Shown: piece by piece, positions 1 through 64,000 of the stretch
Layout: every line of letters begins with the position of its first letter
Position numbering within the stretch: position 1 is the first letter of the stretch
Source: Methanomassiliicoccus sp.
GTDB taxonomy: Archaea > Thermoplasmatota > Thermoplasmata > Methanomassiliicoccales > Methanomassiliicoccaceae
NCBI GenBank assembly: GCA_018262895.1
Contig: JADFDJ010000007.1
Location: 1-64,000 of the forward strand
Reading direction: 5' to 3'
Length of the DNA stretch: 64,000 nt
Program-made: the position numbers and the translations under genes
The notes under the pieces: generated by a model
What the model was told of the DNA's origin: nothing
Database searches by the model: none
What the model saw: only the letters and a program-made list of their open reading frames with translations

Positions 1-30
1 TGAGCGATAATATCCAGGGAAAGGAGTCAG

Positions 31-885
31 GTGCAAAGATATTTATCTACATTGTATAATTTTCGCACGATTCTTATGGGATTGAACCGGGAAGCGTTGG
101 AGGGTGGAGTGCATCTGGCCCACGTCCGCGCGACCAAGAAGAAGCTCATGCTGGTCCAGGTCACCATCGTCCTGCTGGCGGTCATAATGCTGACGGCGCT
201 GGGCGGGGAGATCCAGGTGAAGCCTTTCTACTTCAACATCGGTTCCATCCTTTACTTCATAATCCTGATGGCCCTCATCGTGGGCGTGGAGGGGTTCTTC
301 TTCCGCTACCTGGAGCTGAAGCACATGAAGAGCCAGAGCGCCAAGTCCTACATGCTCAAGACCTCCATCTACCGCAGCCTGATCATCATCGCCATCTCCG
401 GCGCCGTCCTCATCATCGTAGTGGCGCCGTTCCTGGCAAACGCCGTGGCCAACTTCTCCAGCGAGACGGGCACCACCACCACGGCCGCTCCTTTCAACAA
501 CCGTGACCCCCTGGGCCTCACCACCGTGGACCACATATGGTTGGAGAGCGCCGCGCAGGCCGAGGTCATCATCATCTCCGATGCCAACTACCAGACGTAC
601 AAGGGTGACGCCGAGCAGCTGCGGCAGTACGCCGTCATGACCACCAAGGAGTCTTCCGCGGGGGTGGAGCTGCAGTTCCCCCAGACGCCCTTCGGAATGT
701 ACTACATCGTCGTGGACCCCGATAACCCCATGGAGGTATCCTACACCGTCCACCGGACGCCCTCGCCGACCTTCGTGGCCTTCGTCACCCTGTTCGCGTT
801 AGCGTTCATCGCCGCCTACGCAGGATGGGTCGCCTTCGCCTTCCAGACCCGGAAGCAGTTCACCAAGGGCGCCATCTACAAGTGA
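31..885 (+). CDS. Membrane protein of unknown function
   Basis: A GTG start is supported by an AAAGGAG Shine-Dalgarno four bases upstream; an in-frame ATG at 76 is the alternative. The 284-residue product has three hydrophobic segments in its first half (about residues 42-62, 68-90 and 112-137). A roughly 115-residue Thr/Ala-containing, probably extracytoplasmic stretch follows, then a final membrane helix (about 250-272) and a short basic tail. I recognise no family. The 3' end overlaps the convergent radical SAM gene by 10 bases. Coding status is secure from length and from the membrane topology; function is unknown. Confidence 0.8.
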   Translation: MQRYLSTLYNFRTILMGLNREALEGGVHLAHVRATKKKLMLVQVTIVLLAVIMLTALGGEIQVKPFYFNIGSILYFIILMALIVGVEGFFFRYLELKHMKSQSAKSYMLKTSIYRSLIIIAISGAVLIIVVAPFLANAVANFSSETGTTTTAAPFNNRDPLGLTTVDHIWLESAAQAEVIIISDANYQTYKGDAEQLRQYAVMTTKESSAGVELQFPQTPFGMYYIVVDPDNPMEVSYTVHRTPSPTFVAFVTLFALAFIAAYAGWVAFAFQTRKQFTKGAIYK

Positions 886-1706
886 AGGGCACAGCAGCTG
901 GGAACGTTCTCCACGAGGTATCCTTTATCAAGAGCCCACTGCACCGTCCGCGGGGAAGGGTTGACCACCCCCGCGGCCCCGTCCTCTATCGCCTCCGCCT
1001 CCGCCTCCCACTGGCCCCGGGGGCGCATGCAGCCCAGGAGGACGGGGGCGGTAACGGTGGCGACCGCCCTGCGCACGGCCCGGGATAACCTCTCGCGGGG
1101 GACGGCCCTGCTTTCCCAAGGCGTCCCCCTGGTCCCCATCAGGCCCAGGACAATGAGCGCATGGACCCTGTACGAGGGGATGAGCTCCAATGTCTCCTCC
1201 TCCCCTTCCTCCGACTGCAGGCCCACGCACACATGGGGGACCAGCCGTTCCGTCGGTTCCAGGAGCCCCATGGTGCGGCGGTAGTCGCGTGGGGATGCCT
1301 GGAGATGCAGGGTGCCCGATATGGTCAAGGGGTCCTGCACGACATCGACGGAGAAAGCCTCTGCCCCGCTAGAGATGATCGCCGCCGCGTCCATCTCGTC
1401 CAGGAGGCCGGGATGGATGTTAACCTCCAGCCCGGTGCTGGCCCTGATGCGGCGGACGGAGCCGGAGAAGCCGCCGAGCGGCACCCTCCCCAGGGGATCG
1501 CAGCCCCCGCTGAGCAGGAACCCCCTCCCCCCCTCGGACGAAAGCCGCACCGCCTCACGCTCCAGCTCATCAGGGGTGAGGGCTGGCCTCATCCCCTGAA
1601 GGTACCTCCCCCGGCAGTGGTCGCACTGAAGCGAGCACCCTGTACCGGTGACGGAGAACGCTGGAAAGCTCCTTCCAGGACGGTAGAAGGTAACCCTGGG
1701 GGCCAC
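876..1706 (-). CDS. Radical SAM protein (biotin-synthase-like, archaeal)
   Basis: A CX3CX2C iron-sulfur motif (CSLQCDHC, about residues 24-31) in a 276-residue protein marks a radical SAM enzyme that would bind a 4Fe-4S cluster and cleave S-adenosylmethionine. The length and the start of the barrel resemble the archaeal group described as uncharacterised biotin synthase homologs. Some radical SAM proteins of about this size act in archaeal lipoate synthesis (LipS1/LipS2), but I cannot assign this one to that role from sequence alone. The GTG start lies at 1706. The stop is TAG and the 3' end overlaps the convergent neighbour. A Cys pair near the C-terminus (SCCALH) may bind an additional ligand. 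Confidence 0.8.
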   Translation of the reverse strand: MAPRVTFYRPGRSFPAFSVTGTGCSLQCDHCRGRYLQGMRPALTPDELEREAVRLSSEGGRGFLLSGGCDPLGRVPLGGFSGSVRRIRASTGLEVNIHPGLLDEMDAAAIISSGAEAFSVDVVQDPLTISGTLHLQASPRDYRRTMGLLEPTERLVPHVCVGLQSEEGEEETLELIPSYRVHALIVLGLMGTRGTPWESRAVPRERLSRAVRRAVATVTAPVLLGCMRPRGQWEAEAEAIEDGAAGVVNPSPRTVQWALDKGYLVENVPSCCALHL

Positions 1707-1776
1707 AGGAACGCCAAGTACCTGCTATACCAAAAGGTTTATTGGAGTGATTACATTCCGAGGATAGAGGATTTAT

Positions 1777-2007
1777 ATGAAGGCCTATCGCGCTAACGGT
1801 GAGTTCAAGACCGGAAAGTTCAGCTGGCAGAAGTTCAGCATAGAGATCGCCGCTGAGAATGAGGCCGGTGTCACCGAGCAGATCTATTCTAACCTTGGAA
1901 GCCGCCACAAGCTTAACCGCACACAGATCAGGATCGCCGAGATCAAGCCGATAAAGGGCGACGAGATCATCAGCCACACCGTGAAGTACCTCGCTGAGGG
2001 TCACTGA
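1777..2007 (+). CDS. rpl18a: Large ribosomal subunit protein eL20 (L18Ae/LX)
   Basis: The 76-residue protein carries the small archaeal LX/L18a fold signature, starting MKAYRANGEF and containing the SNLGSRHKLNR segment typical of this family. It is a 50S subunit protein. The ATG follows a GAGGA-containing leader, with a T/A-rich promoter element around 1735-1745. Its stop overlaps the prefoldin alpha start in an ATGA-type junction (TGATGA), so the two are translationally coupled. L18a, prefoldin alpha and FtsY together form a classical archaeal operon linking the ribosome, nascent-chain folding and membrane targeting. Confidence 0.95.
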   Translation: MKAYRANGEFKTGKFSWQKFSIEIAAENEAGVTEQIYSNLGSRHKLNRTQIRIAEIKPIKGDEIISHTVKYLAEGH

Positions 2008-2429
2008 TGAACGAGCAGGAGCTGCGGCAGGCGATGTCCACCCTGGAGCTCTTCCGGGCCCAGCTGGAGAGCATCGCGGAGAACCAGCAGCTCATCCAGA
2101 TCTCCCTGGAGGAGCTGGGAAGGGCAAGGGAGACCTTGAACCAGTTCCAGAACGCCAAGGAAGGCGATGAGCTGCTGGTACCGATCGGCGGCAACTCCTT
2201 CGTGTTCGCCAAGGTGGCCACCAACGCCAAGGCCATCGTGGGCATCGGTACCGGGATCTCCGTGGAGAAGAGCATGGACGAGGCCATCAAGACCATGGAC
2301 GACCGCTCCAAGGAGCTGTTGGACACCATGAACAAGCTCAACGATCGCCGGTTGGCCATCGAGGAGCAGGCCAACGTGCTCTCGCAGGCCGTGCAGCAAG
2401 AGGTCCAGGCGCTGCAGCGCGGTAACTGA
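2007..2429 (+). CDS. pfdA: Prefoldin subunit alpha
   Basis: This 140-residue protein has the prefoldin alpha layout: an N-terminal coiled coil (about residues 1-45), a central beta-hairpin region (LLVPIGGNSFVFAKV, then AIVGIGTGISVEKS) and a C-terminal coiled coil. With the beta subunit it would form the hexameric jellyfish-like chaperone that hands unfolded proteins to the thermosome. It is co-transcribed between rpl18a and ftsY. The start overlaps the upstream stop, and its own TGA overlaps the proposed CTG start of ftsY. Confidence 0.95.
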   Translation: MNEQELRQAMSTLELFRAQLESIAENQQLIQISLEELGRARETLNQFQNAKEGDELLVPIGGNSFVFAKVATNAKAIVGIGTGISVEKSMDEAIKTMDDRSKELLDTMNKLNDRRLAIEEQANVLSQAVQQEVQALQRGN

Positions 2430-3397
2430 GCAAGGCTGGTGGTCGGCTGTTCGACTCGCTAAAAAAGAAGCTCTCCGCACTTCGGGGCAAGGCGGCCGAG
2501 CTACCGGCCAGTACCGAAAAGATCGACGCGGAGGCCGCCGTAGGCGACAGTGGCCGCAAGATCGACGAGAAGGAGGTCGACGAACTCCTGTGGGAGCTGG
2601 AGCTGGGCCTTTTGGAATCCGATGTCGCCCTCCCGGTCATCGAGGAGATCAAGACCAATGTCCGCGAGGGGCTGGTCGGCAAGAGGATCGACCGTAAGTT
2701 CAGCCTTGACAAGGTCGTGGAGGCTGCCCTTCGCAACGCCATAGAGGCGGTCCTCAAGAAGAGCGAGTTCGATTTCGACGGCTACGTGGACTCGCACGAG
2801 AGGCCGGTCATCATCATGTTCGTGGGCATCAACGGCACGGGCAAGACCACGGCCATCGCCAAGCTCGCCAACCGGCTGCAGAAGAAGGGGCTCACCACGG
2901 TGCTGTCCGCCTCCGACACCTTCCGGGCGGGGGCCATCGAGCAGCTCACCGTGCACTCCGAGAGACTGGGCACCAAGATCGTGAAGCACCAGTCGGGCGG
3001 GGACCCTGCAGCGGTGGCCTACGACGCGGTGGACCATGCCAAGGCCAAGCGCCGTGACGTGGTCCTCGTGGACACCGCCGGGCGGATGCAGACCAACACC
3101 AACCTCATGGACGAGATGAAGAAGATCAAGAGGGTCATCAGCCCCCATCTGGTCATCTTCGTGGGCGATTCCCTGGCGGGGAACGATGCCATCGAGCAGG
3201 CGGTCGCCTTCGACAAGGCCGTGGGCATCGACGCGGTGATACTGACGAAGATCGATACCGATGCCAAGGGCGGAGCGGCACTGTCCATCGCCAACGCCAT
3301 AGGGAAGCCCATCGCCTTCCTGTCCACAGGGCAGGGTTACGAGGACATAATCAAGTTCGACAGCAAGTGGATGCTGGAGCGCCTGTTCTCCGAATGA
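2426..3397 (+). CDS. ftsY: Signal recognition particle receptor FtsY, probable CTG start
   Basis: FtsY is the SRP-receptor GTPase of the NG type that docks SRP-ribosome complexes at the membrane. Visible motifs are G1 GINGTGKTT, DTFRAGAIEQL, DTAGRMQTN and TKIDTDAKGG. The first ATG/GTG/TTG codon in this frame is the TTG at 2612, which would remove the first N-domain helices. The frame is open and clearly FtsY-like back to 2426 (FDSLKKKLSALRGKAAE, then DEKEVDELLWELELGLLESDV). The only start-like codons there are CTG at 2426, overlapping the pfdA stop as CTGA, and CTG at 2447. I place the start at 2426 (323 residues). Coupled reinitiation after pfdA is the likely mechanism. Product identity is near certain; the start codon is inference. 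Confidence 0.9.
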   Translation: MSKAGGRLFDSLKKKLSALRGKAAELPASTEKIDAEAAVGDSGRKIDEKEVDELLWELELGLLESDVALPVIEEIKTNVREGLVGKRIDRKFSLDKVVEAALRNAIEAVLKKSEFDFDGYVDSHERPVIIMFVGINGTGKTTAIAKLANRLQKKGLTTVLSASDTFRAGAIEQLTVHSERLGTKIVKHQSGGDPAAVAYDAVDHAKAKRRDVVLVDTAGRMQTNTNLMDEMKKIKRVISPHLVIFVGDSLAGNDAIEQAVAFDKAVGIDAVILTKIDTDAKGGAALSIANAIGKPIAFLSTGQGYEDIIKFDSKWMLERLFSE

Positions 3398-3438
3398 GAT
3401 TCGGCGAACCGATGCTTAATTTGATTACTTTTGCGGTT

Positions 3439-3454
3439 GTATCGACAACGATAC
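3439..3454. promoter_or_regulatory. Perfect inverted repeat before the RibD_C-like gene
   Basis: GTATCG-ACAA-CGATAC is a perfect six-base inverted repeat ending four bases before the ATG at 3458. It could be an operator at the transcription start or a small mRNA hairpin that hides the initiation region. No function can be assigned from sequence. Confidence 0.5.
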
Positions 3455-3457
3455 CAA

Positions 3458-4105
3458 ATGTTGCCATATGTCGTCATTCACAACGCCGTGAGCGTGGACG
3501 GGAGGATGGACAGGGTCGACGTGGACCTGGAGCTGTACTACTCCCTCATCTCCACCTGGAAGGAGGACCTTACCCTCGTGGGCTCGGAGACCTTCATGGA
3601 CGCCGATCAGTGGGAGGCGTGGGTGCATGACGGAACCACCGACCCCTCCAAGCCGCTGCTGTCGGTCGTGGACAGCCGGGGACGGTTCAAGAGATGGGAG
3701 AAGGCCGTGCCTTCCCCCTACTGGCGGGCAGGGATAGCGCTGTGCTCCCGGTCCACACCCCAGGAGCACCTGGACTACCTGAAGCGGGTGGGAGTGGACG
3801 CCATCGTCACCGGAAAGGAGAAGGTGGACCTGAGGGAGGGCCTTGAGCGCCTGGCCAGTGATCACGGTGTGAGGGTGATCAGGGTGGACAGCGGGGGCAC
3901 CCTCAACGGGGCGCTGCTCCGGGCCGGTCTCATCGACGAGGTGAGCGTGCTGATGCTGCCTCAGCTCATCGGCGGCACGACCCCCAGATCCCTGTTCCGG
4001 GCGGAGGACCTGCCCGCTAACGTCGCCCCCACCCCCGTGGAGCTCATCTCCTCACGCGAGCTCAAGGGCGGGACCTTGTGGCTGCGCTACCGTGTCCTGA
4101 AGTGA
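3458..4105 (+). CDS. RibD C-terminal/dihydrofolate reductase-like protein
   Basis: The 215-residue protein begins MLPYVVIHNAVSVDGRMD, the usual opening of the RibD_C reductase fold. It also has the later glycine-rich segment RVDSGGTLNGALLRAGLIDEVS, which fits the nucleotide- and substrate-binding end of that fold. Members reduce the ribosylamino-pyrimidine intermediate of riboflavin synthesis or act as other NADPH reductases. A second, closer match to archaeal RIB7 is encoded at 53691-54332, so this copy may have a different substrate. ATG 3458 was chosen because homology begins there; an in-frame TTG at 3431 is less likely. The 3' end abuts the convergent M20 peptidase gene without a gap. 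Confidence 0.8.
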   Translation: MLPYVVIHNAVSVDGRMDRVDVDLELYYSLISTWKEDLTLVGSETFMDADQWEAWVHDGTTDPSKPLLSVVDSRGRFKRWEKAVPSPYWRAGIALCSRSTPQEHLDYLKRVGVDAIVTGKEKVDLREGLERLASDHGVRVIRVDSGGTLNGALLRAGLIDEVSVLMLPQLIGGTTPRSLFRAEDLPANVAPTPVELISSRELKGGTLWLRYRVLK

Positions 4106-5383
4106 TCAGTAGTCGGGCAGTGGGTCCTTGATGGTCCCGGGGAAGCAAAGCTGGGACAGGAGCACGGAGAAGACCTTGGCATCGTTGACCAGGTTGTCCA
4201 ATCGGATGTACTCGTCCACCTGGTGGGCCATCTCGTCCAGGGTTTCCCAGACATAGGCGTCCATACCCTCGAGGCGGAACCAGTTGGCGCAGGTCTGCCC
4301 CCCGATGCCTGTCATGGTGGGGCTCTTGCCGAGCACCCGGCGCACGGCCTTGCTCAGCGCTTTGGCTCCCTCCCCGTCCGCCCGGGACGCCCGTCCCGCC
4401 GGGTCCACGCGAACGGCCTCCACGGTTATGGTCGCCCCCGTCCTCTGCTCGAAGATCCTCGCCACCTCCTGAGCTGCCTCCACACACTCCTGGATGTCGT
4501 ACTCCGGGAGCAGGCGGATATCGAAGAAGGTCACGTCCTCGCCGGGGATGGTGTTGACGTTCTCCACGTTGGCCAGCCGCTTGGTGGGCTCGAAGGTGGA
4601 GCGTTCAGGGTCGAAGAGCGGGTTCCTGGATGGGAACCTGCCCCGCAGCTGTTCGGACAGGAAGACCAGCAGCTCCGAGCCCACCAGAAGGGCGTTGATG
4701 CCCTTCTCGGGGGTGGAGGCGTGCACCTGCTTCCCCTTTACAACGACCCTGAGCCAGATGATGGATTTCTCTGCGATCTCGATGACTGAGCCGTCGGCCG
4801 CGCCCGCGTCCGGGACATAGATGATATCATCGGCGCCGAACAGCCCCTCCTTGAGGAGGTACTTGATGCCGTGGTCGGACCCGGCCTCCTCGTCGGCCAC
4901 CACCGCTACACCGAATCCTATGTCAGGCTCCAGCCCGGTGTCCAGAAGGGACCGGGACGCGAAGATGGATGATATGACAGCCTGCCCGTTGTCCTCCGAG
5001 CCCCTTCCATACAGCTTCCCGTCGACCACCGTGCCGTCGAAGGGGGGGTAGGTCCATGCCTTCACGTCCCCCGGGGAGACAGTGTCCATGTGGGACACCA
5101 TCCAGACGGTGCGCTCACTCTTCCCCTTGCGCCTGGCGAGAACGCTGGGGCGCACACCGGAGGCGACCCTGCTGTCCGGGGCATTAAAGACGCGGATGTC
5201 CTGGAAGCCGCATCTACGAAGGAGGTCCTCTATGAAGCGGGACCGCTCCAGCTCGCCCTGTCCCCCGTTCTCCGGTCCCATCGCCGGGACCCTCAGCATG
5301 GCCTTCATCTCCTCGATCATGTCAGGCCGGTACTTCTCTACAGATGCCAATAGTTGCTCAATGGTAGGCAGGGTTAACACCAT
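4106..5383 (-). CDS. M20 family metallopeptidase (ArgE/DapE type)
   Basis: The protein has the di-zinc ligand set of M20 amidohydrolases: SHMDTVSPGD (His and Asp), GRGSEDNGQ (bridging Asp), DEEAGSDHG (catalytic Glu pair), VPDAG, and the C-terminal AHQVDEY histidine. A dimerisation lid domain lies in the middle. Substrates in this family are N-acyl amino acids, succinyl-diaminopimelate or short peptides; this one cannot be told apart by eye. I placed the start at the ATG at 5383 (MVLTLPTIEQLL, 425 residues). An upstream in-frame start at 5449 would add 22 residues with no family character. It is monocistronic between convergent and same-strand neighbours. Confidence 0.85.
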   Translation of the reverse strand: MVLTLPTIEQLLASVEKYRPDMIEEMKAMLRVPAMGPENGGQGELERSRFIEDLLRRCGFQDIRVFNAPDSRVASGVRPSVLARRKGKSERTVWMVSHMDTVSPGDVKAWTYPPFDGTVVDGKLYGRGSEDNGQAVISSIFASRSLLDTGLEPDIGFGVAVVADEEAGSDHGIKYLLKEGLFGADDIIYVPDAGAADGSVIEIAEKSIIWLRVVVKGKQVHASTPEKGINALLVGSELLVFLSEQLRGRFPSRNPLFDPERSTFEPTKRLANVENVNTIPGEDVTFFDIRLLPEYDIQECVEAAQEVARIFEQRTGATITVEAVRVDPAGRASRADGEGAKALSKAVRRVLGKSPTMTGIGGQTCANWFRLEGMDAYVWETLDEMAHQVDEYIRLDNLVNDAKVFSVLLSQLCFPGTIKDPLPDY

Positions 5384-5471
5384 GCCGACATGGTCGAGCA
5401 GAATATATCTTGTCGCCGACAGGGCGGTGGAGGAAAAGCCCCGGTCCACAGCTGGACCGGGGTCGCATAGT

Positions 5472-6650
5472 TTAGTCCCGCCGTACGATCATGGAGACGG
5501 CGTTGCCGCCTCCCAGGCATAAGGTGGCCAGGCCTGTGCGGGCTCCGCGGTCCTTCATGGCATACAGAAGGGTGGTCAGGACCCTGGAACCAGAGCATCC
5601 GATGGGGTGGCCTAGGGCCACCGCCCCTCCGTTGACATTGAAGCGGTCGTCCGGCACCCCCAGCTCCTTCTTAACGGCCACCGAGGCGGTGGCGAAGGCC
5701 TCGTTGTGCTCGAACAGGTCGATGTCGTCGATGGTCATCCCGGCCTTCTTCAGCAGGGCCCGTGTCGTCGGTATCGGGGCCTCCATGATCCACTCCGGCC
5801 TCGTTCCTCCGGTGTGGTAGTCGACGATGGTGGCCAGGGGCTTGATTCCGTGCTCATCCGCAAACTCCCGCGATGCCACCACCACGGCCGCGGCACCGTC
5901 GCTCAGCTGGGAGGCGTTCCCGGCGGTGACGATGCCCCCCTCCTTGAACGCCGGCCTGAGCTTGGCGAGGGATTCCAGGGAGATGTCGGGGCGAACGCCC
6001 TCGTCCTGACGGAACGCGACCTCCTCCTTCTTGCTCTTGATCATCACCGGGAAGATCTCCTCGTCGAACTTGCCCGCCTTCATGGCCGCCAGGGCCTTGA
6101 CGTGGCTCTGGTAGGATAGCTCGTCGGCATCCTGGCGGGTGACGTTGTAGCGCTCCGCCACGATCTCGGCGGTGTTGCCCATGTGCTGATCGCTGGGGGC
6201 GTCCCACAGGCCGTCCCTCACCATGTGGTCCACTATCTTGTTGTCCCCCATACGGTAGCCGAAGCGGGCCTCCATCAGAAGGTAGGGCGCGGCGCTCATG
6301 CTCTCCATGCCTCCGGCCACTATCACGTCGTTCTCCCCTGCGCGTACCGAGGTGGCCGCCAGCATGACCGTCTTCAGGCCTGAGCCGCATATCTTGTTCA
6401 CGTTCAACGAGCCTATCTCCACTGGAAGGCCTGCCTTCAGCGCCGCCTGGCGTGCGGGGTTCTGGCCGGTCCCTGCGGACAGGACTATGCCCATCATGCA
6501 CTCCTGTATGTCTGCCGGCTCCAGGGTCGCCCTCTTCACCGCCTCGGTGATGGCAAGCGCTCCCAGCTGGGGAGCGGAGAAGTTCTTCAACGAGCCTCCG
6601 TATTTTCCGACCGCAGTGCGGGCGGCGCTGAGGATGACTGCTTCCTTCAA
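5472..6650 (-). CDS. Acetyl-CoA acetyltransferase (thiolase)
   Basis: This is a full-length thiolase II of 392 residues. It has the acyl-accepting cysteine in NKICGSGLK (about residue 88), the histidine in EHNEAFA, the GGAVALGHPIGCSGSR block and a C-terminal CLGGGNAVSMIV with the second catalytic cysteine. It condenses two acetyl-CoA to acetoacetyl-CoA or runs the reverse cleavage. The sequence reads like the bacterial AtoB/PhaA type rather than the archaeal thiolase that pairs with a DUF35 partner and HMG-CoA synthase. No such partners are adjacent. Roles in mevalonate synthesis or in acyl degradation are both possible; bacterial origin is inference. Confidence 0.93.
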   Translation of the reverse strand: MKEAVILSAARTAVGKYGGSLKNFSAPQLGALAITEAVKRATLEPADIQECMMGIVLSAGTGQNPARQAALKAGLPVEIGSLNVNKICGSGLKTVMLAATSVRAGENDVIVAGGMESMSAAPYLLMEARFGYRMGDNKIVDHMVRDGLWDAPSDQHMGNTAEIVAERYNVTRQDADELSYQSHVKALAAMKAGKFDEEIFPVMIKSKKEEVAFRQDEGVRPDISLESLAKLRPAFKEGGIVTAGNASQLSDGAAAVVVASREFADEHGIKPLATIVDYHTGGTRPEWIMEAPIPTTRALLKKAGMTIDDIDLFEHNEAFATASVAVKKELGVPDDRFNVNGGAVALGHPIGCSGSRVLTTLLYAMKDRGARTGLATLCLGGGNAVSMIVRRD

Positions 6651-6739
6651 TTGATCATGCTCCTTTAAAGGTCCAAGGGAACTGATGCTCCCATCCGGCC
6701 AGGCCAGCGCCTTAATCCATTAAAAAAGTGACGGTTAGT

Positions 6740-8083
6740 TTATACGACAATGGTCGAGGTCAGGCCCATCCTCTTCAACGGCTTGGACAGGTGGCGGCGG
6801 GAGCAGACCGGCGGCTCGTACCATCCCGGCATGAGCGCCCGCTGCCCCGCGGAGATCCTTGGGCGGTCGGCAGCGGTGCCGCACCGGCGGCAGCGGTAAC
6901 CCTGTCCCCTGCCCGCAGACTTCATGTTCTTTCCGCACCGGGGGCATGGGGGGTTGCTGCGGACCATCGCCGGGGCCAGGGAGATGACCTGGAACTTCTC
7001 CAGGTTGAGGGTCCGGGGCTGTTCCCGCAGCTCCCCCACGACCTTGACCGTGTCACCGGGGACCAAGGCCCGGACCAGGTCCCGGAAGCCCTTGGAGGGC
7101 TCGTAGGCGGCGCACTCCAGCGGCCCTGCTCGTGAGCTCAGGGCGAAGATGACGTGGCCGCCGGGGACGGTGCGGGGTGGGGAAAGTACCTCCCCCTCCA
7201 CCTCGTAGCTGCGGTTGGGTACGAGGTCGGTCCACTCCCGCAGGATGTGGTCGTCGGTCCCCTGGTTGCTGATGAACAGCAGCCATCGGTCAACAGGCTC
7301 AGAATGTATGGAGCGATGCGCCTCGTAGAGGTCCATGGGGGAGTCGCCCCTTATGCCATAGAGGATCGGGCAGGTGGTGTGAGGTACGATCGCCGGCCGG
7401 CCAGTGAGGGCATCATAGTTGTTGAATGTGGAAGGAAATCGTTCGTCCAGCAGGGACACGTCCTTGGAGGACACCTCGCGGGGCGAGCCCCAAAGGTCCT
7501 GACGGCGATAGGTGAGGACCTCGTAGGTGCGGTCCCGGGGCACCCACGACGCAGCCGCGGCGGCCCCGATGAGCCCCCGGCCGGAGTTGAGCTCGTAGGT
7601 CCTGGCGTCCACCTCACGCAGTGCGGCGACCGCATCCTCCTTGGCGATTATCTCGCTGACCGCGCGGAGGTAAAGGTCCGGGCGGGGCGGGCGGGGGCAG
7701 ACCACCAGACCGGGGTCGGAGTCTTCGATCTGGGACCACCGTTCCAGAACCGGCCGGCAACGCTCGAGGACCTCGTCGGCGTCCGGCTCCTCTGCGGAAC
7801 GGGCATAGCTGACAACGTCCCGCTCACCAATGCGGCCGATGAGGCGCGGCAGGCCGGCCCCTTTACCGACCCTGATGCAAATGGCACCGTTCCCCCTGGT
7901 CTTCCAGGGTACGGCGGGATTGAGGCGCACCAGGCGCGGCAGGCCGATCACGTCCAGGTCCGGGAGGGCCCTCACCAGCTCTGTGGCCAGAAAGGTGGTG
8001 CACATCCAAGTGGATGAATCAGTGTCGTCTGCGGCGATGATCAAGGCATCCCCGGGGGAGTAGGAAATGCTCATATCAATCAT
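6740..8083 (-). CDS. tiaS: tRNA(Ile2) 2-agmatinylcytidine synthetase
   Basis: TiaS attaches agmatine to C34 of the CAU-anticodon tRNA-Ile so that it reads AUA. The start of the protein shows the family signature AADDTDSSTWMCTT and RLVRLNPAVPWKTRGNGAI. The kinase-like region and OB-fold are followed by a C-terminal zinc ribbon (CPRCGKN...CRRCG, about residues 378-400). The ATG at 8083 (MIDMSISYSPGD, 447 residues) overlaps the upstream stop as ATGA, which argues for translational coupling; an in-frame ATG at 8074 is also possible. A longer reading starting near 8275 adds non-homologous sequence antiparallel to the upstream gene and was discarded. Confidence 0.95.
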   Translation of the reverse strand: MIDMSISYSPGDALIIAADDTDSSTWMCTTFLATELVRALPDLDVIGLPRLVRLNPAVPWKTRGNGAICIRVGKGAGLPRLIGRIGERDVVSYARSAEEPDADEVLERCRPVLERWSQIEDSDPGLVVCPRPPRPDLYLRAVSEIIAKEDAVAALREVDARTYELNSGRGLIGAAAAASWVPRDRTYEVLTYRRQDLWGSPREVSSKDVSLLDERFPSTFNNYDALTGRPAIVPHTTCPILYGIRGDSPMDLYEAHRSIHSEPVDRWLLFISNQGTDDHILREWTDLVPNRSYEVEGEVLSPPRTVPGGHVIFALSSRAGPLECAAYEPSKGFRDLVRALVPGDTVKVVGELREQPRTLNLEKFQVISLAPAMVRSNPPCPRCGKNMKSAGRGQGYRCRRCGTAADRPRISAGQRALMPGWYEPPVCSRRHLSKPLKRMGLTSTIVV

Positions 8084-8430
8084 TTCCGGTCGATGAGCTT
8101 CAAACTGCTCACGATGAAGAAGTCGGGGTCCTCGGAGGACCGCTGCAACGTCATGCGGGCGGCGGTTCCGGCGGGAGCGCAGGCAGGCAGAAGCTCCGAA
8201 GGGCAGAAGGCGGTGGCCTCTCCCCCCAGACCATCGGAGATGTTCAGCAGGAACCCGCCTGTGCATGCACGGCATTGCTGGACCATCACAGTGAGCTCGC
8301 AGGTGTCATCCCCCATGGACTCAATGCTCTCGACCTCCAGGGGTTGAAACTCGCTCATCGCCATCAGGGCCATGATGGCTGCGGCTGCTGCCAGAAGGAC
8401 GTGCGCAGGCTCAGCGCCCAGAGGTCTCAT
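8080..8430 (-). CDS. Small membrane-anchored OB-fold-like protein
   Basis: The 116-residue product has a hydrophobic N-terminal helix (about residues 8-24, Ala/Leu-rich) followed by a region with the pattern of an OB-fold (NISDGLGGEATAFCPSEL, then GTAARMTLQRSSEDPDFFIV). Archaea encode several small proteins with a single membrane helix before an OB-fold. If translation instead begins at the internal ATG at 8358 the helix is lost. Its stop overlaps the tiaS start (ATGA), so it is in the tiaS operon. The fold assignment is by pattern only and function is unknown. Cysteines at about residues 53, 56 and 76 could bind metal. Confidence 0.65.
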   Translation of the reverse strand: MRPLGAEPAHVLLAAAAAIMALMAMSEFQPLEVESIESMGDDTCELTVMVQQCRACTGGFLLNISDGLGGEATAFCPSELLPACAPAGTAARMTLQRSSEDPDFFIVSSLKLIDRK

Positions 8431-8524
8431 GTCGCGGAGCTTGTGCCCTGGAGATATGGGTGCTTTCCCAATGCATTCAACCTACGTGGATAATCTTGAA
8501 TAGGGAAGTGCGTATCTGCCTGTC

Positions 8525-8875
8525 ATGTCGAAGCCGTTTACGGTCCAGCATGCCGAAACGCTATCTGTTGTTACCCTTGTGATCGGCGTAATTATCTTCA
8601 CGGTGGGGTTGCTCGATCTGCTCAACGTGCGCTTCGCGGAGGTGGGAACCTGGGGCTATTGGCTACTGGGCATAGGGGTTGTCCTATTGATCATCGGGTT
8701 GATCTGGCTATTAACCTACCGCCTCAATGTGAAGAAGTTCAACAAGATGATGGAAGAAAAGAGCAAGGCCAACTTCGTCAGGAAGATAGACGATGTAGAG
8801 TACCTCGCCTGGAGGCTCCCCCTGAAGTTCGAGGAGCGCCTGTCAGCGAAGAAGAAGGAGCTAGGCATTAAATAG
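8525..8875 (+). CDS. Two-helix membrane protein of unknown function
   Basis: The 116-residue protein has two clear membrane helices (about residues 14-35 and 43-64) followed by a charged cytoplasmic tail of about 50 residues ending in KKKELGIK. A promoter-like AT-rich stretch lies at about 8488-8500 on the upstream side. It is divergently transcribed from the OB-fold/tiaS operon. The stop codon is TAG. I recognise no family. It is the last gene before the first origin-recognition-box motif. Confidence 0.75.
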   Translation: MSKPFTVQHAETLSVVTLVIGVIIFTVGLLDLLNVRFAEVGTWGYWLLGIGVVLLIIGLIWLLTYRLNVKKFNKMMEEKSKANFVRKIDDVEYLAWRLPLKFEERLSAKKKELGIK

Positions 8876-8895
8876 GGCATCTCTCCAAGAGGGGG

Positions 8896-8916
8896 ACCCC
8901 TTCATTTCCACTGGAA
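8896..8916 (-). other. Origin recognition box ORB-a (minus orientation)
   Basis: Read on the minus strand the site is TTCCAGTGGAAAT, then G, then AAGGGGT. This is the archaeal ORB/mini-ORB arrangement of a short dyad core followed by a G-run. It matches the site at 10489-10509 at 20 of 21 positions but points the opposite way. It lies in the 112-base gap between the membrane protein gene and the end of hflX. ORBs are known binding sites of Orc1/Cdc6, which is encoded 1.8 kb to the right. Confidence 0.8.
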
Positions 8917-8928
8917 CATGTGGGGCCA

Positions 8929-8947
8929 ACCTGGTCTGTTACCAGGT
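8929..8947. other. Short inverted repeat beside ORB-a
   Basis: ACCTGGT-CTGTT-ACCAGGT is a perfect seven-base stem with a five-base spacer, 13 bases from ORB-a and 41 bases beyond the hflX stop. It could be a terminator stem for hflX or an origin-associated dyad. It lacks the T-run typical of archaeal terminators. Confidence 0.45.
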
Positions 8948-8987
8948 CTGTTCATCTGAGAGGTCGGCACATCGCTCACTGCTCGTA

Positions 8988-10397
8988 TTAGATCGCCCGA
9001 CCTCCCAAGGCCACGATGTGATTGACAATTTGTGAATGGTCCTTCTCCTGAGAGAAGAGGTGTACCTCCACATCGTCACCGTAATTCACCTTGACGACCT
9101 CAGTATGGGCGTGGAGCCATGACAGGAAGGGATTGACGCCTTCGACGTGAGGGAGGCGAAAGCTCATCTCCACTGGGTATTCGAAGGTCGATGTTATTAT
9201 CCTTCGAAGATCGTTCACGCCCTCGCCAGTGGTAGAGGATAGGACCAGCACCTCCCTAACAGGGATGGTTTCTCGGGCCAGGCGTACCTTTGATTGAATG
9301 TTTGATGCCAGGTCCTTTTTGCTGAGGATGAGGACCACTGAGTGGGGGTCGACCTCGGGGAACAGGACCCCCCGGGAGGTTGCGAGCTTTCTTTGCATCT
9401 CCTCGATGCTATCAGAGCAGTCTACGACGAGGAGCACCAGGTCAGCGAAGTATACCTCATCTATGGTGCTCTTGAACGATTCGATCATGAAGTGGGGGAG
9501 GTCGGAGAGAAATCCAATAGTGTCTGTTATGAGTATCTGCTTGCTCTCCCCCTCCATCCTTCCAGTCGTTGTGGAGAGGGTTGAGAATAGGCGGTCCTCC
9601 ACCAACGCCTTCTCCGTTGTCAGCGCGTTTAGAAGAGTTGACTTGCCTGCATTGGTGTAACCGGCGATCGCGACGAGGTTGAACCCTCTCTTCCTTCTCT
9701 GTTTCCGCCTGTTGTTGTGGTCTATCTCCAGCCTTCTAAGCTCATCGTCTATTCGACTGAGCTGCCGGCGAATGAGCTCGTAGTAAGCATCTGTCTCATA
9801 CTCGCCAGCTCCCAGGAAACCTGGGTGCTCCCCGCTCTTGGCGTTGTGGATCCATTCCCGCAGGAGGGGTATCTCATAGATAAGCTTAGCACGGTGGACC
9901 TGGAGCTGTGCCTCTCTGGAATAAGCTCTCGTGTCGAAGATGTTCAGGATCAATCGCACACGGTCTATGCATTCGATTTTCAACTCCCTCTCGAGAAGCA
10001 GATGCTGTGATGGTTTGAGATATCCATTGAATATCAGGAGACCTACCGGTCGCTTTTCAAGTAGTTCCTTGAGCTCTTTCAATTTACCTTTCCCGACGAA
10101 GCTCTTCGGATTAGGTCGTTCCCTTCGCTGCAGAACCTCGTACACGACCCGATAGGACATTGATGTAGAGAGATCCTCAAGCTCTGTGACATCTTCTCGA
10201 AGGGTGACGATGGCGACGGGTAGGGTTCTATCACTTTGGATTATCTCTTTTGACGTTTTCTTTCCTTCCTTTTCTTCTCTATAATATAACGTTAGTATAT
10301 TGTGTTTCTCTATCTCCTTCTTTTCTTGTCTCCACTTCCAATGTAATTTATGTTCTTCTTCTCTAGGAGACCCTTCGTTCTCCGCATCCCATTCCAT
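8988..10397 (-). CDS. hflX: GTPase HflX, inside the origin region
   Basis: HflX is a ribosome-associated GTPase. The family's Gly-rich segment NPKSFVGKGKLKELKELL and RAKLIYEIPLLR are present, and the G domain begins at about residue 245 with GYTNAGKSTLLN, followed by DTIGFLSDLP and SKKD. The only conventional start in frame is the ATG at 10397. It gives an unusual N-terminal extension of about 58 residues rich in Lys and Glu before the family's own start (LPVAIVTLRED). The gene is visibly AT-richer than its neighbours, most strongly in the extension. It lies between oppositely oriented ORB motifs, which suggests insertion or a double use of this DNA. Identity is secure; the role of the extension is unknown. 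Confidence 0.92.
   Translation of the reverse strand: MEWDAENEGSPREEEHKLHWKWRQEKKEIEKHNILTLYYREEKEGKKTSKEIIQSDRTLPVAIVTLREDVTELEDLSTSMSYRVVYEVLQRRERPNPKSFVGKGKLKELKELLEKRPVGLLIFNGYLKPSQHLLLERELKIECIDRVRLILNIFDTRAYSREAQLQVHRAKLIYEIPLLREWIHNAKSGEHPGFLGAGEYETDAYYELIRRQLSRIDDELRRLEIDHNNRRKQRRKRGFNLVAIAGYTNAGKSTLLNALTTEKALVEDRLFSTLSTTTGRMEGESKQILITDTIGFLSDLPHFMIESFKSTIDEVYFADLVLLVVDCSDSIEEMQRKLATSRGVLFPEVDPHSVVLILSKKDLASNIQSKVRLARETIPVREVLVLSSTTGEGVNDLRRIITSTFEYPVEMSFRLPHVEGVNPFLSWLHAHTEVVKVNYGDDVEVHLFSQEKDHSQIVNHIVALGGRAI
10225..10395. other. AT-rich tract with strand asymmetry, possible unwinding element
   Basis: This stretch of about 170 bases, which forms the 5' end of hflX, is the most AT-rich part of the surrounding sequence. 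It contains a long pyrimidine tract on the + strand (about 10257-10281) followed by alternating A/T (TATAATATAA, about 10280-10289). It lies between ORB-a and ORB-b, which point away from each other, about 100 bases from ORB-b. An origin unwinding element is a reasonable reading. The alternative is that it only reflects the codon content of a Lys/Glu-rich extension. Confidence 0.35.
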
Positions 10398-10488
10398 CTA
10401 GGGAATGCATAGGCCAGACAACTGTGTCATCCCAAAAGACGATACTTATCACCTAGGCTTCCTCTGCGACCACTCCAAAATTTTTCAG

Positions 10489-10509
10489 TTCCAGTGGAAA
10501 TCAAGGGGT
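10489..10509 (+). other. Origin recognition box ORB-b
   Basis: The site reads TTCCAGTGGAAAT, then C, then AAGGGGT on the + strand and continues into GGGGG. It differs from ORB-a at one of 21 bases. Archaeal ORBs have a dyad core followed by a G-string on one side, which sets polarity. This one points toward cdc6. Confidence 0.85.
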
Positions 10510-10526
10510 GGGGGTCATCCCCATCC

Positions 10527-10541
10527 TAACGAGCTTCGTTA
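10527..10541. other. Perfect hairpin in the origin region
   Basis: TAACGA-GCT-TCGTTA is a six-base stem with a three-base loop, 18 bases downstream of ORB-b. It may be a structural element of the origin or a binding site. Function is unknown. Confidence 0.4.
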
Positions 10542-10624
10542 ACACACGTATCTGGCATCGAGGTCGGGACAAACTAAAATATACCTGCCCCTCATACCAT
10601 TTTCGGGCAAAAAAGCGGCCGCTG

Positions 10625-10645
10625 TTCCAATGGAAGAAAAGGGGT
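10625..10645 (+). other. Origin recognition box ORB-c
   Basis: The core TTCCAATGGAA is followed by GAAAAGGGGT and then GGGGC. It matches ORB-b at 17 of 21 positions and has the same orientation. It lies about 10 bases upstream of the cdc6 TATA-like element, so Orc1/Cdc6 binding here could also repress its own gene. Confidence 0.75.
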
Positions 10646-10655
10646 GGGGCGGGTC

Positions 10656-10676
10656 CTTTTAAAAATTTTAAAAAGG
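10656..10676 (+). promoter_or_regulatory. cdc6 promoter, T/A-rich near-palindrome
   Basis: A run of T4A5T4A5 form stands 11 to 31 bases before the cdc6 ATG. Taken as a TATA box it predicts a start of transcription at or next to the ATG at 10687, which means a leaderless mRNA. Its low duplex stability next to ORB-c could also help origin opening. Confidence 0.55.
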
Positions 10677-10686
10677 GGAGCCGATT

Positions 10687-11922
10687 ATGGACGAAACCGT
10701 ATTCCAACAGTACCTGAGCTCAAAGAAGATATTCCAGAGGAACAGAGAGATACTGAGACCTTCGTACATTCCGGACGAGCTGCCCCATCGAAGAGAACAG
10801 ATCAATCAGCTGGCGTCGATCCTTGTCACCGCTCTCAGGGGCGACCGCCCCTCCAACGTCCTGATTTTCGGGAAGACGGGCACAGGAAAGACCGCCTCCG
10901 TCAAATATCTAGGTAAGGAGATCAGGAAAGCCGACAGCGAGTTCAACCGGGTCAGCTACCTCTACATGAACTGCGAGGTGGTCGACACTCAGTACGGTGT
11001 GCTCCAGAACATCGGCAACATGTTCATAGAGGATTTCAACGACCGCATACCATTCACGGGATGGAGCACAGAGCGGGTCTACAACATCCTTCGGGAGAAG
11101 ATCGACGAGACCAACCGGGTGGTGATCCTGGTGTTGGACGAGATCGATAAGCTGGTCTACAAGTCCGGCGACGATGTACTGTACCACCTTTCCAGGATAA
11201 ACGACGACCTACAGAACGCCAAGGTCTCCCTGATAGGCATATCCAACGACCTGAAGTTCACCGAGTTCCTCGATCCCAGGGTTAAAAGCCGCCTGGGGGA
11301 GGAGAAGATGGTGTTTCCACCGTACAACGCCGAGCAGCTGAAGGATATCCTGAACCAGCGCTCCAACATCGCGTTCTATCAGGGGGTCATCGATCCCAGC
11401 GTCGCGCCACTGTGCTCGGCCTTGGCGGCCCAGGAGCACGGCGATGCCCGCCGCGCCCTGGACCTGCTCAGGGTCGCCGCCGAGATAGCGGAGCGCAACG
11501 GGGACGATAAGGTCACCGAGGCCCACGTCTACAAGGCAAAGAACAAGATAGAGCTCGACTGCGTGACCGAGGCCATCCGCACCCTTCCCACACAGTCCAA
11601 GCTGGTCCTGATGAGCATCATCCTCAATGAGGAGAAGGGGGAGGGCCGGCTCACCACGGGCGACGTCTATGAAACCTATCGGGACCTGAGCCACATCGTG
11701 GGGGTCACGGTCCTCACGCAGCGCAGGATCACCGACCTGATCTCCGAGCTGGACATGCTGGGCATCATCCACGCCCGCGTGAAATCTTTCGGCAGGGGCG
11801 GCCGGACCAAGGAGATAGAGTCCTCCGTACCTCGAGTGGAAACGTTGAAGATACTGGAGGAGGACGAGATCCTCCAGTCCATCAAGAACTACCGGCCCAA
11901 GAACCAGACCACCCTGATCTGA
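10687..11922 (+). CDS. cdc6: Origin recognition protein Orc1/Cdc6
   Basis: This 411-residue AAA+ initiator shows Walker A GKTGTGKT (about residues 62-69), Walker B LVLDEID (about 151-157), sensor 1 ISND, and sensor 2 in HGDARRALDLLR. A C-terminal winged helix (about 300-411) follows and would contact the ORB G-string. The opening residues (ILRPSYIPDELPHR) match the archaeal Orc1/Cdc6 family. Placement immediately after two ORB motifs and a TATA element supports it as the initiator for this origin. The adjacent signal peptidase gene is convergent, with its stop directly following. Confidence 0.96.
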   Translation: MDETVFQQYLSSKKIFQRNREILRPSYIPDELPHRREQINQLASILVTALRGDRPSNVLIFGKTGTGKTASVKYLGKEIRKADSEFNRVSYLYMNCEVVDTQYGVLQNIGNMFIEDFNDRIPFTGWSTERVYNILREKIDETNRVVILVLDEIDKLVYKSGDDVLYHLSRINDDLQNAKVSLIGISNDLKFTEFLDPRVKSRLGEEKMVFPPYNAEQLKDILNQRSNIAFYQGVIDPSVAPLCSALAAQEHGDARRALDLLRVAAEIAERNGDDKVTEAHVYKAKNKIELDCVTEAIRTLPTQSKLVLMSIILNEEKGEGRLTTGDVYETYRDLSHIVGVTVLTQRRITDLISELDMLGIIHARVKSFGRGGRTKEIESSVPRVETLKILEEDEILQSIKNYRPKNQTTLI

Positions 11923-12852
11923 TCATTCCGGAGGGTCCCTCTTTTCCGAGCCCTCGTCCTTCACCTTGTTCTTCCCGAACATCTGCACACCCCTCCTCTT
12001 CATGAGGTCGAGCATTATGTCCAGGATTATGGGAAGGAGGACGATGGCAGCGATGCTCGCAATGAGATCGACCACGCTGTTGCGGGGGGTGTAGGATGGC
12101 GCGGTCCCGGTCGCATACAGCTTGAGAAGGCCGAACCATGGCAGCTCCCCGCGCGCCTTTCCCACGAGCCACTCGTCCTTGACCGGCTCCTTGACGGTGC
12201 TTATCCACTTTTGGTCGTACTTCCCCATGTAGGTACCGTCGGCACCCTCGTACCAGTTGTAGTCCCCCATGGTTATCAGCCCGCCGTGGGGAGTGCCGCT
12301 GTAGTTCGGGGACTTCATATAGTCCAGCATGGCGGTCAGGTCGATGGAGAGGGTGACCTTCTGGTATCCTATGTCGTAAAGCTCCAGGACCCCGTCCACG
12401 TTCCACCACCTCTTCTCGTCGCCGGTCACCGACCACATGCTAGAGGCTACGTTCGCCAGAGCTGGGACATCAAAACTCCCTCCCGTGGTGTTGTACACCA
12501 GGTTGCACATGGCCCTGTGGATTATGGGTTTGGACATGCCTGTCTTGTAGTAGACTATCACGTCCCCCAGCTCACCATAGGTCGTATGGCCGGTGGCCAC
12601 CGCATCAAGGTACGTTATCACCTCGTCGGTCGAAGCGATCTTCTTGACCACCACGATGTCCCCGGTGTCTATTGTCCCTATGGAGCTCTCATCGGCATGC
12701 TGCATGCTCTTGGACTCGATGACCACCATGGGTGGCCACAATCCACTGTAAGCGAACACCGCTCCCAGTAACAGCAGGAAGACCAGCGGGGCGATTATGA
12801 ACGCCTTGAGGGACGACATCAGTCCTAGAAACCTCTTGCTCTGGGAAGGCAC
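11923..12852 (-). CDS. Signal peptidase I, archaeal/ER type (S26B)
   Basis: The N-terminal helix KAFIIAPLVFLLLLGAVF is followed by the serine box ESKSMQHAD, the histidine that replaces lysine in archaeal and ER enzymes (KPIIHRAM), and the aspartate box ITMGDYNW. A second membrane helix lies near the C-terminus (VVDLIASIAAIVLLPIILDI), then a basic tail. At about 309 residues it is longer than typical archaeal enzymes, because of an insert of about 60 residues between the His and Asp boxes. The GTG start at 12852 fits a TATA-like CTATTATAG 23-31 bases upstream; ATG 12819 is the alternative. Longer readings past this promoter overlap the divergent deaminase gene and were rejected. Confidence 0.87.
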   Translation of the reverse strand: MPSQSKRFLGLMSSLKAFIIAPLVFLLLLGAVFAYSGLWPPMVVIESKSMQHADESSIGTIDTGDIVVVKKIASTDEVITYLDAVATGHTTYGELGDVIVYYKTGMSKPIIHRAMCNLVYNTTGGSFDVPALANVASSMWSVTGDEKRWWNVDGVLELYDIGYQKVTLSIDLTAMLDYMKSPNYSGTPHGGLITMGDYNWYEGADGTYMGKYDQKWISTVKEPVKDEWLVGKARGELPWFGLLKLYATGTAPSYTPRNSVVDLIASIAAIVLLPIILDIMLDLMKRRGVQMFGKNKVKDEGSEKRDPPE

Positions 12853-12874
12853 ACCCTCATCAATGCAAGGGAAA

Positions 12875-12883
12875 CTATAATAG
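12875..12883 (-). promoter_or_regulatory. TATA box for signal peptidase gene
   Basis: On the minus strand the sequence CTATTATAG is centred about 27 bases before the GTG at 12852, the usual distance for a leaderless archaeal transcript. This decides between the possible starts. Confidence 0.55.
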
Positions 12884-12940
12884 ATTTGGCAGTTGCGTCG
12901 CGCAACTGATGCCAGGCCAGGGCTCATAGCCCGGCGATGG

Positions 12941-12953
12941 GAAAATACATATG
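12941..12953 (+). promoter_or_regulatory. TATA box for dCMP deaminase gene
   Basis: GAAAATACATATG is centred about 29 bases before the ATG at 12976. It favours that leaderless start over an in-frame upstream ATG at 12937. Confidence 0.5.
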
Positions 12954-12975
12954 GGGAAGAGGGAATCGTCCCACC

Positions 12976-13440
12976 ATGGGCAGGCCCGATAACGACACCT
13001 ACTTCATGCGCATGGCCGATCTGGTGGCCAGCCGCTCCACCTGCCTGCGGCGTAACGTGGGCGCGGTCGTGGTCAAGGAGAAGAGGGTCCTCACGACCGG
13101 CTACAACGGTGCCCCCAAGGGCCTCAAGCATTGTGCTGAGGTCGGGTGCGTACGTTTGGAGCACAACATCGAGTCAGGGACACGCCATGAGCTGTGCCGG
13201 GGCGTGCACGCGGAGCAGAACGCGGTGATACAGGCCGCCTACTTCGGGGTCAGCATCAAGGACTCGACGATCTACACCACCAACTTCCCCTGCGTCATGT
13301 GCACCAAGATCCTGGTCAACGCGGGAATCAAGGAGATCGTTTACAAGGACGATTATGTCGACGACCTCTCCCGGGCGGTGCTCGATGAGAGCGGGATCAA
13401 GGTCCGACGATACACCGGACCGAACGAGGACGAGCAGTGA
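12976..13440 (+). CDS. Deoxycytidylate (dCMP) deaminase family protein
   Basis: The zinc-dependent deaminase signature is complete: GVHAEQNAV supplies the ligand His and catalytic Glu, and PCVMC supplies the two Cys ligands. Length (154 residues) and the N-terminal [24 protein letters not shown] match the ComEB/dCMP deaminase family, which makes dUMP for thymidylate synthesis. A His/Cys-rich insert ([14 protein letters not shown]...HELCRG) fits the second zinc site seen in this family. It starts at ATG 12976 after its own TATA box and is divergent from the signal peptidase gene. Confidence 0.92.
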
Positions 13441-13559
13441 TGAACGTATCCGCCAATGGCCTGAATTTTTTATTTTCCAGTCTGGATGATTTCCGTTTTC
13501 AAAAATAAGACTGGATGGCCAAAGAAACTCAAGGATGATAACGTCACAGCTAACAACAC

Positions 13560-13568
13560 TTTAAATAT
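13560..13568 (+). promoter_or_regulatory. TATA box of the A-ATPase operon
   Basis: TTTAAATAT centred near 13564 predicts transcription from about 13590, upstream of the GTG start of atpH at 13608. This makes the ATG at 13584 unlikely as the start. Confidence 0.55.
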
Positions 13569-13569
13569 T

Positions 13570-13585
13570 ATGAGTCTATACTCAT
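13570..13585. promoter_or_regulatory. Inverted repeat between TATA box and start of the ATPase operon
   Basis: ATGAGT-CTAT-ACTCAT is a perfect six-base inverted repeat located between the TATA box and the predicted transcription start. The position is right for a repressor or activator site controlling the whole operon. The protein that would bind is not evident. Confidence 0.45.
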
Positions 13586-13607
13586 GAAACCTTCCGGAGA
13601 GAGATCT

Positions 13608-13952
13608 GTGGGCAAAGCTGATACACTTCTCCAGGTACGAGATACCGAGGCTAAAGCAAGCCGGATAATCGAGGAAGCGGACGAAAAGCAGAAGGCGATA
13701 CTTGTCGCAGCCCGCAGGGAGGCGATAGAGAAGTACCAGGCTGCTGAGGCCGCTATCCGCAAGAAGACCGAGGCCGCCATCTCACAAGAAAAGGCAAGCC
13801 TTGCCGCTCAAAGGAGCGATTCGATGCGCAAGGGGACAGAGGAGGCTGCCAAGCTGATGGCGAAGGCTAAGGATCGAATCCCCAAGGCAAAAACGCACAT
13901 CAGGAACCACTTTGAGAGGACATTCGATGCTGCTACCGGAACAAATGAGTAA
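13608..13952 (+). CDS. atpH: A-type ATP synthase subunit H
   Basis: This is an almost entirely helical, charged protein of 114 residues with the pattern of the peripheral-stalk subunit H (AhaH), which pairs with subunit E as a stator coiled coil. The GTG start at 13608 has a GGAGA Shine-Dalgarno seven bases upstream and lies downstream of the predicted transcription start; an ATG at 13584 would add eight residues. It is the first gene of the A-ATPase operon and overlaps the start of atpI by 26 bases. Confidence 0.88.
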   Translation: MGKADTLLQVRDTEAKASRIIEEADEKQKAILVAARREAIEKYQAAEAAIRKKTEAAISQEKASLAAQRSDSMRKGTEEAAKLMAKAKDRIPKAKTHIRNHFERTFDAATGTNE

Positions 13953-15999
13953 GATACTGGTCATAGGGACCAGGGACCGGCTGCCGGGAACTATCGACCT
14001 CTTGTATTCACTTGAGAACATCCACGTCGTCGACTTTTCTGAGGAGGAGGGGTTCACATTGGGCACACCCCTCCCAAGTGCCTCTGACGCCTCGCACAAG
14101 CTTTTGAAGTTGCGTTCAATAGGCAAGGACCTCGAGCTCGACGAGCACGGCCACCATGAGCGAATGTCCGTCAAGCAGGTGGAAGAGACCCTTGACAAGA
14201 CCCTCTCGGACATCGAGTCAGAGATCGCGATGGTCGTAGAGTCCAAGAACGCCAAGCAGACCCGACTCACCGAGGCTGAGACATACCTCAAGTCGCTGGA
14301 GGCGTTCAAGGGTATCCCCCTGGACCTGGAGATGTACCGAGGCTACAAGAACCTCGAGGTTTTCACGGGGCAGGTCAAGACGGACCCTGAGCCTGGCGTA
14401 CGTGAGGTATTGGGTGACGATTTTGAGATTTTCAGGGACAGCGGGGACAGCAACTTCATAGCGCTGTTCGTCCCCAAGGCCAAGGCTGAAGAGGTCGAGA
14501 AAGCCCTGATAAAGGCCGGCTTCACGGACATTCCTGCACCTGCAGGAACGGGCATGCCGGCCGAGATCGCGAGCAAGTTGGAGCAGGAGATCTCCACCCT
14601 CAGCAAGGAATCCGAGGACGTCTCTGTTAAGCTCAAGGAGCTCCAGGAGAAGCATGCCACGTATATCCTGGCCTCGGACGAGTATCTGAGCATCGAGGTG
14701 GAGAAGGCAGAGCTCCCGCTGAGGATGGGCGCAACTGACCACTCTTTCGTGCTCGAGGCCTGGGTACCGACCAGCGAGTATGGCTCCATAACCAAGTCCT
14801 TCTCCGATAAGTTCGGTGACGACATCTACATCGAGCTCCTGGAAACGAAGGAAAGGAAGGAGAAGCACCACACCAAGGCGGAGGGGTCGGTGGAGGCGGG
14901 CGTAATGACCGCTGAGGCCATCGCCGTCCCCATGAGCGAGGAGACCCCCGTCAAGCTCAAGCACCGCAAGGTTGCAGATCAGTTCTCATTCTACACAAAG
15001 CTCATCAACAACCCTCGTTACAACGAGATCGATCCGACAATAGCCCTTACACTGTTCTTCCCCGTCTTCTTCGGTCTCATGATCGGAGATGTGGGGTACG
15101 GTCTGATATTCACCATACTGGGATGGCTGGGACTTACGAGGGCCAAGAGCAAGGATTGGAAGGGCCTGTCCACGATCCTGTTCTACGGCGGTCTGGTATC
15201 GATGTTCCTGGGCTTCTTCCTGTTCGGGGACCTGTTCGGGATCGAGTTCACCGCTATACACTCCGGTGAGTCTGAACTGAGCAGCGTCACTTACACATGG
15301 GCAGGTCTGCTGGGCATAGATATCCCGCACGTATTGTTCAACATTGGGGACTTCCCTGTCCAGCTGGGCTACTTCAGCAAGCTCGAGGATGTCAAGATGC
15401 TGCTCTATATCAGCGTCTGGATAGGCTTCGTGCACCTGATGGTTGGTCTGATCCTGGGGCTGTACAATGTGTCACTGAGGCACGGGCTGAAGGCCGCGAT
15501 CTTCGAGAAGTTCTCGTGGATCCTGATCCTCGCCGGCGGGGCCTTGATGCTCCTGGTGATGGTCGATGTGCTCATATTGGGCGGACAACTAGATGTGATG
15601 AGTCCGTTGTTCATAGGTTCGCTTGCGCTGTTGATCCCAGGGCTGGCCCTGGCATTGATAGCTGAGGGTGGGAAGGCCATCATCGAGCTTCCCGAGCTAT
15701 TGAGCAACGTAATATCCTATACTCGAATAACCGCGATTGGGATGTCCAAGTCCGGAATGGCCTTGGCCTTCAACTACATCGCGATCGGACTGATAGCGCC
15801 CGAGGGTGGTATCTTCCTCTTGGTGGCCCTGCTGATATTCGTCGTAGGCCATCTGATGATCTTCATCCTGGGTCTAATCTCGGCCGGTCTGCAATCCATC
15901 AGGTTGCAGTACGTCGAGCTCTTTACAAAATTCTTCGAAGGCGGCGGTTTGGAGTTCAACCCGCTGAAGATTGAGAGAAAGCATACTATGGAGGAATAA
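13927..15999 (+). CDS. atpI: A-type ATP synthase subunit I (stator/a subunit)
   Basis: The 690-residue subunit has an N-terminal cytoplasmic half of long coiled coils (about residues 1-350) and a C-terminal half with seven or eight membrane helices (NPRYNEIDPTIALTLFFPVFFGLMIGDVGYG onward). The conserved membrane region includes LSNVISYTRI near residues 595-605, which carries the arginine that faces the ring glutamate. It forms the ion half-channels of the membrane motor. The ATG at 13927 (MLLPEQMSKILVIG) matches the usual family start; an ATG at 13945 is second choice. Confidence 0.95.
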   Translation: MLLPEQMSKILVIGTRDRLPGTIDLLYSLENIHVVDFSEEEGFTLGTPLPSASDASHKLLKLRSIGKDLELDEHGHHERMSVKQVEETLDKTLSDIESEIAMVVESKNAKQTRLTEAETYLKSLEAFKGIPLDLEMYRGYKNLEVFTGQVKTDPEPGVREVLGDDFEIFRDSGDSNFIALFVPKAKAEEVEKALIKAGFTDIPAPAGTGMPAEIASKLEQEISTLSKESEDVSVKLKELQEKHATYILASDEYLSIEVEKAELPLRMGATDHSFVLEAWVPTSEYGSITKSFSDKFGDDIYIELLETKERKEKHHTKAEGSVEAGVMTAEAIAVPMSEETPVKLKHRKVADQFSFYTKLINNPRYNEIDPTIALTLFFPVFFGLMIGDVGYGLIFTILGWLGLTRAKSKDWKGLSTILFYGGLVSMFLGFFLFGDLFGIEFTAIHSGESELSSVTYTWAGLLGIDIPHVLFNIGDFPVQLGYFSKLEDVKMLLYISVWIGFVHLMVGLILGLYNVSLRHGLKAAIFEKFSWILILAGGALMLLVMVDVLILGGQLDVMSPLFIGSLALLIPGLALALIAEGGKAIIELPELLSNVISYTRITAIGMSKSGMALAFNYIAIGLIAPEGGIFLLVALLIFVVGHLMIFILGLISAGLQSIRLQYVELFTKFFEGGGLEFNPLKIERKHTMEE

Positions 16000-16233
<234 letters not shown>

Positions 16234-16262
16234 GCAGGAAGCAACTGGACAGGGGCTGACTC

Positions 16263-16820
16263 ATGGCACTGGACAAGGTAGCCAATGATATCCTGGAAGG
16301 CGCCAGGCAAGAGGCCGCAAAGCGCATCCAGGAAGCGGAAAAGGAGCGAGCGAAGATACTCCAGGAAACCGACCAGAGGATAGACAGGTTGCAGAAGGCA
16401 GAAGACAAGGAGCTCCAGGAGACCCTCAACAGGATGAGGCGACAGGAGCTTTCCAGCGCTGAGCTGGAATCGAAGAAGGTCATACTCAACGCTCGAAAGG
16501 AGATCTTGAACCGAACCTTCGCGGAGACCCTCAGTGAGCTATCCGCTCTGGACCCGAAGCAAAAGTCTGCCCTGTACAAGAAGATGCTGGCCGATGGTAA
16601 GAAGATCATCCACCATCCCAAGGTCTTCATTCCCAAGGGAGAGGCCGACCTCCTTGCTGGCCTCAGGGGCTGTGCATCCCTGACCGAGACCGACATGGAG
16701 CCCGGCCTGATCCTGGAGTCCGAAGACGGCGCGGTCCGTCTGGACTATCGTTTCAAGTCCATCCTGGAAGGGATCTGGGATCGAGAGCTGAAGAACGTTT
16801 CGAACATACTCTTCGAGTAA
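16263..16820 (+). CDS. atpE: A-type ATP synthase subunit E
   Basis: A long N-terminal charged helix (about residues 1-90) is followed by a compact C-terminal domain (MEPGLILESEDGAVRLDYRFKSILE), as in the peripheral-stalk subunit E. It would pair with subunit H and bind the top of the A3B3 head. It lies between atpK and atpC in the standard archaeal order. The 185-residue length is usual. Confidence 0.93.
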   Translation: MALDKVANDILEGARQEAAKRIQEAEKERAKILQETDQRIDRLQKAEDKELQETLNRMRRQELSSAELESKKVILNARKEILNRTFAETLSELSALDPKQKSALYKKMLADGKKIIHHPKVFIPKGEADLLAGLRGCASLTETDMEPGLILESEDGAVRLDYRFKSILEGIWDRELKNVSNILFE

Positions 16821-16838
16821 GGGTACTTTGGTGAATAA

Positions 16839-17900
16839 ATGAAAGGACAAAGTCTGCGCAGGGGAAACTACGAGTACGCGACCACCAGGGTCAAGGCGAA
16901 GAAGAGCTCCCTGCTGACCAAGGACAACTATCCCAAGCTGCTGATGATGGACCTTAACGAGATCGGCAGGTTCATGGGCGAGACCAAGTACAAGGTCGAG
17001 ATGACAGAGCTGGCGACCCGATATTCGGGCGTTGACCTGATCGAGCTCGGCGTTTCCAAGAACCTGGCTCGTACCTACCGAGAGGTCATCAGCTTCTGCA
17101 CCGGAGACCTCCGGGACATGGTCTCCACCTACCTTCGAAGGTGGGACTTCTGGAACATCAAGACGATTCTCCGTGGCAAGTACTCAGGTGCATCCCTAGA
17201 GGAGATCCAGGAGGACCTGGTTCCGGCTGGAAACCTCAACGAGGAGAGCCTCAACTCCCTGATCTCCCTTAACACACCCAGGGAGGTCTTGGACGCCCTG
17301 ACCGCGAAGGGAGATATGCACATTCCCGAAGAGCTCTTGGCGAACTTCGAGAAGGGAGGCACGCTCGCCCCCATCGAGGATTACTTTGACAAGTTCTATT
17401 ACGAGCGGTTGCTGGCAGCGGTCATGCCGGACACCAAGCCGAAGAGGGATTTCCTCACCCTTATCAAGAGAGAGATAGACATCACTAACCTTAGGACGCT
17501 CCTGAAGCTCAAGCAGGCCAACATCCCGGCGGAAAAGATCAGGACCTATCTCATTAAGGGCGGCCGGGACCTGGACCTCGCCGAGCTGAACCGGTTGGCA
17601 GGACTGGAGACGTTCGACCAGTTGATCGATGAGCTATCCAAGCTTCCTTTCTACAATGAAATTAAGGAAGGTGTAGAAACGGCAAAGCAGACCGGAAATC
17701 TCAGCGAGGCCATGCTGGCCCTGCAGCACTATCTGGTCAGTGAATCGGAGAAGTTCTCCCACATGTACCCCCTGTCGGTGCTTCCGGTTATCGACTTCCT
17801 AATCCGGAAGAGGATAGAGGTGGATAACCTCCGTATCATCGCTCGTGGTAAGGCCTCGGGCATGCAGCCGGATGCAATAAAGAAATTGCTGGTGATGTGA
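16839..17900 (+). CDS. atpC: A-type ATP synthase subunit C
   Basis: This all-helical protein of 353 residues begins GNYEYATTRVKAKKSSLL and carries repeated three-helix units. It is the funnel-shaped subunit that couples the central stalk to the proteolipid ring. The stop overlaps the start of atpF by one base (TGATG). Identity is clear from sequence and position. Confidence 0.94.
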   Translation: MKGQSLRRGNYEYATTRVKAKKSSLLTKDNYPKLLMMDLNEIGRFMGETKYKVEMTELATRYSGVDLIELGVSKNLARTYREVISFCTGDLRDMVSTYLRRWDFWNIKTILRGKYSGASLEEIQEDLVPAGNLNEESLNSLISLNTPREVLDALTAKGDMHIPEELLANFEKGGTLAPIEDYFDKFYYERLLAAVMPDTKPKRDFLTLIKREIDITNLRTLLKLKQANIPAEKIRTYLIKGGRDLDLAELNRLAGLETFDQLIDELSKLPFYNEIKEGVETAKQTGNLSEAMLALQHYLVSESEKFSHMYPLSVLPVIDFLIRKRIEVDNLRIIARGKASGMQPDAIKKLLVM

Positions 17901-18205
17901 TGGAGTTCGCGGTTGTTGGCAGTGAGGAGTTCGTTCTCGGTTTCCGTCTCGCAGGCGTAAGGAGGGTGTATACCGCCCAGCCTGAAGAAATGGAGGCCAA
18001 GGTACTGGAACTGATTAATGACACATCCATTGGTATCCTAGCAGTGAACGCTAACGAACTAACGAAGATCGGACCCAACACTCGTAGGAGGATGATGGGC
18101 AACATCTCCCCGGTCGTAATACCGGTCGGAGGAGAGGAAGGCGACCTTAGAGAGAAGGTCAAGAGCGCAATTGGCGTTGATTTATACAAGACCGAGAGGG
18201 ATTGA
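17900..18205 (+). CDS. atpF: A-type ATP synthase subunit F
   Basis: The 101-residue protein starts [20 protein letters not shown], the CheY-like opening of subunit F, which sits in the central stalk beside subunit D. The ATG at 17900 is used in preference to an immediately preceding in-frame GTG, because it overlaps the atpC stop by one base and gives the family N-terminus. Confidence 0.94.
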
Positions 18206-18206
18206 A

Positions 18207-19940
18207 ATGGCAAAGCAAGGAGAGATTCACAGGGTGGCCGGACCGGTCGTTACTGCCGTCGGTATCTCCCCAAGGATGTACGATGTCATGCAGGTAGGTC
18301 AGGAAGGCCTCATGGGAGAGGTCATCAAGATCGCCGGTGACAAGACCGTCATCCAGGTTTACGAGGAGACATCTGGCCTGAAACCCGGGGAGAAGGTTGT
18401 GGATACTGGGCAGCCCCTTGTGGCCGAGCTCGGGCCAGGCCTGCTTGGTAGTGTTTATGATGGTATCCAGAGGCCGCTGCCTGTGCTGATGTCCTCGATG
18501 GGCAACTTCATCAAGAGGGGCGTCAGTGCGGCAGGTCTCGATCACAAGAAGAAGTGGGCCTTCGAGCCCTCTGCTAAGAAAGGCGATGAGGTATCTCCTG
18601 GCTCGATCCTTGGTACCGTGAAGGAGGCCTACATGGTCCACAAGATCATGGTGCCCTACGGTGTATCCGGAAAGATAGAGCAGCTGAACGACGGCTCCTT
18701 CACCGTTGACGAGACCATCGGTGTGATCGGAGGCAAGAACGTCAAGATGCTGCAGAACTGGCCTGTCCGGAGCGGAAGGCCGTTCGGAAAGAAGCTGCTT
18801 CCGGACATCCCTCTCCTTACCGGTCAGAGAGTCCTCGACACCATGTTCCCCATCCCCAAGGGTGGCACGGGGGCCATCCCCGGTGCGTTCGGTACCGGGA
18901 AGACCGTTACCCAGCAGCAGCTTGCGAAGTGGTCCGATGCTGAGATCGTCGTCTACATCGGCTGCGGTGAGCGCGGCAACGAGATGACCGAGGTTCTTGC
19001 GACCTTCCCCGAGCTCGAGGACCCCAAGACCGGGGAGCCTCTGATGCAGAGGACCGTCCTGATCGCCAACACCTCCAACATGCCTGTCGCGGCCCGTGAG
19101 TGCTCTGTTTACACAGGTATGACCATCGCTGAGTACTACAGGGACATGGGATACAACGTCTCCCTTATGGCAGACTCCACCTCCAGGTGGGCCGAGGCCA
19201 TGAGAGAGATCTCCTCAAGGCTGGAAGAGATGCCTGGTGAGGAAGGTTACCCCGCGTACCTTTCGGCAAGGCTCTCCGAGTTCTACGAGCGTGCCGGCCG
19301 TGTGCAGAACCCTAACGGCACCATGGGATCGGTCTCCGTCGTGGGAGCGGTCTCCCCGCCAGGCGGCGACCTGTCCGAGCCTGTCACGCAGAACACCCTC
19401 CGTATCGTCAGGGTCTTCTGGGCGCTGGACTCCAAGCTCCGTGAGCGCAGACACTTCCCGGCCATCAACTGGCTTACCTCCTATTCGCTGTACACCTCCA
19501 ATCTGGATGCGTGGTACCGGGCCAACGTCGCCCAGGACTTCCCCGCCCTTCGCAACTGGGCCATGGAGGTCCTGCAGAAGGAGTCCGAGCTTCAGGAGAT
19601 CGTGCAGCTGGTCGGTTCCGACGCTCTCCCCGACGAGCAGAAGATGACCTTGGAGATCGCCAGGATGATCCGTGAGATCTTCCTGCAGCAGAACGCCTAC
19701 CACAAGGTCGATACCTACTGCCCCCTGAACAGGCAGTACACTTACATGAAGCTGATAAAGAAGTTCTCCGAGCTGGCCACCAAGGCCGTGGAGAACGACG
19801 TGGCTGTGGACGCGATCGTGGGACTTCCGGTCAGGAACAGACTGGCCAAGTCCAAGTTCGAGGACACCATCGACCACGAGCTTGAGGAGATCGCCAAGGA
19901 GATGCCAAATCAGTTCGAGACCCTGGGGGAGAAGAAATGA
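18207..19940 (+). CDS. atpA: A-type ATP synthase catalytic subunit A
   Basis: Catalytic subunit of 577 residues with P-loop GAFGTGKTV (about residue 228), the A-subunit-specific non-homologous region before it, and ERGNEM and [11 protein letters not shown] segments. ATG 18207 ([15 protein letters not shown]) was chosen over an upstream in-frame ATG at 18171 that lies inside atpF. The uninterrupted P-loop region indicates no intein, although inteins do occur at this site in some archaea. It overlaps atpB by four bases (ATGA). Confidence 0.97.
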
Positions 19941-21328
19941 GCATCGTATCTAAGGAATACCGTACAATCTCACAGATCGCGGGTCCTCTCGTTTTCGTGG
20001 AGAAGACAGAACCGGTCGGATACAATGAGCTGGCCACTGTGACCATGCCCGACGGGACCCAGAAGAGAGGGCAGGTGCTTGACACCTCCGATAAGTACGT
20101 GGTCATCCAGGTGTTCGAAGGGACCTCTGGGATCGAGAAGGCGGCAGGTGTCCGCTTCCTTGGCGAGACCATGCGTATGCCTGTGTCCCAGGACATGCTC
20201 GGCAGGATCCTCAACGGTGCCGGTGACCCCATCGATGGCGGCCCGGCGATCACTCCCGAGGACAGGCTGGACATCAACGGAGCGGCCATCAACCCGTGGG
20301 CTCGCGCAGAGCCTAAGGAGTTCATCCAGACCGGTATCTCCACCATCGACGGCATGAACACCCTGGTCCGTGGACAGAAGCTCCCGATCTTCTCCGGTTC
20401 CGGTCTGCCCCACAACGACATCGCTCTGCAGATCGCCAGGCAGGCCAAGGTGCGCGGCTCCAACGAGGAGTTCGCCGTGGTCTTCGCCGCCATGGGCATC
20501 ACCGCTGAAGAGGCGCAGTACTTCATGGCCGACTTCGAGAGGACCGGTGCGCTGAAGCGTGCTGTCGTCTTCATGAACCTTGCGGACGACCCCGCCATCG
20601 AGAGGATCATCACGCCCCGTCTGGCCCTGACCACCGCGGAGTACCTGGCCTTCGAGCTCAACATGCACGTGCTGGTCATTCTCACTGATATCACCAACTA
20701 CTGTGAGGCGCTGAGGCAGATCGGCGCGGCCCGTGAGGAAGTGCCCGGTCGCCGTGGCTATCCAGGGTACATGTACACCGACCTTGCCTCCCTCTACGAG
20801 AGGGCTGGTCGTATCAAGGGAAAGAGCGGGTCCATCACCCAGATCCCGATCCTGACCATGCCCGGTGATGATATCACTCACCCCATCCCCGATCTCACCG
20901 GTTACATCACCGAGGGTCAGATCGTGGCCTCCAGAGAACTGAACAGGGCCGGCATATCCCCACCCATCAACGTGGGCGCCTCTCTGTCCAGGCTGATGAA
21001 CGCCGGTATCGGTCCGGGCCTCACCAGAGAGGACCACAAGGCCGTTTCCGACCAATGCTACGCCGCCTATGCGGAAGGCAGGGACCTCCGTGGTCTGGTG
21101 GCCATCGTCGGTAAGGATGCTCTGTCCGAGAGGGACCGTAAGTTCCTGGAGTTCGCTGACGCCTTCGAGAACAGGTTCGTCAGGCAGGGCTCCGACGAGG
21201 ACAGGGAGATCGAGACCACCCTTGACATCGCGTGGGACCTTCTAGCCGCCATCCCCGAGAACCAGCTCTCCAGGATCGACCGGAAGTACATCGAGAAGTA
21301 CCACCCCGCCCACAGAAAGAGTGCGTGA
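19937..21328 (+). CDS. atpB: A-type ATP synthase regulatory subunit B
   Basis: This 463-residue non-catalytic partner of subunit A begins [23 protein letters not shown]. It contains [10 protein letters not shown] in the place of a P-loop and the [15 protein letters not shown] segment. Three copies alternate with A in the head. The start overlaps atpA by ATGA. The stop lies five bases before atpD begins, so the whole region is tightly coupled. Confidence 0.97.
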
Positions 21329-21332
21329 AGAT

Positions 21333-21983
21333 ATGGCAGCGCGTGAGGTAAAGCCAACTCGGTCCGAACTGCTCGAGATCAAGAAGAGGATCAAGCTCAC
21401 CAAGTCGGGCTACAAGATCCTGAAGATGAAGAGGGACGGCCTCATCATCGAGTTCTTCAAGATCCTCGAGCAGGCGAAGGAGGTCCGCATGAAGATCACC
21501 AAGGACTATGAGCTGGCTATGGGCAAGATCGCCACCGCCAACGCTGTGGACGGTACCATTGCCGTCAAATCCGCGGCCTTCGCCCTCCGCCTGCACCCGG
21601 AGATCACCCTTCGCTCCAAGAACATCATGGGCCTGGTGGTCCCTGAGATCGAGACCAACTCCATAAAGAGCACCATCGATCAGCGTGGCTACGGTGTCAT
21701 CGGCACCTCCACTCACATCGATGATGCTACCGCGGCCTTCGAGAGCCTGGTGGAGACCCTGGTGCAGGCGGCCGAGATCGAGACGACGATGAAGAAGCTC
21801 CTGGACGAGATCGAGAAGACCAAGCGGCGTGTGAACGCGCTGGAGTACAAGGTCATTCCCGAGCTTGAGGCCGCCGAGTCCTTCATCGAGCTTCGTCTTG
21901 AGGAGATGGAACGCGAGAACACTTTCCGGCTGAAGCGCATCAAGGATAAGGCAGGGGCCAGGGAAGTTGAAACCGCTTCGTGA
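21333..21983 (+). CDS. atpD: A-type ATP synthase subunit D
   Basis: This central-stalk rotor subunit of 216 residues has long N- and C-terminal helices that form the coiled shaft (KPTRSELLEIKKRIKLTKSGYKILKMKRD at the start; KTKRRVNALEYKVIPELEAAESFI in the C-terminal half). The ATG at 21333 was preferred to an upstream GTG at 21321 that falls inside atpB. The final 17 bases overlap a short downstream membrane-peptide frame. Confidence 0.95.
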   Translation: MAAREVKPTRSELLEIKKRIKLTKSGYKILKMKRDGLIIEFFKILEQAKEVRMKITKDYELAMGKIATANAVDGTIAVKSAAFALRLHPEITLRSKNIMGLVVPEIETNSIKSTIDQRGYGVIGTSTHIDDATAAFESLVETLVQAAEIETTMKKLLDEIEKTKRRVNALEYKVIPELEAAESFIELRLEEMERENTFRLKRIKDKAGAREVETAS

Positions 21984-22107
21984 ACATTTTGACTGGAAGG
22001 ACCCGAAGGTCCGGGGACGGACCTTCAAGCTCTTCTGGCTCATTTCTTTATTCATGCTCGTTCTGGGTTACCTGCTGATCGTCGTGTTCCTGTTCTTGAC
22101 AGGATGA
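21967..22107 (+). CDS. 46-residue single-helix membrane peptide after atpD
   Basis: A TTG-started frame overlaps the end of atpD by 17 bases and encodes a basic N-terminus (LREHFDWKDPKVRGRTFK) followed by one strongly hydrophobic helix (LFWLISLFMLVLGYLLIVVF). The frame opens only at 21949, so TTG is its only usual start. The amphipathic-then-hydrophobic layout, and its position as a tenth gene of the operon, suggest a real small membrane protein, perhaps an assembly or accessory factor of the ATPase. I recognise no family. It could also be a chance frame, but the helix is hard to explain that way. Confidence 0.6.
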   Translation: MKPLREHFDWKDPKVRGRTFKLFWLISLFMLVLGYLLIVVFLFLTG

Positions 22108-22237
22108 TCGATCTAAGAGCAGGCGGGTCCGTTCCTACCATAGAACCACCCCCTTGATGTAGTGATAAAACCGGCGAGAATACCAGTAGAAGATCTCCTA
22201 CCGATCAAAGGTGTAGGGATGGTTATAACTCATCCGC

Positions 22238-23680
22238 TCAGGTGAAATCCACCATGCGCGTTTCTCCCGTCCCCAGGTGAGTTATCGGCATCTGGGCAGG
22301 GACGGGGTTGAAATTATGCATCCGCTGGAACGCTGTCTGGGATTGCCATGTGGATGCGCAGATGAGCCTCACCCCCCGGTACTCGCTGATGCCGGCACCA
22401 TGAACGTGCCCGCTGACGAAGATGTCCGGCACCTCATCTATGACCAGGAAATCCTCCTTCTCCGGGGCCAGGGGCGTCTTCCCCCCGTATATGGGTGCCA
22501 TGTGGCGGCGTTTCAGCATCTCCACCATGGCCTGGAGGGGGTTGTTGTAGCTCAGTCCCTGAACGTTGCCGATCCAGTCGTCCAGGCTCCTGCCGTGATA
22601 GGAGAGGATCTTCCGCCCCTCGATCTCCAGGTAGCACGGGTTCCCCACGAAGGTTATGGCCGAATCGAACATCTTGGTCAGGTCCTTGGGAAAGGTCGGC
22701 TGGGGCTCGGCCGGGCGGACGGCGTCATGGTTCCCCGGCTGCACGATGATGCGTATCCCGTCGGGCACCTGCTTGAGGTGGTCGGCCAGGGACTCGTACT
22801 GGGCGAAGATATCGTCGATCTCCAGCTCGTCCTCCTGCCCTGGGAAGATGCCTATCCCGTCGACCACATCTCCTGGAACTATGAGGTACTGTACCTCATC
22901 CCGTCCCTCGGTTCTGAGCCAGTTGATCATTCGCTCCCAGGGCTTATGGAGGAAGGTGTTGGAACCGATATGCACGTCCGAGAGGAAGGCCACGGAGGAC
23001 CACGAATCGGTAGGCCGCATCGACTTCCTCAGGGGCAGGTCCGGCCGTATCAGCTCGTTCATGACCACCAGATCGCCCTTCGTGCTGGTCTTCCCCACTA
23101 TACCGATCACCTCGTCGGGAACGATGCACTCGTTCGCCATAGGGCTGTCCTTCAGTATCAGAACGGGGCAGCGGCCCTCGTCGTCCTCGACCTCGATGAG
23201 CCTGTGGCCGTTCTTGGTGGTTCGGACCTCGTTCACCATCGCCACCATCTTGACCTCCCGGTCGAACTTGGTGGCCTTGGAGACCGGCAGGCAGCCCACA
23301 AGCTCCCTGCGCTGGGCCAGTATCTTCTTTATCTTCCTGAAACGGTCGTTGAAGTAGCGGGCGAAATCAATGATGTTGCCCTCGCAGGTCGAGTTGCCGG
23401 TGATGTCCCTGAGGATACGGACGTCCCCGTCGCTGCGAGCCGGTGGGGCCGGCGCGCTCTGTCTGATATCCTCCAGCGCTTCCGGCACCATCCTGGTCAC
23501 CTGCACATCGGCATAAGGCCGGAGGTCGTTCACCGTTAGTACCAGTGGCTGCTGCTGCATGGAGGACAACGCAGTTCGTACGAAGTTGAGGGGATCGGAC
23601 CTGGAGAGCACCATCTCGGCCGCCTCCGGTTCCAGGAGGATACCCTCATTGGCCAACGTGTCTAGGATGCGGTCCCTCAT
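22238..23680 (-). CDS. polB: DNA polymerase D small subunit (DP1)
   Basis: DP1 is the proofreading subunit of the archaeal replicative polymerase PolD. After an N-terminal region and an OB-fold (about residues 115-200), the calcineurin-like nuclease has all its metal motifs: FLSDVHIGS, VPGDVVDG, QPGNHDAVR, SYHGRS and SGHVHGAG. The 3'-5' exonuclease should therefore be active. At 480 residues it is normal for the family. It is divergent from the RNA-binding protein gene across a short 71-base promoter region. Its large subunit DP2 is not in this window. Confidence 0.95.
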   Translation of the reverse strand: MRDRILDTLANEGILLEPEAAEMVLSRSDPLNFVRTALSSMQQQPLVLTVNDLRPYADVQVTRMVPEALEDIRQSAPAPPARSDGDVRILRDITGNSTCEGNIIDFARYFNDRFRKIKKILAQRRELVGCLPVSKATKFDREVKMVAMVNEVRTTKNGHRLIEVEDDEGRCPVLILKDSPMANECIVPDEVIGIVGKTSTKGDLVVMNELIRPDLPLRKSMRPTDSWSSVAFLSDVHIGSNTFLHKPWERMINWLRTEGRDEVQYLIVPGDVVDGIGIFPGQEDELEIDDIFAQYESLADHLKQVPDGIRIIVQPGNHDAVRPAEPQPTFPKDLTKMFDSAITFVGNPCYLEIEGRKILSYHGRSLDDWIGNVQGLSYNNPLQAMVEMLKRRHMAPIYGGKTPLAPEKEDFLVIDEVPDIFVSGHVHGAGISEYRGVRLICASTWQSQTAFQRMHNFNPVPAQMPITHLGTGETRMVDFT

Positions 23681-23751
23681 GATGGCACCACTATGAAGAC
23701 AGGGCTATTTAGTACCAATTCTTTTTTTACGAAATGGTCTATTAATCGAGC

Positions 23752-24132
23752 ATGGTCCACATCACCGCGCGAACGCCATGCCATCCCACCGAGGACCGGG
23801 ACAAGGTGCGTACAGCCCTCCTCAACATATTCCCCGAGGGTCAGGTCGAGGAGTTGGATGAAGGCCTGATGTCCAGCGGCGATAGCGGAGAGCACCTAAG
23901 GCAGATGATATTGGACGAGCACATCCGGGATACCGCACGCTCGGTCATGCTGCGCGGCATGTTGGACGGGCGGACCACGTTCCGCATCAACAAGCAGGTG
24001 GCCTTCGTGGGCAAGCTGTCCTTCCAGGAGGGCTCTTCGCCTCTGGGGAACATCGAGGTGACGGTAGAGGATGAGGACATAAAGGCTGTCATCGATCACC
24101 TCGCCGAGAGCACGGTGGAGGGAGCGGAATGA
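23752..24132 (+). CDS. RNA-binding protein, UPF0201/DUF54-like
   Basis: The protein has the pattern of the archaeal UPF0201/RNA_binding family (PF01877): PTEDRDKVRTALLNIFPEG, RDTARSVMLRGMLDGRTTFRINKQVAFVGKLSF, and the PLGNIEVTVEDED tail. Family members are small proteins of about 130-140 residues linked to RNA metabolism; the molecular role is not established. Its stop overlaps the next gene by four bases (ATGA), so the pair is an operon. Confidence 0.85.
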   Translation: MVHITARTPCHPTEDRDKVRTALLNIFPEGQVEELDEGLMSSGDSGEHLRQMILDEHIRDTARSVMLRGMLDGRTTFRINKQVAFVGKLSFQEGSSPLGNIEVTVEDEDIKAVIDHLAESTVEGAE

Positions 24133-24890
24133 TCGCGGCCTCCTCCCCGTCGTTCACCGCGATACCATTCCCTCAAGCCCTGCATGGCATCGCCAAGGAG
24201 TTCCAGGCCTGGGAGATCGTGGCCGAGGGAGGTCACGAGCTCCGGAAGATCGAGCGACAGTTCATGGAGCTGGCTCCGTCGTACGGCCTGCGGTTCTCTG
24301 CCCACGCCCCCATGAGCGACATCAACATCGGCTCCCTGAACCCCCGCATGAGAGAGGCCTCGCTGAAAGAGCTGATAACGGGCCTGGGAGCCTGCCATCG
24401 CCTGGGGATCGACACCTACACGGTCCATCCCGCCTTCCTCACTCCCCTTGGCTTCGTGAACAGGGACAAGGTGAAGGAGGCCGCCAGGGACTCCCTGCTG
24501 CGACTTGACCGCATATCTGAGGACCTAGGCGTCAGGGTCGCCTTGGAGAACATGCCGCGGATGCACTCGGCCACAGGGACGAGGCCTCAGGAGCTTACCG
24601 AGCTGATCGAGGGCACGGGCCTGGGCATATGCCTGGACATCGGGCACGCGCACACCATGGGTCTGGTGAAGGAGTTCCTTAAGCTCAAGAGGAGGATCAT
24701 CAACCTGCATGTCCACGACAACAGGGGAGAGTTCGACGAGCACCTCCCCATCGGGGACGGTACCGTGGACTTCCCCCAGGTCATCAAAGGCTTGAAGGGG
24801 TACAGGGGCCGCTATGTGATCGAGTCCCGCAACCTTCCCGATGCGGTGATAGGCAGGGACCGCCTGACCACGCTCCTGAACGGCCACTAA
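24129..24890 (+). CDS. Sugar phosphate isomerase/AP endonuclease-like TIM-barrel protein
   Basis: The 253-residue protein shows the xylose-isomerase-like barrel used by endonuclease IV relatives: SAHAPMSDINIGS, TYTVHPAF, ALENMPR, CLDIGHAHTMG, NLHVHDNRGEFDEHLPIGDG and YVIESR supply the usual His, Glu and Asp metal ligands. This could be an AP endonuclease, a sugar isomerase or an epimerase. The ligand spacing fits the general family, not a specific enzyme. Coupling to an RNA-binding gene gives no further hint. The 3' end overlaps the convergent CPBP protease gene by four bases. Confidence 0.82.
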   Translation: MIAASSPSFTAIPFPQALHGIAKEFQAWEIVAEGGHELRKIERQFMELAPSYGLRFSAHAPMSDINIGSLNPRMREASLKELITGLGACHRLGIDTYTVHPAFLTPLGFVNRDKVKEAARDSLLRLDRISEDLGVRVALENMPRMHSATGTRPQELTELIEGTGLGICLDIGHAHTMGLVKEFLKLKRRIINLHVHDNRGEFDEHLPIGDGTVDFPQVIKGLKGYRGRYVIESRNLPDAVIGRDRLTTLLNGH

Positions 24891-26221
24891 CCTTTGTTAC
24901 CGCATTTAAGGCAGGCCAGCTCCCCATCGACATAAGTCGCCTCCCTATGACCGCACTTCCTGCAAACGTACCCGAAGGCGGTGGGGTCCCGAGGGACCTG
25001 AGGAGGGTCTGCCACAGGGGCGTTAGGATGACCATAACTGTACCCCTGGGTGTAGTAGAGAGGGTAGTTCTGAGGCAGGGGCGCAGTGGGCCGCCCCCTC
25101 TCCCAGGGTATGTCCGGCCATACCCTTCTGCCCATCAGCCATCCCAGTCCCTTGGAGGTATAGAGCAGCGCATACAGCAGGCCCACCCCTACCCATACCA
25201 GGATGGCCAGGCCCAGGAGCATGGTGACCGCGTAATTGTCCGGGAACACGCTCAGTGGGACGCTCATGAAGTCGATACCGAAGTGCATGAGGATGGAGGC
25301 GTACACACCCAGCTTTAGGAACAGGTATGAGAAGGCCAATCCCGCCACGGCCGCCGGGAATATCTTGTACAGGTCCCAGGAGAAGACATGGGCCGCCCCG
25401 AACATCAGGCCGGAGAACACCATGAGGAGGGCCTCCTTCTTCCCGATAGCGAAGCCCCCTCCTAGGAGGTAGTTGCTTACCTTCCTCATCTTTAGGTCCG
25501 GGTTCCTGGTCCTGCGCACCAGGTCGATGAGCAGCAGCGGGACCCCGATCAGCAGGACCCGCGATGCCACCTCCTCCCACACCGAGGCATGAGCGAAGCC
25601 GAAAAGGGTCTGCCACAGCTCCCTTGTGGAGAATGAGGGAGTTGATGGATTTATGCCGGCGACCCCCACGACGAGGTAGTAGATGACGTTGAAGGAGATT
25701 ATGGCCATGAGCACGGTGCCTATGACGTAAAGCGGGCTGTGCCCCTGCTTCGGGTACTCCACCTTCAGCTCGCTCACCAGGGGCCTCAGGCTCTTGGCCA
25801 CGGCCCACACCAGAGAGGCGCCTATGGCCGCGACCAGCAGGATGTAGTAGATGAAGAACGGCCAACCGCCCAGCTCGGCGAAGTTGACGATGTAGGGCGT
25901 GATGATGAAGAGGTAGATGTGCTTGTCCATGTGGGGATAGACCTGCCCTATGCCCCACAGGGCTATGATCACGTTCACCGCCATGAGGAACACGAGCGCG
26001 ATGGTGGCGTAGGTGCCAATGCCCATGCCCAGGTCGCGGATGGTGTTGTCCTTGACAGGCCGATACGGCGGGTACTGCGGGTACATGGGCGGAATGGAAT
26101 AGGGTGTTACCGGCTGACCGCACTTGTGGCAATAGTTAGCACCAGCTTCCAGCTGACCTCCGCAGCGAACACAGGACAATGGCTCGGCCGGACCTGCTGG
26201 CTCCATCCCCTCTGGACCCAT
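24887..26221 (-). CDS. CPBP intramembrane protease flanked by two zinc ribbons
   Basis: Between a CXXC zinc ribbon at the N-terminus (CVRCGG...CHKCGQ, residues 17-36) and another at the C-terminus (CRKCGH...CLKCGN) lie about eight membrane helices. They carry the CPBP/Abi signatures EEVASR (about residue 215), FGAAH (about 275) and HFGID (about 312). These are the glutamate, histidine and aspartate metal ligands of this intramembrane metalloprotease family. A Pro/Tyr-rich linker joins the first ribbon to the membrane part, and another precedes the last. The stop is TAG. Twin ribbons on one protease are uncommon and suggest partner or nucleic-acid binding. Confidence 0.85.
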   Translation of the reverse strand: MGPEGMEPAGPAEPLSCVRCGGQLEAGANYCHKCGQPVTPYSIPPMYPQYPPYRPVKDNTIRDLGMGIGTYATIALVFLMAVNVIIALWGIGQVYPHMDKHIYLFIITPYIVNFAELGGWPFFIYYILLVAAIGASLVWAVAKSLRPLVSELKVEYPKQGHSPLYVIGTVLMAIISFNVIYYLVVGVAGINPSTPSFSTRELWQTLFGFAHASVWEEVASRVLLIGVPLLLIDLVRRTRNPDLKMRKVSNYLLGGGFAIGKKEALLMVFSGLMFGAAHVFSWDLYKIFPAAVAGLAFSYLFLKLGVYASILMHFGIDFMSVPLSVFPDNYAVTMLLGLAILVWVGVGLLYALLYTSKGLGWLMGRRVWPDIPWERGRPTAPLPQNYPLYYTQGYSYGHPNAPVADPPQVPRDPTAFGYVCRKCGHREATYVDGELACLKCGNKG

Positions 26222-26320
26222 GCCCGTTCAATGAGCGCCTTTCTATTTCTACCTGTCGCGGTGATTCAGGATATCGAAGATGGACCCCAGCTCCGGAAAA
26301 GCCTGGGTGCAGGGAAAACC

Positions 26321-26330
26321 TTTATTTTTA
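26321..26330 (+). promoter_or_regulatory. TATA-like element
   Basis: TTTATTTTTA lies 37-46 bases before the ATG at 26367 and predicts a short leader carrying GGTG nine bases before the start. Confidence 0.4.
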
Positions 26331-26366
26331 AGCTAGGGCCCTCTACTACCATATACAGGTGCGAAA

Positions 26367-26618
26367 ATGAGCGACGGGTCAAGTGAGCGCAATGTCCAGT
26401 TCGAGGTGGTCGATTCCCATCGGATACCTTTCGGCAAGAACAACTTCATCGAGATCGCACGGAAGAAGGCTGTCAGCGGCAGCGGTAGCACGGAGTTCAT
26501 ATCCCTGAGCCGCGGATTCACCATGAAGGACGGCTCCGATCGATACAAGTCGTCCATAAGCATACCGGACGATGAGGAGATCAGGAAGTTCCTGTCCGAG
26601 AAGATCATGGACATCTGA
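26367..26618 (+). CDS. Small conserved-looking protein, PC4/PurA-like pattern
   Basis: The 83-residue protein reads FIEIARKKAVSG, then EFISLSRGFTMKDGSDRYKSSISIPDDEEIRKFLSEKI. This is an arrangement of strands and a terminal helix reminiscent of the PC4-like single-stranded nucleic-acid-binding proteins found in archaea. The resemblance is by eye and could be mistaken. It has its own promoter and ends directly against the convergent CYTH gene with no gap. Confidence 0.6.
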   Translation: MSDGSSERNVQFEVVDSHRIPFGKNNFIEIARKKAVSGSGSTEFISLSRGFTMKDGSDRYKSSISIPDDEEIRKFLSEKIMDI

Positions 26619-27146
26619 TCAGGCACGCTTTTCCAGAAGAAGCTCCAGGTAGGACCGCCTCTCCGTCCTTTCCAGCCCCAGGGCCTTCATGGCCTCCTCT
26701 AGCATGGACCTCCCGAAGTCCAAGGGCAGGTCCTGGACCTCCAGCTCCACGAACCCCCCGAGCCCGGAGACCATGTCCAAGGACACCTCCACCTGGCCAA
26801 GGCGGTACGATCGCCTCACCTTCTCCACAGTGGCCACAGGCTTGAAGCCCAGGCGCTGTAGTATGAGGTCCATCGACCGGGGATCGGGCACGGGCGTGCT
26901 CAGCTCCTCCCTGGTCTTGGTGAGCTTGTCCAGCTTGGGACCCTTGTAGTAGAGGATCACCCCGCCCCCCTCCCTGCGCAGCCGCAGCCCCTCGTCGGTG
27001 GAGGCGAAATCCCGGCAGGGATGCCCGAGGTACCGGTCTTCCTGTGATACCTCTCCCTCGAACCTTGCCCCCCTAGTGATGAGACGTTCCTCGACTTGCC
27101 CGATATCCTCGACCGGGCACTTGACCTCTATCTCTAACATAGGCAT
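26619..27146 (-). CDS. cyaB: CYTH-domain protein (CyaB/class IV adenylate cyclase-like)
   Basis: The EXEXK motif LEIEVKCP at the N-terminus, the RLRREGG and LYYKGPK segments, and the later VEVSLDMVSGLGGFVELEV strand pairs define a CYTH beta-tunnel. In archaea these 175-residue proteins are called CyaB, but most are probably thiamine triphosphatases or tripolyphosphatases rather than cyclases. The ATG at 27146 was used; an ATG at 27140 fits a leaderless start slightly better. Confidence 0.88.
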   Translation of the reverse strand: MPMLEIEVKCPVEDIGQVEERLITRGARFEGEVSQEDRYLGHPCRDFASTDEGLRLRREGGGVILYYKGPKLDKLTKTREELSTPVPDPRSMDLILQRLGFKPVATVEKVRRSYRLGQVEVSLDMVSGLGGFVELEVQDLPLDFGRSMLEEAMKALGLERTERRSYLELLLEKRA

Positions 27147-27230
27147 TCATAATGCCGACCCAGATATTAAGGAAGTTGCATTTCTATTTCGTTATAATTA
27201 TCATTCTGTAAATTCAATTTTATGAAGTAT

Positions 27231-27242
27231 ACATATTTATAG
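27231..27242 (+). promoter_or_regulatory. Promoter of the surface-protein gene
   Basis: ACATATTTATAG lies about 58 bases before the ATG at 27295, within an AT-rich region (27165-27245) that stands out from the GC-rich surroundings. The leader contains GTGT-TTG-ACAC, a small hairpin, and a GGTGG just before the start. Confidence 0.45.
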
Positions 27243-27294
27243 AATCGACAAGTGTTTGACACTCCGCACCCGGTTCGGGGCCGGTGGTGAAGTT

Positions 27295-30200
27295 ATGAGA
27301 GGTCTTAACGATTTCGAGTTCATCGGCCGAGCAGCGGTTCGGCCCGGTTCTAAGAGCGATAGTGCTGGAAGTTCTAGGATCATTCACAAGCGCAAGGGAT
27401 GGACCCGCATGGGCGTATCCGATATCATCGGCAACCTCTTGATCCTGGCCATCACAGTGACCTTGTTCAGCAGCATCCTCATGTACGTTTCATCCATGCC
27501 CGGACCATCGGAGAAGGTTTACTCCGACTTCACCTCCACCCTCGACATCAATAGCGATCATTATTATGTGAACATCACCCACCAGGGCGGAGAGGTCCTG
27601 GTGGACTACAAGACCGCCATTTACCTCTTTATCGACAACACCCCGATGACCTTGGGAATCGGAGATGGCATTGCCAGCGCAACGTCCTGGGACACTGGTG
27701 TGACCTGGTCCTACCTTAACAACACCGTTCTCACATCTACTACCAGCGTCAGTGTGATGATCGTGGACACCGCTGCCAACACCGTGGTCTACACCGCGCC
27801 CCTCCAGGGAGGGACCCAGGCGGCCATGACCAAGCCCATCATCGGCAACAGGGGCATGACCCCCTCGCCGGTCTATGACGGCAACTCCGTCCGATTCTAC
27901 GCTCAAATCAGCGACCCCTATGGGAACCTTGACGAGAACAGCGTCTTCCTGAACGCCTCCTCAATAGGGCTTTCCTCATCCATTCAGCTCACCTATAACA
28001 GCGGCCTTAACCAGTTCATTTCCGGTTACTACACGGCGAACATAGCCTGGGACGGCTCCACCGTTCTGGTGTCTGCCACCGACAACTCCGGCCAGAAGGC
28101 CCAGGAGGGGTTCACGGTCAGGGTCTACTCCAACCCCTCCGGCGGTTACGGCCCGTACTCTGGCTACCTTGGCTACCTCACCAACGGTACCTATCCCCCA
28201 GACGCTAGCGGTGGCGAGGCCGGCGGTGAATCGGGGATCACCTTCTACTACATCAAGAGAACCTCCGACGGGACCATTACCAGGGACTTCAACCCCGGTG
28301 AGGGCGTGACCATAGAGCTATGGAGCGATACCCTGTCGAACGTGGCCGGACAGAACACCGTCTTCCTCTACCACCCGCTGATGGGCTTGACCCCCATAAC
28401 CCCACAGTCATCGATCAATGCCTTCAGCATCGGGAGCACTTTCTCCACCTTCAGGCAGTTCGTGTACAACTTCAGCGCACCATCCGACGCCTACAGGTAC
28501 ACCCTCCAGATAATCGTCAAGGACAATCAGGGAGTTTCAATCAACCTCGCCGACTATATCACTGTGGGAGGGGTTACCTATCCCTCGCTGGAGACCTACA
28601 TGGCCCAAGGTAGCTCCCTTGTCAAGGCGACGAGGTTCAACCACACCGACGAGCTATACCTCATAATTAAGGTGAAGGACACCGACCGGTACACTGATAC
28701 CGTCTACATCAGCGGCATCGAGATCGACGATTATACCGGTAGCTACGTGATAATGAAATCTCCTACTGCGGTGCCCACCGCCGGCTCGCCCCTCTCGTAC
28801 AGCGCACCCCTTTACTCCATGTACAAGACCAATGGAGCATCGGTCGCTGGTATCGGTAACGGGACCAGCAATGTCGGCTACTATACCATTAAGATCGTGC
28901 TGAAGGACGCTAACCAGGGATGGTGGCTGCCCAACACCAACTTCTACACCCTGAAGATAACCGCCTTCACCGACTCCGGCAACAGCGGAACGACCACCGG
29001 GGAATCGTACAGCCAGCTCAGCTGCCAGTTCGAGGTCACGGCCCCGCTGACCACCACCGATGTGGCTGCCGCCATAGGATCCGGCTCCTTCACCTGGAGC
29101 TCCTCCGGCGCCACCTGGTCGAACAACGCCATCTCCTGGTTCGAGGGCGGGGACCAGTGGAACGAGCGGGTGATTGACTCGGATCCCAGCAGCGGGCCTC
29201 TGGGTCTGACGCTAGCGGACCTGACCGGCGACGGCAGGAACGACCTTGTGGTCGGTGCGCAGGATACCAGCCTGGCGAACCTGTTCTGGTATGAGAACGA
29301 GAAGAACGACGGTACCGAGTGGTCCAGCGCCAGGACGATTTCATATCCGTTCGACGCCTATTCGGGCACGCAGACGGCATACTCCACCAACAAGGGGAAT
29401 GCCAATGAGGACGCGAGCGTATGGGCTACCGCCCTGTCGACCGACAGGTTCTATGATGGATATTATACGACGAACGAGATGTGCGCCGCTCTCACCGTGG
29501 CCGACTTCAATAACGACGGCCGCGCGGATGTTGTGGCCAGCTTCATTCACGTCGTGGTGTACACAAACGCCGGCAGTGTCGGTTCCGCCGATTACAGCAA
29601 CAGCTGGGGCATGTACTTCAACCGTGGCGTGTACGTGTTCTGGAACGACGGCAGCTCCAGCTGGACCAGGACCCTGCTCTACAGCACCGACGCTTGGATC
29701 GCTGCGGACGCTGCTAATAAGGACACCAACCCTGCCGCGGCCGACCTGGACGTGGCGGACTTCAACCTTGACGGCTACAATGACATCGTGGCCGTGTACG
29801 AGGACGGCACCACCAAGGTTTGGCTGAACCAGTGGGTGTCCCAGAGCTCCTATGCTGGCGCCTTCAGCACCTCCAGCTCCATCAGGACCCTGCCCAGCGT
29901 GACAGGTAACTTACCCTGGTCCCACACCCAGATACTGCCCAAGGTGGAGGCCGAGGATATGAACGGCGACGGCATACCTGACGTGGTGAGGACCAGCACC
30001 CTGTCCTCAGATAACTCCGTGTACATTATCTACACGCAGCTGGCCAGCGCATCTGTGCCTTACGACTCCCCCGATCAGATGGGCGCTCTGAGCGTCAACT
30101 TCACCGCCACAGTGGTGGGCCCCATCTCCAACCTGGCGTCCACAAACGCGGTCTACCAGGCGTTGACGGAGGTGGATGTCCTCTACCCCACCTACTCCTC

Positions 30201-31506
30201 GACAGGCCTCAAGAACACACTGTTCGACACCACGGGCTCCTCCCTAACTAACAGCAAGTATGATGATGAGGTGTTCTATGATGTCCCCAAGGGCACGACC
30301 ATGCAGCTGTACAGCTACTACCTGGACGCGTCCAACCTAACCACAAAGATCGCGGGTGCCAGGATCAACGTGCAGTTCCATGTGGACAGCGGATACAACA
30401 CCTCGAACTTCATAGAGTACTCCCTGGACGGCGGTGTGACATGGTCCAACACCACAATCAAGCCGCTGAGCAGCGATCTCACGGCCAGGACCGCGACCTT
30501 CGACATTACAAGCGTAGGAGCGGACACCTACAGCAACATCACCACGAAGCTGCAGATACGCTTCGTGAACCCCGCCAGCGCGCTCCAGACCGTCCACTTC
30601 GATTACGTCTGGGTGGACGTGGACTTCGTGGCCACGCAGGCGGTCGGCTGGATCTACAGGATACCCAATCAGCCTGCTGCATACCAGACGCTCAGCGTCG
30701 TGGGGCATGTCAGCGGCACGGAAGGGTTCCAGATATCATACTCTCCGGACAACGAGACCTATTTCCCTGTAGGGCAGATAACCTCCCTGACCGATGTCAC
30801 CCTGAGCGCCAACCTGTCCTACACCCCCAACAGCTACTACTACATACGCGTCACCGACCTTGACAGGGCGGTCACGGACGTGGTGAAGAGCACGCTGTAC
30901 CTGGACAAGGTCACGATCGCCCACAATTCCCCAACCGTTCAGTGGACCGTGGCGGCGACCAAGGTCTGGACCTCATCCACCTACTACATATCGGCGTTGG
31001 CCGTGGGGGACATGAAGAAGCAGATGGGGGTCTACACCGCCAACGAGCCCAACGACATCGTGGTGGCGACCGGCGGGGACATGACCTCCAACTCTAAGCT
31101 GTACATCATCATGCAGTCTTCCTACGGGTCTTTCTCCGCGCAGGCACTGACCACCTCCAAGCTGGCCATCATGTGCCCCAGCTCCGGCAACTACGAGATA
31201 CACGGCGTGGAGCTTGGTGACCTTGACGGGGACCAGGACCTAGACATCATCCTCGTGGTGGGTGCCAAGATAGGCAGGGAGCAGGGGACCGGACCCACGC
31301 TGTGGGAGTACGTGAACAACCAGATGTCCGCCGGTGCCTGGAGGTTCACCGAGAACCCCATCAGCTCCGTGGCCTCTAAGGGCGAATCGGTCATCAACGT
31401 GACCACAGGGAACATCGACCTCGCGATCTTCCTGCCGGTGTTCGGAACGGTGGCCATCGTGGCCTCCAGTCAAGTGTTGGGCAGGTGGAGAGCAAGGAGG
31501 AAGTAA
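27295..31506 (+). CDS. Very large pilin-like surface protein with FG-GAP repeats
   Basis: The product has about 1403 residues. After a short polar leader there is an archaeal type IV pilin N-terminus (GWTRMGVSDIIGNLLILAITV, from about residue 36) with the usual hydrophobic helix. A Ser/Thr-rich beta region follows. FG-GAP/VCBS calcium-type motifs occur near residues 638 (LADLTGDGRNDLVVG), 733 (VADFNNDGRADVVA), 820 (VADFNLDGYNDIVAV), 886 (DMNGDGIPDVV) and 1306 (LGDLDGDQDLDIILV). The C-terminus has a hydrophobic segment (LAIFLPVFGTVAIVASS) and an RWRARRK tail, as in a membrane anchor. A pilin start with both-end anchoring suggests a cell-surface adhesin or envelope protein. ATG 27295 was chosen over 27256. 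Confidence 0.85.
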   Translation: MRGLNDFEFIGRAAVRPGSKSDSAGSSRIIHKRKGWTRMGVSDIIGNLLILAITVTLFSSILMYVSSMPGPSEKVYSDFTSTLDINSDHYYVNITHQGGEVLVDYKTAIYLFIDNTPMTLGIGDGIASATSWDTGVTWSYLNNTVLTSTTSVSVMIVDTAANTVVYTAPLQGGTQAAMTKPIIGNRGMTPSPVYDGNSVRFYAQISDPYGNLDENSVFLNASSIGLSSSIQLTYNSGLNQFISGYYTANIAWDGSTVLVSATDNSGQKAQEGFTVRVYSNPSGGYGPYSGYLGYLTNGTYPPDASGGEAGGESGITFYYIKRTSDGTITRDFNPGEGVTIELWSDTLSNVAGQNTVFLYHPLMGLTPITPQSSINAFSIGSTFSTFRQFVYNFSAPSDAYRYTLQIIVKDNQGVSINLADYITVGGVTYPSLETYMAQGSSLVKATRFNHTDELYLIIKVKDTDRYTDTVYISGIEIDDYTGSYVIMKSPTAVPTAGSPLSYSAPLYSMYKTNGASVAGIGNGTSNVGYYTIKIVLKDANQGWWLPNTNFYTLKITAFTDSGNSGTTTGESYSQLSCQFEVTAPLTTTDVAAAIGSGSFTWSSSGATWSNNAISWFEGGDQWNERVIDSDPSSGPLGLTLADLTGDGRNDLVVGAQDTSLANLFWYENEKNDGTEWSSARTISYPFDAYSGTQTAYSTNKGNANEDASVWATALSTDRFYDGYYTTNEMCAALTVADFNNDGRADVVASFIHVVVYTNAGSVGSADYSNSWGMYFNRGVYVFWNDGSSSWTRTLLYSTDAWIAADAANKDTNPAAADLDVADFNLDGYNDIVAVYEDGTTKVWLNQWVSQSSYAGAFSTSSSIRTLPSVTGNLPWSHTQILPKVEAEDMNGDGIPDVVRTSTLSSDNSVYIIYTQLASASVPYDSPDQMGALSVNFTATVVGPISNLASTNAVYQALTEVDVLYPTYSSTGLKNTLFDTTGSSLTNSKYDDEVFYDVPKGTTMQLYSYYLDASNLTTKIAGARINVQFHVDSGYNTSNFIEYSLDGGVTWSNTTIKPLSSDLTARTATFDITSVGADTYSNITTKLQIRFVNPASALQTVHFDYVWVDVDFVATQAVGWIYRIPNQPAAYQTLSVVGHVSGTEGFQISYSPDNETYFPVGQITSLTDVTLSANLSYTPNSYYYIRVTDLDRAVTDVVKSTLYLDKVTIAHNSPTVQWTVAATKVWTSSTYYISALAVGDMKKQMGVYTANEPNDIVVATGGDMTSNSKLYIIMQSSYGSFSAQALTTSKLAIMCPSSGNYEIHGVELGDLDGDQDLDIILVVGAKIGREQGTGPTLWEYVNNQMSAGAWRFTENPISSVASKGESVINVTTGNIDLAIFLPVFGTVAIVASSQVLGRWRARRK

Positions 31507-31522
31507 GGTCCACGGAGGTAGA

Positions 31523-32695
31523 TTGCTGGACGTCGTGATCACTGGTGCGGGGCCGGCCGGGGCCCGCTCCGCCAGCCTGTGCGCCAGGGCGGGCCTGCGC
31601 ACCCTGCTGGTGGAACGAGATACCCTCCCCCGGGACAAGTGCTGCGCCGGAGGCCTGCTAGAGCGGGCGGCAGCGCTCCTCAACGACCCCATCCCAGAAT
31701 ATGTCATCGAGAAGGAGATCAACACCGTCAGCATCGTCCATTCCTCGTTCCGGGAGGAGTTCGTGCTGCCGAACCGGGCAGCTGTCACTGTCCGACGATC
31801 AGCTTTCGATGCATATCTGGTAGATATGGCGGTGAAAGCGGGAGCGGAGTTGTGGACACCCTCCCGCATCTCCAGGGTGCGCGAGGGCACCGACGGCGTG
31901 GAGCTGGTGATCGACGGCCGCGTTGTCAAGACCAAGGCCCTCATAATCGCTGAGGGCGCCACCAGCCGTACCGCGTCCTCCCTGTTCGGCCCCTATCCCG
32001 GAAGGGACCAGGGCATCGGCATGGCCATGACCTGCCGGTTGGAGCACGACCCGGGAGGGCACATGGAATTCCACTTCCTAGGCACTCCCCTCTCCCGATT
32101 CCCCTACACCTTCAGATTCCCCCTCAATGGCTGGATGTTCTCCACCCGAGATGGAGCCAACATTGGCGTCGCAGGAAAGGATATGTCCGCTGCTAGTTAT
32201 CGCGCAGGCATAGAACACATGCGAAAGGATGTGGAGGAGCATTACGGCCAATTATTCGATGCCCACGTCTCGGCCCATCCCATTCCCATGAGGATGAGGC
32301 ACCGGCTGCACACCCGCAGATGCCTCCTGGTTGGGGATGCCGCGGGGCTTACGAGCCCCATGTCCGGGGAGGGCATGACAAACGCCCTGAAGAGCGCCTC
32401 CTTGGCCTCGAGGGCGGTGGAGGCCTTGGTGAACGGCACAGGCTCGCTGAGGAGCTACCAGAGCAACGTGCACGCGGATATCTTGCCGATACTGCGGGCG
32501 TCACGTTTCATCTCCCCCACGGCCCAGTGGCTCATAGGGGTCGTGGACACCCCCACCCTGATGAGAAAGATGCACGGCGACCCCGAGCTGGTCTCCACGA
32601 GCCTCAGGATCTCCCGGGGGGAGGAGGAGTGGGAATCGCTCCTCCGCCTCGTGGCGCGCCGCTTCCCATACCTGTTCTTCTCCTCGCTCACCTAG
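31523..32695 (+). CDS. Geranylgeranyl reductase family FAD protein
   Basis: An N-terminal FAD-binding Rossmann segment (VVITGAGPAGARSASLCA), PRDKCCAGGLLE with a cysteine pair, and GDAAGLTSPMSGEGMTNALKS are signatures of the GGR family. This family saturates the isoprenoid chains of archaeal lipids or prenyl quinones. A TTG start at 31523 is decided by a GGAGG Shine-Dalgarno four bases upstream. The 390-residue length is typical. The 3' end overlaps the convergent UbiA-fusion gene by four bases (both stops are TAG within CTAG), so the pair could act on the same lipid. Confidence 0.88.
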   Translation: MLDVVITGAGPAGARSASLCARAGLRTLLVERDTLPRDKCCAGGLLERAAALLNDPIPEYVIEKEINTVSIVHSSFREEFVLPNRAAVTVRRSAFDAYLVDMAVKAGAELWTPSRISRVREGTDGVELVIDGRVVKTKALIIAEGATSRTASSLFGPYPGRDQGIGMAMTCRLEHDPGGHMEFHFLGTPLSRFPYTFRFPLNGWMFSTRDGANIGVAGKDMSAASYRAGIEHMRKDVEEHYGQLFDAHVSAHPIPMRMRHRLHTRRCLLVGDAAGLTSPMSGEGMTNALKSASLASRAVEALVNGTGSLRSYQSNVHADILPILRASRFISPTAQWLIGVVDTPTLMRKMHGDPELVSTSLRISRGEEEWESLLRLVARRFPYLFFSSLT

Positions 32696-34371
32696 GCCCA
32701 TACGGACAGGAACCGCCATCCTGCGTAGGCCATACCGGCCAGGGCCAGCAGAAGGACGTACCTGGATCGACCGGCCCTCAGGAAGAGGTACGAGGCTACG
32801 ACACCCAGGAGGGGGAAGATTATAACGTCGGTAAGCTCCTGGAACAGGGCCAGGGGCGTCAGGGAGGTGAGCATTATCAGAGCCGAGACCACCTTCTTGC
32901 CGCGCTTCAGGCCAAGCTGCGTGTACACGGTGCGGACCCTGCCCCTCCTGTCCTCCTCATAACCGTCTATGTCCGTGATCATGGAGCCTACGACCAGGCC
33001 GATGAACATGTACATGCCCAGGAGGACCGCCTGCATGGTTAGCGGGGGCATCACCGGGGCCCAGCTGTCAGGGTACACTAGGTCCGGGTCGCCCTGGAAC
33101 AGCCGCACGGCGCTCAGCGGGGTCATGTAACCGTATAGGAAGGCGAGGAAGGTGCCCATGCCCAGCAGCAGGGGGCTGAGGATGCGCTCCTTGAACCGCA
33201 CGGGAGGGAAGGAGTACACGTAGGAAAGTGAGTATATGACGGCCAGAATGGCCACGTGCCACCACGACAGAAATGCGGCCACTATCAGGGACAGGGCCAT
33301 GAGCACCACCGACATCTGCGCGAGCTCCCCTCTCCCCACCAGTCCGGAGGCCAGGGCCCTTCCGGCCTTTCCTGGGATGTCCCCCGCCTGGTCGCTGAGG
33401 TCGTTCCACATGGTGCTCACCAGCCACCCCAGCATGGCGCTCACCACCGAGAGGATGACGAACTCCAGGTTCACCCAGTATGGCCTGTCCAGGATGCTCG
33501 TCACGTACACGCTCCCAGCGTACGAGGACCAGCCGCTGGCGATCCCCGCGGCCACGATGCCCATGAACATGACGGTCTGCGCCGGCCGAAGGCTCAGGCC
33601 GATCTGCCGGAATATCTTGGGGTTGTTCAGGTACAGGAGGGACCCCAGCATCCCCAGCAGGAGGATGAGGTAGTAGGAGAAGATGAACAGGTGGAGCTGG
33701 TGGTACCTGGTGACATCGTAGCTGGGGAAGACCGGCATTCCGTCGATCGCCCCCACTGGCATGTACGCCCCCGGGGTCGCCATTATGAAGAGGGATACGA
33801 GGGTGAAGACCACTAGCAACGCCATCTCCACGGTCATCAGGACCCTCCCCTCAACAGAGCCGAAGCTGGCCCTCTTGACCCACAGGCCGTACCCAAGGAT
33901 GGCGGCCACCACCGCTATGATCTCGATGGCCTGTCCGGGATGGAACGTGGAGCCGCTGAAGTGCATGATGTAGTTGATGAAGTCCGCGGGGGAGAAGTAG
34001 GCATAGTTCTCGTTGGAACCGAAGATGAAGTGGTCCAGGTAGGGTGGGAGGATGATCACCCAGAAGAACGTGGACACGAAGTTGACGGCCCGCCGGACGC
34101 CCCTGCGGGTGAACGCCGAGAGCAGCAGCACCAGGCCGAAGAAGGTCAGGAAGTAGAAGGCCACGTGATGGGCTATGCTATAGATCCAGGGATGCGGTTC
34201 GATGACGAAGATGCGGTCCAGCAGGTAGTACTCGGAGATGTCCCTGATGAGAGCCACGACGAGGATGTACAAGAACACCCCGATGATGGACAACCGGTCC
34301 CGCTCCAGGAAAAGGACCAGGCGGTCCACGGCCTCTCCCCATCTTCCCCTCGGGGGAACCCCATCCCGCAT
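32692..34371 (-). CDS. UbiA prenyltransferase fused to an N-terminal membrane domain
   Basis: The C-terminal half is a UbiA-superfamily prenyltransferase. It has the first Asp-rich motif NDLSDQAGD (about residues 323-331) and the second DIDGYEEDRRGR (about 466-477) in conserved membrane loops. The first 270 residues form another set of about six or seven membrane helices that I do not recognise and that are not part of UbiA. The total length of 559 residues is almost twice the usual. Possible products are geranylgeranylglyceryl lipids, quinones or heme-like prenylated compounds. Convergence with the GGR-family gene supports a lipid-tail pathway. The role of the extra domain is unknown. Confidence 0.87.
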   Translation of the reverse strand: MRDGVPPRGRWGEAVDRLVLFLERDRLSIIGVFLYILVVALIRDISEYYLLDRIFVIEPHPWIYSIAHHVAFYFLTFFGLVLLLSAFTRRGVRRAVNFVSTFFWVIILPPYLDHFIFGSNENYAYFSPADFINYIMHFSGSTFHPGQAIEIIAVVAAILGYGLWVKRASFGSVEGRVLMTVEMALLVVFTLVSLFIMATPGAYMPVGAIDGMPVFPSYDVTRYHQLHLFIFSYYLILLLGMLGSLLYLNNPKIFRQIGLSLRPAQTVMFMGIVAAGIASGWSSYAGSVYVTSILDRPYWVNLEFVILSVVSAMLGWLVSTMWNDLSDQAGDIPGKAGRALASGLVGRGELAQMSVVLMALSLIVAAFLSWWHVAILAVIYSLSYVYSFPPVRFKERILSPLLLGMGTFLAFLYGYMTPLSAVRLFQGDPDLVYPDSWAPVMPPLTMQAVLLGMYMFIGLVVGSMITDIDGYEEDRRGRVRTVYTQLGLKRGKKVVSALIMLTSLTPLALFQELTDVIIFPLLGVVASYLFLRAGRSRYVLLLALAGMAYAGWRFLSVWA

Positions 34372-34391
34372 GCACTGGCATCGTTCGGTAA

Positions 34392-35036
34392 TTATTTAAT
34401 GAGAGTGTCCTGGTTCGCAGCGCTACCGTCCTCCAAGGTCCGCGCCACGCCCTCCAGGCGCTCGCACTCGATGACCGCGAGTATCTTGGAGTACTTGCCG
34501 CTGAGACGCCGGAGGGCGTTGGCCATGTGCGCCTCACGCGCACGCTCCAGCTCCCTGAACCCTCGGGCCCTGTTCACCCTGGCGTCCCAGCTGCGGGCGA
34601 AAGCTTCTGGGCTGGACAGGTCGTAGGTCTTCCCCGTCGCCCGACGGGCGAAGAAGGACTCCCTTATCATGTCCCGGGTCCGAACATTCTGGCAATAGGT
34701 CTCGGTGTACAGCTCCTCGTTCATGTCGATGGGGATTATGGGCGTACCCCTCTCTTCCGATATCTCCAGCGCTCGGACGTACGCGGGCGGGGGGATGCGT
34801 ACCTCGCCGAAGCTCTCCAGGAACGCCTGGTAGATTATCTCCAGGTCGCTGGGCTCGTACTTCTCATAGTCCTCACGACGGTGCAGTCCCTCCAGGTCCT
34901 CCCGCGATACGGATATGGCAATGACATCGGGGCGGACCTCATCGAAGCTCCGGGACACGGCCCCCTCCTCGCTGACAAGCCCCTTCACAACGGGCAGAAG
35001 GGAGATGTCCGCCGCCTCAATCCTTATGCTTCGCAT
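34392..35036 (-). CDS. TraB-like/PrgY-family domain protein
   Basis: The 214-residue protein has DEVRPDVIAISVSREDLEGL near the start and AREAHMANALRRLSGKYSKILAVIECERLEGVARTLE near the end. These match the outline of TraB/PrgY proteins, which use conserved acidic and His positions for suspected peptidase activity. I see no C-terminal membrane domain, so this is the soluble part alone. ATG 35036 gives the family start; a longer reading from 35123 adds Arg/Pro-rich sequence inside the upstream gene. It overlaps the end of the regulator gene by 20 bases. Confidence 0.65.
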   Translation of the reverse strand: MRSIRIEAADISLLPVVKGLVSEEGAVSRSFDEVRPDVIAISVSREDLEGLHRREDYEKYEPSDLEIIYQAFLESFGEVRIPPPAYVRALEISEERGTPIIPIDMNEELYTETYCQNVRTRDMIRESFFARRATGKTYDLSSPEAFARSWDARVNRARGFRELERAREAHMANALRRLSGKYSKILAVIECERLEGVARTLEDGSAANQDTLIK

Positions 35037-35985
35037 CGCTCTCCCTTGCCCCCACCAGATCGTACAGGATGCAGGCCTCGGTGATCTTCCGGAGCTCGTC
35101 CTTGCCCACGATGGGAGTCCCACCGATGCTCTGCTTGCTGCGTGACCTCTCGATGAAGATGACAGAGCTACGCTCCGTCACCTTGGATATGTCGGAAACG
35201 GCCATGGCCTTCTCTTTCAGCTTACCGTCATCCCTGCCCAGGCCAGTGAGGATGATGATGTGCCTGTCCTTGCTCAGCGCCTCGAAGGGGCAGCGGGTGA
35301 TGGGCAGGATGGAGAAGCCCATGCGCTTCAGCTGCTGAAAGACCTCCTTGCCGAATATGTCCGAGGCAGGCGGCGGTGCAGGCTCCTTCTCCTTGGGCTT
35401 GGCGGCAGCGCAGTGCTGGAAAGGGTTCACAGGCACGACTATGGGCTGGTTGAGGAACTCCTCAAGGCGGATGGCGACGTCTATCATCGCCCCCATCCCG
35501 TTCTCGTACATCTGTATCGTACGGCGCGAGACCCCCGCTATCTCCGCCAGGGTTCCCAGGGAGATGCTTCTCTCCTCCCTGAGCCTCTTCATAAGGTCGC
35601 TGTCCAGCTTGACGTACAGCCCCCCGGGGGCGGCGAAGATGAACGGGGGCACCCCCTCCAGGAGGTGATCGGTTAGCGTAGTGAGGGAGATTATGGGGAC
35701 CCCGAACCGTGAATAGACGATGCTCTCGTCTATCTCCCCGGACCCGGAGCGTTCGCCTACCAGCAGCGGCGAGGCTCCCAGGGCCTCGCCCAAGGTCAGC
35801 ATCTCCTCGGCATTGTCCTTGGAGAAGGCATCGACATTACTGAGTATCTTAATGATCAGGAGGGTATCGTCACGCCTTGCGACCACATCGAAGCTGATGC
35901 CCCGCATGGCCAAGGGCCGGGAGACGAAGAAACCGGACTTGGCCAGTACAGAGCGTACAGCCTCGATCAACTCATCTCTCTGCAC
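35017..35985 (-). CDS. Archaeal HTH regulator (COG1395 type)
   Basis: A 322-residue protein with a first domain resembling a nuclease-like/DUF fold (LIEAVRSVLAKSGFFVSRPL...FDVVARRDDTLLIIKIL). A Cro/C1-type helix-turn-helix follows (RLREERSISLGTLAEIAGVSRRTIQMYENGMGA, about residues 132-164), then a C-terminal domain (FQQLKRMGFSILPITRCPFEALS). This layout matches the conserved archaeal transcriptional regulators annotated as COG1395. The GTG start at 35985 fits a TATA-like CATATAGAA about 27 bases upstream on this strand. It is co-transcribed with the downstream TraB-like gene, which it overlaps. Confidence 0.85.
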   Translation of the reverse strand: MQRDELIEAVRSVLAKSGFFVSRPLAMRGISFDVVARRDDTLLIIKILSNVDAFSKDNAEEMLTLGEALGASPLLVGERSGSGEIDESIVYSRFGVPIISLTTLTDHLLEGVPPFIFAAPGGLYVKLDSDLMKRLREERSISLGTLAEIAGVSRRTIQMYENGMGAMIDVAIRLEEFLNQPIVVPVNPFQHCAAAKPKEKEPAPPPASDIFGKEVFQQLKRMGFSILPITRCPFEALSKDRHIIILTGLGRDDGKLKEKAMAVSDISKVTERSSVIFIERSRSKQSIGGTPIVGKDELRKITEACILYDLVGARESDAKHKD

Positions 35986-36098
35986 GACCCTCTATACATG
36001 TGAACTTCTATATGAGCATTTTCCAGAGAAAAAATAGTATGGCCATTGGAGCAGAACTGGGTAAAAAAATGAAGTAAAGGTAAAAGGTTTCTGCATCC

Positions 36099-36635
36099 TT
36101 AGCCGTCGATCTTAACCTTCCTCCCTCGCCGTTTCGGGGCCACCTTGTTCAGGGTGACCTCCAGGACGCCGTTCTTGTACGTCGCGGAGGTGGAATCGGG
36201 GTCGACGGCCGCCGGCAGCTCCAGCTGCTTGGAGAACTTGCGGTCCTCGCGGTCCACGGAGATGTCCAGGAGGCCATCCTCAACATTGAGCTGGATGTCC
36301 TCCTTGTCCACCCCCGGCAGCTCCACGATGACGCGGATACGCTCCTTCTCCTCGATGATATCTGTCAGCGGCTCCCGGATGCCCTCCACCTGGATGTTGT
36401 CGGGCGCGGTGTTGCCGAACTCGCTGATATGCGGTTTCCCGTCCGGACCCATGCGCATGGAGAACCCGTAGACGATGGGCTGGGTCACACTGGGATCGAT
36501 CTTCCCGCTCAGGAACCCGTCCATCAGGGCGTCCATCCGCCGCCGCATCTCCTCGAACTCCTCGTCGAAGTTGCCGAAGAGGTCGTCCCAGGAGGTCCGG
36601 CGTCCTTTCCTCTTGTCGTCAGCCATTGTCGTCAC
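36099..36635 (-). CDS. hsp20: Small heat shock protein Hsp20
   Basis: The alpha-crystallin domain is present (about residues 85-170): [20 protein letters not shown], then [15 protein letters not shown], followed by a C-terminal VKI that acts as the I-X-I-like tail. A variable N-terminal region rich in Glu/Arg/Met precedes it. It binds unfolding proteins without ATP. Its ATG overlaps the stop of the VAT gene (ATGA), so it is the second gene of a VAT-hsp20 operon, consistent with shared heat-stress control. Confidence 0.94.
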
Positions 36636-38827
36636 CTCACATACACGTAATCTTCCCTGATACGCGGCAGCTTCCCCAGGTCGGTCCTGGTCATGGGCTT
36701 GACCTTTTCCAGAGCCTGGTTGAAGGAGGCCATGGATATTTTGTGCTCCTTTATCTCCTCGGGGGACATATCCTTGCCCTTGGCCACCAGGGACCTTATG
36801 GTCAGCATCACCGCTTCGTTGGTGAGGGCGGCCAGGTCAGCTCCTGTATAGCTATCGGTCCTCTTTGCCAGCTCGTCCAGGTCAACGTCCTCGGCCAGGG
36901 GCTTCTTGGCCGTGTGGATGCGGAGGATCTGCTTCCTACCCTCAAGGTCCGGCGCGGGTATGGCAACCAGACGGTCGAAGCGACCGGGACGCAGCAGTGC
37001 CGGGTCCAGCATGTCAGGGCGGTTGGTGGCAGCGATTATCACCACGTTGTGCAGGCTCTGCAGCCCGTCGATCTCGGTGAGCATCTGGGAGATGACCCTC
37101 TCGGTGACATGGCTGTCGGCCTCCCCGCCCCTAACGGGAGCGATGGAGTCTATCTCATCCATGAAGATGATGCAGGGAGCGGCCTGCCGGGCCTTGCGGA
37201 ACGTTTCCCGAACGGCCTTCTCGGACTCTCCCACCCACTTGCTCAGGAACTCCGGCCCCTTTACATTGATGAAGTTGGCCTGGGACTCGGTGGCCACCGC
37301 CTTCGCCAGGAGGGTCTTGCCGGTCCCTGGAGGTCCATAAAGCAGCACTCCCTTGGGCGGGGTGGCGCTCATGTGCTCGAACACCGCCGCGTACTTCAGC
37401 GGCCACTCCACGGCCTCCTGCAGCTCCCTCTTGGCATCGCGAAGGCCGCCGATCTGGTCCCACTTGACGTTGGGGGTCTCCACGAAGACCTCCCTGAGGC
37501 TGGAGGGCTGCATCTCGCGCAGCGCGGCCAGGAAATCCTCCCTGGAGACCGTGAGCTTGTTGAGCACCTCCATGGGGATGGACTCCAGCTCCAGGTCCAG
37601 CTCGGGGAGTATCTGGCGCAGGGAGTGCATAGCCGCCTCCTTGGTCAGGGCGGAGAGGTCCGCTCCCACGTAGCCGTGGGTGAGGTCGGCCAGCTTCTCC
37701 AGGTCGACGTCCTTCTCCAGCGGCATGCCGCGGGTGTGGATCTGTAATATGTCCAAACGGCCCTCGCGGTTGGGCGGGTTGATCTCGATCTCCCGGTCGA
37801 ACCGTCCCGGCCTGCGGATGGCCGGGTCCAGGGCGTTAGGCCTGTTGGTGGCACCTATGACCACGACCTTACCGCGCGCCTCCAGCCCGTCCATGAGGGA
37901 CAGCAGCTGGGCCACGACCCTGCGCTCGGTCTCGCCGGTGACCTCCTCGCGCTTCGGCGCTATGGAATCGATCTCGTCGATGAAGATGATGGTCGGAGCG
38001 TTCTCCTGGGCCTGCTTGAATATTTCCCGCAGGCGCTCCTCGCTCTCGCCGTAGAACTTGGACATGATCTCCGGACCGCCGATGGTCACGAAGTTGGCGC
38101 TGGTCTCGCCTGCCACCGCCTTCGCCAGGAGGGTCTTGCCGGTCCCTGGAGGACCGTGTAGCAGGACGCCTTTGGGGGCCTCCACGCCCAGCCGCTCGAA
38201 GAGCTCGGGGTGCCTGAGGGGCAGCTCGATCATCTCCCTGACCCTCTTGACCTCCTCCCCCAGACCGCCGATGTCCTCGTATGTGACCTTAGGGATGTTG
38301 GACGTGCCCTCCTTTACAGGCTTCTCGCTGATCTTTACCTCGGTGGTCCGGTGGACCAGGACCGCATCCGAGGTAGGGGTGAACGATACCACTATGAGGT
38401 CGATCTTGCGCCCCATGACGTTGATCTGGATGACATCGCCCCGGGTGACCGCGCGTCCTTCCAGGCTCTGGCTGAGGAACTCCTCCCCCCCCATGATGCG
38501 CAGGGACTCGGTCGGCGCGAAGGATATCTTACGGGCCTCCTTGACAGTGACCTTCCTGATGGCGACCTTCTCGTCGATGCTGGCCTGAGCATTGCGGCGG
38601 ATGGTGCCATCGATCCTGATGACACCGCGGTTGGCGTCCTCGGGATAACCCGGCCAGACGATGGCCACCGTCCTCTTCTTGCCTTCGATCTGGATAACAT
38701 CGCCTGCCGTGATGCTCAGGATCTCCATGACCGCGGGGTCGACACGAGCGATACCGCGCTCGGCGTCCTTGGACTTGGCCTCGGCGACCTTCAATACTTT
38801 CTCCGATGACTCCATTCCTTTTACCAT
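36632..38827 (-). CDS. Cdc48/VAT AAA+ ATPase
   Basis: The 731-residue protein has an N domain (about residues 1-180: double-psi barrel plus beta clam) and two AAA+ modules. Walker A GPPGTGKT occurs at 225-232 and again near residue 500, with Walker B FIDEID and FMDEID and the SRH motifs [10 protein letters not shown] and [10 protein letters not shown]. It unfolds substrates for the proteasome or releases complexes. The C-terminus ends DYVYVR, which is close to, but not exactly, the HbYX motif that opens the proteasome gate. ATG 38827 is used; ATG 38815 ([10 protein letters not shown]) is the alternative. Confidence 0.96.
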
Positions 38828-38837
38828 CCCATATCTA

Positions 38838-38854
38838 ATACCTTGAACTTATTC
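38838..38854. promoter_or_regulatory. Dyad in the VAT-hsp20 promoter
   Basis: AATACCTTGAACTTATT is an imperfect palindrome (six of eight base pairs) centred on TTGAA, 11 bases upstream of the VAT start. On the + strand its central TACCTTGAACTTAT agrees with the minus-strand reading of the Phr-like gene's palindrome (TAACTTGAAGTTAA) at 11 of 14 positions. It is therefore a candidate site for the same regulator. Confidence 0.45.
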
Positions 38855-38856
38855 AT

Positions 38857-39024
38857 CTAATGTGCGCTCCATACATCCCATGTTTCTGGATGCATCTCGC
38901 AACCGCTCGTATAGACACTAGGGTCTGTCCATGCGTGGGCGTTCCTCTCGGGACCGTCCAGCGGCTTCCACTTCCGCTTCGGGACCGGCGTGCGCTCCCT
39001 CTCGGGTACATCGGGGTTCATCAT
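38857..39024 (-). CDS. Small 55-residue protein of unknown function
   Basis: Two adjacent ATG codons (39024 and 39021) follow a GGAGG Shine-Dalgarno, and a TATATATAGA promoter lies about 60 bases upstream on this strand. The product begins MMNPDVPERERTPVPKRKW and ends with an aromatic- and His-rich tail with one Cys (TSGCEMHPETWDVWSAH). It has no similarity I can name. The strong ribosome binding site, promoter and palindromic leader argue that it is expressed, just upstream of VAT. Confidence 0.5.
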   Translation of the reverse strand: MMNPDVPERERTPVPKRKWKPLDGPERNAHAWTDPSVYTSGCEMHPETWDVWSAH

Positions 39025-39037
39025 GCCTCCAACTAAG

Positions 39038-39058
39038 TAGACAACTGCACGTTGTCTA
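39038..39058. promoter_or_regulatory. Perfect 8-bp inverted repeat before the small ORF
   Basis: TAGACAAC-TGCAC-GTTGTCTA lies in the predicted 5' leader or promoter of the 55-residue gene, 14 bases from its start. It may be an operator or a leader hairpin. Its sequence differs from the TTSAA-centred palindromes of the Phr-like site, so a different regulator is implied. Confidence 0.5.
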
Positions 39059-39091
39059 GTAGTTGTACATGATTGCACTTCTATATATACT

Positions 39092-39391
39092 TTATCCCTG
39101 CTTGCGCTCGAACTCCCTCAACTTCTCCCTCGCCCTGGCCTCCAGCTCGTGGAGCTCCGCCCGGACCTTGGGAATGTCCTGCCTGACCTGCCCCATGACA
39201 TCAGAGGCCAGGCGCTTGATCTCCTCTGTATTGCCCTTGGTCTCCTGGGATATGTTGGTGATGAGCTCCTTAGAGGTCTTCTCCATGGCGTTCATGGTCT
39301 TGTCCAGCATATGACCGGCCTCCTTGGCCATGCTGATCATCTGCTCCACATACCTCTCTACCATCTTTTTCGGGTCCACGTTATCGCTCAT
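39092..39391 (-). CDS. Coiled-coil protein in the Phr-like operon
   Basis: This highly charged 99-residue protein is almost entirely predicted helix (VERYVEQMISMAKEAGHMLDKTMNAMEKTSKELI, then IKRLASDVMGQVRQDI and ELEARAREKLREFERKQG). Amphipathic repeats give it a phasin- or apolipoprotein-like look. It begins one base after the upstream regulator gene ends and is surely its operon partner. I recognise no family. A chaperone-adaptor or membrane-associated stress protein is plausible but unproven. Confidence 0.7.
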   Translation of the reverse strand: MSDNVDPKKMVERYVEQMISMAKEAGHMLDKTMNAMEKTSKELITNISQETKGNTEEIKRLASDVMGQVRQDIPKVRAELHELEARAREKLREFERKQG

Positions 39392-39392
39392 A

Positions 39393-40007
39393 TCATTCCT
39401 CCAGCCATTGTCGCAGGTATCGTGATATGACCTCGTCCTTTACGGACAGCTCCTGAAGGATCAGCTTTGGATCGAGGTCCGTGCGGTTGATGAACTCGTA
39501 CATCGCCTTCCGGAGCCGATAGTCTGGCTGCTCGGCCATGAGGTGGGCGACCTCATCCATGGTCCTTTCCTTCTCTTCTATTAGCTCCTCCCTCTTCTTC
39601 TGCAGGTAAAGCAGCTTACGGTCGATATCGGCCATTCTCGCCCTAAGCTCCCCGATCCTGTTGTCAGGTTCCTTGGCATCGACCCCCCCCTCGGCGGTCA
39701 AGGCCACATGCTCCCTCTTCACCAGCTTGGCGTTGAATATGTTCGGCCCTACGTCGACCACGATCGTGAAGTTGACCGCGGGATAGTACTTATTCCGCAT
39801 GGGGCCCCCCAGGTCGCTCTCCTCCCGGTACCTCTTCACCAGGCCCTGGGCCTCAAGGACCTTCAAGTGCTTGATTACCGCCTGCTGGGTCATTCCCAGC
39901 TCCTTGGAGAGCTGTAGGGGGTAGTGAGGCTCTCTTACCAGAGCCTCCAGTATCCTTCTGCGAGCGGGGTTCTCGATAACGGAGAGGAGGGCGTCAAGCT
40001 CCACCAT
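39393..40007 (-). CDS. Phr-like winged-helix heat-shock regulator
   Basis: The 204-residue protein has an N-terminal winged helix (LDALLSVIENPARRRILEALVREPHYPLQLSKELGMTQQAVIKHLKVLEAQGLVKRY). A linker with MRNKYYPAV and a long C-terminal coiled coil (IGELRARMADIDRKLLYLQKKREELIEEKERTM) follow. Length and order match Phr, the heat-shock repressor of Pyrococcus that controls hsp20, an AAA+ ATPase gene and itself. The start at 40007 has a GAGGTGAG Shine-Dalgarno. The VAT-hsp20 operon about 0.6 kb downstream on the same strand supports this role. Confidence 0.78.
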   Translation of the reverse strand: MVELDALLSVIENPARRRILEALVREPHYPLQLSKELGMTQQAVIKHLKVLEAQGLVKRYREESDLGGPMRNKYYPAVNFTIVVDVGPNIFNAKLVKREHVALTAEGGVDAKEPDNRIGELRARMADIDRKLLYLQKKREELIEEKERTMDEVAHLMAEQPDYRLRKAMYEFINRTDLDPKLILQELSVKDEVISRYLRQWLEE

Positions 40008-40023
40008 TCGTCTCACCTCATTA

Positions 40024-40046
40024 GTTATTAACTTCAAGTTAACAAC
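40024..40046. promoter_or_regulatory. Palindrome at the start of the Phr-like transcript
   Basis: GTTATTAACTT-C-AAGTTAACAAC pairs 10 of 11 bases and sits 17 bases before the ATG, where a TATA element (GCTTATTTAC, 40066-40075 on the minus strand) predicts the transcription start. This position is right for auto-repression. Phr is known to repress its own promoter at such a site. Confidence 0.6.
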
Positions 40047-40065
40047 ATCATATTATCGTTCAATT

Positions 40066-40075
40066 GTAAATAAGC
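40066..40075 (-). promoter_or_regulatory. TATA box of the Phr-like operon
   Basis: GCTTATTTAC on the minus strand places the transcription start near 40043, within the palindrome at 40024-40046. Confidence 0.45.
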
Positions 40076-40210
40076 TATCCCCAAATCTGCAGAGGAAAGG
40101 AACTATCATGAACCCAATGGCCGGATAGGACCGGCCTTCAAGCCTAATCCTTGTTAAGATCTCATCATGAGAGGGCAGTGCCGTCGACCACGGTACCCGG
40201 CGTTTGGAAA

Positions 40211-40221
40211 GGATTAATACC
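40211..40221 (+). promoter_or_regulatory. TATA box of endA
   Basis: GGATTAATACC is centred about 28 bases before the ATG at 40244 and points to a leaderless transcript, deciding against upstream in-frame starts. Confidence 0.45.
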
Positions 40222-40243
40222 CAGGGGGGTTTCTGCCAGATAT

Positions 40244-41299
40244 ATGCCCGGGGAGCTGGTTAAGGACAGCGTGATCATCAGGGACCCCACGGAAGCGAGC
40301 CAGATCTACAATAAGGGGTTCTACGGCTATCCGCTGTCGGGTGGCGGCCTGGAGATGGACCTTATGGAGGCCATCTACCTCGTGGAGAGCGCCCGCCTGG
40401 AAGTGATCAGGGAAGATGAGCCCATATCCCTGGAGCGGCTGGTGGCGTCGGCCTCCTCCGCCCACCGGGACTTCGAGATCAAGTACATCGTCTACCGGGA
40501 CCTGCGATCCCGGGGTTATCTTGTCAAGCCGGCGGGGGAGGAGTTCGACTTCCGGGTCTTCCCCCGTGGAGGGACGCCCAACAGCAGCCACACCAAGAAC
40601 TGGGTCTCGGCCATCTCCGAGCGCTCGGTGTTCAGGATCGCCCCCTTCATGGAAGGAATGAGCCGCTCGGAGCGCACGCGGAAGGAGCTCCTGATCGCCA
40701 TCGTGGACGAGGAGGGGGACATAACCTACTACCATGCCGACCGCAGCGAGCCCAAGGGCGTGGCCGATATGTCCTGGGAGGGGCCGCCGGTCAGGGCTGC
40801 GATGCTCGAGGACCGGGTGATGATATTCGAGGAGGCCTCCGCCCAGCGCATATACGACCACGGCTTCTTCGGTAAGAGGCTAGGCAAGGTACTGCAACTC
40901 TCACTGATCGAGGCCGCGTACCTCATGGAGCAGGGCCGCCTGGAGGTATCGACGATAGTATCCGGCAGGAAGGTCCCTCTGGACAGGTTCAAAAAGCGGG
41001 CGTTGAAGTTCCAGCAGGACTTCGACCTCCGGCTCAGGGCGTACAACGACCTGCGCTCCCGCCGCCTGGTGGTCAAGACCGGCTTCAAGTACGGGTCCCA
41101 CTTCCGAGTGTACGAGGACGACCCCGGGAGGTCCCATGCACGCTGGCTGGTGCATGCTGTACCCGAAGACTATGAGACCATCTGGCCGGAGATGTCCCGC
41201 GCGGTCCGTCTGGCCCACGGAGTGAAGAAGGAAATACTGTTCGCCTGGGTAAGGGAGGACGAGACCGAGTACATGCGGCTGTCCAGGGTCCGGCCGTAA
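40244..41299 (+). CDS. endA: tRNA-intron endonuclease
   Basis: The 351-residue protein consists of two tandem copies of the tRNA-splicing endonuclease fold. Each has the IYNKGFYG / IYDHGFFG motif and the LMEAIYLVE / LIEAAYLME segment. The second copy is catalytic: Tyr and His in KYGSHFRVY and HARWLVHAV, and Lys in GVKKEILFAWV. This two-repeat form assembles as a homodimer. It cleaves bulge-helix-bulge introns of tRNA. The start is set by homology at ATG 40244 and by the promoter. Confidence 0.93.
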   Translation: MPGELVKDSVIIRDPTEASQIYNKGFYGYPLSGGGLEMDLMEAIYLVESARLEVIREDEPISLERLVASASSAHRDFEIKYIVYRDLRSRGYLVKPAGEEFDFRVFPRGGTPNSSHTKNWVSAISERSVFRIAPFMEGMSRSERTRKELLIAIVDEEGDITYYHADRSEPKGVADMSWEGPPVRAAMLEDRVMIFEEASAQRIYDHGFFGKRLGKVLQLSLIEAAYLMEQGRLEVSTIVSGRKVPLDRFKKRALKFQQDFDLRLRAYNDLRSRRLVVKTGFKYGSHFRVYEDDPGRSHARWLVHAVPEDYETIWPEMSRAVRLAHGVKKEILFAWVREDETEYMRLSRVRP

Positions 41300-41355
41300 G
41301 CAAATCGGGGTTTAAAAGTAAGTAGCTAGATAAGATTATAAAAAAGGGTTTGAGT

Positions 41356-42288
41356 TCAAAGCTGGATCTCGATGCCCAGCTTCTCCGTCAGCTCCTTGTA
41401 GCGGTTCCTGATGGTGACCTCTGTGACCCCCGCTATGTCGGCGACCTCCCTCTGCGTCCTGCGCTCGTTGCACAGGATGGAGGCGATGTAGATGGCAGCG
41501 GCGGCGACGCCAGTGGGGCCGCGTCCTGAGGTCAGCTCCTTCTTGGCCGCATCCTTGAGAATCTCCGCGGCCTTGGACTGCACCTCACCGGTGAGCTTCA
41601 GCTCCGAGCAGAACCTCTGCACGTAGTCCTGCGGCCGGGTGGGCATGAGCTTGAGCTTCAGCTCGCGTGTCATGAACCGGTAGGTACGGCCGATCTCCTT
41701 TCTTCCCACGCGGGAGGAGTTGGCCACCTCATCAAGGGTCCTGGGGACGTTGCACTGGCGGCAGGCTGCGTACAGGGACGCGGCGACCACGCCCTCGATG
41801 CTGCGGCCGCGGATGAGGTTCTTGTTGACCGCCTTGCGGTACACCATGGCCGCGGTCTCGCGCACGTTCCGGGGCAATCCCATGGCCGAGGCCATCCTGT
41901 CCAGCTCCGACAGGGCGAAGGCGAGGTTGCGCTCCGTGGCGTTGGACACTCTGATCCTTCGCTGCCACTTGCGGAGACGGTATAGCTGGGCCCGGTTCCT
42001 GGTCGGGATGCTCTTCCCGTAGCTGTCCTTGTTCTTCCAGGATATCTCCGTGGAGAGACCCTTGTCATGAATGGTATAGGTCATGGGCGCGCCGGTCCTG
42101 GCGCGTTTCTCCCCCTGCTCTACGTCGAAGGCCCTCCACTCCGGTCCTTGGTCGATGAACTGGTCGTCCAGGACAAGACCGCAATCTTCACAGATAAGCT
42201 CGCCCCTCTCGTAATCTCTCACAAGGTGCTTTCCGCCGCACTCAGGGCATTTCTCAATCTCTTCGGTCCCTTCTCTTACCTTTGTCAT
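41356..42288 (-). CDS. tfb: Transcription initiation factor TFB
   Basis: The N-terminal zinc ribbon is CPECGG...CEDCGL (about residues 14-35). A B-reader/linker follows ([24 protein letters not shown]), then two cyclin repeats (about 115-205 and 210-305: LGIEIQL at the end). This is the archaeal TFIIB homolog that bridges TBP-DNA and RNA polymerase. The gene overlaps the 3' end of gar1 by 35 bases, a common archaeal arrangement. Only one TFB is seen in this window. Confidence 0.96.
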
Positions 42289-42523
42289 ATCTTGTGGCCT
42301 CCTCGACGTAGACCTGCTTCCCCACTGCTGCTAGCAGGTTGCTTCGTCCTACCGGCTCGACCATGATGTACGGTGAGTCCACTGGACCGAAGACCCTTCG
42401 GATGTAGCCTAATGGCTTGTTCCTGTTGTCCACGATCCTGTCCCGGGAACCGGGCGCGAAAGTTCCTCTGACAATGAGCTTGCCATCAAAACCTATTTCC
42501 TGTATTACACCCAAAAGCTTCAT
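42254..42523 (-). CDS. gar1: H/ACA RNP protein Gar1
   Basis: An 89-residue beta-barrel protein ([20 protein letters not shown], then [19 protein letters not shown]) with a basic tail (KGKRRDRRD). Gar1 supports the Cbf5-Nop10-L7Ae complex that makes rRNA pseudouridines. The ATG at 42523 was used, with a two-codon longer alternative at 42529. It is the first gene of a gar1-tfb operon and its 3' end overlaps tfb. Confidence 0.93.
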
Positions 42524-42564
42524 ACACACCAGGGGGTCTGAAGACCGGTATGTTCAAGTACAAT

Positions 42565-42583
42565 GATTAATTAGTATTTAATC
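42565..42583. promoter_or_regulatory. Promoter region of gar1-tfb with inverted repeat
   Basis: GATTAA-TTAGTAT-TTAATC is a six-base inverted repeat. The minus-strand AT-rich sequence within it works as a TATA box some 50 bases before the gar1 start, leaving a leader of about 25-30 bases. The second promoter of this divergent region (ACATATTTATTTT, about 42595-42607) faces the phosphopantothenate synthetase gene. Confidence 0.4.
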
Positions 42584-42686
42584 CTACCGATAGACATATT
42601 TATTTTTCGTCTCCCCCATCATAAATGATAATCTCGTACGCTCCAATACCAATAATGATTTGTTCACCCTCGGTCATGCTCGCACC

Positions 42687-43433
42687 ATGGAGATTTCCCC
42701 GGACCATCCCCGCTATCGTTCTCTGGTGATCAGGGAGAGGATGTCGGACCTGGTGAAAGAGGGGGTCGTAGCACCCACTGGCCTAATCGCCCATGGGCGC
42801 GGCGAGGCCTTCGACTACCTCCTCGGAGAGAGGACCACTGACAATGCCCTGTTGGCGGAACGCACGGCGGCGGCATACCTGCTGGAAGCGAGACATCCGG
42901 TGATAACCGTCAACGGCAACGCCGCCGGGCTGTGCGCCGAGGGATTGCTGTCGCTGGCCCGCGCCGTCCCCGCCAAGGTGGAGGTCAACCTATTCCATCG
43001 GAGCCCGGAGAGGGTGGAGAGGGTGGTCTCCTACCTGGAGCGGGTGGGCGGGCAGGAAGTCCTAGGCCGGGTGCAGTCCTCCAGGCTGGAAGGCATAGCC
43101 TCGGACCGGGCGATGTGCTGCACCGAGGGCATCTATGAGGCGGACGTGGTGCTCATCCCCCTCGAGGACGGGGACCGTGCGGGAGCGCTGGTCAGGGCCG
43201 GGAAGAAGGTCCTGGCGATCGATCTCAACCCCCTATCCCGAACATCCCTGGAATCACATGTCGCGGTGGTCGACGAGCTCACCCGCGCGGTGCCCAACAT
43301 CGAGCGGGCGGTGAAGGAGCTGAGGGACGACGTCCCGGAGAGGAGGAGGCTGATCGCGGAGTTTGACAACGTTCTCAACCTCCGCCTATCCAGGAAGCAC
43401 ATGTGCCAGCTATTGGAAGGCGAAATGAGATAA
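42687..43433 (+). CDS. 4-phosphopantoate--beta-alanine ligase
   Basis: This is the archaeal phosphopantothenate synthetase (COG1701 type), which joins phosphopantoate and beta-alanine on the way to coenzyme A and replaces bacterial PanC. Recognisable segments are ISPDHPRYRSL at the start, HGRGEAFDYLLGE, VNGNAAGLCAEGL and VLAIDLNPLSRTS. The 248-residue length is usual. ATG 42687 matches the family start; an in-frame ATG/GTG-like start at 42660 would add nine residues. Confidence 0.9.
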   Translation: MEISPDHPRYRSLVIRERMSDLVKEGVVAPTGLIAHGRGEAFDYLLGERTTDNALLAERTAAAYLLEARHPVITVNGNAAGLCAEGLLSLARAVPAKVEVNLFHRSPERVERVVSYLERVGGQEVLGRVQSSRLEGIASDRAMCCTEGIYEADVVLIPLEDGDRAGALVRAGKKVLAIDLNPLSRTSLESHVAVVDELTRAVPNIERAVKELRDDVPERRRLIAEFDNVLNLRLSRKHMCQLLEGEMR

Positions 43434-43464
43434 AGGGGCTCCCCGTTCCTCGGAACTGAGTATC

Positions 43465-44703
43465 ATGGACGAGCTCATCGACAAGGGAGTCAGGCGGCTG
43501 GAGTGGGCACGCGCGCACATGGGCGTGCTCCGGGCCATAAGGGAGCGCCTGGTCGAGGATCGAACACTGAAAGGGGTCAAGGTCGCCATGGCCTTGCATG
43601 TGGAGGCCAAGACCGGGATCCTTGCGCTGACCCTCGCCGAGGCGGGGGCCGATGTCCGCCTTGCCAGCTGCAATCCCCTTTCGACCGACGACTCCGTTTC
43701 CGTGGCCCTCAGGAAGCACTACGGTCTGGACACATATGCCAAGAAGGGCGAGAGCAACGAGGAGTACTATGCCAACCTCAACGCCGTCCTGGACATCAGG
43801 CCGGACTACGTCATCGACGATGGTGCGGACCTCATAACCATACTGCACACCAACAGAAGGGACCTCCTGGGGAACGTCAAGGGAGGGAACGAGGAGACCA
43901 CCACGGGGGTGGTGCGCCTGCGCGCCATGGCCGCCGAGGGCAAGCTGGAGTTCCCTGTTATTTCTGTCAACGACGCGCACATGAAGTTCATGTTCGACAA
44001 CCGCTACGGCACCGGGCAGTCCACTTTCGATGGGTTCATGAACGCCACCAACCTGCTCATCGCCGGCAAGCGCATGGTGGTCGCTGGCTACGGCTGGTGC
44101 GGAAGGGGGATAGCCATGAGGGCCAAGGGCATGGGCGCCAACGTCATCGTGACGGAGATAGACCCGGTCAGGGCCATCGAGGCGAAGATGGACGGGTTCG
44201 AGGTCATGCCTATGCTCGATGCTGCCAGGATCGCGGACATAATCATCACCGCCTCCGGCAACAAGGACATCGTCCGAAGGGAGCACCTGGAGGTCCTAAA
44301 GGACGGGTGCGTCCTGGGCAACTCCGGCCATTTCGACAACGAGATCTCCAAGACCGCCTTGGAGGCGCTCTCCGGCCCACCCCTCAGGGTGCGGGAGTCG
44401 GTGGACCAGTACACCTTCAGGGACGGTCGTCATGCCTACCTGATCGCCGAGGGCCGGCTGATGAACCTCGCCGCCGGGCAGGGACATCCCGTGGAGATCA
44501 TGGACATGAGCTTTGCCATCCAGGCCTTGTCCCTGGAGCACCTGGTTAGGAACCACGCAACGCTCCAGCCTAAGGTCTACAACGTCCCTGAGGAGCTCGA
44601 CCAGATAGTCGCCAGGACAAAGCTCGAGGTCATGGGGGTCAGGATCGACGAGCTGACGGCGGAGCAGAGGAAGTATCTCCAGGGATGGCAAGAGGGCACA
44701 TGA
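43465..44703 (+). CDS. ahcY: Adenosylhomocysteinase
   Basis: S-adenosylhomocysteine hydrolase splits the methylation by-product into adenosine and homocysteine. The NAD-binding glycine motif GYGWCGRGIAMRAKGMGANV, the catalytic HVEAKTGILALTLAEAGADV and the GNSGHFDNEI segment are intact. At 412 residues it is the shorter archaeal type. Its stop overlaps the start of the next kinase gene (ATGA). Confidence 0.95.
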   Translation: MDELIDKGVRRLEWARAHMGVLRAIRERLVEDRTLKGVKVAMALHVEAKTGILALTLAEAGADVRLASCNPLSTDDSVSVALRKHYGLDTYAKKGESNEEYYANLNAVLDIRPDYVIDDGADLITILHTNRRDLLGNVKGGNEETTTGVVRLRAMAAEGKLEFPVISVNDAHMKFMFDNRYGTGQSTFDGFMNATNLLIAGKRMVVAGYGWCGRGIAMRAKGMGANVIVTEIDPVRAIEAKMDGFEVMPMLDAARIADIIITASGNKDIVRREHLEVLKDGCVLGNSGHFDNEISKTALEALSGPPLRVRESVDQYTFRDGRHAYLIAEGRLMNLAAGQGHPVEIMDMSFAIQALSLEHLVRNHATLQPKVYNVPEELDQIVARTKLEVMGVRIDELTAEQRKYLQGWQEGT

Positions 44704-45626
44704 GGCCGTTCCTCACTGTCTACGGGCATGTGTGCCTGGACCAGATCATGAGCCTGGACCGCTTTCCTGAGCCTAACACCTCGGTGGACATACTAGAGAA
44801 GCACCGGTACTTCGGCGGAACCGGAGCAAACATCGCCACCGTGGCCGCTTCCCTAGGCGTGCCTACGGCCCTGTGCTCCTTCGTCGGCCCGGACCTGCCC
44901 CCCGACTTCCGCTGCTTCATGGAGGAAAGGGGCGTGGACCTTTCGGGCGTGGAGACGGTCGAGGGCTACGAGACCTCCACCGTTCTACTGGTGACCGATT
45001 CCCAGGAGAACCAGGTCGCCTTCGTGTACCAGGGGCCCATGCGCGACATGGGCAGCTTTCCGATGAACACCACGGCAGCCCGCGACTCCCGGTTCGTCCA
45101 CATATCCACGGGGAGACCGGAGCACTACCTGCCGCTGATGGAGGAGTGCCGGAGGCTGGAGAAGGACCTGTCCTTCGACCCAGCTCAGGAGATCCACCAC
45201 ATATGGGACCGGGACACGTTCCGCAGGGCGCTTCCCCTGGCGGACCGGTTCTTCTGCAACAGGAACGAGCTTCGCACCGCCCTTGATTACATGGGCACGA
45301 ACTCTCCGGAGGAGCTGCTCCGGGATGTGAGCACGATCATCAACACCCGAGGGGGGGACGGCTCCCTGGTCTTCACCGGAAGGGGCACCTGGGCAGTCCC
45401 TGCGGTACGCCCGACCAGGGTGGTGGACCCTACCGGCGCCGGGGACGCCTTCCGCGCCGGCTTCTACGCCGGGCAGTACTACGGGCATGGCCTGCTGGAA
45501 TCGGTGGCGTACGGTAGTGCCACAGCTTCGTTCGTCCTCGAGGCCAGGGGCTCGGTCACCAACATCCCCACCTGGGAGATGGTGGAGGATAGGGCCGAGC
45601 CTGTCCTGTCCCGATTGCCTGGATGA
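44700..45626 (+). CDS. PfkB-family carbohydrate/nucleoside kinase
   Basis: The 308-residue protein has the PfkB N-terminal glycine motif GGTGANIATVAASLG and the C-terminal catalytic signature DPTGAGDAFRAGFYAG, which contains the base aspartate. Coupling to adenosylhomocysteinase suggests that it removes the adenosine made upstream, as an adenosine or broad nucleoside kinase. The substrate is inferred from context only. The ATG at 44700 overlaps the ahcY stop (ATGA). Confidence 0.88.
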   Translation: MRPFLTVYGHVCLDQIMSLDRFPEPNTSVDILEKHRYFGGTGANIATVAASLGVPTALCSFVGPDLPPDFRCFMEERGVDLSGVETVEGYETSTVLLVTDSQENQVAFVYQGPMRDMGSFPMNTTAARDSRFVHISTGRPEHYLPLMEECRRLEKDLSFDPAQEIHHIWDRDTFRRALPLADRFFCNRNELRTALDYMGTNSPEELLRDVSTIINTRGGDGSLVFTGRGTWAVPAVRPTRVVDPTGAGDAFRAGFYAGQYYGHGLLESVAYGSATASFVLEARGSVTNIPTWEMVEDRAEPVLSRLPG

Positions 45627-45715
45627 TACTATTCGTGGTGGTACAAGCCAGGTAATCATCGGAGGTCGAAACATTTAATATGGCAGATAAACTAATGGGG
45701 CTCTAAGGTGAGAGT

Positions 45716-45949
45716 TTGGCAGTGGGGTTCGTCTTGATCAGCACGGCGCCGGCCAAGGAGCATGAGGTCTACAATGAGCTCCTCAAGGTCAGAGAGGTCG
45801 TGGAGCTCCATCCCCTCTTTGGAGAGTACGATCTGATCGCTAAGATCGAGGCGGATGATTTCAACCTCCTGGGTCAGGTTGTGGTGGATGCTATCCGCTC
45901 GATCCCTGGGGTCATTGACACCAAGACGCTCACGGGCATTAAATTCTAA
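45716..45949 (+). CDS. Stand-alone Lrp/AsnC RAM domain protein
   Basis: The 77-residue protein consists only of the effector-binding RAM domain (AVGFVLISTAPAKEHEVYNEL, EVVELHPLFGEYDLIAKIEA, IRSIPGVIDTKTLTGIKF) without a DNA-binding helix-turn-helix. Such proteins bind amino acids or pair with full-length Lrp regulators. A TTG start at 45716 is supported by GGTGAG four bases upstream. TATA-like ACATTTAATATG lies about 40 bases before. Confidence 0.88.
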   Translation: MAVGFVLISTAPAKEHEVYNELLKVREVVELHPLFGEYDLIAKIEADDFNLLGQVVVDAIRSIPGVIDTKTLTGIKF

Positions 45950-45963
45950 AGACAGGTGAAAAA

Positions 45964-46269
45964 ATGGAACTGATGGAATTCCTGACTATACTTCTGATGA
46001 CTTTGGGCCTCTTCCTGGTATTGGCCGGCGTGTTCACTGCCTATTTCGGGAGCGGCAAGAGCCGCACGATCGGTGTGGTCCTTCTTGTCGTCGGCCTCCT
46101 CATCGGAATAATCTGGGTGGCCCTCAGGCTGATGGACCCGACCTCCACCGGTATGATTAATATCAGCATCGGTGCGACCATCTGGACGGCTTTCCTGAAC
46201 ATACTGGCAGCCCTCATCGGGGCCCTCATCGCCATTGGCCTGTTCCTGCTGGCCATCATGAAGTCGTGA
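45964..46269 (+). CDS. Three-helix membrane protein, unknown
   Basis: The 101-residue protein is mostly hydrophobic, with three helices (about residues 7-28, 37-55 and 71-98). It starts 14 bases after the RAM-domain gene and is probably co-transcribed with it. I see no motif that identifies a family. Confidence 0.75.
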
Positions 46270-46330
46270 TCGTCCAGAGATCAAACACCTTCCCCGCATA
46301 ACCTTTTTTAGCCGTTCGTTATTTGCATCA

Positions 46331-46813
46331 ATGATGCCACAAGTCCTCATCGTCCTGGGCAGCAAGAGCGATGCCCCGGTTGCCAAAAAGGCCACGGACG
46401 TTCTGCGAGAGTTCGGTGTCAGCTCTGAGACCGTCGTCGCCTCCGCCCACCGCACGCCGGATAGGGTAAGGGAGATCATTAACACCAGCGATGCGGATGT
46501 GTACATAGCCATCGCCGGGCTATCGGCGGCGTTGCCGGGTGCGGTGGCAGCGGCCACCGTACGTCCTGTGATCGGTGTACCCGTCAGCGGCAAGGTGAAC
46601 CTGGACTCCATCCTCTCGATCGTCCAGATGCCAAGCGGCATACCGGTTGCGGCGGTGGGGCTGGACCGTGGTGACAACGCGGCACTGCTGGCCCTTCAGA
46701 TCCTGGGACTGAGGGACCCGGGTCTGGCATCGAAGCTGGTCAAGCACCGTCAGGACATGGCCGAGGCCGTGGCCCGTGATTCCGAGGAGGTGAACAACGA
46801 TGTTCAAGCCTGA
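46331..46813 (+). CDS. purE: N5-carboxyaminoimidazole ribonucleotide mutase (PurE)
   Basis: The 160-residue protein shows the PurE signature: [47 protein letters not shown] and [25 protein letters not shown]. It converts aminoimidazole ribonucleotide or its carboxy form in purine synthesis. It overlaps guaAb by 14 bases, a purine operon that continues to the AMP/GMP branch. A TATA-like ACCTTTTTTA lies about 30 bases before the start. Confidence 0.94.
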
Positions 46814-47747
46814 GAAGTTCGTCGAGGAGCAGATAGAGGAGATGAGAGCCAAGATCAAGGGCAGGGCGATCATCGCCTGCTCTGGGGGCGTGGACAGCAC
46901 CGTGGCCGCCGTCCTGGTGTCACGAGCTATCGGCGACCAGCTGCTGACCGTATACGTCAACAACGGCTTCATGAGGAAGGGCGAGACCGAGGCGGTGGGC
47001 AAGATGTTCGACTCCCTCGGCATCAACTATCGGCTGATTGACGCCAGCGACGAGTTCTTCGATGCTCTGAAGGGCGTGACCGACCCTGAAACGAAGAGGA
47101 AGATAATCGGTGAGAAGTTCATCCGGGTGTTCGAGCGCACCGCCAAGGAGTACGGGGCCGAGTACCTGGTGCAGGGGACCATCGCCCCTGACTGGATCGA
47201 GAGCGGTGACGGGGTAAGGGACGTCATAAAGAGCCACCATAACGTCGGAGGCCTGCCCAAGGACTTCAACATGACGCTTGTGGAGCCAATGAGGGACCTC
47301 TACAAGGACGAGGTCAGGAAGGTCGCCCGGTACCTAAACGTGGAGGTGGCCGAGCGCCAGCCGTTCCCCGGTCCAGCTCTGGCCATCCGCGTTCTGGGAG
47401 AGCCGACCAGGGAGGCCGTGAACATAGTGAGGGAGGCCTGCGCCATCGTGGAGGAGGAGATCGAGAAGGCCGCCAAGGAGGGGAAGATGGCGCTCCCATG
47501 GCAGTACTTTGCGGTGCTCCTGCCCTGCCAGTCCGTGGGGGTCCAGGGCGACAACCGCGCTTATGGTAGGACGATCGCCGTGCGATCGGTCGAATCCATC
47601 GATGGCATGAGCGCTTCCTACTCCAAGATACCGCATGAGGTTCTGGAGCACATCTCGGTGCGCATCACCAACGAGATGAAGAGCGACGTCAACCGCGTAG
47701 TATATGACATCACCCACAAACCACCCGCGACAGTGGAATGGGAATAA
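46800..47747 (+). CDS. guaAb: GMP synthase ATP-pyrophosphatase subunit
   Basis: In archaea GMP synthase is split; this is the synthetase subunit with the PP-loop [10 protein letters not shown] (residues 28-37) and the C-terminal dimer domain ([32 protein letters not shown]). It uses ammonia delivered by the glutaminase subunit encoded at 48675. The two genes are separated by a HAD hydrolase gene on the other strand. The 315-residue length is usual. Confidence 0.95.
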
Positions 47748-47773
47748 TATTATATTATTAATATGATATTATT
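47743..47773. terminator. Bidirectional AT-rich inverted repeat between convergent genes
   Basis: AATAATAT and ATATTATT are exact complements on either side of a 15-base AT-rich spacer. Together they overlap both stop codons of guaAb and the HAD gene. The run of A and T on each side is suited to termination in both directions. Confidence 0.5.
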
Positions 47774-48479
47774 CGATGAGCGTTTCGATCTCGCTCAGGG
47801 ACGTGATGACGTGATCGGCCTCCACCTCTGCTGAGGGGCAGTACTTCGAGCGCTTCAGTACGGCTCTGATGCCCACCCCCTTGGCGCCTTTGATATCGTG
47901 GGCCAGGGAATTACCAACGTACATGGCCTCAGAGGCGCTTACACCTAGGTTGGAGAGGGCGATCTTGAAGACCTTGGGATGCGGCTTGCGCAGCCCGACG
48001 TCGGTGCTGAACACGTAGTCATCGAAGAACCGGTCCAGGCCGAAGTGCTGAATATCCCTCATGGGATACTCGGAGGGCAGCCCCCAGGCCACATCGGATA
48101 TGAGGCCTATCGATAATCCCCTCTCCTTAATGCCATGGAGGACCTCCACTGCGCCGCTGACCAGCTTTCGGTCCTCGAGGAGGACACCGTAGAAGAGCTC
48201 CAGGCTCTCGCGGAGGTTGTCCTCGTCATGTGCGCCGTAGCGTTCGAGGCACGCCCCCATCAGGTCCACCAGCGGGACCTCCACCATCTGAGCGATCTTC
48301 TTTTCCCGTGCTTGGCTCAGGCTTCCTGAGAGGTAGGAGGTGAACTCCTTTCGGTCCAGGGTTGGTGAGCTCTTCGACACCAGCTCGAAGATGCGGTCAA
48401 CCACCCTCTCCTCCGGTCCTTTCCAGTCATCATAGTAATCGATCAGGGTGTGGCCGAGGTCGAAGAGAACCGCCTTCAT
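47769..48479 (-). CDS. HAD-superfamily hydrolase
   Basis: The start MKAVLFDLGHTLIDYYDD contains the nucleophile Asp of motif I as DLGHTL, where the second residue of the usual DXD is replaced. Motif III/IV appears as LRKPHPKVFKIALSNLG and EAMYVGNSLAHDIKGAKGVG. It probably hydrolyses a phosphorylated metabolite. The second position of DXDX is Gly rather than Asp, so phosphatase activity is not assured. ATG 48479 was preferred, 236 residues, with a TATA-like element about 25 bases before it on this strand. Confidence 0.82.
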   Translation of the reverse strand: MKAVLFDLGHTLIDYYDDWKGPEERVVDRIFELVSKSSPTLDRKEFTSYLSGSLSQAREKKIAQMVEVPLVDLMGACLERYGAHDEDNLRESLELFYGVLLEDRKLVSGAVEVLHGIKERGLSIGLISDVAWGLPSEYPMRDIQHFGLDRFFDDYVFSTDVGLRKPHPKVFKIALSNLGVSASEAMYVGNSLAHDIKGAKGVGIRAVLKRSKYCPSAEVEADHVITSLSEIETLIE

Positions 48480-48640
48480 AACTTCACAAAACGACCCCAG
48501 AGTAATAAACCTGTCACCGATAGGAACGAGTTGGTGAGAAACGAACAGCGGTGTTGAGGTGTGCCCGAGAGATGCCAACGTGCCCTCCCTACTGCTGAAT
48601 GGCATATGCGCCCCCAGCCCGATCTCTGTTGAAAGTGAGA

Positions 48641-48653
48641 GATATTAAAATAA
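48641..48653 (+). promoter_or_regulatory. TATA box of guaAa
   Basis: GATATTAAAATAA is centred about 28 bases before ATG 48675, consistent with a leaderless mRNA. Confidence 0.5.
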
Positions 48654-48674
48654 GGATGATCCATTAGCGGGCTT

Positions 48675-49247
48675 ATGCGCGTCTATGTGGTGGACAACGG
48701 CGGGCAGTGGACCCATCGCGAGTGGAGGGTGCTGAAGTATCTGGACGTGGACACCAGGATAATCCCTAACAACACGCCCTTCGATCAGCTGGATGTCGAC
48801 GCGCTGGTGCTGTCCGGCGGCTCCCCACACGTTGCCGACGAGGGAGAGAAGATGGGCCGCAACGGGGAATACCTAGACCGGGCCGACTTCCCCATCCTCG
48901 GCATATGCGCCGGGTTCCACTTCATGACCAACCACTTCGGCGGAAGGACCGAGGCCGCGGGCAAGCCTGAGTTCGGCAAGGCCACTCTCATCGTGGACGA
49001 GGAGGATGAAATTTTCCGGGGCCTGCCCCATGAGTTCGTGGTTTGGCAGAGCCACAACGACGAGGTCACCAAGGTGCCGGACAACTTCCAGGTCCTGGCC
49101 CATACTAAGAGCTGCCCTGTCGAGGCCATCAAGGTCAAGGACCGGCCGTTCTTCGGCCTCCAGTTCCATCCAGAGGTGGAGAACACCGAGCACGGCTCGG
49201 AGATCTTCCAGAACTTCCTGCGGGTGGTCGAGGAATGGCATCGCTGA
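48675..49247 (+). CDS. guaAa: GMP synthase glutaminase subunit
   Basis: The 190-residue class I amidotransferase has the nucleophile cysteine in GICAGFHFM and the His-X-Glu dyad in FHPEVENTE. This marks the ammonia-producing subunit of archaeal split GMP synthase. Its partner guaAb lies 0.9 kb upstream, separated by a convergent HAD gene, so each subunit has its own promoter here. The stop overlaps the next small gene by 13 bases. Confidence 0.94.
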   Translation: MRVYVVDNGGQWTHREWRVLKYLDVDTRIIPNNTPFDQLDVDALVLSGGSPHVADEGEKMGRNGEYLDRADFPILGICAGFHFMTNHFGGRTEAAGKPEFGKATLIVDEEDEIFRGLPHEFVVWQSHNDEVTKVPDNFQVLAHTKSCPVEAIKVKDRPFFGLQFHPEVENTEHGSEIFQNFLRVVEEWHR

Positions 49248-49456
49248 GCCCCGAGGACCGCCAGGTACTGACGGAAGCAATGGAGGCCATGCTCCACAAT
49301 GAAACGCTGGAGCATGCCCTGGGGCGGGTGCTGCGCAGGAGGGGACTGGGCTTCGAGAGGTACATCTCCATCACCAGCGACCTCAGGGAGTCAAGGAGGA
49401 AGGACGAGGACATCGAATCTGCGGCCCGTCGGCTCATAGCACAACAGCGAGAATGA
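49235..49456 (+). CDS. Small helical protein, unknown
   Basis: The 73-residue protein is rich in Arg/Glu/Leu and mostly helical (LSPEDRQVLTEAMEAMLHNETLEHALGRVLRRRGLGFERYISI). It overlaps guaAa by 13 bases and the convergent membrane gene by 23. No family recognised; expression is plausible through coupling with guaAa. Confidence 0.55.
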   Translation: MASLSPEDRQVLTEAMEAMLHNETLEHALGRVLRRRGLGFERYISITSDLRESRRKDEDIESAARRLIAQQRE

Positions 49457-49835
49457 ACATCAGTAGCAGAAGCGAGGAGATGATGGCCAAGGCCAGCAGG
49501 GGCCATGTACCCCTCAGAGACCGGCCGGAGCCGAAGATTATCGGTATCGGCCCGATCAATATGACGCCTCCCCACTCCTTTCTACCACCCTCCTGCGGTG
49601 TACCGTCGAGCTCACTGACGGTCCCGAACGACAGGGATATGAACGTCACCACAAAGCCGACGAATATGAGGAGGATCGACAGGGCCGTAAAGGCCCCGGT
49701 GCCGTGGACCACAGGTACGATGAGGAAAAGGGACAGCTCCGCCTGGCCAACGGCGACGGCCCAGGCAAGCACCAGCCCTCCCGCCAGCATTAGCGTGATC
49801 CCGGCTCCCAACAGAGCGCGCTGTCGTCCGCTCAT
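49434..49835 (-). CDS. TIGR00304/DUF131-like membrane protein
   Basis: The 133-residue protein has four hydrophobic helices, with a GGVILIGPIPIIFGSG segment between the second and third that is characteristic of a family of small archaeal membrane proteins (TIGR00304, DUF131). Function is unknown. It lies six bases from the next gene on the same strand and may share its transcript. Confidence 0.82.
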   Translation of the reverse strand: MSGRQRALLGAGITLMLAGGLVLAWAVAVGQAELSLFLIVPVVHGTGAFTALSILLIFVGFVVTFISLSFGTVSELDGTPQEGGRKEWGGVILIGPIPIIFGSGRSLRGTWPLLALAIISSLLLLMFILAVVL

Positions 49836-49841
49836 GCGATC

Positions 49842-52172
49842 CTATCGTTCAGAGGTCCTTCCAAAGATATAAGCTCCCTCTGTCATCATCATATCAAGCG
49901 GCTCAGAGGAGACAAGGTGGACGCTGGACCGCGCGCCGCCCTCGAAGGTTATGGAGAGCTGGGTGTTCGCGGACCAGATGTAAGAAACGTATAGCTTCCC
50001 GTCCCGAACGTCATAGCCTGTGTCCATGATTCTTCCCGCGCCCAGGTCCTTTAGGGTGCCCTGAGCCTTAGCGACGGTCTTGCTCCCGTCCTTGATCTCG
50101 ATGTCCTTCACCGTCCTTCCCTGGAGGTCGATCTCTATGGTCACCGGAACGTTCCAGTATCCCGCGGTGCGGGCGTCCTGGCGAGAGACCGAGTATGTCC
50201 AGGTGTCGGTTCCGGAGCGTGCGGGATCGAACTGGACCTCGGTCGACCATCGCCCAAATATGTAGCTGGCCACCTCCCCATCAGTGGCCTTCCAGTTCTC
50301 CAGGGTATAGTTCGATTTCTTGTTGTCTATCCAGTGCAACATTTCTGGGATAGCGATGTTGCGTCCAGGGTGACCGTAGACCCTCAGGACACCATTGTTC
50401 TCCGCGATGCCGTTCACCAGTGCGAACATCGAGCTCCAGCTCTGCGGGTTGTCCCAGCTCAGGGCGCGGGCCGCGTCCATAAGGTCCATGGCCTGATACG
50501 GATGCCATCCACCGCCGGTTCCTTGGTAACCGCCGACGTCGTACCATGAGCCTATCTGGCTGTGGTTCCCGGCGGAGCCTGCCGCCAGGTCAGAGGAACG
50601 GCCATCGATGCGTATGCCAGCAAGATAGAGCGCGTACATCATCTGGTAGGAGGCCTTGTTCCCTGGATTGGCCATGGAGATGTAGGTGTCCCCCTTCCCC
50701 CCGTTCGCAGGGGCATCCCAGCGGCTGGCGAACTCGTAGAAGCTCTTGAGGTGGTTCATCCCGCTGTTGGCATCGGCGACGGCCGAAGCCCAGAACTTCT
50801 TAGCTCCCCCCTCCCAGTCGTGAGGGCTGTGCAACGCTATCTCCACGTATGGCGCGGTGAGGACCTTCTCTGAGGTGTACTCGTCAGCCATGGCGGACAT
50901 GACGTAGGCGGTGAGGGGATGATTGTAACCTGCGTACACACCGATTATGTCCGCCGGTCCCGTGGAGTCATCCTCCCCGAACACACTGACCCAGTCCCAA
51001 CCGTTCCACCACCGGGACACCGAGGCATGCTCAGCCGAGGATATCATGGTAAGGCCCATGGTATCGTTCAGAGTGACCCCGTCCAGCTCGACCGAGTAGT
51101 TCACGGCCATACCCCACTGGGACCTGAGATCGAGCGATGCCTCGTAACGGCCGCTGGTGCTGTTGTACGCAGCCTCCTTCCCGTCGATGGTGACGACAGC
51201 GCCAGCCTGCTCCGAGCTCCGGGAAGCGTTGTACTGCGGTCCCCCGGCGCTCTCAACGCTGTACTCATAGGTGGGGCCGGCCAGGGGGTAGCGGGCCGTG
51301 GCACCGCGGCATGCAAGATTGTCCACGACCCACGCTCCGGTGTACACGGTCGCAGACATGGGAACGCTGGGATCGATGCCGTAGCGCGTGAGCACGGTGG
51401 AGTTGCTGCTGAGCACAAGCTGGGCAGGCGACCAACCTTCAGGCATCGATATGACGCCTTGGCCGACCCGCACCCCCGATGTGTGAAGAACGGTCACCAT
51501 GCAATCGCCGCCCTCAGATCGGAAGGAGACGATATAGCGGTCCGGAACTAAGCCCTCTGCATTATCCTTGATGACCACCGACGGCAACATCCTTTCCGAA
51601 ACGGTATCCACAGCTCCCGACCCCACGTCGGTGAGGCGTACGAAGTTGTTCCCGGGAGTGCCGTAGGAGAGCTCCACCGCCGTCAGCGCCTCCCCCAGCC
51701 GGTTGACCAGGGTCGCGGTGAGGCCTATCTTCTGCTCTCCGAAGGAGGGATCGAAAAGGTTGCCTGCCTGGGGAGCATAGCACTCGAAGGAGACGTTCCA
51801 GTTATCGCCCATAAACTGGGGGGTGTAGCGGAGCAGCACCTGATCGGTCACATTGGAGCGCAACATGCACCACACCCTGCCGTCAAGGACCACGCTCTCG
51901 GATGCGCTCGATTGGACCAAGGTCACCTGCCTGTAGTAGTTGAGCGCTCCCGTGGGTGCACCGGAGAAGGTCTCCACACTGCCCCACCTATCCTCCTCGT
52001 TCAACGTACCGGACGAGAGCGAGGTCAGGCCCACCCATGCTCGGGCGACATTGTCCTCCGGTGAAGGAAGATCGCCGCTCTGCGCGCCGTTGCGGAGCAG
52101 AACGACCGCGGCTACGCTCGAGGATAGGACGATCAATACAACAACGAGCGCTCCCAGTGACTTGCGGTTCAT
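49842..52172 (-). CDS. Large secreted or anchored protein, unknown
   Basis: The 776-residue protein begins with a signal peptide or anchor helix (LGALVVVLIVLSSSVAAVVLLR). A beta-rich, Ser/Thr-rich exported region follows (about residues 40-370), then a more globular part (about 375-640: DIIGVYAGYNHPLTAYVMSAMADEY, HSPHDWEGGAKKFWASAVADANSGM) and a C-terminal beta segment. It lacks a second membrane anchor. I cannot assign a family. The His/Asp/Trp-rich centre resembles enzymes acting on carbohydrate or peptide polymers. The stop is TAG. Confidence 0.75.
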   Translation of the reverse strand: MNRKSLGALVVVLIVLSSSVAAVVLLRNGAQSGDLPSPEDNVARAWVGLTSLSSGTLNEEDRWGSVETFSGAPTGALNYYRQVTLVQSSASESVVLDGRVWCMLRSNVTDQVLLRYTPQFMGDNWNVSFECYAPQAGNLFDPSFGEQKIGLTATLVNRLGEALTAVELSYGTPGNNFVRLTDVGSGAVDTVSERMLPSVVIKDNAEGLVPDRYIVSFRSEGGDCMVTVLHTSGVRVGQGVISMPEGWSPAQLVLSSNSTVLTRYGIDPSVPMSATVYTGAWVVDNLACRGATARYPLAGPTYEYSVESAGGPQYNASRSSEQAGAVVTIDGKEAAYNSTSGRYEASLDLRSQWGMAVNYSVELDGVTLNDTMGLTMISSAEHASVSRWWNGWDWVSVFGEDDSTGPADIIGVYAGYNHPLTAYVMSAMADEYTSEKVLTAPYVEIALHSPHDWEGGAKKFWASAVADANSGMNHLKSFYEFASRWDAPANGGKGDTYISMANPGNKASYQMMYALYLAGIRIDGRSSDLAAGSAGNHSQIGSWYDVGGYQGTGGGWHPYQAMDLMDAARALSWDNPQSWSSMFALVNGIAENNGVLRVYGHPGRNIAIPEMLHWIDNKKSNYTLENWKATDGEVASYIFGRWSTEVQFDPARSGTDTWTYSVSRQDARTAGYWNVPVTIEIDLQGRTVKDIEIKDGSKTVAKAQGTLKDLGAGRIMDTGYDVRDGKLYVSYIWSANTQLSITFEGGARSSVHLVSSEPLDMMMTEGAYIFGRTSER

Positions 52173-52205
52173 GGCGGGTGCCCCAGCGCCCTAGAGAGCA
52201 ACGGT

Positions 52206-52218
52206 CTTTATTAAAACG
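52206..52218 (-). promoter_or_regulatory. TATA-like element of the secreted protein gene
   Basis: CGTTTTAATAAAG on the minus strand lies about 35-45 bases before ATG 52172. Confidence 0.4.
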
Positions 52219-52240
52219 TGCTCTCACGGTAGCGTTCCTT

Positions 52241-52254
52241 GACACCAAGGTGTC
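52241..52254. promoter_or_regulatory. Inverted repeat between divergent promoters
   Basis: GACACC-AA-GGTGTC is a perfect inverted repeat placed between the divergent promoters of the secreted protein gene and the 310-residue protein gene. A shared operator is possible. Confidence 0.4.
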
Positions 52255-52320
52255 CTTGGAGGATTTAGATTAGCAGGAAACGTATTTAATATGACAGCCT
52301 GATGACCGCGCAGGTGGGTT

Positions 52321-53253
52321 TTGACGTCTTTGAAACACCTTGTAATCGAGATACTCCAGGCCCGCGACCTCCAGGTCGTGGAGAGGGACGGCCACCTGTT
52401 CGCCCGTAAGGGGGATAGGGAGGTCCCCTTCCTCCTGCTCACCTCTCTGGACTGGGCCAAGGTGGATGATTTCCTCGCCCGTTTCAGCGGGCTTGCGGGC
52501 AAGAAGGTCATCGCTACCCTGGTAAAGCTCCCCCCCGCATCGCTGGCTAAATTGGACCGCTCTGTCACGGTATGGGACCAGGAGGCGCTGGAGCATGAGC
52601 TTGGACGTACCCGCATCGAGGGCGTCATGGGGAAAAGGGAGAACGGCCTGGTGGACGAGCTTATGGCCGACGATTTTCCCAGGATGGTCTCCCCCGCTCT
52701 TCTGGAGGACGTCAGGGCTCCTGCCGTCGGCGAGAGGATCGTTAGGCCGGTTGTCGGTCTGGACGACGTGAAGGAGCTGTCCCGGCAAACTGTGGCCGGC
52801 TTCGCCCATCGCCTGGAGCTGGTCCCTCATTTCGTGTATGGATATGTCTGCCCCCTGTACATGGACGGAGAGAAGGTGGGCGTGGAGAAGGGTGCCCTGT
52901 CCATCAACAGCCTGACCCACAGGGTGGAGTCATGGAACGACCGCACCGAGGTGATCTACGCCCTGGAGATGGCCCACAAGACCCTGGAGCCGTCCATCGG
53001 GATGGACGACGCCAAGAGGCTGGCCCGTAAGGAGCTGGTCAAGGTCAACTCCTACGAGAAGGAGCTGATCAGGGAGGAGAACAACGTCACCATCATAGAG
53101 AAGAGGAGGGTCGCCCCGCGTGAGGAGGAGATAGTCCTCGAGGACCGGGGCGTGTTCTACATACCCATCTGGTGCGTCGAGGGCGTCCACGGGATCATGA
53201 TGGTCAATGCCGGCACGGGCAAGGTCCTCAGCGAGGACTATTACCGCATCTAA
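52321..53253 (+). CDS. Conserved-looking archaeal protein, restriction-endonuclease-like start
   Basis: The 310-residue protein has a first domain (about residues 1-100) with a pattern seen in restriction-endonuclease-like folds (LVIEILQARDLQVVERDG...FARKGD; VTVWDQEALEHELGR). A C-terminal segment (VFYIPIWCVEGVHGIMMVNAGTGKVLSEDYYRI) resembles a PepSY-type ligand-binding fold. Neither is certain. The TTG start follows GGTGG three bases upstream and TATA-like CGTATTTAAT at 52281. It overlaps the convergent Mut7-C gene by 26 bases. Confidence 0.6.
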   Translation: MTSLKHLVIEILQARDLQVVERDGHLFARKGDREVPFLLLTSLDWAKVDDFLARFSGLAGKKVIATLVKLPPASLAKLDRSVTVWDQEALEHELGRTRIEGVMGKRENGLVDELMADDFPRMVSPALLEDVRAPAVGERIVRPVVGLDDVKELSRQTVAGFAHRLELVPHFVYGYVCPLYMDGEKVGVEKGALSINSLTHRVESWNDRTEVIYALEMAHKTLEPSIGMDDAKRLARKELVKVNSYEKELIREENNVTIIEKRRVAPREEEIVLEDRGVFYIPIWCVEGVHGIMMVNAGTGKVLSEDYYRI

Positions 53254-53707
53254 GCTCCAGCACCCTCTCCAAACGCTCAACTATCCTGCTCCAATGGGAA
53301 CCCCTCCAGTACAGCTGACCGCACTCCTGGCATATGTACAGTCGTTCCTGGGACCCCCTAACACGGGGAGGCGCCCGCGCCCCCTCCTCCGGCGTAGCGT
53401 CGCGCAGCCCGCCGTTGCAGATCGTGCACCTCGTGCAGCTCTCCTCGAAGCTCAGCCCCAAGGTGCAGGACACCTGCACCAGCTGGTCCTCCAGGGCATC
53501 GCTCTCCACCAGCAGGCCCTGCTCCCCCGCCCTCTCTGCCAGCTGATGGTCCCTGGTGAGGACGGTCCTGCCTTCCGCCCGCGCCCTTCTCAGCACCTCC
53601 CCGTCGGTCACGTCCCGTGCGTAGGCGGTATCATACCCCATCATGCGCAGCCACCTGGCCAGGGAGCCGAGCATCTCATCGGCGAGGAACCTAGGGGCGC
53701 TCCGCAT
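53228..53707 (-). CDS. Mut7-C RNase domain protein with zinc ribbon
   Basis: The protein opens RFLADEMLGSLARWLRMMGYDT with acidic residues of the PIN-like Mut7-C nuclease fold (also D53 region RTVLTRDHQLAERA). A C-terminal zinc ribbon follows (CTRCTICN...CQECGQLYW). The 159-residue length is standard for archaeal members, thought to be RNases. ATG 53707 was chosen by homology. It overlaps the upstream RibD_C gene by 17 bases. Confidence 0.83.
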   Translation of the reverse strand: MRSAPRFLADEMLGSLARWLRMMGYDTAYARDVTDGEVLRRARAEGRTVLTRDHQLAERAGEQGLLVESDALEDQLVQVSCTLGLSFEESCTRCTICNGGLRDATPEEGARAPPRVRGSQERLYICQECGQLYWRGSHWSRIVERLERVLELRCGNSPR

Positions 53708-54332
53708 CCTCCACCTCGTAGCTGAGGAGGATGCCGTCGCCCATCCTGTCGGCGCTGGCAAGCCTCAAACGCACGATGCGGTCCTGGGGAAGCCCCTCGC
53801 CGTCCGCAGGCGTAGGGGAACCCCGCCCTCCGACGACCATGCTCCCGACGTAAACACAGTAGCGATCGACCAGGCCCTCCCGGAAGAAGGAGAATATGGT
53901 CTCCCCGCCCCCCTCCACCATGAGCTTCCTGATCCCCCGTTCGTACAGATATTCCAGCGCCCTCACGAGGTCCACTCTCCCCCTTCCTGCGCGGAAAACC
54001 TCACCTCTGGGCCAGGTACGTTGGCAATCCTCAGACGTGACCATAAGCGTGGCCGCCCTCTCATCGAGGACCCGGGCGTCGTCCGGGGTATGGCCCGAGG
54101 AGTCGAGGACCACCCGCAGAGGGTTCTCCTCGAAGGTCAGGCCCTTGATCGTCAGGTGCGGGTCGTCCGCGAGAACGGTCCCCACGCCCACAAGGATGGC
54201 GTCGGAGGTGGAGCGGAGGCGCTTGACCCGTTCCATATCCTCGCGTGAAGAGATGCGCATCTGCTTCCGAGACCTCCCTGCTATCTTGCCATCGGCGGTC
54301 ATGGCGCAGTTAACGGTCACCTCGGGCCTCAT
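53691..54332 (-). CDS. Diaminohydroxyphosphoribosyl-pyrimidine reductase (RIB7/ArfC type)
   Basis: The 213-residue RibD_C reductase has the archaeal RIB7 opening RPEVTVNCAMTADGKIAG, the NADPH-binding TSDAILVGVGTVLADDPHLT, and MVEGGGETIFSFFREGLVDRY. It reduces the ribosylamino-pyrimidine in riboflavin and F420 precursor synthesis and matches the family better than the copy at 3458. The ATG at 54332 was chosen over one at 54371. The stop is TAG and overlaps the Mut7-C start. Confidence 0.9.
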   Translation of the reverse strand: MRPEVTVNCAMTADGKIAGRSRKQMRISSREDMERVKRLRSTSDAILVGVGTVLADDPHLTIKGLTFEENPLRVVLDSSGHTPDDARVLDERAATLMVTSEDCQRTWPRGEVFRAGRGRVDLVRALEYLYERGIRKLMVEGGGETIFSFFREGLVDRYCVYVGSMVVGGRGSPTPADGEGLPQDRIVRLRLASADRMGDGILLSYEVEDAERP

Positions 54333-54408
54333 GAACGAGGGACAGGGGCCGGTGGTGATAATACTTCTCACAGATGCATTATTAGTCCCGAGGTGGAATC
54401 AGAGGACC

Positions 54409-55179
54409 ATGAGCAACATCCGGATAATCGAGATCGAGGAGATGAACATCCGCGGCGCCTACGTCGTCGACGGGTTCCCATCCATAGGACTTGTCGGCTC
54501 CATCGTCGCCAATTATCTGGTCAACTCCCTGGGGCTGAGGCAGATAGGGGTGGTGGATTCGGACACCTTCCCGGCCGTGTCCATGATCAAGAACGGCATC
54601 CCCACCAGCCCTGTGCGGGTGTACGCGGGGGAGATCAACAAGGGAAGGGACCGCTTGGTGGTCTTCGTATCCGAGTTCCAGCCGATACCCCAGGACATCA
54701 AGGAGCTGGGAAAGGTGATCATGGACTGGGTGGAGGACCACAAGTGCCGCATGATCATATCGCCCGAGGGCATAAGCACCAAGCAGAGCAATCCCCCTGC
54801 AGACATGAAGGATGTCATCAGCCACGTCATGGCCGTAGGGTCCACGGTGGAGGCGAGGGAGATGCTCACCACCAATGAGATCCCCATCTTCGAAGCAGGG
54901 GTCATCGTGGGCCTGTCCGGCGTTCTCCTCAACGAGGGTTTCAATCGCCTGTTCGACGTTATCACCATACTATCTGAGGCCAGCACCGAGTTCCCTGACG
55001 CCAGGGCGGCCGCCGCGGTCACCATGGCCATCAACAAGCTCGTCCTGGAGGGCTCCCTGGACATCGAGCCCCTGCTTCAGGAGGCCGAGTCCATCGAGAA
55101 CAGCCTGAAGGAGATGTACGAGCGGGCCGGAAAGGAGGATGAGCTGAGGAAGGTCACGGCCCCGGGGATGTACGGTTAG
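54409..55179 (+). CDS. PAC2 family protein (proteasome assembly chaperone-like)
   Basis: The protein begins IEIEEMNIRGAYVVDGFPSIGLVGSIVANYLVNSLG, the PAC2 hallmark, and continues with SEFQPIPQDIKELGKVIMDWV and GLSGVLLNEGFNRL. In eukaryotes PAC2 proteins help assemble the proteasome; in archaea the role is less certain. ATG 54409 gives 256 residues; the extension upstream overlaps the divergent reductase gene and was dropped. The 3' end overlaps convergent rtcA by 26 bases. Confidence 0.9.
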   Translation: MSNIRIIEIEEMNIRGAYVVDGFPSIGLVGSIVANYLVNSLGLRQIGVVDSDTFPAVSMIKNGIPTSPVRVYAGEINKGRDRLVVFVSEFQPIPQDIKELGKVIMDWVEDHKCRMIISPEGISTKQSNPPADMKDVISHVMAVGSTVEAREMLTTNEIPIFEAGVIVGLSGVLLNEGFNRLFDVITILSEASTEFPDARAAAAVTMAINKLVLEGSLDIEPLLQEAESIENSLKEMYERAGKEDELRKVTAPGMYG

Positions 55180-56188
55180 GCAGCACCACCACCGACACAC
55201 CTTGGGCGACGTCCTTCTGCTCGAACTCCACGGGGAGGAACTGCCTGAGGAGCCACATCTGCGTCGTGAGGTGCGAGGTGACCTCTCGGACTCTGAACAC
55301 CGACGGCCCCTTGGCCAGTGCCATGTACGGAAGTAGCTGATCGGCGGCGTGCGTGTCCAGAGTGCCCGCCCCCTCCATCTCCGTTCTGAGGCCGTTCACC
55401 GCTGCCTCCCCCACCCTTTCCGCGGGGACGCCCTTCTCGCCCAGGCCATCGCCGCCCAGAACGGTGCGGCGGTAGCGGGCGTATAGGGCGGTACCGGCAC
55501 CGGTGGAGGGCCCGGCGGAGCGGTGCGTTCGCAACCTGAGGTCCGCACCGAGGAAGGCCTTGCGGCAGGTATGCTCCATCCTCTGCGCCACGTGATCGGG
55601 CAGGTTCTGGGAGAAGCATACCCCTCCCACCTCCTCCAACTCTCCACGGTCCTCCAGCCGCAGAGGGCTCAAGGACGGGCAGGGAGCAAGCGAGGCCGTG
55701 ACCCTTCCTCCGCCCTGGGGGTAGAAGCCCCGCCTCTCCAGCTGGAGGTCGGCATCGTACCCCATCCGCGCGAGAAGAGGGAACAGCACCTGGGAGTAGT
55801 AGTCCACGGGAGGGGACATCCTCACGTTGGTCCCGCCGATGATCTCCAGCTCCGTGACGCCCGGTGACATGAGGGATGCCAGCATGCACGCCTGCAGCAC
55901 CAGGGTGACACTGCCCGCCGTTCCCACGTCAAGCCTGTAGGAGCCTCCGATGACCGGCCCCGGCCGGAACCGGATGTGAGTGGACCCGACGTAGGCGTTG
56001 TCCACCTCCGCATCGCACAGAGAGGCCACGCCCATCACCGCGGTGAGGTGCTGGGCCGCCAGCCCAGGCTTACCTCTCCTGGCACGGATATCGCTTATCT
56101 CGACCTCCGTCCCTGTCAGAGCGGACAAGGCCACGGCGCACCTCAGCAGCTGCCCCCCGCCCTCCCCAAATGAACCGTCTATCTTCAT
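55154..56188 (-). CDS. rtcA: RNA 3'-terminal phosphate cyclase
   Basis: RtcA turns a 3'-phosphate end of RNA into a 2',3'-cyclic phosphate. The GEGGGQLLRCAVALSALTGTEVEI start, the insert domain and GAGTALYARY are present, and the adenylylated histidine appears in DTHAADQLLPYMAL near residue 285. The 344-residue length is normal. It could assist tRNA splicing or RNA repair, in line with endA elsewhere in the window. Its 3' end overlaps the PAC2 gene. Confidence 0.93.
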   Translation of the reverse strand: MKIDGSFGEGGGQLLRCAVALSALTGTEVEISDIRARRGKPGLAAQHLTAVMGVASLCDAEVDNAYVGSTHIRFRPGPVIGGSYRLDVGTAGSVTLVLQACMLASLMSPGVTELEIIGGTNVRMSPPVDYYSQVLFPLLARMGYDADLQLERRGFYPQGGGRVTASLAPCPSLSPLRLEDRGELEEVGGVCFSQNLPDHVAQRMEHTCRKAFLGADLRLRTHRSAGPSTGAGTALYARYRRTVLGGDGLGEKGVPAERVGEAAVNGLRTEMEGAGTLDTHAADQLLPYMALAKGPSVFRVREVTSHLTTQMWLLRQFLPVEFEQKDVAQGVSVVVLPNRTSPGP

Positions 56189-56604
56189 GACCAGACCTCG
56201 CCGCCCTCCCCCTCATCCCCTTCCGGCCAATAATAGCATCGTCCAATTGACCGCCGGTCGTAGCAGCGGACCCTCATGACCGTTGCGATCGGACCAGCCC
56301 CGGTGTCCGGTGCTGGGATGCTCCTCTCCATCAACACACCCGGACATCGGTATGGGACGGGACGCTATTCTGAGCTCCTTTTCTCTACAAAACGATGGAA
56401 TCGATAGTGGTTATTCCATTTCGATGCCAACCTAACAACCTATATGTACATACCGGCCCCATTCTTCGAACGGGATGCACTGGGCCTCGATCGGCGGAGG
56501 GCGATGAGGTCTGGGTAGTAGATGAAACCAGATTGAGGTCGACGTCCATACCTAGGCCGATTAAGCGTCCTTTTCCATGATCAGGCCCGCAGGATGGTAG
56601 AGCG
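56189..56604. other. 416-base intergenic region between rtcA and antiporter
   Basis: No gene can be supported here. The first half is GC-rich. A TATA-like element (CCTATATGTACATA) lies at about 56439-56452 and would give a leader of about 130 bases before the antiporter GTG start. The leader contains a weak TCTGG/CCAGA stem. Short open frames in either direction show no coding character. Confidence 0.5.
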
Positions 56605-58380
56605 GTGACCAACAGCTTCATGTTGGAAGTAGGGGTGATAATGCTAGTGGCCTTCACAGGCGCCGCCCTCGCTGGCCGCTTGAAGCAGAGCGTCATTCTA
56701 GGCTACATCGCCGCCGGGATCATCATCGGCCCGTTCATGCACATCGAGATCGGCGGGCTGAGCTACCACGGCCTCATCCATGACACTTCCCTCATCAACG
56801 CCATCTCGCAGCTGGGTATAATCCTCCTGATGTTCTTCGTAGGCCTGAAGTTCTCCATCACCAAGCTGCGCAAGGTCAGGCGTCCGGCCATAATACTCTC
56901 CATATTCAACATCTGTATCAATCTCTTCACCGGGGTGCTGCTGGGGACTGCCCTGGGGTGGCCGTTCATGGACACGCTGTTCCTGGCACTCATAGTGTCC
57001 ATGAGCAGCGCGGGGGTGGCGCTGAAATCCCTCCTGGAGATGGACCGTCTTCGCAACGCCGAGACCGACTTCCTGTTGGGGGTCATGGTGGCGCAGGACT
57101 TCATCTCCTCCATATTCCTCGCGCTCGTGGGCGGCCTGGTGGTGAAGAGCGGCGGGAACGCCACCGTCACGAGCTTCATCATGGGCGCGGTCATCTTCAT
57201 CTGCTTCTTCGTGGTCCTGGCCTTTGTGGTCATCCCCCGGACCATTTCCTACCTGGTCAAGATGAAGAACGATGAGATGTTCGTCCTCTTCGCCCTCGGC
57301 CTCGTATGCCTATCCGCCGCCCTCGCGGAGTTCTTCTCCATACCGGGCATGATCGGAGCGTTCTTCATCGGCATGACCTTCGCGGAGACGAGGATCACCG
57401 ACAGGATGGAGGAGAAGATCGCCCCCTTCCGAGATGCCTTCGTGGCGGTGTTCTTCATGGCATTCGGGATGATGATAGATCCCACCCTGTTCCCAGCGGT
57501 CATCGGCATAGTGGCCTTGGCCGTGGTCCTGGTCATCATCGACGACGTGTTCCTCACCGCCGTGGTGTCCTTCTTCATGGGATACACCCCGAGGCAGTCT
57601 CTGTTCGTGTCCACCTCCATGTGCGCCCGTGGCGATGAATCGATACTCTATGCCAGCATAGCCAGACAGGCAGTCAGCACTACCAAGGGAGCGGAGATAT
57701 ACCCCCTGGCAGGGGCGTTCACCTTCGTGCTGAGCGCCGTCTGCCCCTTCCTCATGCGCCGCGGCTACCGCCTTGCCGATGCTTTGGCCAGAAAGATGCC
57801 CCACTTCATCAAGTACTCGGCAGGGGTAATATCCAGGACGCTGGGCAAGATCATCCTCCCGGGCGACGGTTTCCGCCTCTACAAGGGTTCCCGATCTCTC
57901 CTGGGCGCCGAGCTGTTCTACCTGGCCTCCATGATAGCGCTTATCCTGACCACTGAGCAGGCGCACTACTTCACCTTCGGGCTGACCATTGTTGCCAGCC
58001 TCATTGTTTGGGTCATCCTTCAGAACGTCCTCTCTCCCATAGTGCGTCAGATCAACTACTACAACCTGTGCACGGTCCCAGGCAGCCACATGCTCATAAG
58101 CCGGTACGTGGCCTCCCTGGTGATGGCGACACTGATGACAGCCGCCTGCGTGGCCTTCACCTTCTCCCTGTACTGGCCCACCGTTATGGTGATCCTCGTG
58201 GCGTACCTGATGTGGTTCGTCCTGCTGATGAAGGTGTTCTATGATCAGACCTGCGCCGATTCCCGATATGCCAAGCATCCGCTGATGCCGTACCCGTCCT
58301 ACAGCTACATGCACAGGCCATCAATGGAGGTCAACGACAGTCCGAGGTACAACCACCGCAAACGATGGAAGGAGTTCTGA
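56605..58380 (+). CDS. CPA2-type cation:proton antiporter
   Basis: A KefB-like antiporter of about 591 residues: the ion-exchange core carries LGYIAAGIIIGPFM, GIILLMFFVGLKFS and MVAQDFISSIFLALVGG. The C-terminal third keeps a further block of about four helices (LFYLASMIALILTTEQAHYFTFGL, LVMATLMTAACVAFTFSLYW) in place of the usual RCK/TrkA regulatory domain. It presumably exchanges Na+ or K+ for protons at the membrane. A GTG start at 56605 is used; ATG 56620 is possible. It has a long leader. Confidence 0.87.
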   Translation: MTNSFMLEVGVIMLVAFTGAALAGRLKQSVILGYIAAGIIIGPFMHIEIGGLSYHGLIHDTSLINAISQLGIILLMFFVGLKFSITKLRKVRRPAIILSIFNICINLFTGVLLGTALGWPFMDTLFLALIVSMSSAGVALKSLLEMDRLRNAETDFLLGVMVAQDFISSIFLALVGGLVVKSGGNATVTSFIMGAVIFICFFVVLAFVVIPRTISYLVKMKNDEMFVLFALGLVCLSAALAEFFSIPGMIGAFFIGMTFAETRITDRMEEKIAPFRDAFVAVFFMAFGMMIDPTLFPAVIGIVALAVVLVIIDDVFLTAVVSFFMGYTPRQSLFVSTSMCARGDESILYASIARQAVSTTKGAEIYPLAGAFTFVLSAVCPFLMRRGYRLADALARKMPHFIKYSAGVISRTLGKIILPGDGFRLYKGSRSLLGAELFYLASMIALILTTEQAHYFTFGLTIVASLIVWVILQNVLSPIVRQINYYNLCTVPGSHMLISRYVASLVMATLMTAACVAFTFSLYWPTVMVILVAYLMWFVLLMKVFYDQTCADSRYAKHPLMPYPSYSYMHRPSMEVNDSPRYNHRKRWKEF

Positions 58381-58447
58381 ACCTGCCTGATCCCGCTCGT
58401 TACTCTGACCGCAGTGGACCCCGAGGACGTATCAACGTCACGCAGGT

Positions 58448-58834
58448 TCACATCTGGGGGGTGATGAGGCCCATCGGGTTCCCCTCAGGATCGGAGACCC
58501 AAGCTATGTAGCCGACTCCCTGGATGTGCTGCTTCGGTGCCAGGACCCTGCCTCCTTCGCTCGTAACCCGGTCCAAGTAGTCGTCGACCGACTCCACACG
58601 TATGTAGTTGATGGGCACCTGCTCCTTTGAGGTCCGTTGGTATATTCCGCCGTTAACTCCCGGCTCCAGCAGCATCCCGTTCTCGTCGATCGGGACAGTA
58701 TGGAGCACGGCATAGTCCATGCCTGGGACCTCATTTACCTTCCATCCGAACACCTTGCTGTAGAAACCCTTCAACAGGCCGAGGTCGTTCGCCGGTATCT
58801 CGAAGTGAATGATGGTGTGGTTCATTGCGACCAT
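58448..58834 (-). CDS. VOC/glyoxalase-family protein
   Basis: The 128-residue protein has two beta-alpha-beta-beta-beta units, as in the VOC superfamily: IIHFEIPANDLGLLKGFYSKVFGWKV and the end VGYIAWVSDPEGNPMGLITPQ. The group includes glyoxalases, extradiol dioxygenases and resistance proteins; the substrate cannot be told. It lies between the antiporter gene (other strand) and a divergent gene. ATG 58825 is an alternative start. Confidence 0.85.
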   Translation of the reverse strand: MVAMNHTIIHFEIPANDLGLLKGFYSKVFGWKVNEVPGMDYAVLHTVPIDENGMLLEPGVNGGIYQRTSKEQVPINYIRVESVDDYLDRVTSEGGRVLAPKQHIQGVGYIAWVSDPEGNPMGLITPQM

Positions 58835-58964
58835 GTATGTTTTGGAACGGTCGGTAGATAATATTGTGCGTTATGAGAGCTTATCCCTCAGCGTCAGCTT
58901 CGCATCGTATGACGGAAAACAACGGACCTGGGACTATGTTCCAGATGGATAGTGGAGCGGAGGC

Positions 58965-59564
58965 ATGAAGATCAAGGGGCCTGATGACATTCCCGAGAAC
59001 GCCCTTCAACCCCGGGACCGCGGGGAGTGGCGGATGTGGCTGGAGCAGAACCATGCCCTCTCCAAGGGAGTGTGGCTGGTCTATTATAAGAAGAGCAGCG
59101 GGAAGATCAACCTCTCCTTGGACGAGGCGCTGTTGGAGGCCGTGTCCTTCGGTTGGATCGATGGCCGAATGCATCGTCTGGACGATGAAAGGGTCAAGCT
59201 GTGGTTCACACCCCGAAAGAAGGGCAGCATATGGGCACGCTCCAACAAGCTCCGGGTGGAGCGTGCGATCAAGGACGGCATCATGACGCCAGCGGGAATG
59301 GCCAAGGTGGAGGAAGCTCAAAGGAACGGTTCCTGGAACACTATGGAGGAAGTGGAGGACCTCGTTGTCCCCGACGATCTGGCGCAGGCGCTTGCGGACC
59401 GGCCGCCGGCCCGGGAGAGCTTCGATGCCCTCAGCAGTTCCAGGAGAAAACAGCTGCTGGCCTGGATCAAGTTCGCCAAGAGGCCCCAGACCAGGGCCGA
59501 ACGGATAGATGAGACCGTTCTCCTGTGCCGGGGGGAAAAAGCGTGGAAGGAGCTGGGTAGATGA
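58965..59564 (+). CDS. YdeI/OmpD-associated family protein
   Basis: The 199-residue protein carries the segments typical of the YdeI/OmdA group: EWRMWLEQNHALSKGVWLVYYKKSSGK, ALLEAVSFGWIDG, WFTPRKKGSIWARSNKLRVERAI, and a C-terminal SSRRKQLLAWIKFAKRPQTRAERI. The group is widespread and linked to bacteriocin or stress protection, but biochemical function is unclear. It probably came from or shares ancestry with bacteria, which is inference. Confidence 0.87.
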   Translation: MKIKGPDDIPENALQPRDRGEWRMWLEQNHALSKGVWLVYYKKSSGKINLSLDEALLEAVSFGWIDGRMHRLDDERVKLWFTPRKKGSIWARSNKLRVERAIKDGIMTPAGMAKVEEAQRNGSWNTMEEVEDLVVPDDLAQALADRPPARESFDALSSSRRKQLLAWIKFAKRPQTRAERIDETVLLCRGEKAWKELGR

Positions 59565-59615
59565 CGCTCTCACGGTCATCCCGCAGGCCGTGGGAGTGAT
59601 CTACGACATAAGGTG

Positions 59616-60215
59616 CTAGTTGCGGTCCCTCTCCCGCTCCACCATGCCCATCATTATGATTCCCGCCAGGAGGACGCGGCGATCGAACTGAGGGGGAAGC
59701 CTGGAACAATCCACATCCCACTCATCACCTATGACCTTGAACTGCTGCTTTATTTCCGTCACCGGCTGCCCGTACAGCTCTACCACGACCCTCTCGGTGA
59801 CCAGCCCCCCGAAGGGCAGGTACTTGCGGACCAGGCCCCGCCCCGTCTCCTCGTAGACCCGACCGATCTGCTGACCATAGGGGTCTAACAGGTAGTATTC
59901 GTCAGCCAGCAGTCCGGACATGACGTTCCTGCGGATCTTGCCGACACACACGTTGGCAGCCGTGTCCACAACGGCGAAGGTGCCCCAGGCATCCAGGACC
60001 TGTTCCTGATGGACCCAGAACAGCTCCCGGGTCATGCCCTCATCGGCGTAGATGCGGATGTCCTCCCTCAAGCGCAGCAACTTCTGCTTGGTGAAGCCGA
60101 GGGTCCTGCCCTGACCATCCTCGATCCAGTACTGGTTGGCTATGGCGAGGATCTTCTTGCGGATCTTGTAGTGTGGCGAGGTCCAGATGCTGTCGGTCAA
60201 GGTCGTTCCCGGCAT
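59616..60215 (-). CDS. LURP-one/phospholipid-scramblase-like protein
   Basis: A tubby-C-like barrel is suggested by repeated strands: YWIEDGQGRTLGFTKQKLLRLREDIRIYAD, VVDTAANVCVGKIRRNVMSG, DEYYLLDPYGQQIGRVYEETG and VELYGQPVTEIKQQFKVIGDEWDVD. Such proteins belong to the LURP-one-related/YxjI group; some bind membranes. The helix near the C-terminus (RVLLAGIIMMGMVE) may be a membrane anchor. The stop is TAG. Confidence 0.75.
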   Translation of the reverse strand: MPGTTLTDSIWTSPHYKIRKKILAIANQYWIEDGQGRTLGFTKQKLLRLREDIRIYADEGMTRELFWVHQEQVLDAWGTFAVVDTAANVCVGKIRRNVMSGLLADEYYLLDPYGQQIGRVYEETGRGLVRKYLPFGGLVTERVVVELYGQPVTEIKQQFKVIGDEWDVDCSRLPPQFDRRVLLAGIIMMGMVERERDRN

Positions 60216-60340
60216 AGAGAGGGCACGAGATATATAGAGACACCACGCTGCTTTAGTTACTTTGATATTGATATTATAAGAATCATATTATTTTTCATAG
60301 CTGGGCTCGCCGTAGACCGCCTTTCCTTACAGCATAGATC

Positions 60341-60352
60341 CTACATATGTAG
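60341..60352. promoter_or_regulatory. Perfect 12-base palindrome upstream of the sensor kinase
   Basis: CTACATATGTAG lies 119 bases before the kinase start in the 255-base gap between divergent genes. It is a candidate operator. The gap also contains AT-rich runs (about 60258-60298) and no gene that I can support. Confidence 0.4.
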
Positions 60353-60470
60353 TTGCGAGTGACAGTGCCTGAACGAGAGGTGTTATGCCCCGGCCTCCTC
60401 CCACCACATCAGCATGATGATTATGTAGGTCTGGCACCAATGGTAAGGGGCGGAGGCTAAGGAAGAACAG

Positions 60471-63431
60471 ATGAACGACCCCCTTTACCGCAGCATCAGG
60501 CTATTCAGACCTCTAGCGGATGAGGGCATATGGATAGTGGACGCAAAAGACCGGACGGACCACATAAACGACCGGGGGGCCTCCGTTCTGGGGTTTACGG
60601 CAGAGGAGATGATAGGCCGACCGGCCACCGACTTCCTGTTCCCGGAGGACGTAGACAGTTCAATGAACTGGCTGACGGAACTGAGGCGGGGTAGGGGAGG
60701 CATCTCCGAATGCCGCATGCGGCATCGGAATGGTTCTGAGGTCTGGGTATCGTCCTCGACCATTCCGTTATTCGACGACGCAGGCCAATATGCCGGTGCC
60801 ATGGTGACCTTCCTGGACATCACTGATAGCAAAGGACCTAAGAGGGGGACGTTGAGGGAACGGGCCGATCTATTCTATACGGTGTTTCGCAGCAATCCTT
60901 CGGCGATGTGCATAACTCGTGCTTCCGACTCCCGGCTCATGGATGCGAACGAGAGCTGGCTCAGGCTCTTTGAGTACGAACGCGAGGAGGTCATCGGCCG
61001 CTCCGTCGGGGACCTGAGAATATTTTGTGAAGATCGTTCCGAGATCTGGTGTAACGACATGGAGGGGTCAGGAAAAGGACGGGCACGCGAACGAGAGGTA
61101 CTTGCACACACCAAATATGGGAGACCTTTAACTCTGAGGATCTACACCGAGACCGTGACCGCTGGTGGGACGGAACATATCCTGAACACGGCCGTAGACA
61201 TTACTGAGAACAAGGACAGGGAAGAGAGCTACCGTCACCTCGTAAAGTATGCCCCCACCGCCATCTTTGAGATAGACTTTCGTGGTCCCAGGCTTACGAG
61301 CATCAATGAGGCATTGTCGGTTCTCACGGGCTACTCTCAGGAGGAGCTGCTGAGCATGGACCCCGTCGACCTCCTGGTAGGCTCCGATAAGGAGAGATTC
61401 CGTCGGGAGATCGAGAAGAGGTTGTCTGGTAAGAACGCTGATCCCTCGGTCGAGTACATGATCCGTGCCAAGGATGGAAGGACGATCAATGCTGTTTTCA
61501 GCTTGAAATCGAGACATGAGAACGGGAAGCAGGTAGGCGCATTGGTCGTGGGTCATGACGTCACCGAGCTGAGGAGGACCGAGGATATGCTCCGTCGTCT
61601 GAACGAGCGTTTCGAGATGGCCCAAAGAGCGGCACGGGTAGGGGTGTGGGACTGGGACGTCATTACAGGGAGGGTCGAGTGGTCAAAGGAGATGTACCAT
61701 CTGTTAGGTCTCCACCCGGCTGAGGATGAGGCGAGCTTCGACACCTGGAACTCGGTGCTGCACCCTGATGATGTTGAGATCGCGAACGAAAGGATCCAGC
61801 GGTCGCTGCGGGACCATACCTTCCTCGACAACGAGTACCGGGTTGTCCGCGAGGACGGTGAGGTAGTGTGGGTGAACGCGCTGGGGCAGGGCGTGTACGA
61901 TGGCCAGGGCCAACCTGTCAGGATGACCGGGATATGCGTCGATATCACAGGCCGCAAGACCGTGGAGGAGGCGCTGAAGGAGAGCCAGAGGACGTTCCGT
62001 TCGCTGTTCTCATCCAGCAACGAAGGCATCGCTCTTCATGAGCTTGTCTACGACCAGGAGGGCGTTGCACGGGACTACCGCATAATAGATGTCAATCCCG
62101 CGTTCGAGCGAGCCACCGACATACCCCGGGAGAAGGCCATCGGAGCGCTCGCCAGCGAGCTGTACGGTATGGGCGAGGCCCCCTTTTTAGAAACGTATGC
62201 TCAGGTCGAGAGGACCGGCGAACCGATTTTATTTGATACCCACTTCGAGCCCATGAAGAAGTATTTCCAGGTGTCTGCCTTCAAGCCTAAGAAGGGGCAG
62301 TTCGCCGCCACCTTCGTCGACATCTCGAAGCTGAAGGAGGTGCAGCGCCAGGCGGAGGAGCAGAGAGCCCGCCTTCAGGCGGTCATCGACAACGCTCCTG
62401 AGGCGCTCATCGTCGCCGATGATAAGGGCCGGGTCCTGATGACGAACAAGAGGGCCAATGCGCTCTATCGCCGGCCTGTCCCTTATGGCGAGAGCTTCGA
62501 ATCACACGCCGTCCTACAGCTCTGCTATCCTGATGGCAGGCCGTACCTGCCCCGGGACCTTCCGCTGACCCGCTCCGCCCTGGACGGTGAGACGTACGTA
62601 GACCTGGACATGGACATCGTATGGCCGGAGGGCGAGGTGCGACATCTGCTGGTGAACTCCGCGCCTATCACCGGTGATGATGGCAGGAGAATAGGTGCCG
62701 TGGAGACCATCATGGACATCACCGAGCGTAGAAGGACGGAGCTGGAACTGAAGAGGTCCAACGCCGAGCTCCAGCAGTTCGCCTTCGTCGCATCCCATGA
62801 TATGAAGGAGCCCCTGAGAATGATAACGGCGTACCTGTCATTGCTGGACAAGCAGTTCGGCAGTGGGCTTGAGCCGAAGGCCAAGGAGTACATGATGTAC
62901 GTCAACTCCGGCGCGGAGCGCATGAGACAGCTGGTGAACGATCTTCTGCAGTTCTCCAGCATCGATACGAAGGCCAAGGACTTCTACCCCGTGGACATGA
63001 ACGAGGTCTTGTCGATCGTCAGGGAGAACATGCACTTCTCGATACTGGAGATGAACGCCGAGGTCCACTCCGAACCTCTGCCGACGGTGATAGCGGACAA
63101 GGCCCAGATGATACAGCTGGTGACCAACCTCCTGAGCAACGCCATAAAGTTCCACGGTACAGACCCGCCAAGGGTCTGGATATCGTCCACGGAAGGTTAC
63201 TCTGGATGGACCTTCACGGTTAGGGACAATGGTATAGGGATCGACCCCAAGTACCAGAAGAACCTGTTCAAGATGTTCACCAGGCTTCACTCCCAGGACG
63301 AGTATCCTGGCACTGGCATCGGTCTGGCGATAAGCAAGAAGATCGTGGAACGGCACGGGGGTCAGATCTGGTACGAATCGGACGGTGCCATCGGCTCGAC
63401 GTTCTACTTCACGCTGCCCAGGAACATATGA
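60471..63431 (+). CDS. Sensor histidine kinase with six PAS domains
   Basis: The 986-residue protein has about six consecutive PAS/PAC sensor units (roughly residues 10-125, 130-250, 255-375, 380-500, 505-625 and 630-750). A HisKA dimerisation domain follows, with the phospho-acceptor His776 in FVASHDMKEPLRM, then an ATP-binding domain with NLLSNAIKFH, DNGIGIDPKY and GTGIGLAISKKI. No membrane helix is seen, so it is a cytoplasmic sensor. No receiver or regulator gene lies nearby. ATG 60471 follows AAGGAAG five bases upstream. Confidence 0.93.
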   Translation: MNDPLYRSIRLFRPLADEGIWIVDAKDRTDHINDRGASVLGFTAEEMIGRPATDFLFPEDVDSSMNWLTELRRGRGGISECRMRHRNGSEVWVSSSTIPLFDDAGQYAGAMVTFLDITDSKGPKRGTLRERADLFYTVFRSNPSAMCITRASDSRLMDANESWLRLFEYEREEVIGRSVGDLRIFCEDRSEIWCNDMEGSGKGRAREREVLAHTKYGRPLTLRIYTETVTAGGTEHILNTAVDITENKDREESYRHLVKYAPTAIFEIDFRGPRLTSINEALSVLTGYSQEELLSMDPVDLLVGSDKERFRREIEKRLSGKNADPSVEYMIRAKDGRTINAVFSLKSRHENGKQVGALVVGHDVTELRRTEDMLRRLNERFEMAQRAARVGVWDWDVITGRVEWSKEMYHLLGLHPAEDEASFDTWNSVLHPDDVEIANERIQRSLRDHTFLDNEYRVVREDGEVVWVNALGQGVYDGQGQPVRMTGICVDITGRKTVEEALKESQRTFRSLFSSSNEGIALHELVYDQEGVARDYRIIDVNPAFERATDIPREKAIGALASELYGMGEAPFLETYAQVERTGEPILFDTHFEPMKKYFQVSAFKPKKGQFAATFVDISKLKEVQRQAEEQRARLQAVIDNAPEALIVADDKGRVLMTNKRANALYRRPVPYGESFESHAVLQLCYPDGRPYLPRDLPLTRSALDGETYVDLDMDIVWPEGEVRHLLVNSAPITGDDGRRIGAVETIMDITERRRTELELKRSNAELQQFAFVASHDMKEPLRMITAYLSLLDKQFGSGLEPKAKEYMMYVNSGAERMRQLVNDLLQFSSIDTKAKDFYPVDMNEVLSIVRENMHFSILEMNAEVHSEPLPTVIADKAQMIQLVTNLLSNAIKFHGTDPPRVWISSTEGYSGWTFTVRDNGIGIDPKYQKNLFKMFTRLHSQDEYPGTGIGLAISKKIVERHGGQIWYESDGAIGSTFYFTLPRNI

Positions 63432-63473
63432 TCCAAACTGTCCTTGAACAGTGACTGATCATGGCCTAATGCC

Positions 63474-64000
63474 TTATAGTCTTGACCGAAGGTCCTCATA
63501 CAATTGGTTCGTCCCTTCCGCCGTGCTCAGGTTGAACACGAGCACACCGTCGGAATGATGAACCACGATGCAGCTCGCTACTGAGTTGTATCTTGCCAGG
63601 ACATAATCGCCAAGCTCATCGTTCACGAAGTTACCGCTGCTGACCTCCATTCCTCCGAACCCCCCGCCACGACGACCGTTTTCGAAGTGGTCCCGCAGCT
63701 CCACCGAGATGATATCATCATATGCGATGCTCTCGTCAACCAACGATGCTTTGACCCGGAGACCGTCCGGCTCCAGGGAGGCATCAACGCTTCCCGAGCC
63801 AATGAGCGCGAACACGGCGATCAGGATGACGATCAGGACAGCAAGGCCGGCGATCAAAAGGCTCCTACTGCGCTTCCTGTCTTCCGCTGAAATGACCACA
63901 TCCTTGAGGCTAGCTCCTTCCTTGAGGAACCGGTTCCCAGTGTTCATGCGATAGAGCCCGTAGAACAGGATGGACAGGGCGATGATGAGCGCGATCCAGA
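63474..64000 (-). CDS. Membrane protein with PH-like domain, cut by the window edge
   Basis: The frame is open to position 64000. Codons before the in-frame ATG at 63947 encode another hydrophobic helix (WIALIIALSILFYGLYR), so the true start is outside. Next come a second helix (SLLIAGLAVLIVILIAVFALIG) and a soluble domain (DASLEPDGLRVKA...IISVELRDHFENGRRGGGFGGME...VVHHSDGVLVFNL) that resembles a bacterial PH domain. It could be a membrane-associated sensor. Function unknown. Confidence 0.7.
   Translation of the reverse strand, partial: WIALIIALSILFYGLYRMNTGNRFLKEGASLKDVVISAEDRKRSRSLLIAGLAVLIVILIAVFALIGSGSVDASLEPDGLRVKASLVDESIAYDDIISVELRDHFENGRRGGGFGGMEVSSGNFVNDELGDYVLARYNSVASCIVVHHSDGVLVFNLSTAEGTNQLYEDLRSRL

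Follow-up and report, generated by a model that had tools for sequence, protein, structure and literature searches.

The cluster of ORB motifs beside an orc1/cdc6 gene in this 64-kb window, the whole stretch of DNA that was analysed, raises the question of whether chromosomal replication in this Methanomassiliicoccaceae archaeon starts here, or whether the motifs primarily serve some other function. The original prediction of a replication origin next to cdc6 was supported by the rarity of the ORBs, the Orc1-1-type initiator gene and the order-wide conservation of the layout, and we put the probability that the locus represents the chromosomal origin, of the oriC1 type, at about 90% from these sequence comparisons.

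ORB motifs and the adjoining initiator gene

All three predicted ORBs were present on the predicted strands, namely ORB-a, the left outward-facing box, at 8896-8916 on the minus strand (TTCCAGTGGAAATGAAGGGGT, then CCCCC), ORB-b, the right outward-facing box, at 10489-10509 on the plus strand, and ORB-c, in tandem with ORB-b at 136 bp, at 10625-10645 on the plus strand, the latter two each being followed by GGGG. ORB-a and ORB-b differed at a single one of the 21 bases, reproducing the 20 of 21 agreement of the original prediction. The G-run that it had placed after every ORB was found at the two plus-strand sites, both of which read AAGGGGTGGGG, but not at the 8896 site, the extension of which reads AAGGGGTCCCCCTC with no extended G-run, and this difference between the left and right boxes was repeated in most of the hflX-bearing relatives. 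Across most hflX-bearing genomes, the left ORB was extended as GGGGTCCCCC and the right ORBs mostly as GGGGTGGGGG; in Methanomethylophilaceae, the G form of the extension was present on both sides.

With up to three mismatches allowed, the 21-base ORB pattern matched exactly three times in the window, at ORB-a, ORB-b and ORB-c, and the same search of shuffled windows returned a mean of 0.06 matches and a maximum of 1. Across the genome, a Methanomassiliicoccales MAG of 2,341,601 bases in 30 contigs and 99.66% complete, four perfect copies were identified, three at the cdc6 locus and one at C30:122489-122509, along with one site having three mismatches. The motif is therefore not scattered, as the original prediction had anticipated, and, as in oriC1-type origins, is largely limited to the origin locus (three of four perfect copies). 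Chance or low-complexity resemblance is a negligible explanation for the ORBs, as shuffled sequences rarely match, copies in the genome are scarce and the positions of the boxes are conserved across families; no support for it was found. A partial ORB at 10336 (TTCCAATGTAA) was dropped because the surrounding stretch is poorly conserved, as was an additional ORB-like site common to genomes G026, G032 and G039, because it lies within a conserved reading frame.

The plus-strand gene at 10687-11922, with its ATG at 10687, 41 bases beyond ORB-c, encodes a protein of 411 aa matching NF001625 (600 bits, above the cut-off) and TIGR02928 (449 bits). The closest solved chains were 2qby_A (E 6.6e-110) and 2v1u_A (E 2.9e-105), which we take to be Sulfolobus Orc1-1 and Aeropyrum ORC1, respectively, and the C-terminal winged-helix segment of the protein aligned well. 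These matches bear out the predicted Orc1/Cdc6 identity of the neighbouring gene and place it as orc1/cdc6.1, a cognate initiator of the Orc1-1 type; in the manner of an oriC1-type origin, several clustered ORBs thus adjoin orc1/cdc6. A second, divergent orc1/cdc6 (31% identity) is present on the opposite strand at C28:71900-72985, about 60 kb from the origin; the 20-kb stretch containing this paralogue shows no ORB at up to four mismatches. No GC-skew switch was seen at the locus on its own 143.6-kb contig, nor did the two arms differ in the complete genome of a relative across 23 sampled stretches (G029, p 0.50), and GC skew says nothing for or against an origin at this position.

Conservation of the layout and a candidate cdc6 promoter

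The arrangement of the boxes was tabulated for 15 genomes from six families (f1-f6). An inverted, outward-facing ORB array, with the left box on the minus strand, the right box on the plus strand and the G-strings pointing outward, was present in 14 of these, the exception being G024, in which only the right ORB was found and the left box was not. In families f1, f3, f5 and f6 the inverted ORBs enclose hflX; in f2 (G020, G026, G029, G035 and G037), presumably Methanomethylophilaceae, the pair encloses cdc6 instead, in agreement with the ORB positions in the literature for M. alvus and ISO4-H5 (PMC4153887, PMC5011839); and in G007, a family member without hflX, they enclose just 252 bp. Relative to cdc6, near relatives carry ORBs at about -1.8 kb (minus strand), -200 (plus) and -60 (plus), and G009, apparently Methanomassiliicoccus luminyensis B10, has a similar layout. 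The equivalent of ORB-a kept its place, about -1.7 to -1.8 kb from cdc6, throughout the genus and family, and that of ORB-c at -57 to -67 in most f1 and f6 relatives, but it was missing in several families. No HflX above the family cut-off was detected genome-wide in G007 or in the f2 genomes G020, G029, G035 and G037, which is most simply read as a loss of hflX from G007 and the f2 lineages with the inverted ORBs being kept. The locus thus appears to have been reorganised from lineage to lineage through differing gene content, while the inverted ORBs and, to some extent, an AT-rich element between them were retained.

The candidate cdc6 promoter is a TATA-like box, AAACTAAAATATACC, at 10571-10585 on the plus strand between ORB-b and ORB-c, which is conserved in part of the genus and lies in a moderately conserved 20-base window (at 10567, 72% identity across the family). 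A further TATA-like run at 10657-10676, directly before the cdc6 ATG, is not conserved. ORB-c is therefore downstream of the promoter-like box, and its placement just upstream of the cdc6 promoter in the original prediction did not hold. An initiator bound at ORB-c could plausibly block transcription of cdc6, although such autoregulation would not be universal given the absence of ORB-c from several families. The location of ORB-c between the promoter-like box and the cdc6 start is also what would be seen if the ORBs were mainly operators of Orc1/Cdc6.1, through which cdc6 is autorepressed and hflX controlled, with replication starting elsewhere. Single ORB copies do occur away from cdc6, and Sulfolobus Orc1-2 is a known regulator that is not an initiator (PMC9738581). 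However, an operator function does not explain why the inverted array is kept in lineages without hflX and in those with ORBs downstream of cdc6, and the box at -60 is missing in several families, making this explanation improbable.

The AT-rich element and hflX within the array

The gene enclosed by the array, hflX, encodes a GTPase (TIGR03156, 276 bits) and occupies 8988-10250 on the minus strand. Its longest frame, 8988-10397 with an ATG at 10397, crosses a non-conserved, AT-rich part, and conservation drops at 10227-10247, near the 5' end of the gene. As the codons upstream of 10215-10250 are not conserved, the ATG at 10397 is doubtful and hflX probably starts near 10215-10250, around which no in-frame ATG, GTG or TTG is evident in this species.

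When the 560 bp before cdc6 were scanned across 12 family members, conservation peaked in three 20-bp stretches, ORB-b (97%), ORB-c (93%) and one at 10279 (90%), compared with 79% for the hflX coding part. The last of the three falls within a single-copy, weakly paired element at 10254-10308 (plus strand), consisting of a pyrimidine tract and TATAATATAACGTTAGTATATT. A sequence-only model of this element gave one strong match in each of 13 genomes, located at the origin, with E values of 5e-9 to 3e-14; the model was built from the sequences of these same 13 genomes, so what is informative is that no strong second match appeared. Within the locus, stability is lowest in the 60-mer that starts at 10269, which ranks in the top 0.08% of the 64-kb window, and in 8 of 11 loci the lowest-stability 60-mer falls at the conserved element inside the array. 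The element at 10254-10308 is therefore probably the unwinding element, with inverted ORBs flanking an AT-rich unwinding region as in an oriC1-type origin, at an unusually long spacing. In the origin model, Orc1/Cdc6.1 from the adjacent gene would bind the three ORBs with fixed polarity, such that the inverted set of ORB-a and ORB-b/c, G-strings outward, would bracket the AT-rich element at 10254-10330. The duplex would melt at this element, MCM would be loaded there and replication would fire from the locus, and Orc1 on ORB-c would probably also restrain cdc6 transcription.

In several relatives, the element lies about 30 bases before the TTG or GTG start codon of hflX, the position of a promoter, and its core resembles a TATA box when read in the direction of hflX. 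The element thus also fits as a minus-strand promoter of hflX, and it is possible that it serves in both unwinding and transcription. It is also quite conceivable, if somewhat less than an even chance, that 10254-10308 is solely the hflX promoter, comprising TATA box and leader, and has no role in initiation at what would still be an origin. The genome that bears most directly on this is G007, which has no HflX above the family cut-off and, at this locus, no minus-strand gene to be driven, yet carries a recognisable form of the element, a similar string in which the spacer is 8 bases long, still between the inverted boxes. None of 3000 dinucleotide shuffles, and none of 112 other AT-rich tiles from G007, scored as high as this string; the resemblance had already been noticed when the shuffle test was devised. 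When the element model was searched genome-wide, the G007 locus did not stand out (E 2.6 among the loci compared), so the evidence from G007 comes from the local shuffle test, and the string could be a relic of a recent loss of hflX. Taken with the post hoc design of the shuffle test, this makes survival of the element in G007 suggestive only. A tentative proposal, held with similar reserve, is that the element is a dedicated protein-bound or melting element of the Methanomassiliicoccaceae origin with a role like that of the Sulfolobus ucm, within a long ORB array that would tolerate a gene and contract upon its loss.

Relation to known origins and ORB-like sites elsewhere

Borrel et al. 2014 (PMC4153887) have previously predicted origins with ORBs and orc1/cdc6.1 for three genomes of Methanomassiliicoccales, and ORBs beside orc1/cdc6.1 have been predicted in ISO4-H5 (PMC5011839), therefore the present locus joins an already known kind. 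It shares with these predictions the order, a near-identical ORB consensus, the initiator paralogue and nearby ATP synthase genes and, with M. luminyensis (PMC4153887), a second, ORB-free cdc6 at a distance of about 60-70 kb. Both publications give the ORBs by position, with only two, adjoining cdc6, for M. luminyensis. The present analysis adds to these a third ORB on the far, left side of hflX, the rule that the boxes face outward and the conserved, AT-rich element, such that the outer ORBs face apart across a whole gene with an easily melted, conserved stretch between them. No mention of hflX was found in the main text of PMC4153887, and none of the papers listed in a literature search joined the word hflX with archaeal origin terms. 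No experimentally mapped origin was found for this order of gut and wetland methanogens, in which a probable origin is now placed, and the locus provides a small, concrete set of sequences for testing the minimal needs of an archaeal origin.

Beyond the order, Sulfolobus oriC1 (ORB3-DUE-ORB2 with ucm; PMC12141716) similarly has an AT-rich unwinding region flanked by inverted ORBs, with a conserved non-ORB motif inside it and an adjoining initiator of the Orc1-1 type. However, its ORBs are about 130 bp apart, as opposed to 1.6 kb and a gene here, which counts against the origin reading, and there is no sign that the present element is the Sulfolobus ucm. Haloarcula hispanica oriC1 (PMC3936714) likewise lies beside cdc6 and has inverted ORBs with extended G-strings as well as an AT-rich core. 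The extended G-string is termed halophile-specific there, whereas in the present case it occurs at the right-hand ORBs in an order of methanogens.

The perfect ORB at C30:122489-122509 is a further point against the origin reading, as it stands alone, lacking both a partner ORB and a cdc6. The intergenic region around it, 1.7 kb in length, has a pilin-like gene on one side and a nitroreductase-like gene on the other. Of this region, just 322 bp match the nearest sister genome, G003, and the ORB lies outside the matching part. Dispersed ORB-like sites in relatives G001 and G006 are possibly titration or regulatory sites. G001 contains five such single sites, most of which read TTTCAGTGGAAATGAAGGGGT, and one of them is syntenic with a G006 site near a GatD-like gene.
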